Source: Methylovirgula ligni (lineage in GTDB: Bacteria > Pseudomonadota > Alphaproteobacteria > Rhizobiales > Beijerinckiaceae). From it: 64,000 nt of DNA. Position numbers and translations under genes: made by a program. The stretch spans positions 2,232,001-2,296,000 of the forward strand of contig NZ_CP025086.1 in the NCBI RefSeq assembly GCF_004135935.1, given 5' to 3'. Below, piece after piece: positions 1 to 64,000 of this stretch; the first letter of the stretch is position 1, and each line of letters opens with the position of its first letter. The notes beneath the pieces were generated by a model, which ran no database searches, was not told the origin of the DNA, and saw only the letters and a program-made list of their open reading frames with translations.

Positions 1-620
1 ATCATCTCGCGGGCGAGCAGGTGCCGCCGATTGGAGGTCGCGTAGAGGATGACATTGCCCGGGCGTCCCTCGATGCCACCTTCGAGAACGCTCTTCAGCG
101 ATTTGTAGCTCGTGTCCTCCGCATCGAACGAGAGATCGTCGCAGAAGATCAGGAAGCGATAGGGCTGCTCGCGCAGGATCGCCATGAGGTCGGGCAGATT
201 CTCGATATCCTCGCGATGGATTTCGATGAGCTTCATCGGCCGGTAGCCCGGCGCCGCCGCCAGCCGCTGGTTGATGTCGGCGTGGACGGCCTTGACGAGG
301 GAGGATTTGCCCATGCCGCGGGCGCCCCAGAGGAGGGCGTTGTTGGCGGCATAGCCCCTGGCGAAGCGCTCGGTGTTCTCGACGAGGATGTCGCGCACCT
401 GATCGATGCCGTGCAGCAGCGCCATCTCGACCCGATTGACCTTCACGACCGGATGCAGCAAGCCCCCCTTGGCCTGCCAGACGAAGGCATCGGCGCGGGC
501 GAAATCGGCTGCGGGCGGAAGGGGCGGCGCCAGACGCTCCAGCGCCTCCGCGATGCGCTTCAGGGTCGGTTCAAGATCGGATGCGCCGAGTGCGGCGCCG
601 GCTTCACGATGGCTTGTCAT
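1..620 (-). CDS. DUF815 family AAA-type ATPase (3' end cut by window edge)
   Basis: The reverse strand reads from an ATG at 618-620 to the window edge, giving about 206 residues without a stop. A P-loop (GARGMGKS, about residues 99-106) is followed by a Walker B-like segment ending FLIFCDDLSF and a sensor-like stretch ILYATSNRRHLL. This layout is that of the DUF815 predicted ATPases, which are single-domain AAA-type proteins of unknown substrate. It diverges from yajC, an arrangement I recall from other Rhizobiales. The C-terminal part lies outside the window, so total length is unknown. The family call is confident; the function is not known. Confidence 0.85.
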   Translation of the reverse strand, partial: MTSHREAGAALGASDLEPTLKRIAEALERLAPPLPPAADFARADAFVWQAKGGLLHPVVKVNRVEMALLHGIDQVRDILVENTERFARGYAANNALLWGARGMGKSSLVKAVHADINQRLAAAPGYRPMKLIEIHREDIENLPDLMAILREQPYRFLIFCDDLSFDAEDTSYKSLKSVLEGGIEGRPGNVILYATSNRRHLLAREM

Positions 621-686
621 ATCACTCACAGGTCCGGGATGAACGCGATGTAATGAAGGCGGGCGTCCGCGTCCAGCTTGGCGCCA

Positions 687-714
687 TTGCTTTCGTGCCC
701 GCGCTGGCTATAGT
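687..714 (+). promoter_or_regulatory. candidate sigma-70 promoter for yajC-secD-secF
   Basis: TTGCTT (687-692), a 16-base spacer and TATAGT (709-714) resemble the housekeeping promoter of alphaproteobacteria. It lies in the spacer between the divergent DUF815 gene and yajC, about 58 bases before the yajC ATG. This is a match by eye only. Confidence 0.4.
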
Positions 715-772
715 CCCGGCGCAAAACAGGGACGAAATATCCCGCGCGGGCTCCAAGCCCCTGAAGGAGAAG

Positions 773-1114
773 ATGTTGTTTACCCCGGCTTTCGCTCAGG
801 TCTTTGGCGGTGCGCCCGGCGGCGCTTCGGATATATTCGGCTTTATCGCGCCTTTCGCGCTCATCGTTATCATCATGTATTTTCTGGTGATTCGACCGCA
901 GCAGAAGAACGCGCGCACACATGCCGATATCATCAAGAATGTCCGCCGCGGCGATACGATCGTGATGAACGGCGGCCTGATCGGAAAAGTCGCGCGCGTT
1001 GTCGACGACAATGAGCTCGAGCTGGAGATCGCGCCGAATATCAAGGTGCGCGTCGCGCGCGCGCTCATTTCCGAGGTTCGCTCCAAGGGCGAGCCCGTCA
1101 AGGATTCCGCCTGA
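773..1114 (+). CDS. yajC: preprotein translocase subunit YajC
   Basis: YajC is a small inner-membrane partner of SecD-SecF in the Sec translocon holo-complex. The 113-residue product has one membrane segment (about residues 22-42) followed at once by the family's VIRPQQK motif, then a basic cytosolic domain containing GDTIVMNGGLIGKV. I chose the ATG at 773 because a strong GAAGGAGA ribosome binding site ends just upstream and because it gives the usual family length. Upstream in-frame starts would add an unlikely leader. secD follows after 42 bases, so the three sec genes are probably one operon. Confidence 0.95.
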   Translation: MLFTPAFAQVFGGAPGGASDIFGFIAPFALIVIIMYFLVIRPQQKNARTHADIIKNVRRGDTIVMNGGLIGKVARVVDDNELELEIAPNIKVRVARALISEVRSKGEPVKDSA

Positions 1115-1156
1115 GGGCCTTGCGGCTCCGCAACCTGAAAAGACGATCTTTCGCCA

Positions 1157-2752
1157 ATGCTGCGCTTTGCGACCTGGAAAGTTGTCTCGATCTTGTCGGC
1201 GACGGTGCTCGCCCTTTTGGTGATCGCGCCGAGCCTGCTGTCGCCCGGCGCGCGCGCGTCGCTCACCAATCATCTGCCGAGCTGGTTCCCGGTGCGCACT
1301 ATCGTGCTCGGCCTCGATTTGCAGGGCGGCTCGCATGTTCTGCTCGAAGTCGACGCCGCGTCGGTATTGAAGACCGAGGTGCAGAACCTGCGCGACGACA
1401 CGCGCCGGCTGTTGCGCGAGCAGAAGGTGCCGATCTCGGGCGGCGTCGCCATGCTCCCGCAGGGCGTGCAATTCCATCTGCTCGATCCGGCCGATGCGCA
1501 GAAGATCACGCCGGAGCTCGCCAAGCTCGCTCAGCCCATCGGCGGCGCGCTGCTCGGCGGCCCGGTGCCGCCACGTGTCGATGTCAAGCAATTGGATAAT
1601 GGCACGATCCAGCTTCTGGTGACCGATGCCGCCATCCAGGACAAGATTCGCCACGCGGTCGACCAATCGATCGAAGTCCTGCGCCGCCGCGTCGACGCGC
1701 TCGGCACGACCGAGCCCAACATCCAGCGCCAGGGCGACGACCGCATTCTCGTTGAAGTGCCGGGCCTGCAGAACCCCGAAAAGCTGAAGCAGATCCTCGG
1801 GACTACGGCGAAGCTCGAATTCCGCCTCGTCGCTCAGCCGGGCGAAGACGCCAACGATTACGACATGCTCGACCAGGTCGAGGAGCCCGGCAAGCTGCCG
1901 GTCGAGAAGCAGGTGATGGTGCAGGGCGAGGATTTGACCGACGCCCAGCCAGCCTTCGATCAGCACACCGGCGAGCCTGTGGTGGAATTCCGCTTCAATA
2001 TCCGCGGCGGCCAGCGTTTCGGCGAGGTGACCTCCGCCAATGTGGGCCGGCCCTTCGCCATCGTGCTCGACGGCAAGGTAATCTCGGCGCCCCGTATTTT
2101 GGGTCCGATTACCGGCGGCTCCGGTCAGATCTCCGGCCGCTACACCGTCGAATCGGCCAACAATCTCGCCATCCTGCTGCGGGCCGGCGCGCTGCCGGCC
2201 AAGCTCACGATCGTTGAGGAGCGCACGGTCGGCCCGGGCCTTGGCCAGGATTCGATTGATGCCGGCAAGCGTGCCGCCTTCGTCGGCGCCGGGCTGGTGC
2301 TTGTCTATATGCTCATCACCTACGGCACGTTTGGCATTTTCGCCAATATCGCGCTGATGGTGCATATCGCCTTCATCTTCGCGGGCCTGATCCTGCTCGG
2401 CGCGACGCTGACGCTGCCCGGCATCGCCGGCATCGTGCTGACGATCGGTATGGCGGTGGACTCGAACGTGCTGATCTATGAGCGTATCCGCGAGGAGAAT
2501 CACGCCGGCCGTTCGGTCATCTCTTCGCTGGATGCGGGCTTCAAGCGCGCCTTCGCTACCATCGTCGACTCGAACGTCACCATGTTCGTTGCCGCGGCGA
2601 TCCTCTATTTCCTCGGCACGGGTCCGGTGCGCGGCTTTGCGGTCTCGCTCGCGCTCGGCATTCTCACCACCATCGTGACGGCGGTGACGATGACGCGCAT
2701 GATGATCGCGCTGTGGTATCAACATAAGCGGCCAACGAAGCTGCCGATCTAG
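1157..2752 (+). CDS. secD: protein translocase subunit SecD
   Basis: SecD uses the proton-motive force to pull translocated proteins out of the SecYEG channel. The 531 residues have an N-terminal membrane helix, a large periplasmic P1 region beginning with DLQGGSHVLLEVD, and a C-terminal block of helices containing GMAVDSNVLIYERIREE. The acidic residue there (about Asp435) lies in the helix implicated in proton conduction in this RND-like family. secF begins 9 bases after the stop, the normal arrangement. Length and motif order match full-length SecD; nothing appears damaged. Confidence 0.97.
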   Translation: MLRFATWKVVSILSATVLALLVIAPSLLSPGARASLTNHLPSWFPVRTIVLGLDLQGGSHVLLEVDAASVLKTEVQNLRDDTRRLLREQKVPISGGVAMLPQGVQFHLLDPADAQKITPELAKLAQPIGGALLGGPVPPRVDVKQLDNGTIQLLVTDAAIQDKIRHAVDQSIEVLRRRVDALGTTEPNIQRQGDDRILVEVPGLQNPEKLKQILGTTAKLEFRLVAQPGEDANDYDMLDQVEEPGKLPVEKQVMVQGEDLTDAQPAFDQHTGEPVVEFRFNIRGGQRFGEVTSANVGRPFAIVLDGKVISAPRILGPITGGSGQISGRYTVESANNLAILLRAGALPAKLTIVEERTVGPGLGQDSIDAGKRAAFVGAGLVLVYMLITYGTFGIFANIALMVHIAFIFAGLILLGATLTLPGIAGIVLTIGMAVDSNVLIYERIREENHAGRSVISSLDAGFKRAFATIVDSNVTMFVAAAILYFLGTGPVRGFAVSLALGILTTIVTAVTMTRMMIALWYQHKRPTKLPI

Positions 2753-2761
2753 GGTCCTTTG

Positions 2762-3730
2762 ATGAAGCTTCTGCGCCTCGCCCCGGAGAATACCAAATTC
2801 CCGTTCATGCGGTTCCGCCGCGTGAGCTATCCGTTCTCTGCGGCTCTCTCGATCATCTCGGTCGTGCTGTTCCTTACGCTCGGCATGAATTTCGGCATCG
2901 ACTTTTCCGGCGGCACCTTGATGGAGCTGCGGGCCAAGTCCGGGACCGCCGATATCAGCGCCATCCGCAGCGAAATGCGCAAGCTTACGAGTGGCGATAT
3001 CGAGGTGCAGGGCTTCGGCAGCCCATCCGACGCGCTGCTGCGCTTCGGTGTGCCCAAGGAGGGCGCGGTCGCGCAGGAACAGACCGTCGCCGCGGTCAAG
3101 GACGCGCTTGGCAGCCAATATGATTTCCGCCGCGTCGAGGTCGTCGGCCCGCGCGTCTCCGGCGAGCTGGTTCAGTCCGGCACGCTCGGTGTCGTCATCT
3201 CGATCATCGCGGTGCTCTGCTATCTCTGGTTCCGCTTCGAGTGGCAGTTCGCGGTTGGCGCCATTATCGCCACCATGCACGATCTCTTGCTGACGGTCGG
3301 GTTCTTCTCGATCACGCGGCTCGAATTCAACACGACGTCGATCGCGGCGATCCTGACCATCGTCGGCTATTCGTTGAACGAAACCGTCGTCGTGCTCGAC
3401 CGTATCCGCGAGATGCTGAAGAAATACCGCAAGATGCCGACGGATCAGTTGATCGACGTTTCGGTCAACGCGGTCCTGCCGCGCACGATCATGACGGCGA
3501 CGACCGTTTTCCTGGCGCTGCTGTCGCTCGTCATCTTCGGCGGCGAGGTCATCCGCTCGTTCTCGCTGGCGATGATCTGGGGCATTTGCGTCGCGACCTA
3601 TTCCTCGGTCTTCATCTGCTCGCCAATGCTGATCTATCTCGGCCTGCGCAACACCAGCGCCGAGTCCGCCCCGGCGCCCGAGGCGAAGGATGCGAAGGCC
3701 AAAAAAACGGGCGCGGTGAAGACGGCGTAG
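2762..3730 (+). CDS. secF: protein translocase subunit SecF
   Basis: SecF pairs with SecD in the Sec accessory complex. The 322 residues have a first helix near residues 25-45, the conserved GIDFSGGTLMELR just after it, a periplasmic loop, and five further helices carrying NETVVVLDRIRE. The tail is lysine- and alanine-rich and probably cytosolic. A TTG directly precedes the ATG at 2762; I prefer the ATG. It follows secD after 9 bases and should be translated from the same message. Confidence 0.96.
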   Translation: MKLLRLAPENTKFPFMRFRRVSYPFSAALSIISVVLFLTLGMNFGIDFSGGTLMELRAKSGTADISAIRSEMRKLTSGDIEVQGFGSPSDALLRFGVPKEGAVAQEQTVAAVKDALGSQYDFRRVEVVGPRVSGELVQSGTLGVVISIIAVLCYLWFRFEWQFAVGAIIATMHDLLLTVGFFSITRLEFNTTSIAAILTIVGYSLNETVVVLDRIREMLKKYRKMPTDQLIDVSVNAVLPRTIMTATTVFLALLSLVIFGGEVIRSFSLAMIWGICVATYSSVFICSPMLIYLGLRNTSAESAPAPEAKDAKAKKTGAVKTA

Positions 3731-3738
3731 TTCGGCCC

Positions 3739-3808
3739 GTCATTGCGAGCCAAGCGAAGCAATCCAGATGTGTGGATTGCTTCGTCGCTTTCGCTTCTCC
3801 CAATGACG
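3739..3808. repeat. REP-like palindromic repeat
   Basis: A 70-base near-palindrome fills the secF to Mth938-gene spacer. The outer arms are GTCATTG and CAATGAC; the inner arms GAAGCAATCCA and TGGATTGCTTC surround a short loop. Dispersed elements with these arms (CATTGCGAGC...GAAGCAATCC) are familiar from Bradyrhizobium, Rhodopseudomonas and relatives. Transcribed, it would form a long hairpin after the secF stop. Only one copy was noticed in this window. Confidence 0.8.
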
Positions 3809-3827
3809 AAGCTTCGATGAGAGCGCG

Positions 3828-4214
3828 ATGTCCGGCCAAAAATATTCCGGCTTTCTTCCCGGCAAACATGTCATCGAGGGCTATGGCGGTTACGGCTTCC
3901 GCTTCGGCGGCATGTCGCATCGTGGTTCGATTCTCGCGCTGCCCTCCGGCATCTACGCCTGGGACGTGACAGGGCCGGAAGAATTGTCCGCCGTCGCGCT
4001 TGCGCAGGTCTTTGCCGAGCCGCGGGGCGCCGTTGAACACCTGCTGATCGGCACCGGCGAAGAGCTGCGCCCGCTTGCCAGAGATCTGCGTGAGGCGCTG
4101 CATAAAGCCGGCATCCGCGCCGAGCCGATGGCGAGCGCCGCCGCCGCGCGCACCTATTCGGTCTTGCTCGGCGAAAACCGCCGGGTCGCGGCGGCGCTCA
4201 TCGCCGTGGCGTGA
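3828..4214 (+). CDS. Mth938-like domain protein (NDUFAF3 relative)
   Basis: The 128-residue product has the compact alpha/beta layout of the Mth938/DUF498 family: an N-terminal GYGGYGFRFGG strand region, a YAWDVTGPEEL segment, and a central LLIGTGEELRPL turn followed by a helix and a final strand. The family has no established enzyme activity. Its mitochondrial member NDUFAF3 is a respiratory complex I assembly factor. The gene sits between secF and a squalene/phytoene-synthase-like gene 12 bases downstream, so co-translation is likely. Assignment to the family is firm; a role in complex I assembly is inference from the eukaryotic relative. Confidence 0.85.
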   Translation: MSGQKYSGFLPGKHVIEGYGGYGFRFGGMSHRGSILALPSGIYAWDVTGPEELSAVALAQVFAEPRGAVEHLLIGTGEELRPLARDLREALHKAGIRAEPMASAAAARTYSVLLGENRRVAAALIAVA

Positions 4215-4226
4215 TAAAGGACCGCG

Positions 4227-5042
4227 ATGGACCACGCGGCCGATTATGCCTTTTGCGACCAGCTTCTGCGCCGTGAGGACAAGGATCGCTGGCTTGCCTG
4301 CCTGTTTCTGCCGGCGGCTCTGCGCCCGCATGTCGTCGCTCTCTATGCCTTCAGCCACGAGATCGCCAGCGTCCGCCAGCGCGTATCTGAGTCGCTGCTG
4401 GGTGAAATCCGTTTTCAATATTGGCGCGATATTTTGACGGGCGAGCGCGGCGCGGACGAGGCGCCCATCGCGTCCGCGCTTCTCGATACGGTCGAACGCT
4501 TCGGCCTGCCGGGCCAAAAACTCATCAGTCTGATCGACGCCCGGCTCTTCGATCTCTACGACGAACCTATGCCGAGCGTCGCGGCGCTCGAAGCCTATGC
4601 GAAAGCGACAGCGGGCAGCCTGTTCCAGCTCGCGGCTACGATCCTCGATCCACAAGCTGAGGCGGCCGGGGCGGCGGCGCATGCGGGGTTGGCCTATGCC
4701 ATCACCGGGCTGCTGCGCGGTCTGCCCTGGCAGGTCGCGGCCGGGCAAACCTATGTGCCGCGCGAGCTTTACCCCGCGTCTGACCTGCGCGCCGACGGGC
4801 CGGCGCTCGACGCGGCCTTGACTAGGCTGCGGGCGCTCGCCCGGCAGAATCTGGCGGCGCTTGCCGCCGAGCCCGTCACCTGCGCGGGGCAGGCTGCGCC
4901 GGCCTTTCTGCCCGCCGCGCTCTGCGAGCTTTATCTGCGGCAGATGGAAAAGCCGGGCTACGATCCACTCACGACGCTGGTCGAGGTGCCGCAATGGCGG
5001 CGGCAATGGCGGCTCTGGCGCGCCGCGGGACGGATTGGCTGA
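4227..5042 (+). CDS. squalene/phytoene synthase-like protein (NDUFAF6 relative)
   Basis: The 271 residues fit the all-helical squalene/phytoene synthase fold, but the two aspartate-rich metal-binding motifs of active enzymes look lost. The first position reads AFSHEIASVR (about residues 41-50) where synthases carry a YAFCR-DDxVD type motif. The second reads ITGLLRGLPWQVAAGQ (about 159-174) where synthases carry DxxED. This is the state of NDUFAF6, a non-enzymatic complex I assembly factor. The neighbour 12 bases upstream is an NDUFAF3-like gene, which supports that reading over terpenoid synthesis. No carotenoid or hopanoid genes lie nearby. Confidence 0.8.
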   Translation: MDHAADYAFCDQLLRREDKDRWLACLFLPAALRPHVVALYAFSHEIASVRQRVSESLLGEIRFQYWRDILTGERGADEAPIASALLDTVERFGLPGQKLISLIDARLFDLYDEPMPSVAALEAYAKATAGSLFQLAATILDPQAEAAGAAAHAGLAYAITGLLRGLPWQVAAGQTYVPRELYPASDLRADGPALDAALTRLRALARQNLAALAAEPVTCAGQAAPAFLPAALCELYLRQMEKPGYDPLTTLVEVPQWRRQWRLWRAAGRIG

Positions 5043-5207
5043 GGGAGCGGTTTGCACGCCGCCGGGAATGGTCTAGAAGGCCCCATGTTCAGGAAAACTT
5101 CATCCGCGGCCCGAATTATCAGCCCGGCCGGCGCCTAAGCCAGTGCGCCGCCGGGGCGATGCTCATGTTTTCGCGGCTTTGCCGCACCCGATCAGGCCAT
5201 TGCACAG

Positions 5208-8200
5208 ATGAATGAACAGACGCGGGCGGCCAAGAAGGCCGAAGGCCCGGATTATTCGAAAAGCCTCTATCTGCCGCAGACGGATTTTCCGATGCGCGCA
5301 GGGCTGCCGCAGAAGGAGCCGGAATTGCTCGCCCGCTGGCGCGAGATCGGGCTTTATCAGCGCCAGCGCGAAGCCGGGCAGGGACGGGCGAAATTCGTCC
5401 TCCACGATGGGCCCCCTTATGCCAACGGCAACATCCATATCGGCCATGCGCTCAACAAAATCCTGAAGGACCTCGTCACCCGCTCGCAGCAGATGGCAGG
5501 CAAGGACTCGAACTATGTGCCGGGCTGGGATTGTCACGGCTTGCCGATCGAATGGAAGATCGAGGAAGAATATCGCGCCAAGGGCAAGAACAAGGACGAA
5601 GTGCCGATCATCGAATTCCGCCGCCAGTGCCGCGCCTTTGCCGCGCATTGGGTCGATGTGCAGCGGGAGGAGTTCAAGCGCCTCGGCGTCATCGGCGATT
5701 GGGATCATCCCTATGAGACGATGACCTTTCCGGCCGAAGCGCAGATCGCCCGCGAGATTATGAAATTCGCCGCGAACGGCGCGCTCTATCGCGGCTCCAA
5801 GCCGGTGATGTGGAGCGTCGTCGAGAAGACCGCGCTGGCCGAAGCGGAAGTCGAATACGAGGACCATGTCAGCGATACGGTGTGGGTGGCGTTTCCGGTC
5901 AAGTCGGTCGGCAATGTGCGTGTCGTGGGCGAGGGCCTTAGCGTTGGGCAAAAGCGCGCGCTGCTCGAAGAGACGAAGATCGTTATCTGGACGACAACGC
6001 CCTGGACCCTCCCGGCTAATCGCGCCATCAGTTATTCGAACAAGATCGCTTACAGCCTTTATCGCGTCACCGCCGCGCCCGAGAACAATTGGGCCAAGGT
6101 CGGTGCGACATTCATCCTCGCGGACGCGCTTGTCGACAGCGTTTTCAAGGCTGCCAAGGTCGAGGCTTATGAGAAGGTCGCGCCCGTCTATGCCGAGGAT
6201 TTGCAAACCTTGACGGCAGCGCATCCGCTGGCGCGCACGCTTCTCGGCTACGACTTCGATGTGCCGCTATTCGACGGCGAGCATGTGACGGAGGATACCG
6301 GTACGGGCTTCGTCCATACCGCACCGGGCCACGGCCGCGACGACTTCGACATCTGGATGGCGCATGGTCGTGAGCTAGCCGCGCGTGGCATCGATACCCG
6401 CATCCCTTACACGGTCGATGCGGACGGCTTTCTCACCAAGGAAGCGCCGGGCTTCACTGGGAAGCGCGTGCTCGACGACAAGGGCAACAAGGGCGATGCC
6501 AATGAGGGGGTCATCAAGGCGCTCATCGACGCTGGCGCGCTCATCGCGCGCGGGCGCCTCAAGCACCAATATCCGCATAGCTGGCGCTCGAAGAAGCCGC
6601 TGATCTTCCGCAACACGCCGCAATGGTTCATCGCGCTGGACAAACCGATCGCGTCTCTCACCGAGAGTGCAGGTGCGCGGGGCAGCAATGGCGGCCCCAC
6701 CCTCCGCGAAATCGCCCTCGACGAAATCGCCCGCACGCAATGGTTTCCGGCGCAGGGCGAGAATCGCATCACCAGCATGGTGGCGGGGCGCCCGGATTGG
6801 GTCGTCTCGCGTCAGCGCGCCTGGGGCGTACCCATCGCGATCTTCGTCCGCAAGGGCACAAGCGACATTCTCGTCGATGCGAAGGTGAATGCGCGCATTG
6901 CCGAAGCCTTCGAGCAAGAGGGCGCGGATGCGTGGTTTGCGCCGGATGTCGCCGCCCGCTTCCTCGCGCCGGATTACAAGCCGGAGGATTTCGACAAGAT
7001 CGACGACGTGCTCGATGTCTGGTTCGATTCCGGCTCGACTCACGCCTTCACGCTGGAAGACGCGACGGATTTTCCCGGCCTTTCCGGCATTAGGCGCATT
7101 CGCGACGGCGGCCGCGACGCGGTGATGTATCTTGAAGGCTCCGACCAGCATCGCGGCTGGTTCCAGTCATCGCTGCTGGAAAGCAGCGGCACGCGCGGGC
7201 GCGCGCCCTTCGACATCGTGTTGACGCATGGCTTCACGCTCGATGAGAACGGCCGCAAAATGTCGAAGTCGCTCGGCAATGTCGTGGCGCCGCAGACGGT
7301 CATCGCGCAATCGGGCGCCGATATTCTGCGTTTCTGGGTCGCGGCGTCGGATTATTCCGACGATCTGCGCATCGGCCCGGAGATTCTCAAAACCTTCGTC
7401 GAGACCTATCGCAAGCTGCGCAACACGATCCGCTGGATGCTCGGCTCGCTGGGGCACTACGACGCGGGCGCGGAGAAGATTGGCTTCGCCGAATTTCCCG
7501 AGCTTGAACGACTGATGCTGCATCGTCTCGCGGAGCTTGATGCGGATATTCGCGAGGCCTATACGCGCTTCGATTACAAGCGCGTCGTCGCGCGTCTCAC
7601 GGCCTTTCTCAACACCGATCTTTCGGCCTTCTATTTCGACATCCGCAAGGACACGCTCTATTGCGATCCGCCGTCGAGCCGCAAGCGCCGCGCGGCGCTC
7701 GAAACCATCGAGCAGATTTTCCGCGCCGTGACTCTCTGGCTCGCGCCGATCCTCGCCTTCACCAGCGAGGAAGCGTGGTTGTCGCGGTATCCGGGCGCGG
7801 TCTCGGTGCATCTCGAAGGCTTTCCGCAGATCCCCGCGGATTGGCGCGATGAAGCGCTCGCGGAAAAATGGGAGAAGGTGCGCCGCGCGCGCTCCGTGGT
7901 CACAGGTGCGCTTGAGATCGAGCGCGGCCAGAAGCGTATCGGCTCCTCGCTCGAAGCCGCGCCGCTCGTTTATGTCGCGGACGCGGATTTGCGCGGCGCG
8001 CTGGATGGAGTCGATTTCGCCGAGGTCTGCATCACCTCCGACATCACGGTCGAGGCGGGGGAGGGGCCTGCCGACGCCTTCCGCCTCGCCGACGTTTCGG
8101 GCGTCGCCGTGGTCCCGGCACGGGCCGAGGGGCGCAAATGCGCGCGCTCCTGGAAAATCTCGCCGCTTGTCGGCAGCGATGTGGAATTTCCGGACGTGAC

Positions 8201-8255
8201 ACCGCGCGATGCGCAGGCCCTGCGCGAATTGGCGGCTTTGGGGCGTTGGCCATGA
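5208..8255 (+). CDS. ileS: isoleucyl-tRNA synthetase
   Basis: This class I synthetase charges tRNA-Ile in the cytosol. The 1015 residues contain the HIGH motif at residues 77-80 ([11 protein letters not shown]) and KMSKS at about 684-688, with the CP1 editing domain between and an anticodon-binding helical domain after. Near the C terminus KCARSW appears instead of a CxxC zinc ribbon, so the C-terminal zinc finger seen in some bacteria looks absent. The ATG at 5208 gives the normal MNEQ...[16 protein letters not shown] opening. The stop overlaps the lspA start (ATGA), a common pairing. The 165-base spacer upstream shows no convincing promoter or T-box. Confidence 0.98.
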
Positions 8256-8797
8256 GCGCCCAGGCGGAGCGCTCCGTGCCCGCGCGCAAGGCGCAGAATT
8301 TTTCGGGCCGCGCGCGGATCGTCGGCCTGCTGGCCGCGCTCGCCACGCTCGCGCTCGACCAAGTCAACAAGCTCTGGCTGATCTTCGACTACGGCATCGC
8401 GGCGCGACAGCCGGTCCGGTTGACGCCGTTTTTCGATGTGGTGTTCCTGAAAAATACGGGGATTTCCTATTCGCTGTTCACCGCGCAGTCGAATTTCGGC
8501 CGTTGGGCTCTGTTGCTGATCGCGGCGGTGGCGACCGCCTGTCTGATGCTTTGGCTTTGGCGCACGCGGCTCATGCTGACCGGTTTTGCCCTCGGGCTCA
8601 TCATCGGCGGCGCGCTCGGCAATGCCGCCGACCGGCTCGCCTACGGCTATGTGGCTGATTTTTATCACTTTCACGTCGGCGGCTTTTCCTGGTACGTGTT
8701 CAACCTGGCCGATGTCGCGATCTGCATTGGGGTAGGGCTGCTGCTTATCGAAGGGTTGGGTGAAAAGCCGCGCCGCACAGCCGATGGGGCAGAATGA
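8252..8797 (+). CDS. lspA: lipoprotein signal peptidase II
   Basis: LspA cleaves signal peptides from lipidated prolipoproteins in the inner membrane. The 181-residue product has four hydrophobic segments and both catalytic-aspartate motifs: GNAADR and FNLADVAI. The start overlaps the ileS stop by four bases (ATGA), so it is probably translationally coupled to ileS. Upstream in-frame codons lie inside ileS and were not used. FlgH, encoded at 41.6 kb with a clear lipobox, is one expected substrate. Confidence 0.96.
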
Positions 8798-8868
8798 GGG
8801 CTTGCCCACAAATCGCCGTGAAATGTGCCATGATGCAATATCGCGCGAAAGCGCCGAGGGAGAGTTCC

Positions 8869-9591
8869 GTGCCCTTCACTTCAATCAAATCCCGCCGCCG
8901 CGCCGCAGCCTTGAGCGGCGTCGCGCTTGCGGCACTGCTGGCGGCAAGCCCCGCCCGTGCCGATGGCGATATGTGGAATTCCATGCTGGGCTGGGTCGGC
9001 CTCGGCCATAAGCAGCAGCAATCGCCGGATGACGGCACGATCGATTACGCGCCGCGTCCGTCGCTTGTCGTCCCGCCGAAAATGGATCTGCCGCCGCCGC
9101 AGGCATCGCTGGGTACCCCGGCCAATTGGCCGCACGATCCCGACGCAGCGGCGCGCGTCCGAGCGGAAGCCGATTCACGCCGCCCGGCGCCTTCCAGCGA
9201 TTCGAGTTCGGATCAAAGTCCCGGCGATTTCGTCGCCGATGCCGACAAGACCAAACCTTCGCCGTCCGGCGAAAGCGAGACCTGCAGCAATCAGGCCGGC
9301 AAGCCGATCTGCTTTTACGGACCGTCCGATCTGATCGGTTTCACCAAAGGGTGGGGCAATATCTTCCAGGGACATTCCGAAGATACGTCGAAACTCAGAA
9401 TCGGCAGCGAGCCGCCGCGCAAATATCTGACTCAGCCGCCGCCCGGTTATCAAATGCCGAAGGTGAAGGATGAGGATGACAGCGACGCCGACAGCGGCAC
9501 TGGCGCGACGGATTCATCGGACGCCGTGGATGTTGGCGCGCCGCGCCACCACCATCATTCGAGCACCGATACCAGCTCCTCGACCAACTGA
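8869..9591 (+). CDS. exported low-complexity protein of unknown function
   Basis: I do not recognise this protein beyond noting similar unknowns in Rhizobiales. I place the start at GTG 8869, behind a good GAGGGAGAG ribosome binding site, giving 240 residues with a signal peptide (basic start, LAALLAASPARA, then ADGDM). An earlier ATG at 8830 or 8794, overlapping lspA, is possible. The mature part is rich in Pro, Ser and Asp, has two cysteines (ETCSN and KPICFYG), and ends in a His/Ser/Thr tail containing RHHHHSST. It is probably periplasmic or surface-exposed and follows lspA closely. Confidence 0.75.
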   Translation: MPFTSIKSRRRAAALSGVALAALLAASPARADGDMWNSMLGWVGLGHKQQQSPDDGTIDYAPRPSLVVPPKMDLPPPQASLGTPANWPHDPDAAARVRAEADSRRPAPSSDSSSDQSPGDFVADADKTKPSPSGESETCSNQAGKPICFYGPSDLIGFTKGWGNIFQGHSEDTSKLRIGSEPPRKYLTQPPPGYQMPKVKDEDDSDADSGTGATDSSDAVDVGAPRHHHHSSTDTSSSTN

Positions 9592-9646
9592 TCCGTCTTT
9601 ATGCTGAGAAAGCTGAGGGCGCCGCGCGTGGAAGGGTTAAGACGGA
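9592..9646. other. inverted repeat in the convergent spacer before fliO
   Basis: TCCGTCTT (9592-9599) and AAGACGGA (9639-9646) are perfect inverted arms around a 39-base loop. They lie just past the exported-protein stop and before the end of the convergent fliO gene. It could act as a weak bidirectional terminator, but there is no T-tract. Confidence 0.25.
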
Positions 9647-9675
9647 CCCCCATGCTTTGCCCTCAAGATTTGCCC

Positions 9676-10659
9676 TCACGGCTTGTCTGACGCGCGTCCC
9701 AAGAGCTTTGCCATTTCTTCTTCGAGAGAAACCATCAGGTCCTCTGCGGCCGGTTGTGTCACGGCTGGCGTCTCGGGTTCCGGCGTTGCGGGGGCCGGGC
9801 TAGGCGGCGCGGGCGGCAACTCTGCAAGCGGCGGTTCGGACGGCTTGCTCGTGATCGGCCCAAATGGCGGCGCAGGCGGCAGGCTCGGCTCGTTCGGTGG
9901 CCGGATCGGCTGGGTAAAGCCCGGGCCTGCCGGCCGTGGTTGCCCCGCGGGAGATTGACCCGGACGCCAGCGCATGAAGCCCGGCGCGGGCGTGGCGGCT
10001 GCCGGTTTCGCCGGCGGCGGGGGCGGCACCTCAGCGGCGGGCGGGAATACGACCTCGGCGGCCGGCGGCGTGATGGGCTCCGGCGCAGGGGCAGGCGGCT
10101 CGGGCAGCTTTTCGACCGGCGGAGCCGGTGTCGCCGGCTTTGGCTCCGGGCGTGGCGGCGCCCGGCGCGGCGTGATCGGCGGAAGCGGAGTACGCGCCGC
10201 GGGCTGCACGGCAGGCGATGCGACGGGGGCCGGCGCCTCGGGGACGAAAGGCAATTGCGGCTCGGGTGCGGGTTTCAGCGGCTGTGCCGGCGGCAGTTGC
10301 ACGGGTTCGGCGAAGTCTTTCTCGCGGTGGTCGCGGTCACGCTCCTTCTCGCGCTGACGGCCTTCACGCGCTTCGGCGCGGATGATCTGCGACTCGATGA
10401 GAATGTCATTCGGGCCGCCGATCATGATGAGATGCTCGGTATTATCGCGGCGGACGATGACGAGCTGACGCTGACGGTCGAGATCGAAGGCATCGACGAT
10501 GCCGAGCCGCAATTGCCGGCCGCGTCCGGACATCCGCAACCGGCGGCCGAAAGCCAAACGGAAGACGAGAAGGATCAAAAGGGCCGCAACAACCAGCGCC
10601 AGCGCGGCGGCGCCATAGGCTAAGGCCTTGTTTCCACTGAGCCAGCTAAAGGCTTGCAT
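9676..10659 (-). CDS. fliO: FliO-like flagellar biosynthesis protein with long Pro-rich tail
   Basis: FliO helps assemble the FliP-FliQ-FliR export gate at the inner membrane. The 327 residues open with one membrane helix (about 14-33), a basic stretch, and a conserved LGIVDAFDLDRQRQLVIVRRD...EHLIMIGGPNDILIE block, which is the FliO domain. From about residue 120 the protein is almost entirely proline, alanine and glutamate, ending with a short helix-forming tail. The start ATG has a GGAG site just upstream. It lies about 20 kb from the main flagellar locus and is divergent from cckA, with a CtrA box between. The domain call is good; the tail's role is unknown. Confidence 0.8.
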   Translation of the reverse strand: MQAFSWLSGNKALAYGAAALALVVAALLILLVFRLAFGRRLRMSGRGRQLRLGIVDAFDLDRQRQLVIVRRDNTEHLIMIGGPNDILIESQIIRAEAREGRQREKERDRDHREKDFAEPVQLPPAQPLKPAPEPQLPFVPEAPAPVASPAVQPAARTPLPPITPRRAPPRPEPKPATPAPPVEKLPEPPAPAPEPITPPAAEVVFPPAAEVPPPPPAKPAAATPAPGFMRWRPGQSPAGQPRPAGPGFTQPIRPPNEPSLPPAPPFGPITSKPSEPPLAELPPAPPSPAPATPEPETPAVTQPAAEDLMVSLEEEMAKLLGRASDKP

Positions 10660-11072
10660 AAGCTCCTGAAATCCCTCATCCGCGGCACGCCCGCTGCGTG
10701 CCGTCCTGCCGCTTTAGGTGATTTTTCGGGCCTCTGCCAGCCTTACCCGGCGGCCCGAAATCGCCTTGAATTGTCGTACCCTAGCACGCCGGGTGCGAGC
10801 ACGCCCGGCAGAGGTTAATAAATGGTTAACGCCATCGCATGGGAATCGCCATGTTCGATCATCCACACGCGGAGCCGGAACGACCTTAGCGTCACGCAAC
10901 TTTTGCGCAAGTGTCGCCCCGGATGGCGTCTGCCGCTTCCGCGCGTTGTCCGGGGCGGAAAAGCCCAATGCTCGCATTGCAATGCCCGGACGCCGGTTCC
11001 ATTCTGCCGAATCGCAGCCCGTTGACGAGGCCGTGGCAGCGACGCAGCCGGGACGCAGAAGAGGGTGATGTT
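10660..11072. other. divergent intergenic region between fliO and cckA
   Basis: These 413 bases separate two divergent genes. I see one strong regulatory site, a CtrA box at 10815-10830, and a short GC-rich hairpin (GGCACGC/GCGTGCC, about 10684-10702) near the fliO side. Open frames on both strands here have no signal peptide, domain or ribosome binding site that I trust. If cckA starts upstream of 11073, the region is shorter. Confidence 0.6.
10815..10830 (-). promoter_or_regulatory. CtrA binding site between fliO and cckA
   Basis: The plus strand has TTAA, seven bases, then TTAAC; the reverse strand reads GTTAACCATTTATTAA. This matches both published forms of the CtrA site, TTAA-N7-TTAA and TTAACCAT. 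It is 156 bases upstream of the fliO start and about 240 bases upstream of the chosen cckA start, so it could serve either or both genes. Confidence 0.75.
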
Positions 11073-13580
11073 TTGACAGATCAGCCAACGACCGCCGCTT
11101 TCGATCGTACGGAGCGTGCCGGCAGCCCGGGTCTGGTCCTGCTTTTCGCCACCTGTCTCGTGGCGCCGATTGCCGCCTTCTCGGTTCTGCCCAAGGATCA
11201 GGCCGGCACGCTGGTGATTGGCCTTTTGACCGTGCTGGCCGTGATCGGCATTTTCGCGCTGTTCGGCTACGCCGTTGGGTTTTTCCAATTCTCCGGTCAG
11301 GCGGCGCGCAGTGATCTGACCCGGCTCATCTGCGACAGCGAGCCGGAGGGCGCTGTCGTCAGCGACGGCGACGGCAAGATCCTTTACGCGAACGATGCCT
11401 ATATGCGCATTTCCGGCGCCCGCGATCCGAGTCAGTTGAAAGTCGTCGAGCGGCTTTTCTCCGGCTCCTCGGATGTCTCCGAATCGATCTATCGGCTGGC
11501 GCAGGCGGCGCGCGACGGCAAACGCAATACCGAGGAATTGCGTCTCTCGCCGCCGTTGGCGGGAGACTCGGGCGTCGGCTGGTATCGCGTGCGGGTGCGA
11601 CCGCTCAATTTCTCCGGCTCCAAGCGCGCAACGCTCTGGACGGTCGCTGACGTGACGCGCGAGCGCGAGCGGCATGAGAATGTCTTCCAGGAATTGCAGC
11701 ATGCGATCGATTTCCTCGACCATGCGCCGGCGGGTTTCTTCTCCTGCGATGCTGCGGGTGCCGTGTCCTATATGAACGCGACGCTGGCCGGCTGGCTCGA
11801 TTACGATCTCGCGCAGGTCGGCTCCGGCGGTCTCGAACTCAACGATTTCATCGCCGGCGGCGGCGCCGTTCTGCTCTCGAGCATTGCTGGCGGTCCGGGC
11901 GACGTCATCACCGAGCAACTCGATCTCGATTTGAAGCGCCGCAACGGGCGCAGCCTGCCGGTGCGGCTCCTGCACCGGGTCGCCTTCGGTCAGGATGGCC
12001 TGGCGGGCGCCTCGCGTACGCTTGTCTTCAATCGTGCGCCGGGCGAAGAACCGGCGGAGGATTTGCGCGCGGCCGAAGTTCGTTTCGCCCGCGTCTTCCT
12101 CGCGGCGCCGATGGCGATGGCGATCGTCGATCGCGGTGGCCGGATCAAACGCTCCAACACCGCCTTCGCCAAGCTGATGCCCGAGGCGCTGAAGGGCGCC
12201 GATCCGGCGCAACGCACGATCTATGGCGGCATCGCCGAACCCAATCGCGGCGCGGTGGAAGCCGCGGTTGTTGCGGCGGCGGAGTTGAAGACGGATATCG
12301 CGCCCGCCGACGTGCAGCTTTCGGGCGATCGGTCGGCGCGCCTGCTCTTTTCCCCGTCCGACGAAGCGGACGGCCCCGGCGCCACCATCTATGCGCTCGA
12401 TACGACGGAGCTGCGCACGCTGAAGGAGAATTTCGCGCAATCGCAGAAAATGCAGGCCATCGGTCAGCTCGCCGGCGGCGTCGCGCATGATTTCAACAAT
12501 GTGCTCACCGCTATCATCGGCTATTCCGATCTGCTGCTTGCCAACCACCGGCCAACCGATCCGTCCTTCCAGGACATTATGCAGATCAAGCAGAACGCGA
12601 ATCGCGCGGCGGGGCTGGTGCGGCAATTGCTCGCTTTCTCGCGCCGCCAGACGCTGCGGCCGGAAGTTCTGCAGCTCGGCGACGTTCTCTCGGAACTGCA
12701 ATTGCTGATGCGCCGCCTCGTCGGCGAGAAGATCAGCCTCGAATTGCGGCATGGCCGCGATCTCTGGCTGGTGAAGGCCGATCTCAACCAGTTCGAGCAG
12801 GTCGTCATCAATCTCGTCGTCAATGCGCGCGACGCCATGCCGAAGGGCGGCAAGATTGAATTGCTCATCAAAAATCTTGCGGCGGCCGATTGCGCCAAGC
12901 TCAACGAGAAATCCCTGCCGGCCGCCGATTACGTGATGATCGAGGTCGCCGACGCCGGCACAGGCATCCCGGAGGATGTGCGGGACAAGATATTCGAGCC
13001 CTTCTTCACGACGAAGGAAGTCGGCAAGGGGACCGGCCTCGGGCTCGCGATGGTCTATGGCATCGTCAAGCAGACCGGCGGCTATGTGTTCTGCGATTCG
13101 ACCGTTGGCGTCGGCACGACCTTCCGTATCCTGCTGCCGCGCTATGTTCCGGTTGCGGGCGAGGAGGAGGTCCGCAAGGAAGCGGCGAAGAAACCGGCGG
13201 CGGACCTTACCGGCCACGGCACCATTCTGCTCGTCGAGGACGAGGAGGCGGTGCGTGCCTTCGGCGCGCGCGCGCTCTCGGCGCGCGGTTACACCGTGCT
13301 CGAAGCGGCGAACGGCGTTGAGGCGCTGGAGGTTGCCGAAAAGAATCCCAAGATCGATCTGATCGTTTCCGACGTCGTGATGCCGGAAATGGACGGCCCG
13401 ACCATGTTCGGCGAAATGCGCAAGCGCGGCGTGCTCGCGAAAGTGATCTTCGTCTCCGGCTACGCCGAAGATGCGTTCCAGAAAAATCTCCCCGAGGGCG
13501 AGGATTTCGGCTTCCTGGCAAAACCTTTCACGTTGAAGCAATTGGTCGAGGCGGTGAAAGGCGCGGCGCCGCCGGCTTGA
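11073..13580 (+). CDS. cckA: cell-cycle hybrid histidine kinase CckA
   Basis: CckA controls the phosphorelay through ChpT to the master regulators CtrA and CpdR. Using TTG 11073 the product has 835 residues: two N-terminal membrane helices, PAS-like sensory domains, a HisKA domain with phospho-accepting His at about 472 (GGVAHDFNN), an HATPase domain ([33 protein letters not shown]), and a receiver domain with Asp at about 767 ([11 protein letters not shown]). Domain order matches CckA exactly. The frame stays open to 10911, so an upstream start is possible; I chose TTG because GAGGG lies just upstream and earlier residues look non-coding. Confidence 0.93.
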
Positions 13581-13587
13581 GGCAAAG

Positions 13588-14124
13588 ATGCGTTGCAGGC
13601 CGATCTATCTAAGTGTGGGGCTCGTCCTAGCTCTGGCGTCAGCGCCAGTCCTGCAGGCGAAGCCGTTCGCGCGGAGCGCCGAGCCGGTGAAACAGATCGT
13701 CCTCAGCGAGGACAAGGTTACCCAATATCTGGCCGCCGCGCCGGCGCTCGACGCGATTCTCGCCAAAGTCCCGGCCGGTCCTGGCGCCGTGCCTGAACCG
13801 CGGCTGATGGCATCGCTCAACGCGACGGCACGCGATTTCGGATTCGCCGATTATGCGAGCTACGAATCAGTCGCGGTCAATATCGTCTGGATTTTGACGG
13901 GCATCGATCCGCTCAGCAAAAAATATATCGGCGTTCAGGCGGTTACGCGCGCCGAAGTCACCGCGCTTCTCGCCGGCAAAGACCTGCCGCCCGAGGACAA
14001 GAAGCGGCAGCTCGAGGCCTACCACGCGCAGATGCTGAGCGCGGCGCCGGTCAAATTCGCCGGGAATGTCGCGCTGGTCGTCAAATATTACGACCAGCTC
14101 ATCGCGCCGGATGCCCAGGATTAG
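13588..14124 (+). CDS. exported protein of unknown function
   Basis: I do not recognise the family. The 178 residues start with a clear signal peptide (hydrophobic LSVGLVLALASAPV then LQAKP). The mature part is mainly helical, with repeated KVTQYLAAAPALDAILAKVP and later LEAYHAQM segments, and no cysteines. It begins 7 bases after the cckA stop, so it is probably co-transcribed with cckA. Its stop codon overlaps the stop of the convergent Cys-rich gene by four bases. A periplasmic location is the only inference I would make. Confidence 0.75.
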   Translation: MRCRPIYLSVGLVLALASAPVLQAKPFARSAEPVKQIVLSEDKVTQYLAAAPALDAILAKVPAGPGAVPEPRLMASLNATARDFGFADYASYESVAVNIVWILTGIDPLSKKYIGVQAVTRAEVTALLAGKDLPPEDKKRQLEAYHAQMLSAAPVKFAGNVALVVKYYDQLIAPDAQD

Positions 14125-14435
14125 TTACGCACCAGGGCTTCGTCGCCGGACAGCCTGCGCGCGTAATGGCGATGGCGGTGGTGCGTCACCTCGGCGCTGG
14201 CCCCCCGCCATTGGAACGCTGCGCGGCAGGCCGGGCTGAGACTGCTGACATGAGCGTCCATGCACGCCGCGACGCGGCCGGAATCCGGTATCTCCGCCGA
14301 GCAAAGACGAAACGCGTCCGGCATACAGGCGTCGCGTTGCGCATCCGTGACTTGCTGGGCGCTGCAACCGAAACTTAAAGCGAGACTGCCCGCAAGTGCG
14401 ATTGCGGCCGCCTGTGTATTGAATAACCCGCGCAT
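14121..14435 (-). CDS. small Cys-rich exported protein
   Basis: The 104 residues start at ATG 14435 with a signal peptide (MRGLFNTQ..., hydrophobic ALAGSLALSFGCSA). A FGCSA sequence near the end of that hydrophobic stretch could even be a lipobox. The mature part has four regularly spaced cysteines (RDACMPDAFRLC, VAACMDAH, SPACRAAF), then a His/Arg-rich HHRHRHYARR segment. Small exported proteins with this cysteine spacing are common unknowns in Rhizobiales. An upstream start at 14480 would add a non-signal leader and was not used. It overlaps the convergent 178-residue gene by four bases at their stops. Confidence 0.75.
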   Translation of the reverse strand: MRGLFNTQAAAIALAGSLALSFGCSAQQVTDAQRDACMPDAFRLCSAEIPDSGRVAACMDAHVSSLSPACRAAFQWRGASAEVTHHRHRHYARRLSGDEALVRN

Positions 14436-14620
14436 ATGAAAACCCCCGTCCTCGTCAGCGACATTTGGAAAAGCTAACATGCAAAATTGGACTTGGGTCC
14501 ATTACATTAATCAATTCACAGGCTTCTGACGCATTCGCCGGGCCTGTGCGACTTGCGCGCAACATTCCGAAGCCGTTTCAAAAAGCCGGGCTTTACCTTC
14601 GGCGCATCGCCCGGAATTAT

Positions 14621-14666
14621 AGTTGACTAGGAAACTTTCTGCGGCTATTTAGTTTCCTAGGAAATT
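14621..14666 (+). promoter_or_regulatory. MarR-gene promoter with two operator copies
   Basis: Two related palindromic elements lie at 14621-14636 (AGTTGACTAGGAAACT) and 14651-14666 (AGTTTCCTAGGAAATT), centred exactly 30 bases apart. The second contains the perfect palindrome TTTCCTAGGAAA. TTGACT (14623-14628), 17 bases and TATTTA (14646-14651) form a good sigma-70 promoter that the elements overlap. The MarR start is 17 bases downstream. Autorepression is the simplest reading. Confidence 0.75.
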
Positions 14667-14682
14667 AAATGGAGGTTCCCGG

Positions 14683-15138
14683 ATGGCACGCGCCGTTTCG
14701 GATTTGGCATCGCATCTGGGGTATTGGCTGCGCTACGTCTCCAATCACGTCTCGCAGGCCTTCGCCCGGAAGCTGGAAGATCGGGACGTCACTGTCGCGG
14801 AATGGGCACTGCTGCGCGAGCTCTACGGGGTAGAGGCGCTTTCGCCGAGCGGACTGGCGGAAAAGCTGGGGCTGAGCCGCGGCGCGATCAGCAAACTCGC
14901 CGAGCGTCTGATTAACAAGGCGCTCGTCGTCCGCCACGCCGATCCTTCGGACCGCCGGGCGCAGAGCCTGACGCTCACGGGACAGGGGCGGGCGCTCGTG
15001 CCGAAACTGGCGGCGCTCGCCGATCAGAACGACGCCGAGTTTTTCTCGCATCTCTCCGCCGAAGAGCGGGCCGGGATCGAGCGCTTTCTGCGCGATGTCG
15101 TCGAAAGGCGAGGTTTGAAATCCGTGCCGATGGATTGA
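14683..15138 (+). CDS. MarR family transcriptional regulator
   Basis: MarR proteins are dimeric winged-helix repressors that usually release DNA on binding small aromatic or lipophilic ligands. The 151 residues have an N-terminal dimerisation helix, a recognition region (LAEKLGLSRGAISKLAERLI), and the wing motif DPSDRRAQSLTLTGQG typical of the family. GGAGG at 14671 sets the start. Twin operator-like palindromes overlap its promoter, and three genes follow on the same strand with short gaps, so they are likely its targets. The ligand cannot be told from the sequence. Confidence 0.93.
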   Translation: MARAVSDLASHLGYWLRYVSNHVSQAFARKLEDRDVTVAEWALLRELYGVEALSPSGLAEKLGLSRGAISKLAERLINKALVVRHADPSDRRAQSLTLTGQGRALVPKLAALADQNDAEFFSHLSAEERAGIERFLRDVVERRGLKSVPMD

Positions 15139-15172
15139 GCCCGCAGGATTGTCATTAAAAAGAGGTACGCAC

Positions 15173-15583
15173 ATGGACGCGCATAAGAGAGCTGTGGCTC
15201 AGGACTGTCTTGAGGGTGCAGAGACGGATCGCATGACTTTCCCGCAAAGCGTCGCGAAGCTGATCGAAGCCGGTTTCGATGGCTATCTGGTGGACCTACG
15301 CCGTGCGGCGCGTACCTATTATTTGCCGGATGGCGAGGCCCTCGATCTTCCGATGGGTGCCGCCACGGCAAAGGTTGCCGCGGGGTTCGATTCCGATTCG
15401 GTTACGGCTGCCATTCGCGAGGCCCAGGCTTTAGCGCCGGGCTATACCTACAAGGGGTTTTGCGCCAAAGTCGCGGCGGCCGGCTGCGCTGGTTATCTTG
15501 TCTCATTCTCCGGGCGGCGCGCGCTCTATTTTGGCCGCACGGGCGAAACCCACATCGAGCACTTTCCATCCGCGCAGTTTTGA
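15173..15583 (+). CDS. DUF1398 family protein
   Basis: The 136 residues belong to the DUF1398 group of small soluble proteins: FPQSVAKLIEAGFDGYLVDLRRAARTYYLPDGE followed by VTAAIREAQALAPGYTYKGFCAKVAAAGCAGYLVSFSGRRALYFGRTGETHIEHFP. The family has no known biochemical role. AGAGG just upstream favours ATG 15173 over an earlier in-frame start at 15149. It follows the MarR gene by 34 bases and precedes a VOC gene by 31 bases, so it is probably in the MarR-controlled operon. Confidence 0.85.
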   Translation: MDAHKRAVAQDCLEGAETDRMTFPQSVAKLIEAGFDGYLVDLRRAARTYYLPDGEALDLPMGAATAKVAAGFDSDSVTAAIREAQALAPGYTYKGFCAKVAAAGCAGYLVSFSGRRALYFGRTGETHIEHFPSAQF

Positions 15584-15614
15584 ATCCTTTGAAGCATCGT
15601 TGAAAGGCACAGCA

Positions 15615-15977
15615 ATGCTCGACCACATCGGCATCCATACCAACCAGTTCGACAGGCTCACCCATTTTTATGAGTCGGTGCTGGCGCCGCTCGGATATTC
15701 GAAGCTCGCGAGCTACGAGGACGCCGCCGGCTTTGGCAGCGACAAGCCCGAACTATGGATCGGTACGGCGCAGGCCAAGCCGACGCCCATTCACATCGCG
15801 TTGGCGGCTCCGGGCAGCGCGGCGGTCGACGCCTTTTATGCGGCGGCACTTGCGGGCGGCGGCAAAGACAACGGACCGCCCGGCCTGCGGCCCGATTACA
15901 GCCCGGGCTATTACGCCGCTTTCGTCCTCGATCCGGACGGCAACAATATTGAAGCCGTCTATCACCAGCCAGCGTGA
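15615..15977 (+). CDS. VOC family (glyoxalase/dioxygenase-fold) protein
   Basis: The 120 residues show the vicinal-oxygen-chelate pattern: MLDHIGIHTNQFDRLTHFYESVLAPLGY at the start, IHIALAAP in the middle, and YYAAFVLDPDGNNIEAVYH at the end. His4, the central His and the late Glu sit where the metal ligands lie in metal-dependent members. Members include glyoxalases, resistance proteins and dioxygenases, and the substrate cannot be assigned here. The ATG at 15615 is chosen because the domain begins there; an upstream frame overlaps the DUF1398 gene. It lies in the likely MarR-controlled operon. Confidence 0.9.
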   Translation: MLDHIGIHTNQFDRLTHFYESVLAPLGYSKLASYEDAAGFGSDKPELWIGTAQAKPTPIHIALAAPGSAAVDAFYAAALAGGGKDNGPPGLRPDYSPGYYAAFVLDPDGNNIEAVYHQPA

Positions 15978-15992
15978 ACGCGGAGACCTTCG

Positions 15993-16622
15993 ATGCCGAA
16001 ATTGAAGCTGCTTCTTGGGTTCATTCTTGTCGCATTCCTGCTGACTGGCGCTTCGCCGGTTCTCGCGCGCCATCATCATCACCACCATCATTACGATGAA
16101 GATGCCGCGGCCTCCGGCCTCGCCGGCGATACGCTGCTCATTATTCGCCATGCGGAAAAGCCCGCGGGCGATAACAGCGGCCCAGGCCTCGCGCCGGCGG
16201 GAGTCGCGCGCGCCAAAGCCTATGTGGATTATCTCCAGCATTTGCGGATCGACGGCGCGCCGGTGAAAATCGACGCGATTATCGCGACTGCGGATTCGCA
16301 AGACAGCGACCGCCCGCGCCTGACGGTCACGCCCTTCGCGCAAGCAAGCGGGCTCAAGATCGAGCAGCCCTTTCCCGACAAGGAAGTGAAGGCTCTGGCG
16401 CATTGGCTCGCGGCAGGCGAACCCCACCGCACCGTCCTCATCGCCTGGCATCACGGCAAGATGCCGAAACTTCTGAACCAGCTTGGCGCGAACCCCGACG
16501 AACTCTTGCCCGACGGCTATTGGCCGGAAGACACCTACGACTGGGTGATCCTGCTGCGCTACGATGACGACGGGCAGCTTTCGGAATCCAAGAGAATCAT
16601 CGAGCCCGCGTTTGCCGATTGA
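15993..16622 (+). CDS. exported histidine phosphatase family protein with poly-His N terminus
   Basis: The 209 residues begin with a signal peptide (LLLGFILVAFLLTGASPVLA), immediately followed by seven histidines and YDED. The phosphatase core then starts with LLIIRHAEKP, the RHG-like motif carrying the catalytic His, and includes WHHGKMP later as the second catalytic His region. Members are histidine-phosphatase (phosphoglycerate-mutase-like) enzymes that remove phosphate from varied substrates. The native His stretch at the mature N terminus may bind metal. It is the last gene of the MarR-VOC operon. Substrate unknown. Confidence 0.85.
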   Translation: MPKLKLLLGFILVAFLLTGASPVLARHHHHHHHYDEDAAASGLAGDTLLIIRHAEKPAGDNSGPGLAPAGVARAKAYVDYLQHLRIDGAPVKIDAIIATADSQDSDRPRLTVTPFAQASGLKIEQPFPDKEVKALAHWLAAGEPHRTVLIAWHHGKMPKLLNQLGANPDELLPDGYWPEDTYDWVILLRYDDDGQLSESKRIIEPAFAD

Positions 16623-16646
16623 GGGCAGGGCGAATGCTTTCCGGCC

Positions 16647-17404
16647 TCAGCTCTTCAGCCGGTAACCCGTCTTGAAGATCCAGGCGACAATGCCAAGGCA
16701 CAGCACGAGAAACAGCAAGGTCATACCGAGGCTGATGCCGACATTGACATCCGACAGACCGTAAAAGCTCCAGCGGAAACCGCTGATGAGATAGACGACG
16801 GGATTGAACAGTGTGACGCCGCGCCAGAACGGCGGCAGCATGTCGATCGAATAGAAGCTGCCGCCGAGGAAGGTGAGCGGCGTCACGATCAAAAGCGGGA
16901 TCAATTGCAGCTTCTCGAAATTATCCGCCCAGATGCCGATGATGAAACCGAAAAGGCTGAAGGTGACGCTCGTCAGAACGAGAAAGGCCAGCATCCAGAA
17001 GGGATGCAGGATGTGGAGATCGACGAAGAGCGCGGCGGTCGCCAGCGTCAGCAGGCCGAGGCCGGCCGCCTTCGTTGCCGCCGCGCCGACATAGGCGATG
17101 ACGATTTCAAACGCCGAGATGGGTGCCGACAGGATTTCATAGATCGTGCCGACAAAGCGCGGAAAATAGATACCGAACGAGGCGTTGCTGATGCTCTGCG
17201 TCAGCAGGCCCAGCATGATGAGGCCGGGCACGATGAAGGCGCCGTAGCTCACCCCGCCGACATGCGAGATGCGCGAACCGATCGCCGAACCGAAGACGAC
17301 GAAATAGAGCGAGGTGGACAGCACGGGCGAGATGATGCTCTGCAGAAGCGTGCGCCGTGTGCGTGCCATCTCATAGATGTAGATCGCGCGGATCGCTTGG
17401 AAAT

Positions 17405-17408
<4 letters not shown>
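16647..17408 (-). CDS. ABC-2 type transporter permease
   Basis: The 253 residues carry about six membrane helices and the ABC-2 permease signature toward the C terminus ([30 protein letters not shown], seen here in two pieces). This resembles the YadH/NodJ group of exporters. Its ATG overlaps the TGA of the upstream ATPase gene (ATGA), so the two subunits are coupled. Substrates of this group range from polysaccharide or lipid to drugs; none can be assigned. The nearby histidine phosphatase gene is convergent, with 24 bases between. Confidence 0.92.
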
Positions 17409-18331
<923 letters not shown>

Positions 18332-18425
18332 GTGCAAGACGCTTTGAGGGCGGTAAGGGTCGAAACGAAGCAGGCTTTTAGCCCATCTGCATGGCGTTTG
18401 GCCAATCGGCTAAAGCGCGGGCGTC

Positions 18426-19022
18426 TCACGGATCGGAGAACAGGGAAAGTTCACGCTTCGCGCTGTCCTCGCTATTGCCTCGATCGTCTTTGCGCCGCCG
18501 CGCGCTCTCATTGTCCCAGACTTCACGGATCACGGCGAATAGGAACGCAGTGGTCAATCCAAACAAGAGTGTACCATTTAGAGATTCGAACGCGCCCATC
18601 AACTGCCATTGCGCTTTCAGATACAGATTCTCATGGCCATACGTGGTCATCGCGCTGAGAGAATAGAGCATGGCCGACCGGCCGTCGGGCAAGGCGTCGA
18701 GGAATCGATAGGCGGCGGCCCAGATCATCCCTTCGACCCCGTGCAGAATCGTGACGAGCAGAATCACGAGTCCCATCGACATGACGAACATCGGGGCGAA
18801 GCGCCGGCGGCCAACCGACCGGTTCATGACGTAAATCATTCCGCTGAAGATGAGCACGAGGCCGACGACGTGAACGATGACGCACACGACGACCAAAGGC
18901 AGGCTCCAAATCCAGTCGAGGGCCCAGGCGGCGTGAAAGGCACTATGCATTTTCCAGCTCTTGTTGGGGTTCAGCGGGGCGGTGAATCGATCTGGAATCC
19001 CTATGTCGTTGTTGTCATGCAA
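18426..19022 (-). CDS. small ion-channel-like membrane protein
   Basis: The 198 residues have three or four membrane helices (about 40-62, 75-98, 150-175) with a pore-like re-entrant segment YSLSAMTTYGHENLYL between the last two. This layout resembles the two-helix potassium-channel (Ion_trans_2) family, but the filter reads TTYGH rather than TVGYG. The C terminus is basic and charged. The frame opens at TTG 19022; ATG 18950 (MHSAFHAAW) is a reasonable alternative start. It is divergent from recA. Ion selectivity is unproven. Confidence 0.65.
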   Translation of the reverse strand: MHDNNDIGIPDRFTAPLNPNKSWKMHSAFHAAWALDWIWSLPLVVVCVIVHVVGLVLIFSGMIYVMNRSVGRRRFAPMFVMSMGLVILLVTILHGVEGMIWAAAYRFLDALPDGRSAMLYSLSAMTTYGHENLYLKAQWQLMGAFESLNGTLLFGLTTAFLFAVIREVWDNESARRRKDDRGNSEDSAKRELSLFSDP

Positions 19023-19142
19023 TCAACGCCGCAGATCATTAGTTTCAACCTGCCGGGCAAGTTCCTGTAACAGTCCATCGTGTCGCCAGCGCCAGGCGCG
19101 ATTCCGCCGCGCTAAAACGGAAAACGGCAGGAGGCGCAGAAA

Positions 19143-19185
19143 GAACAAAAAAAGAACTTGCATGAGAGAACAAATAGCGTACATT
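19143..19185 (+). promoter_or_regulatory. LexA (SOS) box and recA promoter
   Basis: GAAC at 19143, seven A residues, and GAAC ending at 19157 make a perfect GAAC-N7-GAAC, the alphaproteobacterial LexA site. Directly after it TTGCAT (19158-19163), 16 bases and TACATT (19180-19185) form a plausible promoter. LexA bound here would block the -35 region, as expected for recA. Confidence 0.8.
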
Positions 19186-19267
19186 AGCGTTGTCGTGGCA
19201 GCAGCGCTGCATGTTCCGCGATCGGCATTGCACTTGTCCGCGCGCCCATGTCAGAAGGAAATATCCG

Positions 19268-20341
<1,074 letters not shown>

Positions 20342-20463
20342 GTTGCACCGCGCGTTTGGCGTTCGGGCGGCTCGACAGAGGAAGGGTGGAAAGCTAGAAG
20401 ACGGCTTTCCCTTCCCGCTGGATGGTCGCGGCCCGTTTACTGGCGCGCGCATGGATGCAGAAT

Positions 20464-23142
20464 ATGAACGGCGTCAACGAGATCAGGACCGCGTTTCTCG
20501 ACTATTTCGGCCGTCGGGGGCATGAAATCGTCGCGTCCTCGCCGCTCGTCCCGCGCAACGATCCGACGTTGATGTTCACCAATGCGGGGATGGTGCAGTT
20601 CAAGAACGTCTTTACCGGCGTCGAGAAGCGGCCCTATACGCGCGCGGCGACGGCGCAGAAATGCGTCCGCGCCGGCGGCAAGCATAACGATCTCGATAAT
20701 GTCGGCTACACGGCGCGCCACGCCACGTTCTTCGAGATGCTCGGCAATTTTTCCTTCGGCGATTATTTCAAGACCGAGGCGATCGAGTTTGCCTGGACCT
20801 TCATCACGCAAGTTCTGGAGCTTCCCAAGGAAAAGCTACTCGTCACCGTCTATTACGACGACGACGAAGCTTTCGCGCTATGGAAGAAGATCGCCGGCTT
20901 TGCGGATTCAAAGATCATTCGCATCGCGGGTTCAGATAATTTCTGGCAGATGGGCGACACCGGCCCATGCGGCCCGTGCTCGGAGATTTTCTTCGACCGG
21001 GGCGAGAAATTTGCGGGCGGGCCGCCCGGCAGTCCGGACGAGGACGGCGATCGGTTTCTGGAATTCTGGAACCTCGTCTTCATGCAATATGAGCAGATCG
21101 CGCCGGGCGAGCGGGTAGGGCTGCCGCGCCCGTCGATCGACACCGGCATGGGGCTCGAACGTATTTCGACCTTGCTGCAAGGCGTGCCGTCGATTTTCGA
21201 TATCGATCTGATGCGCGCTTTGGTGTCGGCCGTCGCAAGCGCCACCGGCGTCGATCCGGACGGTCCGCAGAAGGCGAGCCATCGCGTCATCGCCGATCAT
21301 CTACGCTCCTCCGCTTTTCTTGTCGCCGATGGCGTTCTGCCCTCGAACGAGGGACGCGGCTATGTGCTGCGGCGGATCATGCGCCGCGCCATGCGCCACG
21401 CGCAGCTTCTCGGCGCCCGCCAGCCGCTGATGTGGCAGCTCGTGCCGGTCCTGGTGCGTGAGATGGGGCAGGCCTATCCGGAGCTGGTGCGGGCGCAGGC
21501 GCTGATCGTCGAGACCTTGCGGCTTGAGGAGACGCGGTTTCTCAATACTTTGTCGCGCGGTCTTGCGATCCTCGAGGAGGAGACGCGCACTCTGCCCGCG
21601 GGCGGAATTCTCGCCGGCGCGACCGCGTTCAAGCTCTACGACACCTACGGCTTTCCGCTCGATCTGACGCAGGATGCGCTGCGCGGCCGGGGCATCGACG
21701 TCGATGTCGAGGGGTTCAACACCTCGATGGCGCAGCAGCGCGCCGAGGCGCGCAAGGCCTGGGCCGGGTCCGGCGAGGCAGCGACCGAATCGATCTGGTT
21801 CGGCCTCAAGGAGCGGGTCGGCGCGACGGACTTTCTTGGCTATGCGACAGAGACGGCGGAAGGCGTCGTCGTCGCTCTGCTCAAGGACGGCCGCGAGGTC
21901 GAGCGGCTCGCCGCCGGCGAGACAGGCCAGGTAGTCCTCAACCAGACGCCGTTCTATGGCGAATCGGGCGGTCAGGTGGGCGACACCGGCTTCATCCGCG
22001 CGCAGAACCTCGGCTTTCGCGTGACCAATACGCAGAAGAAGCTGGGCGATCTTTTCGTCCACGACGGCGTGGTCGAGAGCGGCCTCGTCACGGTCGGCCT
22101 GCCGGTCGAGCTCGACGTCGATCATGGCCGCCGGGGCGCGATCAGAGCCAATCATTCGGCCACGCATCTGTTGCATGAGTCGTTGCGCCGGGTCCTGGGT
22201 GATCACGTCGCGCAGAAGGGCTCGCTTGTCGCGCCGGATCGGCTGCGGTTCGATTTCGCCCATCCCAAGCCTATTTCGCCGGAAGAACTGGCCGAGGTCG
22301 AGGACATCGCCAATCGTGTCGTGCTGCAGAATGCGCCGGTCGAGACGCGGCTGATGGATGTGAATGCGGCGATCGAGTCGGGCGCCCGCGCCCTGTTCGG
22401 CGAGAAATATGGCGATCAGGTTCGCGTCGTCTCGATGGGCGATGCGTTGGAGACGGCGGAGGGCGCGCGCGCCAATGCCGCGTTCTCCATCGAGCTCTGC
22501 GGCGGCACGCATGTGCGCCGTACGGGCGATATCGGCCTCATTTCGATCGTGGCGGAATCCCCCGTCGCGGCGGGCGTGCGCCGCATCGAGGCGAAGACGG
22601 GCCTTGCCGCGCGCCGGCATCTGAACGCGCAGGCGCACGGCTTCCAGGAGCTCGCGCATCTGCTCAAGGCGCCGGAGGATGAGGCGGCCACGCGCCTTGC
22701 CCATGTGCTCGATGAGCGCCGCAAACTCGATCGCGAATTGAGCGAGGCGCGCAAGCGTCTGGCGATGGGCGGCGGCGCGGCGCAAGCGGCGGTCGAGGAG
22801 ATCGGCGGCGTCAAATTCTTCCGCAAGGAGGTCGCCGGCGTCGAGATGAAGGATCTGAGGTCGCTGGCCGACGAAGCGAAGCAGAGTCTCGGGTCCGGCA
22901 TCGTCGGTATCGTCGGGGTCGATACGGAGGGCAAAGCGGGTGTCGTCGTCGGCGTGACCGACGATCTCACCTCGCGCTTCGACGCTGTGACGCTGGTGCG
23001 CGTCGCGGCGGTGCAACTCGGCGGCAAGGGTGGCGGCGGCCGGCGTGATCTCGCCCAGGCTGGGGGTCCGGATGGCGGCAGTGCGGGGGCGGCGCTGGGC
23101 GCCATCGCTGCGGCATTGCAGCAAACGCCGGACGCCGCCTGA
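20464..23142 (+). CDS. alaS: alanyl-tRNA synthetase
   Basis: This class II enzyme charges tRNA-Ala and clears mischarged Ser/Gly through its editing domain. The 892 residues have the catalytic core ([26 protein letters not shown]), editing-site motifs NHSATHLLH and [13 protein letters not shown] that hold zinc, and a C-terminal oligomerisation region ending in a Gly-rich [16 protein letters not shown] block. I chose ATG 20464 because the protein then opens [15 protein letters not shown] as in relatives; ATG 20455 is also in frame. No clear ribosome binding site precedes either. It follows recA by 122 bases, a common pairing in this group. Confidence 0.97.
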
Positions 23143-23166
23143 GGAAGCCGATCTTTGCCGGGTCAT

Positions 23167-23192
23167 GGAACTCGCGACGCCCCGCTGCCGTT
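23167..23192 (+). promoter_or_regulatory. EcfG-type general stress promoter
   Basis: GGAAC (23167-23171), 17 bases, CGTT (23189-23192) matches the GGAAC-N16/17-CGTT consensus of the alphaproteobacterial general-stress sigma factor EcfG. The DUF1328 start is 24 bases beyond, with AAGGGAG between, so geometry fits. Confidence 0.6.
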
Positions 23193-23216
23193 GACGCTTC
23201 GGCAAGGGAGAGCGCC

Positions 23217-23393
23217 ATGAACTTCGGCAATTTGCTGTATTGGGCCCTGATTTTTCTCGTGGTTGCGATCGTCGCGGGCGTGCTGGGTTTCGGCGGTCTC
23301 GCCGGCGCTGCGGGCCAGATCGCGCATGTGCTGTTCTGGATCGCGATCATCCTGCTGGTCGTCTCCCTGGTCCTCGGCTTGCTGCGGCGTTAG
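23217..23393 (+). CDS. DUF1328 small membrane protein
   Basis: A 58-residue protein runs from ATG 23217 to TAG 23393 behind AAGGGAG. It is almost wholly two hydrophobic helices: [20 protein letters not shown], a short Gly-rich [11 protein letters not shown] turn, then [19 protein letters not shown] and a final RR. This is the DUF1328 (YtjA-like) pattern of tiny inner-membrane proteins with no known activity. The EcfG-type promoter immediately upstream suggests induction under general stress. Confidence 0.85.
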
Positions 23394-23493
23394 CGATCCT
23401 TGGAACTAATTGTCGATCTCGACGGCCCGATGCGCTAGGTTCTCCTGAAAAGGCGGATGGAAGAGTTTCCGTAACCGCGAAACGGAGGACGCC

Positions 23494-24033
23494 ATGGAGA
23501 TTCACGAACGCAAATCGAAGACGTCCCTGCCGTTGGACTGGTCGGCCGGCGGTTATTCGGTGGCGGCGAAGACCCTGCAACGGCTCGCCGAGGACATCAG
23601 CAATATTTCGGCGGTGAATTTCGAGCGCAACGCCAGGCTCGTCGAGGATTTGCGCGGCGCGCGCACTGTCGAGGATCTGGTCTCGATCCAGACCAAATTC
23701 ATGGCCGCCATGTTCGAAGCCTTCAACGAAAATGTCCGATTGATGGGCTCGCGTCTCGCCGATCTTCGCACCGGCATTGTTGAGGGTGTCCAGAGCGCGC
23801 CGGCTGAAGCCCCGGCGCCAGCCGAGGCAGCAAGCCCGCCACTCGCGACGGGCCTGGAGCAGGCGATCGCCGCGACTAATGTGGCGACCTTGGCCAGCCT
23901 CAGGGCAAGCCAGGAAATCACCCGCTCGGCTTTCGAGGCGGCTGAAAAAGCGGCCGAGACGATCAACAGCGCGGCGCGTAGCGCGTTCCCCAATGATGTC
24001 CTGCCGCCGGCTTCGACAGGCAGCGGGAGCTGA
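23494..24033 (+). CDS. phasin family protein
   Basis: Phasins coat polyhydroxyalkanoate granules, limiting coalescence. The 179 residues contain the helical phasin core: ISAVNFERNARLVEDLRGARTVEDLVSIQTKFMAAMFEAFNENVRLMG, split here across residues 35-85. A Pro/Ala linker and an amphipathic C-terminal helix follow. It starts behind GGAGG-like sequence (CGGAGGACGCC). No PHA synthase gene lies in the window. Some phasin-like proteins are not granule-bound, so storage function is inference. Confidence 0.85.
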   Translation: MEIHERKSKTSLPLDWSAGGYSVAAKTLQRLAEDISNISAVNFERNARLVEDLRGARTVEDLVSIQTKFMAAMFEAFNENVRLMGSRLADLRTGIVEGVQSAPAEAPAPAEAASPPLATGLEQAIAATNVATLASLRASQEITRSAFEAAEKAAETINSAARSAFPNDVLPPASTGSGS

Positions 24034-24061
24034 GAGAGTCTACGATGGCCGGTGTCGGCGC

Positions 24062-24538
24062 TTAACGCGAGGTGATGGCGTTGCGCAGCGCAATGGCGTC
24101 GGCGATGTGATCGAGCTTCTCGAGACTCGCGCCGGTGCCGCGGATGCGGACCGACCCATAGCCGAGGAGGCGGCCGGCGAGCGATTGATCGACATCGACC
24201 GATTCGACCTTGTCCATGTTCATCTCGACCGTATGGCGCCGGACGAAGCCGGTCTTGTAGATCACGCGCGTCGTCGTGACCGCGATCTCGGTGCTGAAGC
24301 TGCGAAGCCAGGTGAGGAAACCGACCGCAAGCCCGAGCGCGCCGAAGATGAAGGCGAGGCTCAAGACCGCAAATTTCAGCCCGTTCTGGTCGCCGGTAAA
24401 ACGCAATGCTGCGGCAGCGAGTCCGGCAAGGATAAGGAGCAGGATCGCCCGCCGATAGATGATCCAATGCAAATGGCCGTCGAACAGGACTTTTTCGTCG
24501 GGCTGCAGAATTTGCGTCAGATAACTCATAGGCGACAT
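24062..24538 (-). CDS. PH domain-containing membrane protein (bPH2/DUF304)
   Basis: The 158 residues have two N-terminal helices in close succession (RAILLLILAGLAAAALRF and FAVLSLAFIFGALGLAVGF), preceded by LQPDEKVLFDGHLHWIIY. A bacterial PH-like domain follows: EIAVTTTRVIYKTGFVRRHTVEMNMDKVESVDVDQS, ending GYGSVRIRGTG. This is the standard DUF304/YdbS-like layout. Function is unknown; members sit at the inner membrane. Starts at ATG 24538 or 24529 are both possible. It is divergent from moxR. Confidence 0.88.
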   Translation of the reverse strand: MSPMSYLTQILQPDEKVLFDGHLHWIIYRRAILLLILAGLAAAALRFTGDQNGLKFAVLSLAFIFGALGLAVGFLTWLRSFSTEIAVTTTRVIYKTGFVRRHTVEMNMDKVESVDVDQSLAGRLLGYGSVRIRGTGASLEKLDHIADAIALRNAITSR

Positions 24539-24746
24539 TAACCCGCCGCCGGTGTTTGGCCAAGGATTGTCCACCGGGAACGGCTTCATCAATCGGATGA
24601 AACACTGGCGACACGGCATTGTGCTGCCACAAATTTTTGTGACGATTTGCTGCGAGACGCACGTTGACGGTTACAGATCGTCCTTGTGGCCTTGCGATGT
24701 AAACTGGTCCAAGATGACTGTCCCCGTGAGGAGAGGCAAAATCGCA

Positions 24747-25748
24747 ATGGCGGAAGCGAATACGACATCTCTCGAAGCGGCCGTAACCCGCGCGGCCGAG
24801 GCAGCGCTTGACCGTATCGCCGCGGCGCGCGCGGCGCTCGGCACGGTTATTTTCGGCCAGCAGACGGTCATCGAGGAGGCACTGGTCACTTTGCTGGCCG
24901 GCGGTCACGGGCTGCTTGTCGGCGTGCCGGGCCTCGCCAAGACCAAACTGGTCGAAACCCTCGGCAAGGTTCTCGGCCTCAATGCGCGGCGCGTGCAGTT
25001 CACGCCCGATCTCATGCCGGCCGATATTCTCGGCTCCGAAGTGCTGGAGGAGACGGCCGACCGCCGCCGCAGCTTTCGTTTCGTGCCGGGGCCGATCTTC
25101 GCGCAATTGCTGATGGCGGACGAGATCAACCGCGCCAGCCCGCGCACGCAGTCGGCGCTGCTTCAGGCGATGCAGGAGCATCATGTCTCCATCGCCGGCG
25201 AGCGGTATGATCTGCCCGAGCCCTTCCATGTTCTTGCGACGCAGAACCCGCTTGAGCAGGAGGGCACCTATCCTTTGCCGGAAGCGCAGCTTGACCGCTT
25301 TCTGATGCAGATCGATGTGCCTTATCCCGACCGCGCGGCGGAAAAGCAGATCCTGATCGAAACCACCGGCGACAAGGATCAAGAGGCCCGGCAAGCGATG
25401 ACGACGGAGGATCTGCTGACGACCCAGCGTCTCGTGCGGCGCCTGCCGGTTGGCGAACAGGTTGTCGAGGCGATCCTCGATCTGGTCCGTTCCGCCCGTC
25501 CGGGCGAGGGCAACACCGCGATCACCCAGCACATCGCCTGGGGACCGGGACCGCGCGCGGCGCAATCCCTCATGCTGGCCACCCGGGCGCGCGCGCTTGT
25601 TGATGGGCGTCTGTCGCCGTCGATCAGCGATGTCGCGGCGCTGGCCGAGCCGGTGCTGAAACATCGCATGGCGCTGACCTTCGCCGCCCGCGCGGAGGGA
25701 GAGACCATACCCGGCATCATCGCCAAGCTGACGCAGAAGCTCGGCTGA
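24747..25748 (+). CDS. MoxR family AAA+ ATPase
   Basis: MoxR ATPases act as chaperones that help von Willebrand-factor-type or metallo-proteins mature. The 333 residues have Walker A GVPGLAKT (59-66), Walker B LLMADEIN, and the sensor ATQNPLEQEGTYPLPEAQLDRF. The start at 24747 follows GAGGAGAGG. Two genes follow immediately: a DUF58 protein and a large BatA-like/DUF4159 protein, forming a compact three-gene operon. The substrate complex is not known. Confidence 0.95.
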   Translation: MAEANTTSLEAAVTRAAEAALDRIAAARAALGTVIFGQQTVIEEALVTLLAGGHGLLVGVPGLAKTKLVETLGKVLGLNARRVQFTPDLMPADILGSEVLEETADRRRSFRFVPGPIFAQLLMADEINRASPRTQSALLQAMQEHHVSIAGERYDLPEPFHVLATQNPLEQEGTYPLPEAQLDRFLMQIDVPYPDRAAEKQILIETTGDKDQEARQAMTTEDLLTTQRLVRRLPVGEQVVEAILDLVRSARPGEGNTAITQHIAWGPGPRAAQSLMLATRARALVDGRLSPSISDVAALAEPVLKHRMALTFAARAEGETIPGIIAKLTQKLG

Positions 25749-25750
25749 CG

Positions 25751-26680
25751 ATGAGCGATGTCCGCCTGCTTGATCGTTCGGAGCAGCAGGTTTCCGCCGC
25801 GACCGAAGGCAGTGCGCTTTCTCTCGCTGCGAAACTGCCGGACCTCGTCGTTGCGGCAAAGGAGGTCGCCTCGAGTGTGGTGCATGGCGTGCATGGCCGC
25901 CGCCGGGCGGGCATCGGCGAAACCTTCTGGCAGTTCCGTCCGTTCGTGCCGGGTGAATCGGCAGCGGGCATCGATTGGCGCCGCTCGGCCCGCGACGATC
26001 GCCTGTATATCCGCGAGCGCGAATGGGAAACCGCTCATACGGTCGCGATCTGGATCGACCGCTCGCCGTCGATGGGCTTTATCTCCTCGCTTGCACGCCA
26101 GTCGAAGATCGACCGCGCGCTTATGCTGGGTCTCGCTGCCGCCGATCTTCTCGTGCGAGGCGGCGAGCGAGTGAGTCTGCTCGGCCTGACGCGGCCGCTG
26201 GCGACGCGCGGCATCATCCCGCATTTCGTCGAGGCCATGTTGATCGAGGAGCGCACGCCAGGCTATGCGCCGGCGGAATTGCCCGCCAATATCGTTCTGC
26301 CGCCGCGCTCCCATGCCGTGCTCATTTCGGATTTCCTGACCGATCCGGCGGCATTGGCGGAACGGATCAGGCTGCTCGCGGCGCGCGGCGCGCACGGGCA
26401 TCTCGTGCAGATCGCCGATCCCGCCGAGGAGACCTTTCCCTTCACCGGACATACGGAATTTCTCGACGTCGATTCCAACGCGCGTCTGCGGGTGGGGCAG
26501 GCGGAGAGTTTTCGCCGCGACTATATTGCCCGGCTCACCGCGCATCGCGAGGCGGTGAAGCAGGCAGCGCGGCAGAGCGGCTGGAGTTTCCTGCCGCATC
26601 GGACGGACCGTCCGGCCTCCGAAGCGCTGCTGGCGCTGCGGATGCGGCTTGAGACGGATAATCCGGGGATAGCGCGCTGA
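25751..26680 (+). CDS. DUF58 domain protein (vWA-like)
   Basis: The 309 residues contain the DUF58 signature FRPFVPGESAAGIDWRRSARDDRLYIRERE, split here about residues 63-95, followed by a von Willebrand A-like fold with WIDRSPSMGF (a DxSxS-type metal-binding start). These proteins are usual clients or partners of MoxR. It begins 2 bases after moxR and its stop overlaps the next start (TGATG), so the three are tightly coupled. Cytosolic, with no membrane segments. Confidence 0.92.
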   Translation: MSDVRLLDRSEQQVSAATEGSALSLAAKLPDLVVAAKEVASSVVHGVHGRRRAGIGETFWQFRPFVPGESAAGIDWRRSARDDRLYIREREWETAHTVAIWIDRSPSMGFISSLARQSKIDRALMLGLAAADLLVRGGERVSLLGLTRPLATRGIIPHFVEAMLIEERTPGYAPAELPANIVLPPRSHAVLISDFLTDPAALAERIRLLAARGAHGHLVQIADPAEETFPFTGHTEFLDVDSNARLRVGQAESFRRDYIARLTAHREAVKQAARQSGWSFLPHRTDRPASEALLALRMRLETDNPGIAR

Positions 26681-29472
26681 TGCTGGGCCTGCCGCTCGCC
26701 TTCGCCTTTCCGCTGGTTCTTGCCGCGCTCGCCGGCTTGCCGGTGCTCTATTACTTGCTGCGGGTAACGCCGCCGCATCCACAGCGCGTGCCGTTTCCGC
26801 CGCTGCGTCTCATTCTCGATCTGCGCCCGCAGGACGAGACTGCCGCGCGCACGCCCTGGTGGCTGCTGGCGCTGCGGCTGGCGATTGCCGCCGCGATCAT
26901 CCTCGCCATGGCGGGGCCGGTGCTCAATCCGTTGCCCGCCGGGGCGGGCGGCAAGGCGCCGCTGCTCATCGTGCTCGATGACGGCTGGGCCGCCGCGCCG
27001 AATTGGGAGGTCCGCCAGGCGGCGGCCGAAGAGCGCATCGAAGCCGCGGCGCGGCGCAGCCAGCTTGTCGGCCTTGTCGCGGCCTCGGACGGCGGGCGCG
27101 AGATCAGCCTCACCGATGCGACGCATGCGCTCGAGCGGCTGCGGGCGATCAAGCCTCTGCCTTATATTTCGGATCGCGTGGCGCTGGTCGCGCCGATCGC
27201 CAAGCTGCTCGGCGCCGCGCCGAAGACGGACATCGTCTGGATCGCCGACGGCCTCTCACGTGGTCACGCGCGGGAATTTGCCGAAAAGCTCGCCGCGCTC
27301 GCGCCGCATATCGCGCTGGTGACGGGCGCGCCTTCGGTGCGCGGGCTCGCCGGGCCGGAGAATCGGAGCGATCGACTGCAGGTTCGCGTGCTGCGCGCCA
27401 CGGCGGACGGGCCGGTGCAGGGCATTGTCCGGGCGCTCGACCTCAAGAGCCTTGCGATCGGCGAGACGCGTTTTGAATTTTCCAAGGGCGCGCTGGAAAC
27501 CAAAGCGAGTTTCGATCTGCCGGTCGATCTACGCAACGACATCGCCCGGCTCGAGATTCTCGATCAGCACTCGACCGGCGCCGTCTCGCTGCTCGATGCG
27601 CGCTGGAAGCGGCGTACCGTCGGCATCGTCAGTGATGAAACCGCCGATGTCTCGCTGCCCCTGCTGGCGCCGAACTATTATCTGCATAAGGCGCTGGCGC
27701 CCTTCGCCGACGTGCGCGAGGCACGGCCCGGAACGCCCGATCCCATCGCCGTGCTGCTCGATCAACATCCCGCAGTCCTGATCCTCGCCGACGTCGGCAC
27801 CGTATCGGACGCCGACCATGCGCTGCTCACGCAATTCGTCGAGGAGGGCGGCCTGCTGCTGCGCTTCGCCGGGGCGCGGCTCGCGGCGGCCTCCGACGAT
27901 CTTGTGCCCGTACGGCTACGGCGCGGCGGCCGTGTGCTTGGCAGCGCGCTGTCGTGGGAGACACCAAAGCGCCTCGCGCCTTTCGATGCACAGAGCCCCT
28001 TCGTCGGTCTCAAGGTGCCGGGCGAAGTGACGGTACGCCGTCAGGTCCTGGCCGAGCCCGATGCCGACGTGCCGGGAAAGACCTGGGCGCATCTTGTCGA
28101 TGGCACGCCGCTCGTGACCGCAGCGCCCGACGGCAAGGGCATGATCGTCCTCTTCCATGTTACGGCGGACACGACCTGGTCGAACCTGCCGCTCTCGGGT
28201 CTTTTCGTCGATATGCTGCACAAGATCGTCGATCTTTCCACGGCTCTGGCCAAGCCCACGGGCGGGTCCGGCGGCGAAGCACAAAAGAGCGCCGTGGTGC
28301 CACCGACCAGCATTCTCGATGGCTTCGGCGTGCTCGGCGCGCCGCCGCCGACCGCCAAGCCCGTTCCCGTCAATTTCGTGGGTGCGGGCACCGCTGAACA
28401 TCCGCCGGGCTTTTATGGTCCGCCCGATCAGCTTCTCTCGGTCAATGCGCTCGGCCCCAATGACGATTTGCGCGCGGCGGACTTCTCAGGCCTCGGCTTT
28501 GCGCAGGAGGCTTTGCGGCGGCCGGTGCCGACTGACTTGCGGCCGGCGCTTCTTGCGGTGGCCTTTCTCCTCTTCATCGTCGATGCCTTGGCCTCGCTGT
28601 GGCTCTCCGGCGGTTTTCCGCGCCGTTTCGGTCGCGCCGCGGCGGCGCTGGCGCTCATCGGCCTCGCCGCAAGTTTCACCCCCGGCCACGTAAAGGCCGC
28701 GCCGCGGAGCGATGCGCCGCTGTCGCAAAGCGATCTGCAATCGGCTCTGAATACGCGACTTGCCTATATCATCAGCGGCGATCCGGACGTTGATGCGGAG
28801 AGCAAGGGCGGCCTGACGACGCTTTCACAAGTGCTGGCGCAACGCACGTCGCTGATTCCCGGCGCGCCCGTCGGCGTCGATCCGGCCCGCGACGAACTCG
28901 CTTTCTATCCCATGATCTATTGGCCGATTGTCGCCGGACAGCCGCAGCCCTCGCCGGCGGCGATCGCCAGGATCGCCGCTTATATGAGGCAGGGCGGCAC
29001 GATCGTCTTCGATACGCGCGACGCCTTGACCGCGCATCCGGAGGGGCCGCCGACGCCCGAGGCGCTCTGGCTGCGCCAGCTCCTCCACGGCGTCGATGTG
29101 CCGCCGCTCGAGCCGATCCCGCCCGATCATGTCGTGACAAAGACCTTCTATCTTATCGACGGATTCGTCGGCCGTTACGAGAACGGCCAAACCTGGATCG
29201 AGTCCCTGCCGCCGCCGAATCCGGCCGATGGGGCGCGGCCGGCGCGCGCCAGCGACAGCGTTTCGCCCATCCTCATCACCTCGAACGATCTTGCCGCTGG
29301 CTGGGCTGCGGACGAGAATGGCGATAGCCTCTACGCGCTGATGCCGGGCGGAGCGCGCCAGCATGAATTGGCGCTGCGCGGCGGCGTCAATCTCGTGATG
29401 TACACGCTGACCGGAAATTACAAGAGCGACCAGGTGCACGTCCGCGATCTTCTGGAGCGGCTGGCGCATTAG
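26680..29472 (+). CDS. BatA-like N-terminal/DUF4159 C-terminal membrane protein
   Basis: The 930 residues open with the BatA-type N-terminal helix (LAALAGLPVLYYLLRVTPP...RVPFPPLRLILDL) and a second helix near residue 70 (ALRLAIAAAIILAMAGPVL). A long extracytoplasmic or cytosolic region with vWA and amidotransferase-like features follows, then two more helices near 625-665, and finally a DUF4159 domain (about 690-925; TRLAYIISGDPDVDAESKGG). It is encoded with MoxR and DUF58, a combination often linked to envelope or aerotolerance functions. In other alphaproteobacteria more genes follow; here the next gene is convergent. Confidence 0.88.
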   Translation: MLGLPLAFAFPLVLAALAGLPVLYYLLRVTPPHPQRVPFPPLRLILDLRPQDETAARTPWWLLALRLAIAAAIILAMAGPVLNPLPAGAGGKAPLLIVLDDGWAAAPNWEVRQAAAEERIEAAARRSQLVGLVAASDGGREISLTDATHALERLRAIKPLPYISDRVALVAPIAKLLGAAPKTDIVWIADGLSRGHAREFAEKLAALAPHIALVTGAPSVRGLAGPENRSDRLQVRVLRATADGPVQGIVRALDLKSLAIGETRFEFSKGALETKASFDLPVDLRNDIARLEILDQHSTGAVSLLDARWKRRTVGIVSDETADVSLPLLAPNYYLHKALAPFADVREARPGTPDPIAVLLDQHPAVLILADVGTVSDADHALLTQFVEEGGLLLRFAGARLAAASDDLVPVRLRRGGRVLGSALSWETPKRLAPFDAQSPFVGLKVPGEVTVRRQVLAEPDADVPGKTWAHLVDGTPLVTAAPDGKGMIVLFHVTADTTWSNLPLSGLFVDMLHKIVDLSTALAKPTGGSGGEAQKSAVVPPTSILDGFGVLGAPPPTAKPVPVNFVGAGTAEHPPGFYGPPDQLLSVNALGPNDDLRAADFSGLGFAQEALRRPVPTDLRPALLAVAFLLFIVDALASLWLSGGFPRRFGRAAAALALIGLAASFTPGHVKAAPRSDAPLSQSDLQSALNTRLAYIISGDPDVDAESKGGLTTLSQVLAQRTSLIPGAPVGVDPARDELAFYPMIYWPIVAGQPQPSPAAIARIAAYMRQGGTIVFDTRDALTAHPEGPPTPEALWLRQLLHGVDVPPLEPIPPDHVVTKTFYLIDGFVGRYENGQTWIESLPPPNPADGARPARASDSVSPILITSNDLAAGWAADENGDSLYALMPGGARQHELALRGGVNLVMYTLTGNYKSDQVHVRDLLERLAH

Positions 29473-29490
29473 GCGCTTCGTACAGTCCAG

Positions 29491-30816
29491 TCACTTCGCC
29501 TGCAGCGTTTCGGAAAGTTCGCGGAAGGCGTCGCGCGAGAGCGGCGATGCGGGCGACTGCTGCAAGGCGTCGTAAAGCTTCGGCACCAGCGTCACGATCT
29601 GATCGAGCTCGGTGTCCTGGCCTTGCTGATAGCCGCCCATCAGCCGCAGGTCGCGCGTATCCTCGTAACGCGCGATCATGGATTTCAGCTTCAGCACCAG
29701 CGTTTGCTGCTCCTTGGTCCAGACGTGCTGCGCCAGGCGCGAGATCGAGGAGAGCACATTGACGGCCGGAAAGCGGCCGAGATCGGCGATGGCGCGGTCG
29801 AGCACGATATGCCCGTCGAGCGTGCCGCGAATATTGTCCGCGACCGGATCATTATGATCGTCGCCATCGACGAGAACCGAGAAAACTCCCGTGATCGAGC
29901 CGCTGCCCTCGGCGCCGGGGCCGGCGCGCTCCAGCAATTTCGGCAGATCGCTGAAGACGCTCGGCGCATAGCCGCGCGCGACCGCCGGCTCCCCCGCCGC
30001 GAGCGCGACATCGCGCGCCGCATGGGCAAAGCGCGTCACCGAATCGATGATCAGCAGCACGTTCTCGCCGCGGTCGCGGAAATACTCGGCGATGGTCATG
30101 GCGGTCTTCGGAGCAAGCCGGCGCATCATCGGGCTCTCGTCGCCGGTCGAAACGACCGTGACCGCGAGCCGGCGATTCTGGCCGAGCGAATCGTCGAGGA
30201 ATTCGCGCACCTCGCGGCCGCGCTCACCGACCAGCCCGACAACCACGGCGCTGAAGCCCTTGGCTCCGGCAAGCATGCCCAGCAAGGTCGATTTGCCGAC
30301 GCCGGAGCCGGCAAAGACGCCGATGCGCTGGCCGGCGCAGAGCGGCATGAAAAGATCGATGGCGCGCACGCCGGTGCGCAGCGGCGTTTTCACACGCGCC
30401 CGGTTCAGCGCCAGCGGCGGTGGCGATTCGATCGAGCGCGCATGTTCGCCGCGCAGCAGCGCGCCTTGACCGTCGATCGGCCGGCCGAGCGCGTCGATGA
30501 CGCGGCCCTTCCAGCTCTCGTCCGGCGAGAGGTGAAGCGGGCCGATGCGAAAGGCGCGATCGCCGATGCCAGCCGCGACGGTCGCGTCGAAACTCTTGAC
30601 CGTCGAACCTGTGGGATCGATGCGCACGACCTCGCCAAGCTGCATCTGGCTATCGTGTTGGAGGCCGACACATTCGCCAAGCTTGAGGAAGTGCGACAGG
30701 CCGCTGATGCGGTAATGCGAGGGCGCGACCTCGCTGACGACGCCGCTGACGCGAAGATCGCCAATTTCCTCGACGCCGTAATTGACGGCCTCCTCGAGGC
30801 GCGCGAGCGCCGACAT
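29491..30816 (-). CDS. fliI: flagellum-specific ATPase FliI
   Basis: FliI is the ATPase of the flagellar type III export apparatus. The 441 residues show Walker A AGSGVGKS (about 169-176), the FliI/SctN-type GRPIDGQG segment, LVGERGREVREFLDD, and the Walker B region NVLLIIDSVTRFAHAARDVALAAGEP. Length is normal. It is the last gene of a minus-strand flagellar operon, 22 bases after flgF, and converges with the DUF4159 gene with only 18 bases between. Its usual partner FliH is represented by a diverged gene at 48.96 kb. Confidence 0.97.
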   Translation of the reverse strand: MSALARLEEAVNYGVEEIGDLRVSGVVSEVAPSHYRISGLSHFLKLGECVGLQHDSQMQLGEVVRIDPTGSTVKSFDATVAAGIGDRAFRIGPLHLSPDESWKGRVIDALGRPIDGQGALLRGEHARSIESPPPLALNRARVKTPLRTGVRAIDLFMPLCAGQRIGVFAGSGVGKSTLLGMLAGAKGFSAVVVGLVGERGREVREFLDDSLGQNRRLAVTVVSTGDESPMMRRLAPKTAMTIAEYFRDRGENVLLIIDSVTRFAHAARDVALAAGEPAVARGYAPSVFSDLPKLLERAGPGAEGSGSITGVFSVLVDGDDHNDPVADNIRGTLDGHIVLDRAIADLGRFPAVNVLSSISRLAQHVWTKEQQTLVLKLKSMIARYEDTRDLRLMGGYQQGQDTELDQIVTLVPKLYDALQQSPASPLSRDAFRELSETLQAK

Positions 30817-30838
30817 CAGCCAACCTCCGCGTGAAGGC

Positions 30839-31564
30839 TCACGCGGTGCCGCCGAGAATCGGCAGTGCGTCCTTCAAGGTGCTTTCGTTCTTCTCGGCGC
30901 CACCGGTGATGCTTTCGAAGGCGCGGGAGATGGTGATGAGCTTCGCCATTTCGAGGATGGGATTGACGTTCGAGCCTTCGACGTGGCCCTGGACGATGCC
31001 ATTGATATCGAAGTCAAGCACTGGCGTTGCCGGCTTGTCGGGGATGACGCCGGAATTTTCATAGCGACTGAACTTGGCGCTCGAGTCGATCTGGAACAGG
31101 CCGATCGCGCCGACCTGCCGTCCGTTTTGGGTAATCATGCCGTCGCCGGAGATCACGGGTTGTCCGGCGGTCGGATCGAGAATGATCGGCGTGGCGCCCG
31201 CATCGAGAATGGGATGGCCGGCGAGCGATTCAAGCTCGCCCGTCTGACGCATGCGCATGCGGCCGTCGCGCGTATAGACAGTGCCGCCGGGGGTCTGGAT
31301 CGCGAGCCAGCCTTCGCCCTGGATGGCGATATCGAGCGGGTTGCCGGTCGCGATGAGCGGCCCCTCGGTGCGGGTGATATAATCACGGCCCGAACTCGCG
31401 TAGGCGACAGGCTCGTCGCCGGAGCGTGAGACATAGGTGTGGAAGCTGACGCCGGCCGCGCGATAACCGATCGTGTTCATGTTGGCGACGTTCAGCGCCA
31501 GGGAATCGAGCCGCTTTTCCAGCGTCAATTGCGCCGACAGCGAAACATAGGGGCCGGATTGCAT
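30839..31564 (-). CDS. flgF: flagellar basal-body rod protein FlgF
   Basis: FlgF is part of the proximal rod. The 241 residues have the rod/hook N-terminal motif (LEKRLDSLALNVANMNTIGYRAAG) and the C-terminal coiled motif (EGSNVNPILEMAKLITISRAFESI), with LDIAIQGEGWLAIQTPGG in between as in FlgF/FlgG proteins. The shorter length and the separate flgG at 38.5 kb support FlgF. It begins 3 bases after the DUF1217 stop and is followed by fliI. Confidence 0.93.
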   Translation of the reverse strand: MQSGPYVSLSAQLTLEKRLDSLALNVANMNTIGYRAAGVSFHTYVSRSGDEPVAYASSGRDYITRTEGPLIATGNPLDIAIQGEGWLAIQTPGGTVYTRDGRMRMRQTGELESLAGHPILDAGATPIILDPTAGQPVISGDGMITQNGRQVGAIGLFQIDSSAKFSRYENSGVIPDKPATPVLDFDINGIVQGHVEGSNVNPILEMAKLITISRAFESITGGAEKNESTLKDALPILGGTA

Positions 31565-31567
31565 GCG

Positions 31568-32347
31568 TCACGATCCTCCTAATTTGAGGTTGGCTATGCT
31601 CAGAAGAAGGCTTTGGCTGATGCTTGGTTGCGATACGAGCATCGCGACCGTGGGAGGGCTGCTGTTGCCACCCATTGGATTCTGCGCGTCATAGGAAGCG
31701 GTAAAGCGCTCGATGAATTTCTGCAGATAAGTCGGATCCTGCAGCTTGCTGATATCGAGCAATTGGCCAACTGTTTTGGCTTCGGTATCGACATTCCCCA
31801 ATGAAAAGGTCGTGGGAAGGTTGAACGCCGTCTCAAAGACTTTCAAAAGCGTCTGATCGCCGAGGATGCTGTAGGGGCTGGTGATCTGCGACGCCATGCG
31901 CTTGAAATAGAGCGCCATCTGCGCGCCCTGGTTCTGCTGGCCGACGTTGTTTTCCACTGTCTGCTCATAAAAATTGCTGACCGTGGTCTGCTGCGTCGTC
32001 TCTGACTGGGTCGTGGCGGTTCCATTTTCGTTGAAATTGAAGGCAGCGGCGAGCGCGGAATAGCGCGGATCGTTGAGACTGGCGGCGAAACTGCCAGATC
32101 CTGTGCCGCCCTCGAGAACCTTGGTGATCAGCGCCTTCGCGTTCAATTCGTCGCCGAGGCCGAAGGCATTCATCACATAATTGTAGAGCTTGGAATTGTT
32201 GACGAGTTGCTTGGCGCTGGTCACGCTGCCGATATTCGCCAGAAAATAGTTCGTCTGCTGTTTGACCGCAGGCTCCGTCGCGACAGACGAAGCGAAATTC
32301 GATCCCGTGCGCGTGACGGCATTGTAGAGTTGGGTGGCAGTGAGCAC
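31568..32347 (-). CDS. DUF1217 flagellar-locus protein
   Basis: The 259 residues belong to DUF1217, a family found in alphaproteobacterial flagellar loci and without a firm biochemical role. They are rich in Asn, Gln and Thr, with YFLANIGSVTSAKQLVNNSKLYNYVMNAFGL and later FKRMASQITSPYSILGDQTLLKVFETAF, mostly helical. The start is GTG 32347, behind GAAGGAG. It heads the DUF1217-flgF-fliI operon and is divergent from motA. Export by the flagellar system is plausible but not shown. Confidence 0.85.
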   Translation of the reverse strand: MLTATQLYNAVTRTGSNFASSVATEPAVKQQTNYFLANIGSVTSAKQLVNNSKLYNYVMNAFGLGDELNAKALITKVLEGGTGSGSFAASLNDPRYSALAAAFNFNENGTATTQSETTQQTTVSNFYEQTVENNVGQQNQGAQMALYFKRMASQITSPYSILGDQTLLKVFETAFNLPTTFSLGNVDTEAKTVGQLLDISKLQDPTYLQKFIERFTASYDAQNPMGGNSSPPTVAMLVSQPSISQSLLLSIANLKLGGS

Positions 32348-32512
32348 AGATCGCTCCTTCGCAAATCGCCTTCCTTACTGGCGCCGCTGGCTTGTCCGGG
32401 CCTGACCAATGTAGCGGGCGGTCTCCGCTGAGCCTTCCAGCCCGTCGCGATTTCAGCTTCGGGCAAGCCTGCGGGCTTACGACAAAGCGTGCTCAAAGGC
32501 GGAGGGGCGGCC

Positions 32513-33388
32513 TTGAACTTTGTCATCGGCTTGGTGATCGCGATGGGCTGTATCGTCGGCGGCTATGCCAGCGAGGGCGGCCATTTGTCGGTCATTTGGC
32601 AGCCAATGGAATATCTCATGATCGCCGGTGCCGCGGTCGGCACGTTCATCATCGCCAACTCGCTCTCGACGATCAAGGACACTGGCCGCGCCGTGATGGA
32701 TGGCGTCTTGGGCAAGGCGCCGACCCAGCGTGATTATCTCGACGTTCTGGGTGTCCTCTATGCGCTGATGCGCGAGTTGCGCGGCAAGGCGCGCAACGAA
32801 GTCGAGGCGCATGTCGATAATCCCGACGAATCCGAAATCTTCCGCAACTTTCCCAATGTCCTCAAGGACAGCGAACTGACGCATTTCATCTGCGATTACG
32901 TCCGGCTGCTGATCGTCGGCAATGCACGCACCCATGAAATCGAAGCGCTGATGGACGAGGAGATCGAGACGATCACCCATGACCGGCTGAAGCCGTACTA
33001 CTCCTTGATCGCGGTGAGCGACGCGATGCCGGCGCTCGGTATCGTCGCGGCGGTGCTGGGTGTTATCAAGGCGATGGGGGCGCTCAACCAATCTCCAGAG
33101 CTTCTGGGCGGTCTGATCGGTTCGGCGCTTGTCGGAACCTTCGGCGGCATTCTGCTGTCTTACGGGGTCACTTCACCGCTGGCGCATAAGATCAGGGTGA
33201 CGCGCGAGAAGCGCCTGCGCTTTTACTTCATCGTCAAACAGACGCTGCTCGCCTTCATGAATGGGGCCATGCCGCAGATCGCCCTTGAGCACGGACGCAA
33301 GACGATTTCCTCCCACGACCGGCCGACGATCGACATGGTCGAGAATGAGACCATTTCCGGGGGCGGCGTTTCCAGGCAGGCGGCATGA
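32513..33388 (+). CDS. motA: flagellar motor stator protein MotA
   Basis: MotA is the proton-conducting stator subunit partnering MotB. The 291 residues have four membrane helices, the cytoplasmic loop with charged residues that touch FliG (LMRELRGKARNEVE), and the conserved AVSDAMPALGIVAAVLGVIKAM segment. I place the start at TTG 32513 because GGAGGGG sits just upstream and relatives start NFVIGL-like; a GTG at 32489 is in frame. The gene is divergent from DUF1217, and fliM overlaps its stop. Confidence 0.95.
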   Translation: MNFVIGLVIAMGCIVGGYASEGGHLSVIWQPMEYLMIAGAAVGTFIIANSLSTIKDTGRAVMDGVLGKAPTQRDYLDVLGVLYALMRELRGKARNEVEAHVDNPDESEIFRNFPNVLKDSELTHFICDYVRLLIVGNARTHEIEALMDEEIETITHDRLKPYYSLIAVSDAMPALGIVAAVLGVIKAMGALNQSPELLGGLIGSALVGTFGGILLSYGVTSPLAHKIRVTREKRLRFYFIVKQTLLAFMNGAMPQIALEHGRKTISSHDRPTIDMVENETISGGGVSRQAA

Positions 33389-34335
33389 CGCACCGTGGCA
33401 AAGCCTCGACTGAAGCCGATGCGCATATGAGCGCGCCGGAGCGCCTGTTCGACTCGGCGGGTGTCTCGCTCGATCGCATGCCTATGCTGCGCGTCATTTT
33501 CGACCGTCTGGCGATGCAATGCTCGGAGAACGCGCGCCAGCTCTCGACGGCGCCTGCCTATTTCAGCGTCCATTCGATCAAGACCGAACGTATCGGAAAA
33601 ATTCTCGAGGCGGCCGAAGGCAAGGCGGTCGTCGCCGTATTGCATGTCCAGGCCTGGGACGCGCGTATCATGGTCGGGCTCGACAACAAGCTCATCTTTG
33701 CGCTCGTCGAGGCCCTATTCGGCGGCGACGGCAGCGAATCGCCCTATATCGAGAATCGCGCTCTGACGAATATCGAGATGCGCGTCGCGCAGAAGGCGTT
33801 CGATCTCATCACCCGGGCGCTGCACAAGGCTTTCTCGGTGATCGAGGAGACGCATTTCAAGTTCGAGCGGGTCGAGACGCGCATGGACTTCGCGGTCGTC
33901 GCGCCGCGCAACAATTTCGCCGTCCTGGCCAAGCTCAATTTGCGTATTCTCGGCCGCGCCGGCGAGTTCTTCGTCGCCATTCCGCAGGCGGCCCTCAACC
34001 CGATCCGGCAGAGCTTGACGGCCGATCGCAGCAACGACGCCGCGACGCCCGACCCGCGCTGGAGCAAGCAGATCAAGACCGAGGTCGGCAAGGCCGAGGT
34101 GATGGTTCAGGCGATCATCGAGGAAGACGGCTTTACGCTTGGCGATATCGCCGCCCTGAAGGTCGGCAATGTGCTGCAGTTGAAGGCCACGCCGAAGAGC
34201 CGGGTGAAACTCGAATGCAATTCCGAACCGCTGTTCTGGTGCCAGCTTGGCCAGGCCGAAGGCAAATATACTCTAAGGGTCGACGACATCGTCGATGCCG
34301 AGCAGGAATTCCTGGATGGGCTGGTCAACCACTAA
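33385..34335 (+). CDS. fliM: flagellar motor switch protein FliM
   Basis: FliM is the C-ring switch component that receives chemotaxis input. The 316 residues have the CheC-like middle domain (LFGGDGSE...LTNIEMRVAQKAFDLITRALHKAF) and a C-terminal SpoA domain (AIIEEDGFTLGDIAALKVGNVLQL). The N terminus lacks an obvious LSQxEIDALL CheY-binding motif, and the protein is shorter than the enterobacterial one, as in other Rhizobiales. It overlaps the motA stop by 4 bases. Confidence 0.93.
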   Translation: MTHRGKASTEADAHMSAPERLFDSAGVSLDRMPMLRVIFDRLAMQCSENARQLSTAPAYFSVHSIKTERIGKILEAAEGKAVVAVLHVQAWDARIMVGLDNKLIFALVEALFGGDGSESPYIENRALTNIEMRVAQKAFDLITRALHKAFSVIEETHFKFERVETRMDFAVVAPRNNFAVLAKLNLRILGRAGEFFVAIPQAALNPIRQSLTADRSNDAATPDPRWSKQIKTEVGKAEVMVQAIIEEDGFTLGDIAALKVGNVLQLKATPKSRVKLECNSEPLFWCQLGQAEGKYTLRVDDIVDAEQEFLDGLVNH

Positions 34336-34356
34336 AGTTTTGGGGCTGGGGCGGCA

Positions 34357-34374
34357 GGGAAGGTTAACCTTCCC
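34357..34374. repeat. 18-bp perfect palindrome between fliM and fliN
   Basis: GGGAAGGTTAACCTTCCC is a perfect 18-base palindrome centred on GTTAAC, 22 bases after the fliM stop and 39 bases before the fliN start. It may be an operator or an mRNA hairpin. There is no T-tract for termination and only half of a CtrA box. Confidence 0.6.
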
Positions 34375-34413
34375 CGAGGCAGACTCGTGGCCGGGAAACA
34401 AAGGCGCTGTGTC

Positions 34414-34761
34414 ATGACTGAGAATGAGGCCTCCCAATTCAGCATTTCCGATCTCGGCGATGATGCCGCCGCGGCGCCGGCCGGGGCGGCGGAGGGCGGG
34501 CGCAACATCGAGGCGATCCTGCGCATCCCGATCACGCTTCAAGTCGTGCTCGGCTCGGCCAGCATGCCCGTCGCAAATCTGTTGAAGCTCGGGCGCGGTG
34601 CCGTCGTTCCGCTCGATCATCGTGTCGGCGAGCCGGTCGATGTCGTCGTCAACGGCCGCGTCGTGGCGCGGGGAGAGGTGGTCGTGGTCGAGGACGATAC
34701 GTCCCGCTTCGGTGTCTCGCTCACCGAGGTCATCGGCCCGAACGCCGCAGGCGAGCGCTGA
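34414..34761 (+). CDS. fliN: flagellar motor switch protein FliN
   Basis: FliN forms the lower C-ring with FliM. The 115 residues have a variable acidic/Ala-rich N terminus and then a SpoA domain: ILRIPITLQVVLGSASMPVANLLKLGRGAVVPLD, followed by PVDVVVNGRVVARGEVVVVEDD. ATG 34414 is chosen; an upstream GTG at 34387 is also open but lengthens the protein without family support. fliG begins 3 bases after the stop. Confidence 0.95.
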   Translation: MTENEASQFSISDLGDDAAAAPAGAAEGGRNIEAILRIPITLQVVLGSASMPVANLLKLGRGAVVPLDHRVGEPVDVVVNGRVVARGEVVVVEDDTSRFGVSLTEVIGPNAAGER

Positions 34762-34764
34762 TTG

Positions 34765-35796
34765 ATGTCCACGGAGCCTATTCCGACCGCGCTGCCGCCG
34801 AGTGCCCAGCTCAATGGGCCCGCGAAAGTCGCGGCGTTGCTGCTCGCAATGGGCAAACCGCTGGCGAGCCGGCTGCTCAAGCATTTCGATCAGGATGAGC
34901 TGCGCGAGATAACCCGTTCGGTTGCGGAGCTTGGCGTCGTGTCGATGCCGGTCATCGAAGAGACGATTGAGGAATTCGCGGGCAATTTCGTCAAGGGCAC
35001 GGGGCTCATGATCTCCCCGGGCGACGCGGAACATCTTCTCTCGGGCCTGCTCTCGCCCGAGGAGATTTCCGATATCATGTCGGATGTCACGGGCAATTCA
35101 AACCAGTCCATCTGGCAGCGGCTTTCAAGCGTTTCGGAAGTCATTTTCGCCGGCTATCTCGTCAAGGAGCATCCGCAGACGGGCGCGGCCATCCTGTCGA
35201 AGGTCACGCCGGTTTGCGCAGCGAAGGTCATGGGGCAATTGCCGCGCGAATTGCGTAACGAGGTCATGCGCCGGATGGTCGGCATCGCGCTGGTGTCGGA
35301 GCCGGCGATGCGCATCATCGAAAGCACCTTGCAGGAAGACCTGCTCGTCAATGTGGCGCGCAACAATCGCAACGCGCACAACGGCCGCATGGCGGACATC
35401 ATCAACAAGATGGAACGCGAGCAGATGGAGGACGTTCTGTCCAGCCTCGCCGAAGCGCGGCCGAAGGTGGCCGAGGTTTTGCGCGGCCTGCTCTTCACCT
35501 TCGACGACATCATCAAGCTTCCGGCCAAATCGCGGCTCGTGCTGTTCGATCAGATTCCGACAGAGCGCGTGGTTCTCGCATTGAAGGGAACGGACGCGGG
35601 CTTCCGCAATGCTATCCTGTCGACGCTCTCGACCCGCGCGCGCCGGATGGTCGAAACGGAACTCGCCAATGGCAGCCCGGCGCCGCACCGCGAAGTCGTC
35701 AAGGCGCGCCGGATGATCGCCGATCTTGCCCTGGAAATGGCCGAGCGCGGCGACCTCGAACTCAATTCTGAAGAAGACGACGAAGAAATCTACTGA
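34765..35796 (+). CDS. fliG: flagellar motor switch protein FliG
   Basis: FliG couples stator torque to the rotor. The 343 residues show the three-domain helical layout: N-terminal VAALLLAMGKPLASRLLKHF, middle AAILSKVTPVCAAKVMGQLP, and C-terminal LLFTFDDIIKLPAKSRLVLFDQIPTERVVLALKG carrying the charged torque ridge (split here). The C terminus is very acidic (SEEDDEEIY). ATG 34765 is directly preceded by a TTG that is also in frame. It sits between fliN and flhB in the usual Rhizobiales order. Confidence 0.96.
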   Translation: MSTEPIPTALPPSAQLNGPAKVAALLLAMGKPLASRLLKHFDQDELREITRSVAELGVVSMPVIEETIEEFAGNFVKGTGLMISPGDAEHLLSGLLSPEEISDIMSDVTGNSNQSIWQRLSSVSEVIFAGYLVKEHPQTGAAILSKVTPVCAAKVMGQLPRELRNEVMRRMVGIALVSEPAMRIIESTLQEDLLVNVARNNRNAHNGRMADIINKMEREQMEDVLSSLAEARPKVAEVLRGLLFTFDDIIKLPAKSRLVLFDQIPTERVVLALKGTDAGFRNAILSTLSTRARRMVETELANGSPAPHREVVKARRMIADLALEMAERGDLELNSEEDDEEIY

Positions 35797-35813
35797 CGGG
35801 ATGATGCGCTGAA

Positions 35814-36896
35814 ATGGCGGAAAAGCCCGACAGAGACAGTCGCACAGAAGAAGCCACCGAAAAGAAAGTCCGCGACGAGATTGAACGCGGCAACGTGCCC
35901 GTCTCGCGTGAAGTCTCGATCTTTGCTTTCGCGGCGGGGCTACTCGTCGTCATGGCTTTCTTCCTCAAGACCGGCGCGGCCGATCTCGTCCTCATCCTTG
36001 AGCGGCTGCTCGACAATACCAACGATTGGCGCTTATCGACGGGTTATGATGCTGTCGCCCTGTGCGGCCTCATCGCGAAGCAAGCCGGGGGCCTGCTCGT
36101 TCCCGCCTTCATCATCTTCATCGTCGCGGGTCTGGGCGCGTCCTTCTCGCAAAATGCACCGCGATTCGTCCTCCGGCGTATCCAGCCGGATTTTTCGCGC
36201 ATTTCGCCCTCGGAGGGCTGGCATCGGCTGTTCAGCGCCCGTGGCGCCACGGAATTTCTGAAAAGCGTCGTCAAGTTCGTCGCCATCGCTCTGGTGGTCA
36301 CCGCCATGCTTCAGGCAGACCGGCTGCAGTTCGTCAACGCCGTGTTTGTCGATCCGAACGCCATACCGGACCTCATCAATCAGATGGCGATGCGGTTCGT
36401 GGCGGGCATCACCGTCGCAACCCTGCTGCTGGTGACTGCCGACATCGTCTGGTCGCGAATCAATTGGCGCCGCGAACTTCGGATGAGCCGTCAGGAGGTG
36501 AAGGACGAGGCCCGGCAGATCGAAGGCGATCCGCTGGTCAAGGCGCGCATGCGCTCGCTGGCCCTTGACCGGCGGCGGCGTAACATGATCGAGGCCGTGT
36601 CACGCGCGACGATGGTCGTCGCCAACCCGACGCACTATGCCATCGCGTTGCGCTATGTGCGCGAGGAGGGCGGCGCTCCCGTCGTGCTGGCGAAGGGCAA
36701 GGATCATATCGCCCTGCGAATCCGCGCCATGGCCGAGGAAAATGATATTCCCGTCATCGAAGACAAGGCTCTCGCAAGGTCCATGTACGAAAGTGTCGAA
36801 GTTGACCGGATGATACCGTCGGAATTCTATCGAGCCGTGGCGGAATTGATCCATTTGCTTCAACGGCACGAGCGCCGCAAGGCGCCAGTACATTGA
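35814..36896 (+). CDS. flhB: flagellar export switch protein FlhB
   Basis: FlhB controls the export switch from rod/hook to filament substrates. The 360 residues have a short basic N terminus (DSRTEEATEKKVRDE), four membrane helices, and the cytosolic domain with the self-cleaving NPTH motif at 271-274. The C-terminal region is basic and ends without long extension. The length is normal. It starts 17 bases after fliG and is followed by a small unknown flagellar gene. Confidence 0.97.
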   Translation: MAEKPDRDSRTEEATEKKVRDEIERGNVPVSREVSIFAFAAGLLVVMAFFLKTGAADLVLILERLLDNTNDWRLSTGYDAVALCGLIAKQAGGLLVPAFIIFIVAGLGASFSQNAPRFVLRRIQPDFSRISPSEGWHRLFSARGATEFLKSVVKFVAIALVVTAMLQADRLQFVNAVFVDPNAIPDLINQMAMRFVAGITVATLLLVTADIVWSRINWRRELRMSRQEVKDEARQIEGDPLVKARMRSLALDRRRRNMIEAVSRATMVVANPTHYAIALRYVREEGGAPVVLAKGKDHIALRIRAMAEENDIPVIEDKALARSMYESVEVDRMIPSEFYRAVAELIHLLQRHERRKAPVH

Positions 36897-36906
36897 GAGT
36901 TTCGCG

Positions 36907-37341
36907 ATGCAGGCTGATTCATGCAGCGATCACTCCTTTCTGCGGGCGAAGGCCATTGCGGACGGGATCATGGACGTGGCAGCTGAATTGCGGCTGATGA
37001 ACGCCGCCGATTACATTTCCTTCATTCATCTTGAGCAGTTCAACAACATCCGCGACATCGTCAATTCCTCGATGGAGCTTTATTTCAAGCACGGCACCCT
37101 GTCTTACGGATGCTCCGCCGATTACGAGCTTGAATGGGATCGCCCGCCTTCGATCCTCCTCGATCTCGAGTTTCGCCATCATGAGATATCGGTGCGGTTC
37201 AACCTTGTCCTGAAGGCCGCCCACGCGAGCGTGGAAATCTGCGATATTTCCTTCGCCTCGGGGGCGCAGGATGAGGCGGATGTCACGCGCCGTCTCGTCG
37301 CGGCGATTGCCGACGCCAGGCTGCCCACACGGCCCTGCTGA
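36907..37341 (+). CDS. unknown protein in the flagellar operon
   Basis: I do not recognise this 144-residue protein. It has no signal peptide or membrane segment. The N-terminal half looks helical (AKAIADGIMDVAAELRLMNAADYISFIHLEQFNNIRDIVNSSMELYF, split), and the second half beta-rich (LSYGCSADYELEWD...PSILLDLEFRHHEISVRFNLVL). Four cysteines are scattered. It lies 10 bases after flhB and 72 bases before flgB. A conserved spot in a flagellar operon suggests an assembly or regulatory role, but that is inference only. Confidence 0.7.
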   Translation: MQADSCSDHSFLRAKAIADGIMDVAAELRLMNAADYISFIHLEQFNNIRDIVNSSMELYFKHGTLSYGCSADYELEWDRPPSILLDLEFRHHEISVRFNLVLKAAHASVEICDISFASGAQDEADVTRRLVAAIADARLPTRPC

Positions 37342-37413
37342 GCGGGCTGCCGCCAGCCTGGGGCAAGATTTCCCGCCTAGGATTCTTGCAGGACTTGATA
37401 AGCGGGCGCCATC

Positions 37414-37794
37414 TTGGAACCGATCTACCTCTTTGACCTCGCATCGACGCAGCAGAACTGGCTTGCGACACGGCAAGCGGTCGTGGCGCAGAATATCGCG
37501 AACGCGAATACGCCGGGCTATGTCGCCAAGGAAGTAGCGCCGTTCAAGAACGTCTACGACCAGACGCAGCTTGACCTTGTTTCGACCAGTCCCGGCCACA
37601 TGGCTCTCGACCCGCTCAACGCGGACGATGCGACGAAGGATGCTTCGCCTTGGGAAGTGGTTCCATCGGGCAATTCCGTCAGCATGGAGCGCGAGATGCT
37701 GAAGGCGAACGAGGTCAGTCGCGAATATTCGATGAACACTGCGATCGTTAAGGCTTTCGCCCAGATGTACACCGTCAGCGTGAAAGGCTCGTGA
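37414..37794 (+). CDS. flgB: flagellar basal-body rod protein FlgB
   Basis: FlgB is a proximal rod subunit. The 126 residues start at TTG 37414 (MEPIYLFDLASTQQNW), followed by the rod-protein motif VAQNIANANTPGYVAKE and a C-terminal helix (KANEVSREYSMNTAIVKAFAQMY). The TTG is preferred because relatives begin EPIYLFDLAS and no better start exists. Its stop overlaps the flgC start by a base, so flgB-flgC are coupled. Confidence 0.94.
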   Translation: MEPIYLFDLASTQQNWLATRQAVVAQNIANANTPGYVAKEVAPFKNVYDQTQLDLVSTSPGHMALDPLNADDATKDASPWEVVPSGNSVSMEREMLKANEVSREYSMNTAIVKAFAQMYTVSVKGS

Positions 37795-38213
37795 TGATAG
37801 ATCCGATCGACGCCGCGATAGAGGTCGCGACTTCCGGCCTTGAGGCGCATTCGACGCGGATGCGCGTCATCTCCGAAAACTTGGCCAACGCCGAGTCGAC
37901 CGCTTCGGTGCCCGGCGGCAATCCCTATACGCGCAAGCTCGTCACGTTCGAGGATGAGATGGATCAGGCGAGCGGCGTCGATCTCGTCAAGGTCAAGACC
38001 GTCGGCCTCGACAAGGAGCCGTTCCGGGTCGAATACGACCCTGGCAATCCCGCCGCCGATGCGAGTGGATTCGTCAAGCTGCCGAACGTCAACCTCATCA
38101 CCGAAATGGCGGATATGCGTGAGGCAAACCGGTCCTATTCCGCCAACATTCAGGTCGTCAAGCAGGCGCGTGAGCTCTACACGATGACCGTCGATCTCAT
38201 GAGGAATAACTGA
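37794..38213 (+). CDS. flgC: flagellar basal-body rod protein FlgC
   Basis: FlgC is a proximal rod subunit that works with FlgB and FlgF. The 139 residues have the rod N-terminal motif (GLEAHSTRMRVISENLANAEST), the FlgC-typical GGNPYTRKLVTFE, and VKLPNVNLITEMADMREANRSY near the C terminus. ATG 37794 follows a GTG (37791) that is also in frame. The final base is shared with the fliE start (ATGA-like overlap), so flgB-flgC-fliE are one translational block. Confidence 0.95.
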   Translation: MIDPIDAAIEVATSGLEAHSTRMRVISENLANAESTASVPGGNPYTRKLVTFEDEMDQASGVDLVKVKTVGLDKEPFRVEYDPGNPAADASGFVKLPNVNLITEMADMREANRSYSANIQVVKQARELYTMTVDLMRNN

Positions 38214-38539
38214 TGATTCCCGCGCTTTCGCTTCTGGGGTCCGTCGCGGCCGGCGCCGCGGATAGCGTCTCTTCGCTCGTGCCGGGGGTTGCCGGTTCCG
38301 GTTCTGCATCCGCTCCGGCGCCGACGGATTTCGGCTCCGTGCTCGCCCAGGTCACGGGTGACGCCGTCGATAAGCTGAAGGTTGGCGAGGCGACGGCGAT
38401 TTCCGGTCTGCAGGGAAAGTCCTCCGTGCAGGATGTGACGAAGGCTGTGATGGATGCGCAGCAGTCCCTGCAAACGGCAGTCGCGATCCGCGACAAGGTC
38501 GTCTCGGCCTATCAAGAAGTCAGCCGCATGTCGATTTGA
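38213..38539 (+). CDS. fliE: flagellar hook-basal body protein FliE
   Basis: FliE joins the MS ring to the rod and is an early export substrate. The 108 residues have a low-complexity Ala/Ser/Pro start and then the FliE core: [56 protein letters not shown], split here. The C-terminal helix is standard. It overlaps flgC and precedes flgG by 10 bases. Confidence 0.92.
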
Positions 38540-38549
38540 GGGGTATGAA

Positions 38550-39344
38550 ATGTCATCGACGGTATTATCCATCGCGGCGACGGGCATGGCGGCGCAGAGC
38601 CTCAATGTCGAGGTCATCGCCAACAATATTGCCAACATCAACACGGTCGGCTTTCGCGGCTCGCGTGCGGAATTCACCGATCTGATCTATCAGCCCGAGC
38701 GGCTGCCGGGCGTTTCGAGCCGCGGGCAGGATTCGGCGGTGCCGGAAGGCGCGATGGTCGGCCTCGGCGTCCGCACCGCCGCCGTACGCAATCTGCAAAT
38801 CCAGGGCACAATGAACAGCACGGGAAATCCGCTCGATCTCGCGATCAGCGGGCGTGGCTGGTTTCAGGTGACGGCGCCGGATGGAACCCTGCTTTATACC
38901 CGCGCCGGCGATTTTTCGACCAATCAGAACGGGCAGATCGTTACGCAGGACGGCTATATCGTGAGCCCGGCGATGGTCGTACCGACAAATGCGCTGAGCG
39001 TGAACATCAATCAGACGGGCGTCGTCAGCGTCACGCTTTCCGGGCAGACGCAGCCGCAGCAGATCGGTCAGTTGTCGGTCGCGAATTTCGCCAACGAGGG
39101 CGGCCTTCTGCCGGTCGGCAACAATAACTTCGAGCAGACGGGGGCCTCCGGCCAGGCGGTCGCCGGCATTCCGGGCGACCCGGGTTTCGGCACGATCAAT
39201 CAGGGCTTTCTCGAAGCCTCGAATGTCGATCCCGTGAAAGAGATCACCAATCTCATCAGCGCCCAGCGCGCCTATGAAATGAATTCGAAGGTCGTGCAGG
39301 CCGCCGATCAGATGGAGCAGACGCTCACCAAGAACATGGGGTGA
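38550..39344 (+). CDS. flgG: flagellar distal rod protein FlgG
   Basis: FlgG forms the distal rod. The 264 residues have [30 protein letters not shown] at the N terminus (split), [21 protein letters not shown], and the C-terminal [22 protein letters not shown]. The ATG at 38550 behind GAGGGG is chosen; an earlier in-frame start (38454) lies inside fliE. It is followed after 3 bases by flgA. Confidence 0.97.
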
Positions 39345-39347
39345 CGT

Positions 39348-39833
39348 ATGAGCAGGCAACCGGGGCGGTTTTCCAGGCTGGGCGGGGTCGGGCGTCATGT
39401 GGCGCTGGCCGGGCTTCTTGCGCTTTTCGCGGTGCCGGCCTGCGCCGGCAATGTGCTGCCGGTTCCTGCGGTGACGATTTACCCTGGCGATATCATCAAG
39501 GAAAATGCGATCGTCGATCACGATTTCGGCGACGGCGGCCCGATGCGCGGGGCTGCGATCGACTCGCGCGCCGCGCTGATCGGCAAGGTCGCGCGGCATA
39601 CTTTGCTCCCGGGCCTGGCGATTTCGTTCAATGCCATCGGCGAGCCCCGGCTTGTCGCCGACGGCCAGAAGGTCAGGGTTGTCTTCGAGCAGGACGGCCT
39701 GGTGATCGAAACCTATGCGGCCGCTTTGCAGGCGGGCGGGGACGGCGACGTCATCTCCGTCCGTAATCTCGATAGCGGACTGACGATATCAGGAACCGTG
39801 CAGGCGGATGGATCGGTGCGGGTGGGCGGCTGA
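39348..39833 (+). CDS. flgA: P-ring assembly chaperone FlgA
   Basis: FlgA is a periplasmic chaperone for P-ring (FlgI) assembly. The 161 residues begin with an export signal (hydrophobic HVALAGLLALFAVPACAGNV) and continue with the SAF-like domain: ITIKENAIV-type turn (IIKENAIVDHDFGDGG), RAALIGKVARHTLLPGLAISFNAIGEPRLV, and the DVISVRNLDSGLTISGTVQADGSVRVG end. flgI starts at its last base, so FlgA and its client are coupled. Confidence 0.92.
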   Translation: MSRQPGRFSRLGGVGRHVALAGLLALFAVPACAGNVLPVPAVTIYPGDIIKENAIVDHDFGDGGPMRGAAIDSRAALIGKVARHTLLPGLAISFNAIGEPRLVADGQKVRVVFEQDGLVIETYAAALQAGGDGDVISVRNLDSGLTISGTVQADGSVRVGG

Positions 39834-40930
39834 TGGTTCGTCTCGGCCTTGTTCTGGCTATTTGTCTGGCGGTCTTCGGCGCCCAGGCCGCGGTGCGCAT
39901 CAAGGATATTTCATCGATCGAGGGCGTGCGCGATAACCAGCTTCTGGGCTATGGCCTTGTCGTCGGCTTGCAGAACACCGGCGATACGCTGCTCAATTCG
40001 ACTTTCACCCAGCAGGCGTTACAATCCATGCTCGATCGCATGGGCATCAATGTCCGCGGCACAGCAATGCGCACGCGCAATGTCGCAGCCGTGCTCGTCA
40101 CCGCCGACGTGCCGCCCTATGTCACGCCGGGCACACGCATTGACGTCACGGTTTCCTCTTTGGGCGATGCGACATCGTTGATGGGCGGCACCTTGGTCCT
40201 GACCTCGCTTAACGGCGTCGATGGTCAGACCTTTGCGATCGCCCAAGGCCAGGTCGCTGTTGCCGGTTATTCGGCCGAGGGGCAGGCCGAAAGCGTCACC
40301 GAAAATGTACCGACTGCGGGCCGAATCGCCAATGGCGCGCTCATGGAGCGACCCGTGCCTGGCGATCTGGCGGACCTCGGCCCGCTCACTTTTGAACTGA
40401 AGAATCCGGACTTCGCGACGGCGGCGCGGGTGGCGGACGCGATCAATGCGTTTTCGCAGGGCCGTTATGGCCGCGCCGTCGCCAGGCAGCGCGATCAGCG
40501 TTCGATCGATGTCGAACCGCCGCCGCAAGTCAACAAGGCCCGCTTCATCGGCGAGATTGGCGAGCTCGATGTGGAACCGGATATGCCGGCGCGTGTGGTG
40601 ATGGACGCGCGTAGCGGCGCCGTGGTTATCAGCCAGGATGTGCAGATTTCGACGGTCGCGGTCACTTACGGCAATATCACCGTGCGCGTGACAGAGACGC
40701 CGCAGGTTTCCCAGCCGGCGCCCTTCTCGCATGGCCGTACGGTCGTCGTGCCGAATACGCAGATCAATGTCGATCAGCCGAACGCGACGATTGCCATCGT
40801 CCATGGCCCCAGCCTGCGTACTTTGGTCGCCGGCCTCAACCAGATCGGTCTCAAGCCGAGTGGCATCATCGCCATTCTCCAGGCGATCAAGGCAGCGGGC
40901 GCGCTGCAGGCCGATCTCGTCGTCGAATAA
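39833..40930 (+). CDS. flgI: flagellar P-ring protein FlgI
   Basis: FlgI builds the periplasmic P ring. The 365 residues have a signal peptide (LVLAICLAVFGAQAA) then the conserved RIKDISSIEGVRDNQLLGYGLVVGLQNTGDTL (split), PPYVTPGTRIDVTVSSLGDATSLMGGTLV, and late FSHGRTVVVPNTQINVDQP. The length matches the family. It overlaps flgA by one base and is followed by motE. Confidence 0.97.
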   Translation: MVRLGLVLAICLAVFGAQAAVRIKDISSIEGVRDNQLLGYGLVVGLQNTGDTLLNSTFTQQALQSMLDRMGINVRGTAMRTRNVAAVLVTADVPPYVTPGTRIDVTVSSLGDATSLMGGTLVLTSLNGVDGQTFAIAQGQVAVAGYSAEGQAESVTENVPTAGRIANGALMERPVPGDLADLGPLTFELKNPDFATAARVADAINAFSQGRYGRAVARQRDQRSIDVEPPPQVNKARFIGEIGELDVEPDMPARVVMDARSGAVVISQDVQISTVAVTYGNITVRVTETPQVSQPAPFSHGRTVVVPNTQINVDQPNATIAIVHGPSLRTLVAGLNQIGLKPSGIIAILQAIKAAGALQADLVVE

Positions 40931-41006
40931 GTTTTCCAGCCAGCCCGGCACAAGCTTCTTCGCGCACTCTCGCCCGGCGCGTAAGACAGTCTTGCGGATC
41001 TGGAAC

Positions 41007-41621
41007 ATGCGGCACGTTTCATTCGCCCTTCTTTTCTGGTGCATCGGGATCGCGGCCGCGTTCGGGCAAACGCGGGCTACGGACGAAAGCGACTCGTCCA
41101 CGCTGCAAGCCGCTGCCGCTCCGGCCGTTGCGCAGAAGCCCGTCGATCTGCACGTCGATACGCAAAAGCGTCAGGCCGAAGCCCGGATGCGGGCGGAAAC
41201 GCGCGCACGCGCGGCGCGGGCGCTGCCGGAAGTGCGAATGTTTTGCACGAATAACGTTTCGACCGCCGGCGCGGCGCGGGTCGCCTGGGAGGCTGCGAAG
41301 CTTGAGGATCTCGACGCGCGTTTGCAGCAGCGAATCGCCGAGCTCGAAGCCAAACGCGCGGAATATGAAGACTGGCTGCACAAGCGCGACGAGGCGCTGA
41401 AGAAAGCGCGCGATGAGGTTGTCGCCATCTATTCAAAGATGGAGCCCGAGGCTGCGGCCAATGAGCTCGCGCAAATGGACGATGAGACGGCGGCCGCTGT
41501 GCTCAGCAAGCTCAATACCCGCAGCGCGAGTGCGATTCTCGGAGAGATGGACCCGACGCGCGCCGCGCACCTGACCGACGAAATGGTCGGCGCCAATCTC
41601 GGTGACGGAAAGAAATCCTGA
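41007..41621 (+). CDS. motE: MotE-type periplasmic chaperone
   Basis: MotE is described in Sinorhizobium meliloti as a periplasmic chaperone for MotC. The 204 residues have a signal peptide (HVSFALLFWCIGIAAAFG), a coiled-coil (LEDLDARLQQRIAELEAKRAEYEDWLHKRDEALKKARDE, split), and the MgtE-N-like MEPEAAANELAQMDDETAAAVLSKLNTRSASAILGEMD. ATG 41007 is taken; upstream in-frame codons overlap flgI. It lies between flgI and flgH; motC is at 50.8 kb. Confidence 0.88.
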   Translation: MRHVSFALLFWCIGIAAAFGQTRATDESDSSTLQAAAAPAVAQKPVDLHVDTQKRQAEARMRAETRARAARALPEVRMFCTNNVSTAGAARVAWEAAKLEDLDARLQQRIAELEAKRAEYEDWLHKRDEALKKARDEVVAIYSKMEPEAAANELAQMDDETAAAVLSKLNTRSASAILGEMDPTRAAHLTDEMVGANLGDGKKS

Positions 41622-42322
41622 TGCGATTGCTGCTGCTCCTGATCGCACTGTTGCCGCTGGCCGGTTGTGCCGGCGATATCAAGGAAGTCGGGCGCGAGCC
41701 GTCGATGAGCGCCGTCGGTACGGGGCTCTCGGCGGATGTTGCGCCGATGCCGACGTCCATCTTTGCCGCAGACGCGCGCAATACGCGGGGGGCGATCTGG
41801 GACGGTAGCCATGCCGACATTTTCAGCGATCCGCGCGCCTCGAAAATCGGCGATGTCATCACCGTGAACATTGCGATCAACGACAGCGCGGTCTTCGGCA
41901 ATTCGACCGATCGCAGCATGAATGGCGAGGTCAAGGGTGGCCTGAACTACCAGGTTCAGACCAGCAACGGCCAGACCCAGTGGTATCCGCAATATGACGT
42001 GACCTCTCAGTCCAACGCGCAGGGTCAAGGCTCGATCGACCGCTCGGAGAAGATTCAAATGTCGGTCGGCGCCGTCGTCACCGACGTTCTGCCGAATGGC
42101 AATTTGATCGTCAGTGGTTCGCAGGAAGTGCGCGTCAATTATGAGCTGCGCGTGTTGAATATCGCCGGGATCGTCCGGCCGCGCGACATCTCGAAGGAAA
42201 ACACGATCGCGTATAACAAGATCGCCGAAGCGCGCATTTCCTACGGCGGCCGTGGCCGTATCATGGAAGTGCAGCAGCCCGGGTTCGGGCAGCAGATTTT
42301 CGATCGGTTTCGGCCGCTCTGA
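41621..42322 (+). CDS. flgH: flagellar L-ring protein FlgH
   Basis: FlgH is the outer-membrane L-ring lipoprotein. The 233 residues start with a lipoprotein signal (LLLLIALLPLAGCAGD, lipobox LAGC, lipidated Cys at about 17) and continue SIFAADARNTRGAIWDGSHADIFSDPRASKIGDVITVNI (split), ending with the standard RGRIMEVQQPGFGQQIFDRFRPL. It overlaps the motE stop by one base. LspA (8.25 kb) should process it. Confidence 0.97.
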   Translation: MRLLLLLIALLPLAGCAGDIKEVGREPSMSAVGTGLSADVAPMPTSIFAADARNTRGAIWDGSHADIFSDPRASKIGDVITVNIAINDSAVFGNSTDRSMNGEVKGGLNYQVQTSNGQTQWYPQYDVTSQSNAQGQGSIDRSEKIQMSVGAVVTDVLPNGNLIVSGSQEVRVNYELRVLNIAGIVRPRDISKENTIAYNKIAEARISYGGRGRIMEVQQPGFGQQIFDRFRPL

Positions 42323-42345
42323 CACGGGATATTTGGGCATGATCG

Positions 42346-42837
42346 ATGGCTGAGGCCGACGAATTTGGCGGAGAGGCATCTGCGGCGATAAAGCTGCAGA
42401 CGTTTCCGGCCCTGATTCCGTGGCTCGCGACCATGGCAGGGCTAAGTCTCTTTGCCATACTCGTCGGTGGAATGCTTGGCTTCGTCATGGTCTCGACTGT
42501 GCGCAGCAGCGCACGCAACGCAGCGGATCCGGCGGTTGCTCCTGCTACGAAGCTCATCGATTTGCCGCCCATCGTCACCAATCTCGCCGATCCGTCCAAT
42601 ACCTGGGTGCGCCTGCAGACCGCGATCGTCGTCGATGCAAACCCGGATGTGAAGCCGGACGTGCTCGCCGCCGAAATCTCGGACGACCTTCTCGGATTCA
42701 TGAAGACCGAATCGCTTGCCCAGATCGGCGGCGCGAGCGGCCTTCAGCATTTGCGCGAGGATTTGACCGAGCGCGCGGTGATCCGCTCGCAAGGGCATGT
42801 TCGGGAGCTGATCATTCAAACCCTGGTGGTGCAGTGA
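42346..42837 (+). CDS. fliL: flagellar basal body-associated protein FliL
   Basis: FliL surrounds the stator and stabilises it under load. The 163 residues have an N-terminal cytoplasmic stretch, one membrane helix (about 25-47, WLATMAGLSLFAILVGGML), and a periplasmic domain with LPPIVTNLADPSNTWVRLQTAIVVD and an acidic helix before RSQGHVRELIIQTLVVQ. Its stop overlaps the fliP GTG start. Confidence 0.93.
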   Translation: MAEADEFGGEASAAIKLQTFPALIPWLATMAGLSLFAILVGGMLGFVMVSTVRSSARNAADPAVAPATKLIDLPPIVTNLADPSNTWVRLQTAIVVDANPDVKPDVLAAEISDDLLGFMKTESLAQIGGASGLQHLREDLTERAVIRSQGHVRELIIQTLVVQ

Positions 42838-43580
42838 AGCGCTTGCTGTTTGCTCTGGCCCTGCTGCTCGTCTCGACAGCCGCCGCAATGGCTCAAACGC
42901 CGGACCTCAACGCGCTGCTCCCGCAGGGCGGCGGCAGCGCCGCCGCGCGGATCATCCAGCTCGTCGCGCTGCTGACGGTGCTCTCGGTTGCGCCGGGCCT
43001 GCTGATCATGGTCACGAGCTTCACGCGCTTCATTGTCGCGCTATCCTTCCTTCGCTCGGGTCTGGGCCTGCAGAGTACCCCGGCGAATCTGGTTTTGATC
43101 AGTCTGGCGCTGTTCATGACCTTTTATGTTATGGCGCCGACGTTCGATCGCGCCTGGCAGGACGGCGTCCAGCCGTTGATGGACAACAAGATCACCGAGC
43201 AGGTTGCGTTTCCAAAAATTATAGAGCCATTCCGCGTATTCATGATGCGGCAGGTGCGCGACAAGGATCTGAAGCTGTTTGAAGACCTCGCGCCGCCGGA
43301 TATCAAGCCGGCGCCGGACGCCAAGCCGGCGTCCGAGGTCGAAATCCGCATTCTCATTCCCGCCTTCATGATCTCGGAACTGCGGCGCGGCTTCGAGATG
43401 GGATTTCTGATCGCTCTGCCGTTCCTCGTTATCGACGTGGTCGTTTCGACGCTGACGATGTCGATGGGCATGATGATGCTGCCGCCCTCGGTCATCTCGC
43501 TGCCGATCAAGGTCCTCTTCTTCGTTCTCATCGACGGCTGGAACATGCTGATCGGCAGTCTGGTGCGATCCTACAGCTAG
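42834..43580 (+). CDS. fliP: flagellar export gate protein FliP
   Basis: FliP is a core of the export gate with FliQ, FliR and FliO. The 248 residues have a cleavable signal (LLFALALLLVSTAAAMAQ) and four helices, with TSFTRFIVALSFLRSGLGLQSTPANLVLISLALFMTFYVM (split) and the FELRRGFEMGFLIALPFLVIDVVV-like segment. The GTG at 42834 overlaps the fliL stop (GTGA) and is the only start that gives the signal peptide. Earlier in-frame codons lie in fliL. Confidence 0.96.
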   Translation: MKRLLFALALLLVSTAAAMAQTPDLNALLPQGGGSAAARIIQLVALLTVLSVAPGLLIMVTSFTRFIVALSFLRSGLGLQSTPANLVLISLALFMTFYVMAPTFDRAWQDGVQPLMDNKITEQVAFPKIIEPFRVFMMRQVRDKDLKLFEDLAPPDIKPAPDAKPASEVEIRILIPAFMISELRRGFEMGFLIALPFLVIDVVVSTLTMSMGMMMLPPSVISLPIKVLFFVLIDGWNMLIGSLVRSYS

Positions 43581-43611
43581 CGGCGTGCCATTGCAGACAA
43601 AGGTGAAGACT

Positions 43612-45315
43612 ATGGCAGGATCGATCATTTTCGCGGGCTGTGTGAGGGATTGCGCGCCGCATCTGCAGCAGGTGCTGGCGAATTGCGCCCGCCTCGCGAC
43701 GACGACCGAGAAAGCCTTTTTCCTGTTCGCGGAAAACGATTCGGTTGATGTCACCAAGGCGATCCTCGCAAATTGGTGCGAAGGGCGCGTCAATGCGCGT
43801 ATCCTGTGCTTCGACGGGCTTCACGCGCGTCTTCCCAAGCGCACGGAGCGCATCGCCTTTCTTCGCAATCAGATATTGGACTCCATCCGGGAGCAGGGCC
43901 TCACGGACTATGACGCCTTGTGCATATTGGACTTCGACGAGGTGAATGTCGGCGTCATCTCACCCGAAGGTTTCAGGGCGGCGGTGGAATTTCTGCTTTC
44001 CGCGCCGGAGAACGCCGGCGTCTTCGCCGTTTCCGACCCAATCTATTACGACATCTACGCGCTGCGGCACGAGCACTGGAGTCCCGGCGATTGCTGGAAA
44101 GCGGTTCGCGCCGCGCCCGAGGAGCGCAGGGCCGAAGTCTTCCAAAGCCTTATCTGCGACCGGCAGGTGCCGATCGCGAAGACCGCGGCGCCGATCGCGG
44201 TCGATTCGGCTTTCGGCGGCCTGGGGCTTTACCGGCTCGCCTATGCCCTGGAGGCGAGCTATCTCGGCCTCGATTCCGATGGCGAGGAAACCTGCGAGCA
44301 CGTGAGCTTCAATGCCGATATCCGGCAGCGCGGCGGCCAGCTCCACATTTTTCCGCGGCTGAGAAACAGCACGCCCTGGCAGCATTGCCTCAACGGCCGC
44401 GCGCAGAAAACCATTCGGCTCGGTAATGGCCCGCTGCAAATGGAATTGATCGCACCGCAATCGCATCAGCTCGATCAGTATTTGAGCAGCTATCCGCTTT
44501 ACGACCGGCGTCTGCCTCTGCTTCTGACCGTTTTCAATCAGGTCGTCGGTGCGGCCACCGTCCTCGATATCGGCGCCAACATTCTCGACACGATCGCCTT
44601 GATGCGGCTCAGCGGCGTCCAACTGACGAAATCCATTTCCGTCGACGCCGCGCTCGAATTCTATAAATATGCCGAGTTCAATGCGGCGCGAAATCCCGCC
44701 CTCGGCGCGACCAGCGAGATTGTCTGGGGCTTTGTCGGCGCCGAGGAGGATCGCGGCAATATCGCCGCCGTTAACGGCACCGGCAATGTGCGGGAGCTGC
44801 GGCATCGCGGGCAGTTGCAGGCTTTGCTGGAGCCGCGCCGCGTGACGTTTGCCGATCTCGCGCCGGATGGCGTCGATCTCGTCAAGACCGATGTCGACGG
44901 CTACGATCATGTGGTGATCCGCCAGAATCTCGCCTGGCTCAAGCGTTGGAAGCCGATGCTCTGGGTCGAAGCGCAGATCGAGGACGGCGTCGACATTTCC
45001 GCCTGGAGCGGCAATCTGCTCGCGCTGTCCGAGGATTTTCCCTATGTCGCCGCTTTCGACAATTTCGGTTTCTGCCTCTGCGCCGGCACGATGATCGACA
45101 AATGGAACACCGTCCTCGAGCTGATCTCCATTGGCGCGCGTTACAAGGCGCACGAAGTGAGCGCCGGCCGGCCGCGGTTCTATTATCTCGATATCCTGTT
45201 CGTTCCGCAGCGACTCGCGGAAGTCTTTCAGGAATTCGTCGGCGCGTTGCCGGAAATGAAGTTTACGAAGCAGACGCCTGTTCCGGTGAGGGAATATCAT
45301 GCCAAGGCCGGCTGA
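43612..45315 (+). CDS. glycosyltransferase/FkbM methyltransferase fusion in flagellar locus
   Basis: The 567 residues join two domains. The N-terminal half is a GT-A-like glycosyltransferase with a DxD-like DFDEVN (107-112), AFGGLGLYRL and EHVSFNADIR, recalling the GT69/CAP59 mannosyltransferase group. The C-terminal half is an FkbM-type methyltransferase with the SAM motif VLDIGAN (317-323) and DLVKTDVDGYD (422-432). ATG 43612 follows AAGGTGAAG. It sits 31 bases after fliP and overlaps a GT2-like gene that precedes flagellin, so flagellin sugar addition and O-methylation is the leading hypothesis. Family call by eye. Confidence 0.78.
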   Translation: MAGSIIFAGCVRDCAPHLQQVLANCARLATTTEKAFFLFAENDSVDVTKAILANWCEGRVNARILCFDGLHARLPKRTERIAFLRNQILDSIREQGLTDYDALCILDFDEVNVGVISPEGFRAAVEFLLSAPENAGVFAVSDPIYYDIYALRHEHWSPGDCWKAVRAAPEERRAEVFQSLICDRQVPIAKTAAPIAVDSAFGGLGLYRLAYALEASYLGLDSDGEETCEHVSFNADIRQRGGQLHIFPRLRNSTPWQHCLNGRAQKTIRLGNGPLQMELIAPQSHQLDQYLSSYPLYDRRLPLLLTVFNQVVGAATVLDIGANILDTIALMRLSGVQLTKSISVDAALEFYKYAEFNAARNPALGATSEIVWGFVGAEEDRGNIAAVNGTGNVRELRHRGQLQALLEPRRVTFADLAPDGVDLVKTDVDGYDHVVIRQNLAWLKRWKPMLWVEAQIEDGVDISAWSGNLLALSEDFPYVAAFDNFGFCLCAGTMIDKWNTVLELISIGARYKAHEVSAGRPRFYYLDILFVPQRLAEVFQEFVGALPEMKFTKQTPVPVREYHAKAG

Positions 45316-46102
45316 TCGCGGCATCGCCGTCGTCATCCCCTCGCGCCTCGCGGGCACGGCGCGCAAGCTTTTCGTCGAACAGGCGATCGGGGCGGCGAGC
45401 GAGCAGGCGATTCCACGCGGCATCCGTCTCGCTTTTTTCATCGGCATCGATCTCGACGCGCAGATTCCATCCTCGCTTGGCGCGCGTCCGGATGTGACCT
45501 TCGCACGTAGCACCGGGCGCGGTCAGGCGGCCGCCATCAACGCCGCCGCAAATGCAGCGGCAGCGCAAAATCACGATTTCATCGCCTTGCTCGAAGACGA
45601 TGATCAATGGGAGCCGAACTTTCTCGCCTGGGCGCTTGGCTGTCTTGAGACCTGCGATTTCGTCTCATCGAATCAGCTTGAGGTCGACGCCGAGGAGCGC
45701 TGCGTCCGGGTCAATGATTTTCCGACCCCTTCGGGCTGGATCATGGCGGCAGATCTCTGGCGCAAGGTGGGGCCATTCGACGAATCGCTGCGCTGGCACG
45801 TGGACAATGATTGGCTTGGCCGGCTCGCTTTGAGCGGCGCGCGAAGGGTCCATCTCGTCGAAGCGACGGCGCCGATAAATCTGCCGAGCTGCGCGCAGGT
45901 TCGTCCCTGGATCGCCAATGTCCTCACGCAGGGTGGCCCGACGAGTACGGTCCGGCGGCATCTGTCCTCCCGGCCCCTGGTGCGCCGCACCGTGCATCAA
46001 GGCTCGGGCATGCATCAAATCGCATGCAATCCGCTGGCGGCGGCGGAAAGTCAGAGCGAGTATCGTCAGCTGATTGCCCGCTATGGGCGAATTCCCTGGT
46101 AG
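45299..46102 (+). CDS. GT2-like glycosyltransferase upstream of flagellin
   Basis: The 267 residues have a GT-A fold: IAVVIPSRLAGTARKLFVEQAI at the start, STGRGQAAAINAAANAAA, the metal-binding ALLEDDDQWEP (EDDD at 99-102), and later PSGWIMAADLWRKVGPFDES...DNDWLGRLALSG as the acceptor-side acidic pair. No membrane segment or signal. It overlaps the upstream GT/FkbM gene by 17 bases and ends 164 bases before flagellin. A role in flagellin glycosylation is inference from position. Sugar and acceptor are unknown. Confidence 0.82.
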   Translation: MPRPADRGIAVVIPSRLAGTARKLFVEQAIGAASEQAIPRGIRLAFFIGIDLDAQIPSSLGARPDVTFARSTGRGQAAAINAAANAAAAQNHDFIALLEDDDQWEPNFLAWALGCLETCDFVSSNQLEVDAEERCVRVNDFPTPSGWIMAADLWRKVGPFDESLRWHVDNDWLGRLALSGARRVHLVEATAPINLPSCAQVRPWIANVLTQGGPTSTVRRHLSSRPLVRRTVHQGSGMHQIACNPLAAAESQSEYRQLIARYGRIPW

Positions 46103-46210
46103 CGTCGTCACGAAGGTGCGCTGCTTAAGTTTCGGGAAAGGTTTTCTCGTTAGTTTTGCCCCCACGGCAGGTTGGGAGTTGCAACCCAAAGGCATCAGGC
46201 CGCCCTGTCG

Positions 46211-46259
46211 TACCGGTAAATCCGGTATGTCCCGCAAGATTTGGCCAACACAAGGGACA
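46211..46259 (+). promoter_or_regulatory. flagellin mRNA leader with two hairpins, one pairing the ribosome site
   Basis: TACCGG (46211-46216), five bases, CCGGTA (46222-46227) make a tight hairpin. Directly after, TGTCCC (46228-46233) can pair with GGGACA (46254-46259); that second arm covers most of the likely AAGGGA ribosome binding site (46252-46257), 9 bases before the ATG. The fold could hold flagellin translation in check, a natural target for FlbT/FlaF. Pairing is seen by eye; stability not computed. Confidence 0.5.
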
Positions 46260-46266
46260 TACATCA

Positions 46267-47181
46267 ATGTCAAGTGATCTTCTTACAAACACGTCTGCTA
46301 TGACGGCGCTTCTCGCGCTCAATCAGACTCAGCAGACCCTCAATACCTACGAAAATCAGGTTTCGACCGGCTTGGCGATCTCTGGCGCCAAGGACAATGC
46401 CGCTTATTGGTCCATCGCCACGACGATGAACACGCAGGTCGGCGCTCTCGGCGCTGTCTCGAGCTCGCTTTCGGAAAGCGCCTCGATGCTGTCGACGATG
46501 ACCGCGGCGCTGAACCAGACAATCTCGATCGTGGATAACCTCCAGAACGATCTTCTGACCGCTCAGGATCTCGTTGCGAAGGGCGATACGACCGATCTGG
46601 CAAAAACCCAGGACGACATCGCTCAACAGCAGCAATTGCTTCTCAGCATCGGCAGCTCGTCGAACGTCAACGGCGTCAACTTCCTCGAAGCCACCGCCGG
46701 CGCGACGGTTCAATTGCTCTCGTCCTATGACACCAAGGCGGGCGCGAGCTTCATCACGATCGATACGGGTACGACGACTGCTCTTTTCAATACCGCTTCT
46801 ACCGGAGCGACGACGGGTATTCTCGGCGCCAAGGGTGCCGCTTATACAGCCTCTTCGATCCTGACCCTGGATGTCACCGCCGCCGGCGTCACCTCCGGCG
46901 ACATCGGCAACATGCTCACGGACGTGCAGACGGCTCTGAGCAAGATCACCGCCGCGGCCAGCAATGTTGGCGCGGACCAGAACAATGTCACCGCTCAGCA
47001 GACCTTCATCTCGAACCTCACGGATTCGCTGTCGGCTGCGGTCGGTTCTCTGGTCGACGCGGACATGAACCAGGCCTCGACGAAGATTTCGGCTCTGCAG
47101 GTTCAGCAGCAGCTCGGTGTCCAGGCGTTGGCGATTGCCAATTCCAACACCCAGCTCATCCTGAAGCTCTTCGGCCAATAA
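46267..47181 (+). CDS. flagellin
   Basis: Flagellin is the filament subunit. The 304 residues have conserved N-terminal D0/D1 helices (SAMTALLALNQTQQTLNTYENQVSTGLAISGAKDNAAYWSIA, split) and C-terminal D1/D0 helices ending QQLGVQALAIANSNTQLILKLFGQ. The middle is short and rich in Thr, Ala, Ser and Gly, with many possible O-glycosylation sites, and has no cysteine. ATG 46267 has AAGGGA upstream. A strong terminator follows, so it is a single-gene transcript or the end of one. Only one flagellin gene lies in this window. Confidence 0.96.
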   Translation: MSSDLLTNTSAMTALLALNQTQQTLNTYENQVSTGLAISGAKDNAAYWSIATTMNTQVGALGAVSSSLSESASMLSTMTAALNQTISIVDNLQNDLLTAQDLVAKGDTTDLAKTQDDIAQQQQLLLSIGSSSNVNGVNFLEATAGATVQLLSSYDTKAGASFITIDTGTTTALFNTASTGATTGILGAKGAAYTASSILTLDVTAAGVTSGDIGNMLTDVQTALSKITAAASNVGADQNNVTAQQTFISNLTDSLSAAVGSLVDADMNQASTKISALQVQQQLGVQALAIANSNTQLILKLFGQ

Positions 47182-47209
47182 TCGTCTCGTAGACTTCTTT
47201 CGCGATATC

Positions 47210-47240
47210 GGCCGCGCCATTTCGATGGCGCGGCCTTTTT
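47210..47240 (+). terminator. intrinsic terminator of the flagellin gene
   Basis: GGCCGCGCCAT (47210-47220), a TTCG tetraloop, ATGGCGCGGCC (47225-47235) and five Ts form a perfect 11-bp stem plus T-tract, 28 bases after the flagellin stop. It separates flagellin from fliF. Confidence 0.93.
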
Positions 47241-47306
47241 CGTTCCGGGCAATCTCCGCGCAAGCTTGGCACCGCACATTGCGTTGAAGCGGGAGCGGAG
47301 GCGGGG

Positions 47307-48959
47307 ATGGCGGCGCTCGATCAGGCGAAGCGCGTCTGGGAAAATCTTCTTAAGCTCGGGACGCGGCGGCTCATCGGCCTTGGCGTGACTGGCTTGGCTA
47401 TTTTTCTGGTCACGGGTCTTGCCGGCTATTATCTCAGCCGCCCGACGCAGGAGCTGCTCTACAGCGGTCTTGATCGCGATGACGTGAGCCGCATCGCTTC
47501 GGCGCTGAAGGAAGCCAATATCGATTTCGATGTCAGCGCCGACAGCACCGCGGTCTATGTACGCTTCGGGCAGACGGCACAGGCGCGCATGCTGCTGGCG
47601 GAAAAGGGCCTGCCTAACAGCCCCAATGCCGGCAACGAACTCTTCGATAAGCTAGGTTCGCTCGGGCTTACCTCCTTCATGCAGGAGGTGACGCGGGCTC
47701 GCGCGCTGGAGGGCGAACTCGCGCGCACGATTCAATTGATGAGCGCGGTCAAGGCCGCGCGGGTTCATCTGGTTCTGCCCGACGATGGGTCTTTCCGCCG
47801 CGAAAGCGAGCCGCCGTCGGCTTCGGTCGTCGTGCGCACCGAGATCCCGGACGACGTTTCGGTTGCCAAAGCCATTCGCCATCTCGTCGCCGCAGCCGTT
47901 CCGGGCATGAAGCCGAATGAAGTGACCGTACTCGACACAGATGGAATGCTGCTCGCCTCGGGCGATGATTCCGGCGAGACCGGGGCGGGCCAGATGCTCT
48001 CGCTCGAAAAGACATTCTCCAAGGAAATTCAAGACAATATCAGCCGGACTTTAATTCCCTTCTTCGGCCTCAACAATTTTCAGATCAGTGTCTCCACCCG
48101 AATCAATACCGACAAGAAGGAAACGCAGGAGACGGTCTACGATCCGGAATCGCGGGTCGAGCGGTCGGTTCGCGTCGTCAGGTCGAACGAAACCTCGCAG
48201 AATTCGACCAACCAGTCGCCGACCACGGTGACGCAAAACCTGCCGCCGGCAAAAACGGAAGCCGACGGCGGCAAGCAGTCGGCCGAGGAGAATCAGAAGC
48301 GCGAGGAGACGACCAACTACGAAGTCTCGTCCAAGACGATTCAGACGATCAGCGGCGGCTTCGAGGTCGAGCACATTTCCGTAGCGGTTCTGGTCAATCG
48401 CGCGAGCCTCGCCGCCGCGATCGGCGGCACGCCGACACCGGAGGCGATCGCCAGGCAACTCGCCGATTTGCAGCAAATCATCGCCTCCGCAGCGGGCGCG
48501 AACCAATCGCGCGGCGATATGATCAAGGTATCGGCGGTCGAATTTGTCGACACCGGCCGCGATCTCGCCCCGGTGCCGCCGCCCGGCTGGCAGGAATTGC
48601 TGGCGCGCCAGTCCGGCACGGCCATCAACGCCGGCGTGATTCTCCTCGTCGCCTTGCTGACGATCTGGTTCGGCGTGCGGCCGGCGATCAGGGCTTTCTC
48701 GGCTCCGCCGCAACTCGCCCTCGCGGACCCGGCGGGCTATCTTGGAGCGGACAGTATCGATCTGTCCGAACCCAGCCTGTCGATGCCGGAAGGCATGGCG
48801 GCCTTCCCAACGCTGTCGAATGAGCCGAATCTGATCGGGGATGTCGCCGACAGCGCCAAGCGCACGCCGATGAAGCGGCTTGAACAAATCGTCGAGTTCG
48901 ATGAGCAGCAGGCGGTCAATATCCTGAAGCTCTGGATGCGCCAGAGGAGCCCGGTCTGA
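47307..48959 (+). CDS. fliF: flagellar MS-ring protein FliF
   Basis: FliF forms the MS ring. The 550 residues have an N-terminal helix (GVTGLAIFLVTGLAGYYL), two ring-building domains (SADSTAVYVRFGQTAQARMLLAEKGLPNSPNAG; VTRARALEGELARTIQLMSAVKAARVHLVLP, both split), a long variable Ser/Thr/Gln region, and a second helix near 430-450 (INAGVILLVALLTIWFGVRPAIRAF). The C-terminal tail ends with the FliG-binding region. fliH-like overlaps its last base. Confidence 0.97.
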   Translation: MAALDQAKRVWENLLKLGTRRLIGLGVTGLAIFLVTGLAGYYLSRPTQELLYSGLDRDDVSRIASALKEANIDFDVSADSTAVYVRFGQTAQARMLLAEKGLPNSPNAGNELFDKLGSLGLTSFMQEVTRARALEGELARTIQLMSAVKAARVHLVLPDDGSFRRESEPPSASVVVRTEIPDDVSVAKAIRHLVAAAVPGMKPNEVTVLDTDGMLLASGDDSGETGAGQMLSLEKTFSKEIQDNISRTLIPFFGLNNFQISVSTRINTDKKETQETVYDPESRVERSVRVVRSNETSQNSTNQSPTTVTQNLPPAKTEADGGKQSAEENQKREETTNYEVSSKTIQTISGGFEVEHISVAVLVNRASLAAAIGGTPTPEAIARQLADLQQIIASAAGANQSRGDMIKVSAVEFVDTGRDLAPVPPPGWQELLARQSGTAINAGVILLVALLTIWFGVRPAIRAFSAPPQLALADPAGYLGADSIDLSEPSLSMPEGMAAFPTLSNEPNLIGDVADSAKRTPMKRLEQIVEFDEQQAVNILKLWMRQRSPV

Positions 48960-49585
48960 TGGCGCGGCCGGTCGCGGATTATCTCGTCGAAATAGGTCCG
49001 CTCGGGGATATTGCGCCGCCGCTTGCGCTCTTCCTGCCGGAGACCGAGATCACGCCGATATGGCCGGAAGAGCCGGAAGAAAATCCGCAGGTTGCAATTG
49101 ACGCTGCCCGCGAAGAGGGACGCGCCGAAGGGCTTGCGGATGCGCAAGCAAACTTCGCCGCGGAACTGGCGCAGGCGCGCGAGGGCTTCGCGACAGAGCT
49201 CAAAGAGGCGCGGCAACAATGGGCAAATGCGGAGGGCGAGCGCCTGCGCGAACAGCTCGTGGCCGGTCTCGCCGCGATGGAAGAGCGGCTCTCCGAAAGC
49301 GTCGCGCGAGTCCTGCGGCCATTCATCCTCGCCGCGCTCCGTCGCCGGATGACCGAAAAACTGGTCGAGAACGTCCGCACGATCGTCGGCAGCGCCGACA
49401 AGATGAAAATCAGGATCGCCGGTTCCGAGGATATCGTCGCGGCTTTGCGCGATGAGCTTCAGACCGTTCCGGCGGCGATTGAATATGTCGTGCAGGCTGG
49501 CTTGGACGTCAGCGTCTCCGCCGAGCCGACGTCGATCGAGACGCAGCTCAAGGCCTGGACGGATTTGATCGGCAACGAGGAATAA
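48959..49585 (+). CDS. FliH-like flagellar assembly protein
   Basis: The 208 residues have no membrane segment. An acidic, Pro-rich N terminus (PEEPEENP) is followed by a Gly/Ala-rich coiled region with spaced small residues (AAREEGRAEGLADAQANFAAELAQ, split), as in FliH/YscL. The C-terminal part (VARVLRPFILAALRRRMTEKLVENVRTIVG, split; VVQAGLDVSVSA) resembles the FliI-binding domain. It overlaps fliF by one base and precedes motB by 5 bases. Given the absence of any other fliH here, this is the likely FliI regulator, though diverged. Confidence 0.7.
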   Translation: MARPVADYLVEIGPLGDIAPPLALFLPETEITPIWPEEPEENPQVAIDAAREEGRAEGLADAQANFAAELAQAREGFATELKEARQQWANAEGERLREQLVAGLAAMEERLSESVARVLRPFILAALRRRMTEKLVENVRTIVGSADKMKIRIAGSEDIVAALRDELQTVPAAIEYVVQAGLDVSVSAEPTSIETQLKAWTDLIGNEE

Positions 49586-49590
49586 GGTGC

Positions 49591-50811
49591 GTGGCTGAAT
49601 CCGAAAAACATGAAATCCTCATCATCAAGCGCACGCGTGAGAGCTCGCATGAGCCGCATGGCGGCGCCTGGAAGATCGCCTTCGCCGATTTCATGACCGC
49701 CATGATGGCGCTGTTTCTCGTTCTTTGGCTCGTCAACGCAACAAATCAAAAAACCAAGGCCTCGCTGGCGCGTTACTTCAATCCGGTCGATCTCGTCGAT
49801 ATGTCGACGCTCAAGCGCGGTGTCCACGATCCGACGATGGGTCCGGGGACGGATGGCATCGCCAATGGCGCGGCCTTCCCGAAATCGGTCAAGGATGCGG
49901 TCAGGAAGAACGGCAGCCTGGCCGGGACGTCCGATGGCGCCGCAGGGCCGCGCGACGTGCAGTCGGAGGACCACGGGCCCCAGACGGCCGAGCCGCCGCC
50001 GACCCATTCCGAGGAGGCGCTGTTTCGCGACCCCTATGCCGTACTCGCTGAAATAGCGGCGGGCAGCGGCTCGAGCGCGCAGGCCGCGACGGATGAGCAT
50101 CTCGCCCCATCTCCCGACAACGATGGCAGCGGCACGGCGGCGGACGTCTATAGCGATCCGTTCAAAGCGGACGGCGGCAAGGCCGATGAGCCTGCGCCGG
50201 CCAATCCGCCCGCGGCCAACCCATCCGCGGCCAGTTTAGCCGCTTCTCAGCCGGCCGGCGCCCCGCAGCCCGTTGTGCCGCCGCAGCCCGCGCCGGCACG
50301 CGATAAAGCGCAGACGCAGCAAGTGCAGCCGACCGACAACGCGCAAACCCTCGCGCAGACTTTGCAGAAACAGATTGCCGACCTCGTCGCGGCCTCTGGA
50401 AAGGATGCAGCGGCGCCGGCGATCGAGGTGAAGGCCACCGACGAAGGGATTTTGATCAGCCTGACCGACAAAAGCAATTTCGCCATGTTCGCCATCGGCT
50501 CAGCCGAACCGCAGCGCAAGACCGTGCACGTGATGGAGAAGATCGCCGAAGTTCTCAAGAAGCAGCCGGGCGACATCATCATCGGCGGGTACACCGATGC
50601 GCGCCCCTATCATTCCGGCACCTACGACAATTGGCGGCTTTCGACGGACCGCGCGCAGATGGCCTATTACATGCTCACGCGCGGCGGCGTGGATGGAAAG
50701 CGTATCCTGCGGATCGAGGGCTATGCCGACCGGCGGCCGAAGGTTCCGAGCCGGCCGCTCGCCGACGAAAACCGGCGCATCGAGATCTTCCTGAAAGCGA
50801 AGAAGTCATGA
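49591..50811 (+). CDS. motB: flagellar motor stator protein MotB
   Basis: MotB anchors the stator to peptidoglycan and conducts protons with MotA. The 406 residues have a short cytoplasmic start, one helix carrying the essential Asp33 (IAFADFMTAMMALFLVLWLV), a long Pro/Ala/Ser linker, and a C-terminal OmpA-like domain (IIGGYTDARPYHSGTYDNWRLSTDRAQMAYYML, split; RIEGYADRRPKVPSRP). The linker is longer than in enterics, as usual with MotC-using rhizobia. Start is GTG 49591. motC overlaps its stop (ATGA). Confidence 0.96.
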   Translation: MAESEKHEILIIKRTRESSHEPHGGAWKIAFADFMTAMMALFLVLWLVNATNQKTKASLARYFNPVDLVDMSTLKRGVHDPTMGPGTDGIANGAAFPKSVKDAVRKNGSLAGTSDGAAGPRDVQSEDHGPQTAEPPPTHSEEALFRDPYAVLAEIAAGSGSSAQAATDEHLAPSPDNDGSGTAADVYSDPFKADGGKADEPAPANPPAANPSAASLAASQPAGAPQPVVPPQPAPARDKAQTQQVQPTDNAQTLAQTLQKQIADLVAASGKDAAAPAIEVKATDEGILISLTDKSNFAMFAIGSAEPQRKTVHVMEKIAEVLKKQPGDIIIGGYTDARPYHSGTYDNWRLSTDRAQMAYYMLTRGGVDGKRILRIEGYADRRPKVPSRPLADENRRIEIFLKAKKS

Positions 50812-51989
50812 GACTGCGCGCCTTCGCCCTCGCGTTGTCGGCACTGGCTATCGCCTCCGGGCTGGCTTCGGCGGCCACGAAGCCACCTTATCAACTCGTG
50901 CGCTCCCTGCATGCGCTGCAGGATCAGATTGTTCTGGGCAATAGCGCGGCGCGTGCTGCCATTCCCGGCCTGTCGGCGGAGCTGGCGGGGCGTCTGCTCT
51001 CCTACAATCCTTCCGTCTGGCGCGAACCGCGCAATGTCAACGCGGTCGTCACTTACGTGCTCAGCGGCGGCGCGCCGCGCGTGGCGCAGAAGGTTCTCGC
51101 CAGCGGCAATTGCCCGCCCGAGGACAAGAATCTTCTCGAAGGCGCGTTGGCCTATTCCGAAGGGCACGAAGCGCGTGCGCGGGATTTGCTCGGGGACATC
51201 GATCCGCGCGCACTCGATCCGATCGTCGGCGCCCACATCGCCCTGGTGCAGGCGGGGCTCGCGGCTGAAAAAAGCCCGCAGAAGGCCGTGGCGCTCCTCG
51301 ATCTCGCCCGCATCCTCGCGCCGGGGACCCTGGTCGAGGAGGCCGCCCTGCGGCGTGAAATCTTCCTCGTCAACGCGACCGGGGATTTCGAGCGTTTCAT
51401 GAGCCTCTCGGGCGAATATATCCGGCGGTTCAATAAATCGACTTACGCCGATAATTTCCGCGAACATTTCTCCTATGCCGTGGCACGGATCAATATATCG
51501 GGCGACTCGGTGCAATTGCAGCAGATCGACGATGTTCTGAGCGGCCTCGATTCCGCCGATCAATTGGGTATCTATCTGATGATCGCGCGGGCCTCGGTTC
51601 TTGCCGGGAGAATTGCGGTGGCGCAGTTCGCAGCAACCAGAGCCGAAAGTTTCGCGGCGTCCGATTCGGCGGAAATTTGTCGCGCGAAGCTCTACGAAGG
51701 CGCTGCCGAAGTCTTCACGCCCGATTATAGGCGTGGCGAAAGCTTGCTCAATTCCGTGGATGCCAGCCACCTCTCGCGCGAGGAGGGCACGCTGCGCGAC
51801 GCTGCGCTGTCTGTTTCCCGCCAGATTCATGAATGGCCGCGGGCCGCTGCCCCGTCCGTGCCGAGCCTTGCGGCGGAATCCGCGCCGCAGGCGCTCGAGA
51901 CGGCGATAAGCGAAGGCGCCTCGACGATCGATGCGGCGCAGAAGGCGCTCGCCGACGCCGACGATATCGACAAAACGGAGACGCCATGA
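50808..51989 (+). CDS. motC: chemotaxis/motility protein MotC
   Basis: MotC is a periplasmic protein that binds MotB in rhizobia and is needed for rotation. The 393 residues have a signal peptide (FALALSALAIASGLASA) and a long helical repeat-like body containing GAPRVAQKVLASGNCPPEDKNLLEGALAYSEG (split) and SGEYIRRFNKSTYADNFREHFSYAV. It overlaps motB by 4 bases and fliK by 4 bases. The motE chaperone gene is at 41.0 kb. Confidence 0.92.
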   Translation: MRLRAFALALSALAIASGLASAATKPPYQLVRSLHALQDQIVLGNSAARAAIPGLSAELAGRLLSYNPSVWREPRNVNAVVTYVLSGGAPRVAQKVLASGNCPPEDKNLLEGALAYSEGHEARARDLLGDIDPRALDPIVGAHIALVQAGLAAEKSPQKAVALLDLARILAPGTLVEEAALRREIFLVNATGDFERFMSLSGEYIRRFNKSTYADNFREHFSYAVARINISGDSVQLQQIDDVLSGLDSADQLGIYLMIARASVLAGRIAVAQFAATRAESFAASDSAEICRAKLYEGAAEVFTPDYRRGESLLNSVDASHLSREEGTLRDAALSVSRQIHEWPRAAAPSVPSLAAESAPQALETAISEGASTIDAAQKALADADDIDKTETP

Positions 51990-53608
51990 ACAACGTCAGC
52001 GGGTTCTCCGGCGCTCTCGTCACTTCCAATCCTCTTGCTGCCTCCGAGCCGAAGACGGGCGGCGATTCATCGGCCAAGCCGAAGGGACAGTCCTTCGAGA
52101 CATTGCTGACAGGGCTGAGCCAGCAGAGCGAAACGCCGGCGAATTCGCCTTCGAGCGTGGATGCGCTCACCGGGCAGGGTGGGGCACGCAGTCCCTCGCT
52201 TCATTCGAATGCGCTCACACTCCTGACGCAGGCCGTTACACCCCCGACATCGCGGACGACGGCTGGCGCGCAAGCCTCGGGGAAGGCCACGGGGCAAAAC
52301 CAGGCCGCAGTCCTCAGCACGAATATGTCCGCGGAGTCCCCGGTCGCTGCTGCTACGACGGTTCCAGGTACGGCGGGGCGCGGTGCGCCGTCGCGGGACA
52401 CCACCGCGTCAACGCCGACGAGCGACCGTGCGCCGGAGCAGAAGGCCGCGAGTATTACACGCGACGTGACGCCGGCATCCAGGTCGCAATCCTCCACTGC
52501 ACAAACGCAATCCACCAGCGCCCAAAGGCAGCCGTCGAATACCGCTTCGATCAACGTAAGCGCGTCGCAACCAATATCTGCGGCGAACGATGCTGCGAGT
52601 ACTGCATCCGTTGAAGTTGCGTCGTCCGCAGCCGCGACATCGGTGTCGCAAAAATCTCCGGAGAGCGGGCAATCCTCCAGCACGCGGGAGCGCCGGCACA
52701 GCGCGGAGCACGCTTCGTCGCAGACTCAGCCGCAACCGGCGACGAATGTGACCGCCGGCGCTCTCCTCGCTGCGACGGCGAATGTCCCGCCCGCCAGCGT
52801 GCAACAGGCCGTAACAGCCGATTCGGGATCGCTTTCGGACACAGGCGACAATGACGTTCCTGGCGGCGGCGCATCTTCGCTCACGGACGAAACGGCCGTC
52901 ACCAAGATCGCGCTCACCTCGCACGGCGCGACAAGCAAATCGGATTCGACCGAGGACAGCACGCCCATCAAGGTCGATGTCGTTTCGCAAGCGACATATT
53001 TTGCGCCGGTAGCGTCGCTCTCGCCGGCGCAGCAAATCGCCAATGCGGTGGCGCCGCTTGTGACATCGTCGGACGCGGCCACGCAGGATTCATCCACCAC
53101 GTCGTCAGTCCGAGCCGCCACGCCGGTCACGGACATCGGCGCGATGCTTGCGGCAGCGCAGCCATCCTTGTCGGCGGTCAAAACCCTGGATTTGCAAATC
53201 GAGCCGCCGGATCTTGGCACGGTGAATGTGAAGATCAGTCTGTCCGACGGCGGCCTTCAGGTCGAAGTTCAGGCGAGCCAGAGCACGACCCGCGATCTCC
53301 TTGAAAAAGACAAGCAGGAACTCACCGATCGGCTGGCCGATACCGGCTACACCGTTACCAGCGTCGACATCAGCCTCGCGGCATCGTCAAGCACGGCCAA
53401 CAGTTTTGCCGATCAGGGCGCCGCCGGCCAGAATTTATCCGGCCAGACCTCCGAAGGCGGTAGCCAAGGTTATGGCGGGTCGCAGGCTCAAGACGGCGGC
53501 GCCAACAATTCTCCCCAACGTCAGTCGCAACGGCAGAGCGGCAATGAAACCTATGAGACGGCACGGTCTGCACCTCGGCGCCCTGCTGGCGCTGGCCTTT
53601 ATATATAG
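51986..53608 (+). CDS. fliK: flagellar hook-length control protein FliK
   Basis: FliK measures the hook and triggers the FlhB switch. The 540 residues are low-complexity Ser/Thr/Ala/Gln for the first 370, then a Flg_hook C-terminal domain: LDLQIEPPDLGTVNVKISLSDGGLQVEVQASQSTTRDLLEKDKQEL (split), RLADTGYTVTSVDISLA. ATG 51986 overlaps the motC stop. The stop lies 65 bases inside the downstream lytic transglycosylase gene, an unusual overlap. Confidence 0.92.
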   Translation: MNNVSGFSGALVTSNPLAASEPKTGGDSSAKPKGQSFETLLTGLSQQSETPANSPSSVDALTGQGGARSPSLHSNALTLLTQAVTPPTSRTTAGAQASGKATGQNQAAVLSTNMSAESPVAAATTVPGTAGRGAPSRDTTASTPTSDRAPEQKAASITRDVTPASRSQSSTAQTQSTSAQRQPSNTASINVSASQPISAANDAASTASVEVASSAAATSVSQKSPESGQSSSTRERRHSAEHASSQTQPQPATNVTAGALLAATANVPPASVQQAVTADSGSLSDTGDNDVPGGGASSLTDETAVTKIALTSHGATSKSDSTEDSTPIKVDVVSQATYFAPVASLSPAQQIANAVAPLVTSSDAATQDSSTTSSVRAATPVTDIGAMLAAAQPSLSAVKTLDLQIEPPDLGTVNVKISLSDGGLQVEVQASQSTTRDLLEKDKQELTDRLADTGYTVTSVDISLAASSSTANSFADQGAAGQNLSGQTSEGGSQGYGGSQAQDGGANNSPQRQSQRQSGNETYETARSAPRRPAGAGLYI

Positions 53609-54119
53609 CGGCGCCCAAGGCGCACCCCAGCCGCTCGTGTGTGAGCGCGAAATGACCCGCGCCGCGGCCAAATATGGGGTGCCGCTCGGCGTGCTTTATG
53701 CTGTCGGCCTGACAGAGACCGGCCGTCGCGGGACGCTTAGTCCCTATGCGCTCAACATCGAGGGGCCGTCCGTATTCCCGCAGACGTCGGAGGAAGCACT
53801 TCAGCGATTCTACGAAGCGCAGCAGCGCGGCGCCAGGCTCATCGACATCGGCTGTATGCAGATCAACCATTATTACCACGGCAGCCATTTCAGCTCGGTT
53901 GCAGAAATGTTCGATCCACACGCCAATGTCGATTACGCCGCGCGATTTTTGCGCGATCTGAAAGCGCAGGAGGGAAGCTGGACTCTCGCGGCGGCGCGCT
54001 ATCACGCCGGCCCGGACAATAACCCGGCGCAGAAGCAATATGTCTGCGAAGTCATCAGCAACATGGTCGCCAGCGGTTTCGGTCAATGGACAGATTCGGC
54101 GCGCGCCTTCTGCCGCTGA
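53544..54119 (+). CDS. flagellar-locus lytic transglycosylase
   Basis: The 191 residues have a signal peptide (LHLGALLALAFIYSGAQGA) and an SLT-type lysozyme fold with the catalytic Glu at about 58 (AVGLTETGRR), DIGCMQINHYYHG, and AARYHAGPDN near the end. It likely opens peptidoglycan for the flagellar rod. The ATG is 53544 or 53553, so the gene overlaps fliK by 56-65 bases in another frame. It is the last gene before the ftcR promoter region. Confidence 0.92.
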   Translation: MKPMRRHGLHLGALLALAFIYSGAQGAPQPLVCEREMTRAAAKYGVPLGVLYAVGLTETGRRGTLSPYALNIEGPSVFPQTSEEALQRFYEAQQRGARLIDIGCMQINHYYHGSHFSSVAEMFDPHANVDYAARFLRDLKAQEGSWTLAAARYHAGPDNNPAQKQYVCEVISNMVASGFGQWTDSARAFCR

Positions 54120-54244
54120 TGTGATGGCGAGTTGTGACGACGCCTTGCACGCAACGGCGTTGAGTCATTTCAACCACATATACATCCAAAGTGAATCTGG
54201 CCCTGTCATTTGTCCTGAAACGCAACAGTACCGTTTGACGGCAG

Positions 54245-54260
54245 TTAAGACTTAGCTAAC
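54245..54260 (+). promoter_or_regulatory. CtrA-like box upstream of ftcR
   Basis: TTAA (54245-54248), seven bases, CTAAC (54256-54260) differs from the CtrA consensus TTAA-N7-TTAAC at one base. TTGACG (54235-54240) directly before could be a -35 element. CtrA is reported to bind the ftcR promoter of Brucella. Confidence 0.55.
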
Positions 54261-54301
54261 AGTTGAAAGGGGCTAAACAACTGATTCGGGGGGGCTATTC
54301 C

Positions 54302-54976
54302 GTGCTGGTGATTGTGGATGAGCGGGATATAGTGACCGCTGGTTACGCATGTCGCTTCGGCAGTGAGGGTGTATCTGCCGCTCGTTTCTGTAGCGACGAA
54401 TTTCGCGAATGGGTCAAGACAGTCGCGGATGCCGATCTTTACGCGGTCGAGGCTTTTCTGCTTGGCGATTGCCGTGATCGCGAGATCTTGCCGAGAATGA
54501 TTCGGGAGCGTTCGCGCGCTCCCGTGATCGCGATGAACGAGGCGCCGTCTCTGGAACAGACCCTGAGTCTTTTCGCGGCAGGTGTCGATGATGTGGTGCG
54601 CAAGCCGATTCATGTCCGCGAGATTCTTGCGCGCGTGGGGGCCATCCGCCGCCGGCTCGAGGTTGAGCAGGATCACGCGGTCGTCGGCGAGATGCGGGTC
54701 TTCTTCGACGGCCGCGATCCCGAAATAAGGGGCAATGTTCTGCCGTTGCCGCGACGCGAGCGGCGCATTCTCGAATATCTCGTTGCCAATCGCGGGCGGC
54801 GGGTCAGCAAGTCGCAAATCTTCAACTCGATCTATGGAATCTTCGACGATAACGTCGAGGAGAACGTCGTCGAGAGCCACATCAGCAAGTTGCGCAAGAA
54901 GCTGCGGCGTCATCTCGGCTACGATCCGATAAATTCAGTGCGCTATCTGGGTTATCGCCTGGCGGAAGCTCACTAG
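54302..54976 (+). CDS. ftcR: flagellar master regulator FtcR
   Basis: FtcR/Rem regulators activate flagellar genes in Rhizobiales. With GTG 54302 the 224 residues start [15 protein letters not shown]..., as in relatives, have a receiver-like domain without an obvious phospho-accepting Asp in the usual place, and end in an OmpR-type winged helix ([31 protein letters not shown], split; [25 protein letters not shown]). The frame is open from TTG 54263, but the extra residues do not look like protein. It heads the flgE segment and follows a CtrA-like box. Confidence 0.9.
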
Positions 54977-55187
54977 TTTCGCGCCGCCCATGCGCGGCGC
55001 TGCATGTTCCGCGTCGTCCGACGCGATGTTTTTCCAGTATGGCATGAACGGTGTGCGAGGGGCCTTGGGTCGGCTCCGCGCGGTGGAGGCGTGCGCGATT
55101 TTCGACTCGCGCCGTACTGCGGCGAGCGCAAGCTCCGCACAAGTTGGTTGCCGTTAAATCCTGTCAGAGAAATCAGGAGAATCGGCG

Positions 55188-56441
55188 ATGAGTCTCTATA
55201 GTGCATTGATGGCCAGCGTGTCGGGCATGTCGGCGCAAGCAAATGCGCTCTCAACGATCTCCGATAACATCGCCAACGCGGATACGACGGGCTACAAGCA
55301 GGCCTCGACGCAATTCGAGGACATGCTGAACGAATTCAGCACGAGCGAATATGACGCCGGCGGCGTCGGGACGGTCGTCAACTACAATATCGCGCAGCAG
55401 GGCGATCCGACCTCGACCACGACGAGCACTAATATGGCGATCGAGGGCAATGGCTTCTTCGTCGTCGAAAATGCCAGCGGCGAGACCTACCTGACCCGCG
55501 CCGGCTCGTTCGCGCCCGATGCGAATGGCAATCTCGTCAACGCTTCCGGCTACACGCTGATGGGCTATCCGATCAGTTCCGGTTCGTCGCAGCCGGTGAG
55601 CTATTCGCTGGATCAGCTTCAGCCCGTGCAGGTGCCGATTTCCGGCCTTTCGCCGCCTGTGGCCTCGACCTCCGCAACGCTGACGGGCAATCTCGATTCG
55701 GGCGCGTCGGTAGATTCCGGAACGCTGCCGGCGGCCAATAGCGCCAGCTCCACCTATACGTCGATGACGCCGGTGACCGCTTATGACGACCTCGGTAATT
55801 CGGTGACGCTCAACGTTTATGCGACGAAGACGGGCGCCAATACCTGGGAGGTGGACGTCTATAACGCCGCGGATGCGGCCTCCGGCGGTGGCTTCCCTTA
55901 CAGCGCCGGCCCGCTTGCGACGCAGGCCTTGACGTTCGATCCGACGTCGGGCGCTCTGAGCAGCACGCCGACATCCCTCTCGGTCGCGGTGCCGGGCGGG
56001 TCGTCACTGAGTCTCGACGTTTCCGGCCTGACGCAAGTTTCTTCCTCGACTTCGGTCCAATCGACGGTGAACGGCAATCCGCCCGGGACGTTCGAGAGCG
56101 TTTCGGTGTCGGCGAGCGGCGTGCTCTCCGAGAACTATTCCAACGGAGTGACCACGCCAATCTATCAGATTCCGCTCGGCACCGTCCCAAGCGTCAACAG
56201 CATGACGTCTCTGGCCGGTGATGTGTTCGCGCCCAATTCGAATTCGGGTGCGATCACGCTGGGGGCCGGCAATTCGGAAGGGTTCGGCTCAATCAATGGT
56301 TCGGAACTCGAATCCTCGACCGTCGATCTTGCGACGCAGCTCACCAATATGGTCGTGACGCAGAACGCCTATCAAGCCAATTCAAAAGCCTTCCAGGTCG
56401 GCTCGGATATGCTCAGCGAGCTCGTCAACCTGCTGAAGTAA
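55188..56441 (+). CDS. flgE: flagellar hook protein FlgE
   Basis: FlgE is the hook subunit. The 417 residues have the N-terminal MSLYSALMASVSGMSAQANALSTISDNIANADTTGYKQ (split), MAIEGNGFFVVENASGETYLTRAGSF, a variable middle domain, and the C-terminal STVDLATQLTNMVVTQNAYQANSKAFQVG (split). It starts 211 bases after ftcR, long enough to hold its own promoter. No clear promoter match was seen. flgK follows. Confidence 0.95.
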   Translation: MSLYSALMASVSGMSAQANALSTISDNIANADTTGYKQASTQFEDMLNEFSTSEYDAGGVGTVVNYNIAQQGDPTSTTTSTNMAIEGNGFFVVENASGETYLTRAGSFAPDANGNLVNASGYTLMGYPISSGSSQPVSYSLDQLQPVQVPISGLSPPVASTSATLTGNLDSGASVDSGTLPAANSASSTYTSMTPVTAYDDLGNSVTLNVYATKTGANTWEVDVYNAADAASGGGFPYSAGPLATQALTFDPTSGALSSTPTSLSVAVPGGSSLSLDVSGLTQVSSSTSVQSTVNGNPPGTFESVSVSASGVLSENYSNGVTTPIYQIPLGTVPSVNSMTSLAGDVFAPNSNSGAITLGAGNSEGFGSINGSELESSTVDLATQLTNMVVTQNAYQANSKAFQVGSDMLSELVNLLK

Positions 56442-56474
56442 TTGCGGGCATTTCTCATCTCCTGAGTCCGTGTC

Positions 56475-57941
56475 ATGAATCTCACGACCGCCACGCACGT
56501 TACCCAGTCCGCTCTCGCCACGGTTTCGGCGGAATCGGCGCTGGTGTCGCGCAATATCGGCGGGGTCAATAGTCCCGGGTTCTCGGAAAAAACCGCCAAT
56601 GTCGTCACAACGGCCGATGGCGGCGTCGAGGTCGCCTCGGTCACCAATGCGCAGAGTCAGGCGGTCTTTGCGAACGTGCTGAGCGCAACGGCGGCATCTG
56701 CGACGCAATCGGCCCTTTCCGATGGGCTTACGACGCTGGCGACAATCGTCGGCGAGCCGGGGTCGGATACGTCTCCGGCGGAAAAGCTCAGTGATCTGAC
56801 CAACGCGCTTCAGCAATATGAGGCGTCGCCGTCCGACAGCAGCCTCGCCAGTGCGGCCGTCACAGCGGGGCAGAATCTGGCGAGCACGCTCAACAACGCG
56901 ACGGCGACCGTGCAGCAGGTCCGCGAGGACGCCGACTCGCAGATGGCCTCCTCGGTTTCAAGCATCAACTCGCTTCTGACGCAGTTCAAGAGCGTCAATC
57001 AGCAGATCGTCACCGGTACCGCGACCGGCGCCGACGTCACCGATTTGCTCGATACGCGCAATTCGATCCTCACCCAGCTCTCGCAACAAATTGGCATCAC
57101 GACGAGCGCGGGCGCCAATAACGACATGTCGATCTACACCGACAGCGGCGTGACGCTGTTTCAAAACGGCACCGCCAGCACGGTGAACTTTCAGCCGACG
57201 CAGACCTACACCGCAGGGACAACCGGGAATGCTGTCTATATCGACGGCGTCCCGGTTACCGGAAGCTCCGCGACAATGCCTATCCAGACCGGCGCGCTCG
57301 CGGGGCTCGCAAATCTGCGCGACAATGTCACCGTCACTTACCAGTCGCAGCTCGACCAAACCGCAAATGGCTTGATCAGCGCCTTCGCCGAGACCGATCC
57401 GAGCAATTCGGGCTCATCCCTCGCGGGGCTTTTCACCAATGGCTCGAGCACGGCGCTGCCGACAGCGGCGCAAGTGACGGGTCTTGCCGGCAGCATCACC
57501 GTCAATGCCGCGGTCGATCCGAGCCAGGGCGGCACCGCCGCGTTGTTATCCGATGGGATCAACTTCAACTACAACACATCGAACCAGGCCAGCTACGACA
57601 CACAGCTGCAGCAATATCTGACAAAGCTTTCGGCGGCTCAGAGTTTTTCCAGCGCCGGTGGTATTGGAACCAGCAATACGCTTTCGGGCTATGCCGCGGC
57701 ATCAGTCAGTTGGCTCGATGCCGAGCAACAGAACGTGCAGTCGGAAAGTGCCTATCAGAGCACGTTGCTGTCGACATCGACGACCGCGCTGTCAAATTCG
57801 ACCGGGGTCAATCTCGATGACGAGATGTCCCAGATGCTCGATCTTGAAAACTCCTACTCGGCGACAGCGAAGCTGCTGACGACGATCAACAACATGTTTT
57901 CCGATTTGGCGACCGCGATAGACCAGGCGACGGCGGCATGA
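56475..57941 (+). CDS. flgK: flagellar hook-filament junction protein FlgK
   Basis: FlgK is the first hook-filament junction protein. The 488 residues begin with VTQSALATVSAESALVSRNIGGVNSPGFSEK (split), an N-terminal HAP1-type motif, and end with LDDEMSQMLDLENSYSATAKLLTTINNMFSDL (split), the standard C-terminal helix. The middle is Thr/Ser/Ala-rich. It is shorter than enteric FlgK, as in other Rhizobiales. flgL overlaps its stop by 4 bases. Confidence 0.93.
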   Translation: MNLTTATHVTQSALATVSAESALVSRNIGGVNSPGFSEKTANVVTTADGGVEVASVTNAQSQAVFANVLSATAASATQSALSDGLTTLATIVGEPGSDTSPAEKLSDLTNALQQYEASPSDSSLASAAVTAGQNLASTLNNATATVQQVREDADSQMASSVSSINSLLTQFKSVNQQIVTGTATGADVTDLLDTRNSILTQLSQQIGITTSAGANNDMSIYTDSGVTLFQNGTASTVNFQPTQTYTAGTTGNAVYIDGVPVTGSSATMPIQTGALAGLANLRDNVTVTYQSQLDQTANGLISAFAETDPSNSGSSLAGLFTNGSSTALPTAAQVTGLAGSITVNAAVDPSQGGTAALLSDGINFNYNTSNQASYDTQLQQYLTKLSAAQSFSSAGGIGTSNTLSGYAAASVSWLDAEQQNVQSESAYQSTLLSTSTTALSNSTGVNLDDEMSQMLDLENSYSATAKLLTTINNMFSDLATAIDQATAA

Positions 57942-58981
57942 GCTCGTTTATTTCTGCCTATTCGATTTCGACCGCCCTGCGGCAGTCCGTTCTGACGGCG
58001 CAGAGCAATCTTGCTCAGGCGCAGCAGGAGGTCTCGACCGGCACATACGCAGATGTCGGTTTGGCGCTCGGTGCGCAGACGTCGCAGGACATCAGCCTGC
58101 GCTCCCAGGAATCTTTGCTGCAGACCCTGACCACGACGAACAATCTCACCGCGACAAGTCTCAGCACGACGCAGGGCGTGCTCAGCAGTTTCCAAACGAC
58201 CGCGCAGAACTTGCTGCAATCGGTGATCGGCTCGGCCAATCAGGACGGCGTCTCGACGTCTCTGCAGCAGCAGGCGCAGAGCGCGTTGCAATCCCTGATC
58301 TCGGGGCTGAACACGACCGAAGGCGGCAATTACCTTTTTTCTGGAACCAATACGTCCGTCGCGCCGATTACGGATTACTACAGCACCGGGGCAGCAAATA
58401 AATCGGCCGTTGATTCGGCATTTTCGTCTTACTTCGGTTTTTCGCAAACAAGCTCAAGTGTTGCGGATATAACCGCCAGTCAGATGCAGGGCTTCCTCGA
58501 TACAGAGTTCGCGCCGCTGTTCCAGGGTACGAACTGGACGTCGAACTGGTCCTCGGCTTCCGACACAACGACGAGCAGCGAGATTTCGCCGTCGTTGACG
58601 GTCTCGACATCGGTCAGCGCGAACCAGTCGGCGTTCCAGGATCTGGCGCAGGGCTATACGATGCTGGCCGATCTCGGGACGCAAAATCTGAGCAGCTCGG
58701 CGCTTCAGACCCTTGAGACCAATGCCGAGAATCTTCTCAACGCCGGGATCGCTGGTGTCACCGGCATCCAAACGTCCGTCGGCAGCGTTCAGACCGACAT
58801 CACGTCCGCCAATAACCAGATGTCGGTCGAGATGAGCGTGCTTTCGACGCAGGTCGGGAATCTCGAAAACGTCAATCCATATGAGGCGTCGACGGAAGTC
58901 ACAAATCTGCAGACGCAGATCGAGACGGCCTATTCGCTGACCTCGCAGCTGTCGCAGCTTAGCCTGGTGAAATATCTCTAA
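57938..58981 (+). CDS. flgL: flagellar hook-filament junction protein FlgL
   Basis: FlgL is the second junction protein, related to flagellin. The 347 residues start with SSFISAYSISTALRQSVLTAQSNLAQAQQEVSTGTYADVG (split) and end with EVTNLQTQIETAYSLTSQLSQLSLVKYL (split), the flagellin-like N- and C-terminal helices. It overlaps flgK by 4 bases (ATGA) and is followed after 30 bases by flaF. Confidence 0.93.
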   Translation: MSSFISAYSISTALRQSVLTAQSNLAQAQQEVSTGTYADVGLALGAQTSQDISLRSQESLLQTLTTTNNLTATSLSTTQGVLSSFQTTAQNLLQSVIGSANQDGVSTSLQQQAQSALQSLISGLNTTEGGNYLFSGTNTSVAPITDYYSTGAANKSAVDSAFSSYFGFSQTSSSVADITASQMQGFLDTEFAPLFQGTNWTSNWSSASDTTTSSEISPSLTVSTSVSANQSAFQDLAQGYTMLADLGTQNLSSSALQTLETNAENLLNAGIAGVTGIQTSVGSVQTDITSANNQMSVEMSVLSTQVGNLENVNPYEASTEVTNLQTQIETAYSLTSQLSQLSLVKYL

Positions 58982-59011
58982 CCGCGTGCATTTTGAGGGT
59001 GATCTACGAAT

Positions 59012-59359
59012 ATGTACCAATTCTCTTACAAAGAGATTCTGGACGACTGCGCACAGGACGCGCGTGCGCGCGAGCGGCTCGCCATGCAGCGCGCGATCGA
59101 ATTGCTTGAGCTTGCGCAGCAGCGCGGCGTCAAGTCGATGGAGGCGGCCGAGGCTCTCAACTACCTCAACAAACTCTGGCATCTTTTCATCGATGATCTC
59201 GCCAGGCCGGAAAACGATCTGCCCGACGCCCTGCGCGCCGAGCTGATTTCGATTGGCATCTGGATCACCAACGAGATCAATCGCATGAGGCTCGGCAAGA
59301 GCGATAACTTTGGCGGCTTGATCGAAATCTGCGCGATCATCCACAGCGGATTGAAGTGA
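59012..59359 (+). CDS. flaF: flagellin synthesis regulator FlaF
   Basis: FlaF works with FlbT to link flagellin translation and export in alphaproteobacteria. The 115 residues are helical and match FlaF: YKEILDDCAQDARARERLAMQRAIELLELAQQ (split), ALNYLNKLWHLFIDDLARPENDLPDALRAELISIGIWI (split). No membrane segment. It is 9 bases before flbT; the pair acts on flagellin, whose leader at 46.2 kb could fold over its ribosome site. Confidence 0.94.
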   Translation: MYQFSYKEILDDCAQDARARERLAMQRAIELLELAQQRGVKSMEAAEALNYLNKLWHLFIDDLARPENDLPDALRAELISIGIWITNEINRMRLGKSDNFGGLIEICAIIHSGLK

Positions 59360-59368
59360 GGCGATCAG

Positions 59369-59779
59369 ATGCGGATTTCGCTGCGCGCCGGGGAGAAGTT
59401 CTACATTAACGGCGCGGTTCTGCGGGTGGATCGAAAGGTCTCCTTCGAGTTGCTCAACGATGCGACCTTCCTGCTTGAAGCGCATGTGATGAACGTCGGC
59501 GACGTCACGACGCCGCTGCGCCAGCTCTATTTCATCGTGCAGATCATGCTCATGAACCCTGCGGACACGCCGGCTGCGGCGGAGACGTTCGATAAAGCGC
59601 TCGAGAATAGCCGAAGGATATTCCTCGATCCCCGCATATTGGCCGGGCTCAAAACGGCCGAGCAACTCGTCACGGAAAACCGGAAGTTCGATGCGTTGAA
59701 GACCATCCGCACTTTATTGCCGATCGAAGCTGAGGTTCTTTGCGAAATCAAAGAGCCGGTTGCGGGCGCTGCTGCCTAA
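59369..59779 (+). CDS. flbT: flagellin translation repressor FlbT
   Basis: FlbT binds the flagellin 5' leader and lowers its translation in Caulobacter; some relatives use it as an activator. The 136 residues match the family: MRISLRAGEKFYINGAVLRVDRKVSFELLNDATFLLE (split), LRQLYFIVQIMLMNP, LDPRILAGLKTAEQLVTENRKFDALKTIRTLLPIE (split). It follows flaF and precedes flgD by 11 bases. No other flbT is in the window. Confidence 0.95.
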   Translation: MRISLRAGEKFYINGAVLRVDRKVSFELLNDATFLLEAHVMNVGDVTTPLRQLYFIVQIMLMNPADTPAAAETFDKALENSRRIFLDPRILAGLKTAEQLVTENRKFDALKTIRTLLPIEAEVLCEIKEPVAGAAA

Positions 59780-59790
59780 GGGAGATTCTC

Positions 59791-60270
59791 ATGACTGTCG
59801 ATGCAACCAACCCGACGAGCTCCGCGACGTCGCAAAACACGTCGAATTCTTCCAACTCGCAAAGCGCGGCGGCGGCAGCCACCGTCAACTATAATCAATT
59901 TCTGCAATTGCTGGTGGCGGAGTTGCAGAACCAGGACCCGACCAACCCGACCGACCCGACGCAATATATGAGTCAGCTGGCGTCGTTTTCGCAAGTCGAG
60001 CAGCAGATCCAAACGAACTCCAAGCTCGACACGATGCTGACGTCGAACGCGTTGACGCAAGCCGAACAGATGATCGGCCAAACCGTGACCTCGTCGAGCG
60101 GGGCGACCGGCGTCGTTGAATCGGTCAATCTGGGATCGAACGGCGGCACGACAGCGACACTCGCCGATGGCAGCACCGTTCCGCTGACGACTGGCAGCAG
60201 CGCCGCGACGTCGACGACGTTGAGCGATGGCACGTCATTCACGCTGCCGTCCGACCTGACGGTCAACTGA
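59791..60270 (+). CDS. flgD: hook-capping protein FlgD
   Basis: FlgD caps the growing hook. The 159 residues have a Ser/Thr/Asn-rich start, the conserved NYNQFLQLLVAELQNQDPTNPTDPTQYMSQLASFSQVEQQ (split), and a short beta-rich C-terminal part that is truncated relative to enteric FlgD, as is usual in this group. ATG 59791 follows AAGGGA. fliQ starts 2 bases after its stop. Confidence 0.94.
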   Translation: MTVDATNPTSSATSQNTSNSSNSQSAAAAATVNYNQFLQLLVAELQNQDPTNPTDPTQYMSQLASFSQVEQQIQTNSKLDTMLTSNALTQAEQMIGQTVTSSSGATGVVESVNLGSNGGTTATLADGSTVPLTTGSSAATSTTLSDGTSFTLPSDLTVN

Positions 60271-60272
60271 CG

Positions 60273-60539
60273 ATGAACGAGGCGGATGCGCTCGAACTGG
60301 CCCGTCAGGCGATCTGGACAATCATGCTCGTGTCCGGCCCCGCGGTCGGCGCGGCGATGATCGTCGGCATCGGCATCGCGCTCTTTCAGGCATTGACACA
60401 AATTCAGGAGGCGACGCTGACCTTCGTGCCGAAGATCATCGTCGTTCTCGCGGCGTTGACGGTGACGGCCTCTTTCATCGGTGGCCAGATATATGTGTTC
60501 ACCGAGCACGTGTATTCGCGCATCGAAAAAGGCTATTGA
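60273..60539 (+). CDS. fliQ: flagellar export gate protein FliQ
   Basis: FliQ is a small export gate subunit. The 88 residues form two membrane helices (AIWTIMLVSGPAVGAAMIVGIGIALFQAL, split, and VPKIIVVLAALTVTASFIGGQIYVF), joined by TQIQEATLTF, the usual motif. It begins 2 bases after flgD and precedes flhA by 25 bases. Confidence 0.95.
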   Translation: MNEADALELARQAIWTIMLVSGPAVGAAMIVGIGIALFQALTQIQEATLTFVPKIIVVLAALTVTASFIGGQIYVFTEHVYSRIEKGY

Positions 60540-60564
60540 GCGGCGTTCGAGCGACAGGTGAATT

Positions 60565-62658
60565 ATGGCGGGGGTAGCGGCCGAAGCGCATTTGGCGCCT
60601 GAGCAAAGAGGCAACTCGCGGGATATTGGCTTTGCGACCGGCATTCTCGCCATCCTGTCGGTCTTCTTCCTGCCGATTCCGCCGTTCATGATCGATATAG
60701 GGCTTGCGTTCTCCATCGCGCTCGCGGTCCTCATCCTCATGGTCGCTCTGTGGATTCAGCGGCCGCTCGATTTCTCGTCCTTCCCGACCATTCTGCTCGT
60801 CGCGACCCTGCTGCGGCTGTCGCTGAATATCGCGACGACGCGGCTGATTCTCTCCAACGGCGCGGAAGGTACGGCCGCGGCGGGCTATGTGATCGGCGGA
60901 TTCTCGCGCCTCGTCATGAGCGGCGATTTCGTCATCGGCCTGATCGTCTTCGCCATCATCATCACGGTCAACTTCATCGTCATCACCAAGGGTGCGACGC
61001 GTATCGCGGAAGTCGGGGCGCGTTTTACGCTCGATGCCATCCCCGGCAAGCAGATGGCGATCGACGCCGATCTTTCCTCCGGCACGATCGACGAGAAGGA
61101 AGCGCAACTCCGCCGCCGCGAGCTTGAGGAAGAGAGCGCCTTCTTCGGCTCGATGGACGGCGCCTCGAAATTCGTCCGTGGCGACGCGATCGCAGGCCTC
61201 ATCATCCTGGCCGTCAACATTTTCGGCGGTATCATCATCGGCGCGACGCGCCACGACATGCCGCTTTCGGAGGCTGCGGACGTCTTCACCAAATTGTCGG
61301 TTGGCGACGGCCTCGTCACGCAAATTCCAGCGCTGATCGTTTCAATGGCGGCCGGTCTGCTGGTCTCCAAGGGTGGCACGCGCGGCTCGGCGGAGCAGGC
61401 GGTCCTCGGCCAGTTGGTGAAATATCCGAAGGCGCTGTTCGTCGCCGCCGGTCTGATGTTCGTTCTGGGCATAATCCCCGGATTGCCGTTCTTTCCCTTC
61501 GCTCTGCTGGGTGGCCTGATGGCTTTCGCTGGCTATGCGATTCCGGCGCAGCTCGCGCGCCGGCAAGCGGCAGACAGCGCTTCGGCTGCTGCGGCCGAGC
61601 AAAGGGCGCAGAAGGAGATCCGCGAATCCGTCAAGGAATCGCTGAAATCGGTGGAAATCGAGCTCTGCCTCGGCAAGCAACTCGCGACCCGTCTGCTGGT
61701 GGCGCAAAGCGAGCTTGTGCACCGCGTCACCAAGACGCGACGCAAGTTCGCCCAGCAATATGGCTTCGTCGTCCCGGAGATCAAAGTTTCTGACAGCCTG
61801 ACTATCCCGGCAAAGACGTATCAGATCAAGATTCACGGTACGGTCGTCGCGTCTTTCACGATGATGATCGGCTATCTTCTGGTCGTCGTCGGCGATGGCC
61901 GTAAGCCCGATCTGCCCGGCGAGGAGGTGCGCGAGCCGGCCTTCGGCATGAAGGCGATGTGGGTGTCCGAGGCCTATGCCGGTGAGCTGAAGCGGCAGGG
62001 GTTCGAGGCGATCGACAATATGTCGGTGGTGCTCACCCATCTGAGCGAAGTCATCCGTAACAATCTCTCGCAACTGCTGTCCTACAAGGACATGCGCGCC
62101 TTGTTCGACCGGCTTGGCCCCGAATACAAGCGGCTGCTCGACGACATCTGTCCCTCGCACATTTCCTATTCCGGCCTGCAGGCGGTCTTGAAGCTGCTGC
62201 TTGCCGAACGTGTTTCGATCCGCAATCTGCAATTGATCCTCGAAGCCGTTGCGGAAATCGCGCCGCATGTGCGCCGGGCGGAGCAGGTGACCGAACACGT
62301 GCGCATGCGGATCGCCCAGCAGATCTGCGGCGACCTGCTCGATCACGGCGTCCTGAAGGTGCTGCGGCTCGGCAACAAGTGGGATCTCGCATTCCATCAA
62401 AGCTTGAAACGCGACGCCAAGGGCGATGTCATCGAGTTCGACCTCGATCCCGGCATGGTCGAGCAGTTCGGCAACGAGGCCTCGGTGGCGATTCGCGAGC
62501 GCATGGACAAGGGCCATGCTTTCGTGCTGGTCACGACGCCAGAGGCGCGGCCCTATGTGCGCATGGTGATCGAGCGTCTGTTCGCGACGCTGCCGGTCCT
62601 CTCGCATCTCGAAATTGCCCGCGGCGTCGAGATCAAGTCGCTGGGTACGATCTCGTGA
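60565..62658 (+). CDS. flhA: flagellar export gate protein FlhA
   Basis: FlhA forms the nonameric export gate ring. The 697 residues have eight membrane helices in the N-terminal 340 residues, with the FHIPEP-family segments [41 protein letters not shown] (split) and [22 protein letters not shown]. The C-terminal cytosolic domain binds export chaperones ([19 protein letters not shown]). Length is normal. The fliR GTG overlaps its stop. Confidence 0.98.
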
Positions 62659-63410
62659 ACGGGATCGGGGCGAACGCGGTTTTGACCGCGTTCATCCTGT
62701 TCTGCCGGATCGGCGGCTGTCTGATGCTGATGCCCGGCTTTTCCAGCCCGCGGGTTCCGATGGTGGTGCGGCTGTTCCTTTGCTTCGCCATCACGCTCGC
62801 GCTTGTGCCGTTTCTCGGCGGCGAGATCGAAAAACTCATCGGCGACGTCTCCGCGGTGTCTCTCTTGCGGCTCGTCGTTTCGGAGTTGCTTATCGGCGGC
62901 CTCATCGGGCTGATGGGGCGCATTTTCTTCGCGGCGCTGGAGACGCTGGGGACGGCGGTCGCCATGCAGATCGGCCTTACCAACGCGCTTGGCGTGCCGA
63001 TGGACGAAGCCGAACCATTGCCTGCCGTCACCGAGTTTCTGACCTTCCTGGCGACGACATTGCTTTTCGTCACCGATCTGCACCTCGAAGTCATACGCGG
63101 TATCGTGGCGTCCTATCGCACCTTGCCGGTCGCATCGGGATTCGGCCCGCAATTCGGGCTCATCCAGGTCGCTGACACGCTGTCGAAGGCGTTTTTCCTG
63201 GGGCTGCGGGTCGCCAGCCCCTTCATTCTGTTCGGCCTCGTCTTCAACCTTGCCGTCGGGCTCGCCAACAAGCTGACGCCGCAGATCCAAGTTTATTTTA
63301 TCACGACGCCTTTCGCGATCGCCGGCGGCATCGTGCTTTTCTATTTCACCTTCAAGCAGATCATCGAGATATTCATGGCAGGGTTCTCGAATTGGCTGGC
63401 GGGCGGCTAG
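62655..63410 (+). CDS. fliR: flagellar export gate protein FliR
   Basis: FliR completes the FliP-FliQ-FliR gate. The 251 residues have about six helices and typical FliR stretches: [35 protein letters not shown] (split), [32 protein letters not shown] (split). The GTG at 62655 overlaps the flhA stop (GTGA). In-frame codons further upstream lie within flhA. A FliJ-like gene begins a base after its stop. Confidence 0.96.
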
Positions 63411-63411
63411 G

Positions 63412-63810
63412 ATGCAGAAGCGAGTGGCTACGCTGCGCCGGATGCTGAATGTGCAGAACGACATTCGCCGAATCGGCGAGCTGAAACTCGCCGCCCTCCA
63501 GCGCCAGCGGGCGAGCGCCGAGGCGACCGAAACGCGGCTCGTCTCTTATCTCGACGAGAATCATATCTACACGCCGGGCTATATGAAGACGCTCGCCGAC
63601 AAACTGCAGGCGGTTGGGCGCGCCAAGCGGCGCTTTGCCGAGCAGGCCGAAGAGCAGGCGAAGGTTCTGCTGGAATACCGCCGCAGGGCGGGGCAGGTGG
63701 AGCGCGCGCTTGAGACGGCGGCGGAACAGCAGCGCCGCGCCGAGGAGCGCCGCGATCTCGACGCCGTTATCGAAGCGGAGATGAACCGCAAAGGCGCAAG
63801 CCTCCCGTAA
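63412..63810 (+). CDS. FliJ-like coiled-coil protein
   Basis: The 132 residues are highly charged and helical, with heptad-like spacing (LRRMLNVQNDIRRIGELKLAALQRQRASAEATETRLVSYL, split; LLEYRRRAGQVERALETAAEQQRRAEERRDL, split) and no membrane segment. This is the look of FliJ or another small type III export chaperone. In Rhizobiales a gene of this kind follows fliR. The ATG is a base after the fliR stop. The FliJ label is tentative. Confidence 0.65.
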   Translation: MQKRVATLRRMLNVQNDIRRIGELKLAALQRQRASAEATETRLVSYLDENHIYTPGYMKTLADKLQAVGRAKRRFAEQAEEQAKVLLEYRRRAGQVERALETAAEQQRRAEERRDLDAVIEAEMNRKGASLP

Positions 63811-63869
63811 GCCAGGTGGCCCATCTTCAGCATGCGATCTGTCGCATTACGCGCAGAGGGAGTGGTTGC

Positions 63870-64000
63870 GTGTCGATCAATCCGCCTTCAGACATTCTGC
63901 TTGACGTCGCCCGCGCGGCCGATCCGGCGAAATCCGCGACGGCGACGGAGAGGCTCTCGCGCCTTAGCGCCGATCGTGGTGCCGCCGATACGCAGTTCGC
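63870..64000 (+). CDS. FlgJ-like rod-binding protein (5' end only)
   Basis: A GTG at 63870, behind GAGGGAG, opens a frame that runs off the window: SINPPSDILLDVARAADPAKS followed by ATATERLSRLSAD. Short proteins beginning PPSDI(V/L)LDVARAADP after fliR are rod-binding, FlgJ N-domain proteins in Rhizobiales. Only about 43 residues are present, so this rests on the N-terminal pattern and context. Confidence 0.6.
   Translation, partial: MSINPPSDILLDVARAADPAKSATATERLSRLSADRGAADTQF

Follow-up and report, generated by a model that had tools for sequence, protein, structure and literature searches.

A glycosyltransferase-methyltransferase fusion and a second glycosyltransferase-like gene between fliP and the flagellin gene in Methylovirgula, with a possible role in flagellin decoration

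Why should a flagellar gene cluster carry two genes for predicted glycosyltransferases, one of them fused to a methyltransferase-like domain, directly ahead of the gene for flagellin? This arrangement occurs in Methylovirgula ligni, where we analyzed a stretch of 64,000 nucleotides (the window; G000:C1:2232001-2296000) within a 3.3-Mb genome on a single contig. The genes of the cluster run in the order flhB, an unnamed 144-aa gene, flgB, flgC, (fliE), flgG, (flgA), flgI, (motE), flgH, fliL, fliP, GTM, gt2, fliC, fliF, (fliH), motB, (motC), and fliK, where GTM denotes the fusion and gt2 the second glycosyltransferase-like gene. Unbracketed names were assigned from Pfam families, with flgB, flgC, and flgG separated by order. 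The bracketed names are our assumption, made from position and the usual gene order; in the Pfam scan, the motE frame matched MgtE_N, whereas nothing was matched by those of fliH and motC. The unnamed gene (window 36907-37341), also without a Pfam match, is 78% identical in G005, another genome of the genus.

An earlier, sequence-only reading had noticed two genes between fliP and flagellin, a 567-residue fusion and an overlapping 267-residue GT2-like enzyme, and the Pfam matches of the flanking genes bear out this placement (Table 1). The upstream region of fliC is kept in all six aligned genomes, including one that lacks the pair, so that the pair is placed downstream of the fliP stop and ahead of the control region of fliC. 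The insert consists of GTM and gt2 only and holds no enzymes of sugar biosynthesis. The scanned neighbors of the pair (flagellar, regulatory, or unrelated genes, and some that matched nothing) likewise included none for sugar biosynthesis. A recent foreign origin in the window's genome was considered and was not supported, given GC contents of 0.608 and 0.639 for the two genes versus 0.624 for the window, although in G006 GC3 is lower in GTM (0.576) than in fliP (0.733).

Table 1. Features of the insert and its borders (window coordinates).
Feature	Coordinates	Strand	Basis or remarks
fliP	42837..43580	+	PF00813, 1.3e-72; directly upstream of GTM, 31-nt gap to the GTM ATG
GTM, 567-aa fusion	43612..45315	+	ORF; ATG at 43612, stop ends at 45315, 567 codons
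GT half of GTM	43612..44421	+	relative of stand-alone bacterial glycosyltransferases, most matching CAP59_mtransfer (PF11735)
MT half of GTM	44422..45315	+	FkbM-like; VLDIGAN (motif I), DLVKTDVDGYD
gt2, 267-aa glycosyltransferase family 2-like enzyme	45299..46102	+	ORF, 267 codons; EDDDQW, VDNDWLGR
fliC upstream/leader region, right border of module	46103..46266	+	six-genome alignment
fliC, proposed substrate	46267..47181	+	PF00669 and PF00700; ATG at 46267

GTM and gt2 are real, intact genes that evolve under constraint. The list of open reading frames begins the GTM frame at a GTG at 43585, and we used the ATG listed in Table 1. In random sequence of the same base composition, an open frame of 567 codons would arise at a given position with a probability of about 7e-8. 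The two genes overlap by 17 nt, from the gt2 ATG to the GTM TGA, and the overlap is identical in all four genomes that carry both. In the least saturated comparison (G000-G007), dN/dS was 0.126 for the glycosyltransferase (GT) half of GTM, 0.101 for the methyltransferase (MT) half, and 0.116 for gt2; the values for fliP and fliC were 0.071 and 0.068. The motifs on which the sequence-only reading relied were all recovered, with DFDEVN at residues 107-112, VLDIGAN at 317-323, and DLVKTDVDGYD at 422-432 of GTM and EDDDQW at 99-104 of gt2. The same reading had described a GT-A-like and an FkbM-like half in one protein, accompanied by a second GT-A-like enzyme. That description agrees with our analysis, which places the GT-A-like half of GTM at about residues 1-262 and the FkbM-like half at about 280-545. 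Neither protein has a clear hydrophobic or membrane segment (the highest 19-residue hydropathy was 1.59 for GTM and 1.13 for gt2, versus 2.39 for fliP), which is consistent with a cytoplasmic site of action, ahead of export.

To which family might the GT half belong? In a 12-row alignment, invariant positions were D107 and D109 (the DFD of DFDEVN), Y145, D147, S199-A200-F201, and H230. The family PF11735 (CAP59_mtransfer) matches 8 of the 12 aligned sequences at E<=0.1, with a best value of 8.6e-8, and the relative from Hoeflea scores 32.6 bits, above the cutoff of 28.8. The window's own GT half had no Pfam match, PF11735 included, so that what links it to the fungal CAP59/CMT1 mannosyltransferases of PF11735 is its relatives. 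We take these fungal enzymes to be GT69, and such kinship would presumably suggest a mannosyl-type donor. Structure models were built from three or four aligned sequences and were poor (mean pLDDT of 41.0 for GTM and 44.2 for gt2), with only the N-terminal Rossmann-like part usable. For that part of GTM, the best VIA-align matches were GT-A enzymes (5hea: Z of 11.1, rmsd of 2.0, 92 aligned), and RmlT of L. monocytogenes (8bz5) aligned with a Z of 10.2 and an rmsd of 2.9 over 95 residues. This low-confidence model suggests that the N-terminal fold of GTM is GT-A-like. Sequence searches of the PDB with the pair's proteins returned nothing useful.

The C-terminal half of GTM is FkbM-like, although it falls under the curated FkbM cutoffs. 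TIGR01444 matched GTM at 3.6e-7 with 30.7 bits (32.4 for the MT half alone), below its cutoff of 37.7, and PF05050 reached 14.5 bits against a cutoff of 22.7. Within the alignment of MT halves, TIGR01444 was found in 4/4 rows and PF05050 in 2/4, both at E<=0.1. FkbM family methyltransferases are expected to carry motif I and a K-x-D-x-[DE]-G motif, and both are retained. The MT half is also homologous to a protein that does pass the PF05050 cutoff, with 42.6 bits: the product of a separate methyltransferase gene in G542, a distant alphaproteobacterium (24% identity over 272 columns, 4e-18). For its part, gt2 resembles glycosyltransferases of family 2, with scores that are borderline against the Pfam cutoff. 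PF00535 gave 1e-4 and 22.7 bits against a cutoff of 23.3, whereas PF13641 gave 20.4 bits against 27 and matched all four aligned gt2 rows, with a best value of 3.3e-7. In structure comparisons, the best matches of the gt2 model were GtrB (9nyd: Z of 9.4, rmsd of 2.8, 119 aligned) mixed with IspD-type nucleotidyltransferases, and the fold is thus only suggestive.

How tightly is the pair tied to flagellin? We recovered fliP in 7 and fliC in 6 of 11 genomes of the genus, and the insert between them takes three forms at a single site, with both genes, one gene, or none. Four genomes (G000, G006, G007, and G010) read fliP-GTM-gt2-fliC, one (G003) reads fliP-gt2-fliC with a 24-nt gap from fliP, and one (G005) reads fliP-fliC. 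In each of the five genomes with gt2, the gene abuts that for flagellin, and no genome of the genus series was seen to have GTM alone. There was no GTM elsewhere in G003 or G005 (97 and 98% complete) and no gt2 elsewhere in G005, which keeps its flagellar cluster without the pair; the module is therefore not needed for keeping flagella. In G004, fliP lies at a contig edge and is uninformative, and in the four genomes where neither fliP nor fliC was found (73 to 84% complete), GTM and gt2 were also not found. A phylogeny from 660 columns of flgH, fliL, and fliP grouped G005 with G000 and G007 (support of 0.853) and G003 with G006 and G010 (0.999); the fliC tree instead grouped G006 with G003 (0.732). 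A single ancestral gain followed by two losses is about as parsimonious as several independent gains. G007 also holds two slightly different copies of the segment from fliL through fliP to the start of GTM (G007:C149 and G007:C39; L018 and L016), perhaps from two strains binned together.

Our searches of other genomes found the fusion and strong relatives of gt2 in this genus only, beside flagellin. Among 100 relatives, four (counting the window's own) had full-length fused GTM, and all four belong to the genus. The five strong gt2 matches in the same 100 were also from the genus, and three further genomes had weak matches of about 1e-4. A GTM profile matched 8 of 397 genomes of the order and 6 of 385 of the class, samples that did not include other members of the genus (the other three fused-GTM genomes among them), and no full-length fusion besides the window's own was found in either. 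Apart from the window's own genome, all seven matches in the order and four in the class were to the GT half only, and the fifth in the class was G542. At 1e-8, a gt2 profile matched only the window's own among the 397 genomes of the order. Within the family, fliP was found in 112 of 149 genomes. At the 24 loci obtained outside the genus, flagellin was next downstream of fliP in 15, once on the opposite strand, and neither GTM nor gt2 was found within 1.5 kb of fliP in any. Every genome with the fusion or a strong gt2 relative thus has it beside flagellin, as the sequence-only reading would predict, and the pair was not seen in polysaccharide loci.

The GT half by itself is another matter, since it does occur in polysaccharide-type or unrelated loci, as judged by eye (G021 L015, G396 L081, G304 L082, and Hoeflea L005). 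Flagellar genes were not detected, by eye or by tblastn with the window's flagellar proteins, at 12 GT-half loci (Hoeflea L005, G073, G021, G269, G344, G504, G396, G304, G598, G642, G745, and G744), a weak negative because the same tblastn missed a Pfam-detected flagellin in G542. The glycosyltransferase matches that profile searches gave in L015 and L093 were likewise missed in this check. In G542 (G542:C3, L090, 8791-10693), homologs of the GT half (1.9e-38) and MT half (6.8e-18) are adjacent separate genes, which argues that the two halves work together. The run to which they belong also has a DegT-like fragment, a polysaccharide flippase, an epimerase/dehydratase gene, and, judged by eye, a mutL-like gene; flagellin and fliD are about 5 kb away from the GT/MT pair. 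Viral contigs (IMG/VR) also frequently carried relatives of the GT half; there, 110 of 125 candidate stretches were confirmed and 80 were kept (L095-L174). No MT half was found in these 80 loci, with flanks of 3 kb at most, and MT and gt2 queries against the viral contigs found no relative.

Does flagellin itself bear a trace of the two enzymes? The sequence-only reading had pointed to the Thr/Ser-rich middle of flagellin. The enrichment is there (31% in the window), but it carries no weight as evidence for glycosylation, since G005, without either gene, has 32%. At no flagellin position was Ser/Thr present in the four GTM genomes yet absent from both G003 and G005. Ser/Thr occupies positions 4, 86, and 148 in all five genomes with gt2 but is missing there in G005 (numbered by the aligned G000 row, which has one extra leading residue; in G010, a contig end truncates flagellin). 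None of the three is strong, and chance or the tree can explain them.

Given the linkage to flagellin and the catalytic-type motifs, GTM and gt2 probably decorate the flagellar filament with a methylated sugar, a reading that we regard as plausible from sequence. More specifically, we give about an even chance to a two-gene decoration module acting in the cytoplasm. In such a module, gt2, as a soluble enzyme, would put the first sugar on Ser/Thr of flagellin before export. The N-terminal half of GTM would then add the next sugar, and the C-terminal half would O-methylate it and so cap the glycan. We infer that gt2 acts first because G003, a single genome, has gt2 without GTM, and by analogy with Clostridioides difficile. 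The fusion, together with the neighboring unfused genes of G542, supports the idea that transfer and methylation would concern one and the same glycan. A nonulosonic acid is an unlikely sugar because no NeuB was found in the window's genome, with the control positive in 9 of 14. PF01973 (Maf) was likewise not found there, in a search whose positive controls (4 of 14) were all archaeal, so that its sensitivity to bacterial Maf is not demonstrated. In favor of the module, an RmlC homolog is present in the genome. Several observations speak against the module: outside the genus, flagellar genes were not observed next to the GT half (G542 being a partial exception), the scanned neighbors included no sugar-biosynthesis gene, no Ser/Thr position tracks GTM, the MT half scores below threshold, the models are poor, and G005 is flagellar without the pair.

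The same linkage would also be expected if the order were reversed or the enzymes were independent, with GTM attaching a sugar directly to flagellin and methylating that sugar, and gt2 adding another sugar or serving another site. The existence of the GT half as a stand-alone enzyme elsewhere would suit this alternative, which we nevertheless consider unlikely, as gt2 occurs without GTM and never the reverse, although in one genome only. To a reading in which the enzymes act on surface polysaccharide, lipopolysaccharide, or capsule and are merely coexpressed with the flagellar operon, we likewise assign a low probability. The loci of the GT-half relatives and the company of the G542 genes lend themselves to it, but in the genus the pair was found solely between fliP and fliC and was not recovered from genomes that yielded neither of these two, and even the G542 pair is close to flagellin and fliD. 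Finally, the target might be another exported flagellar protein (a hook, hook-associated, or cap protein). The pair does stand at the end of a run of basal-body genes, after fliP, yet gt2 consistently abuts flagellin and there is no specific link to hook genes, which makes this quite improbable.

The decoration of flagellin by GTM and gt2 would have precedents. The sequence-only reading had thought a single polypeptide for transfer and methylation unusual, but as far as excerpts of two reports go, GT-methyltransferase fusions at flagellin loci are already known. In C. difficile, GT2, encoded beside fliC, joins a glycosyltransferase to a methyltransferase and has been proposed to attach rhamnose and methylate it; methyltransferase domains also occur in the GT41 enzymes of 194 enterobacterial strains (PMC5207246, PMC4875605). 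The C. difficile type B locus (GT1 and GT2, CDR20291_0241/0242) resembles ours in outline, with a plain glycosyltransferase and a fusion beside fliC. There, by the excerpted account, GT1 primes with GlcNAc, GT2 extends with rhamnoses, and methylation is proposed (PMC5207246), a priming-then-extension scheme like the one that we propose here. That locus has three glycosyltransferases of PF00535 and a methyltransferase of PF08241, whereas our fusion combines a CAP59-related GT half with an FkbM-like MT half, and, unlike there, we saw no further modification or rhamnose genes at the locus. The enterobacterial islands, as excerpted, are likewise strain-variable glycosyltransferase inserts at a flagellin locus and also include FkbM methyltransferases and fusions (PMC4875605). 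They lie between fliC and fliA, whereas our insert is on the fliP side of flagellin and, unlike them, has two genes only and none for sugar biosynthesis. Geobacillus islands, too, are described as including FkbM genes (PMC5109656). The Caulobacter FlmG/pseudaminic acid system is, like the one proposed here, an alphaproteobacterial and cytoplasmic O-glycosylation of flagellin, but is described as using NeuB (PMC7591256), of which the window's genome has no match.

What differs from known loci is therefore the CAP59-related glycosyltransferase, the FkbM-like methyltransferase, the minimal two-gene form, and the setting. Our literature searches found no relevant work on GT69 with flagellin, nothing on a bifunctional flagellin glycosyltransferase with FkbM, and, judged by title, no Methylovirgula flagellar work on this subject; a search combining FkbM, glycosyltransferase, flagellar, and Rhizobiales returned enterobacterial work only. 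We suggest, tentatively and with more doubt than confidence, that the locus represents a flagellin O-glycosylation undescribed in the papers found. It would combine a family 2-like primer with a bifunctional CAP59-related transferase/FkbM-like O-methyltransferase that arose by fusion of adjacent genes, and would place an O-methylated, possibly mannose- or rhamnose-type sugar on the filament, with no nonulosonic acid, in one methylotroph genus. If true, this order of Alphaproteobacteria would have a flagellin-glycosylation route without nonulosonic acid. The genus would offer a natural experiment (none, one gene, or both) on what each sugar and the methyl group contribute to assembly of the filament, to surface properties, and to recognition involving plants or phages. 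The glycosyltransferase family frequent in viral contigs would, moreover, gain a first functional hypothesis.

The flagellin leader that borders the insert has features of its own. At window positions 46167-46269 there are inverted repeats (GGCAT-GCC, CCGG-CCGG, and ATGTCCC-GGGACAT) that are conserved and also occur in loci of the family Beijerinckiaceae. The GGCAT hairpin was present in 22 of 23 flagellin leaders. An alignment of 20 of the 23 (the second L050 copy, L058, and L066 were dropped) had 13 predicted pairs, of which only one was changed on both sides, so that covariation support is weak, and between 45900 and 46500 there was no Rfam match at E<=1. The ATGTCCC-GGGACAT repeat pairs with the presumed Shine-Dalgarno sequence GGGA, forming an 8- to 9-bp stem in all six genomes of the genus. 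FlbT, which has been proposed to bind the flagellin 5' untranslated region (as excerpted from a review, PMC4347634), is encoded in the window at 59369-59779 and is a possible partner of this conserved leader.
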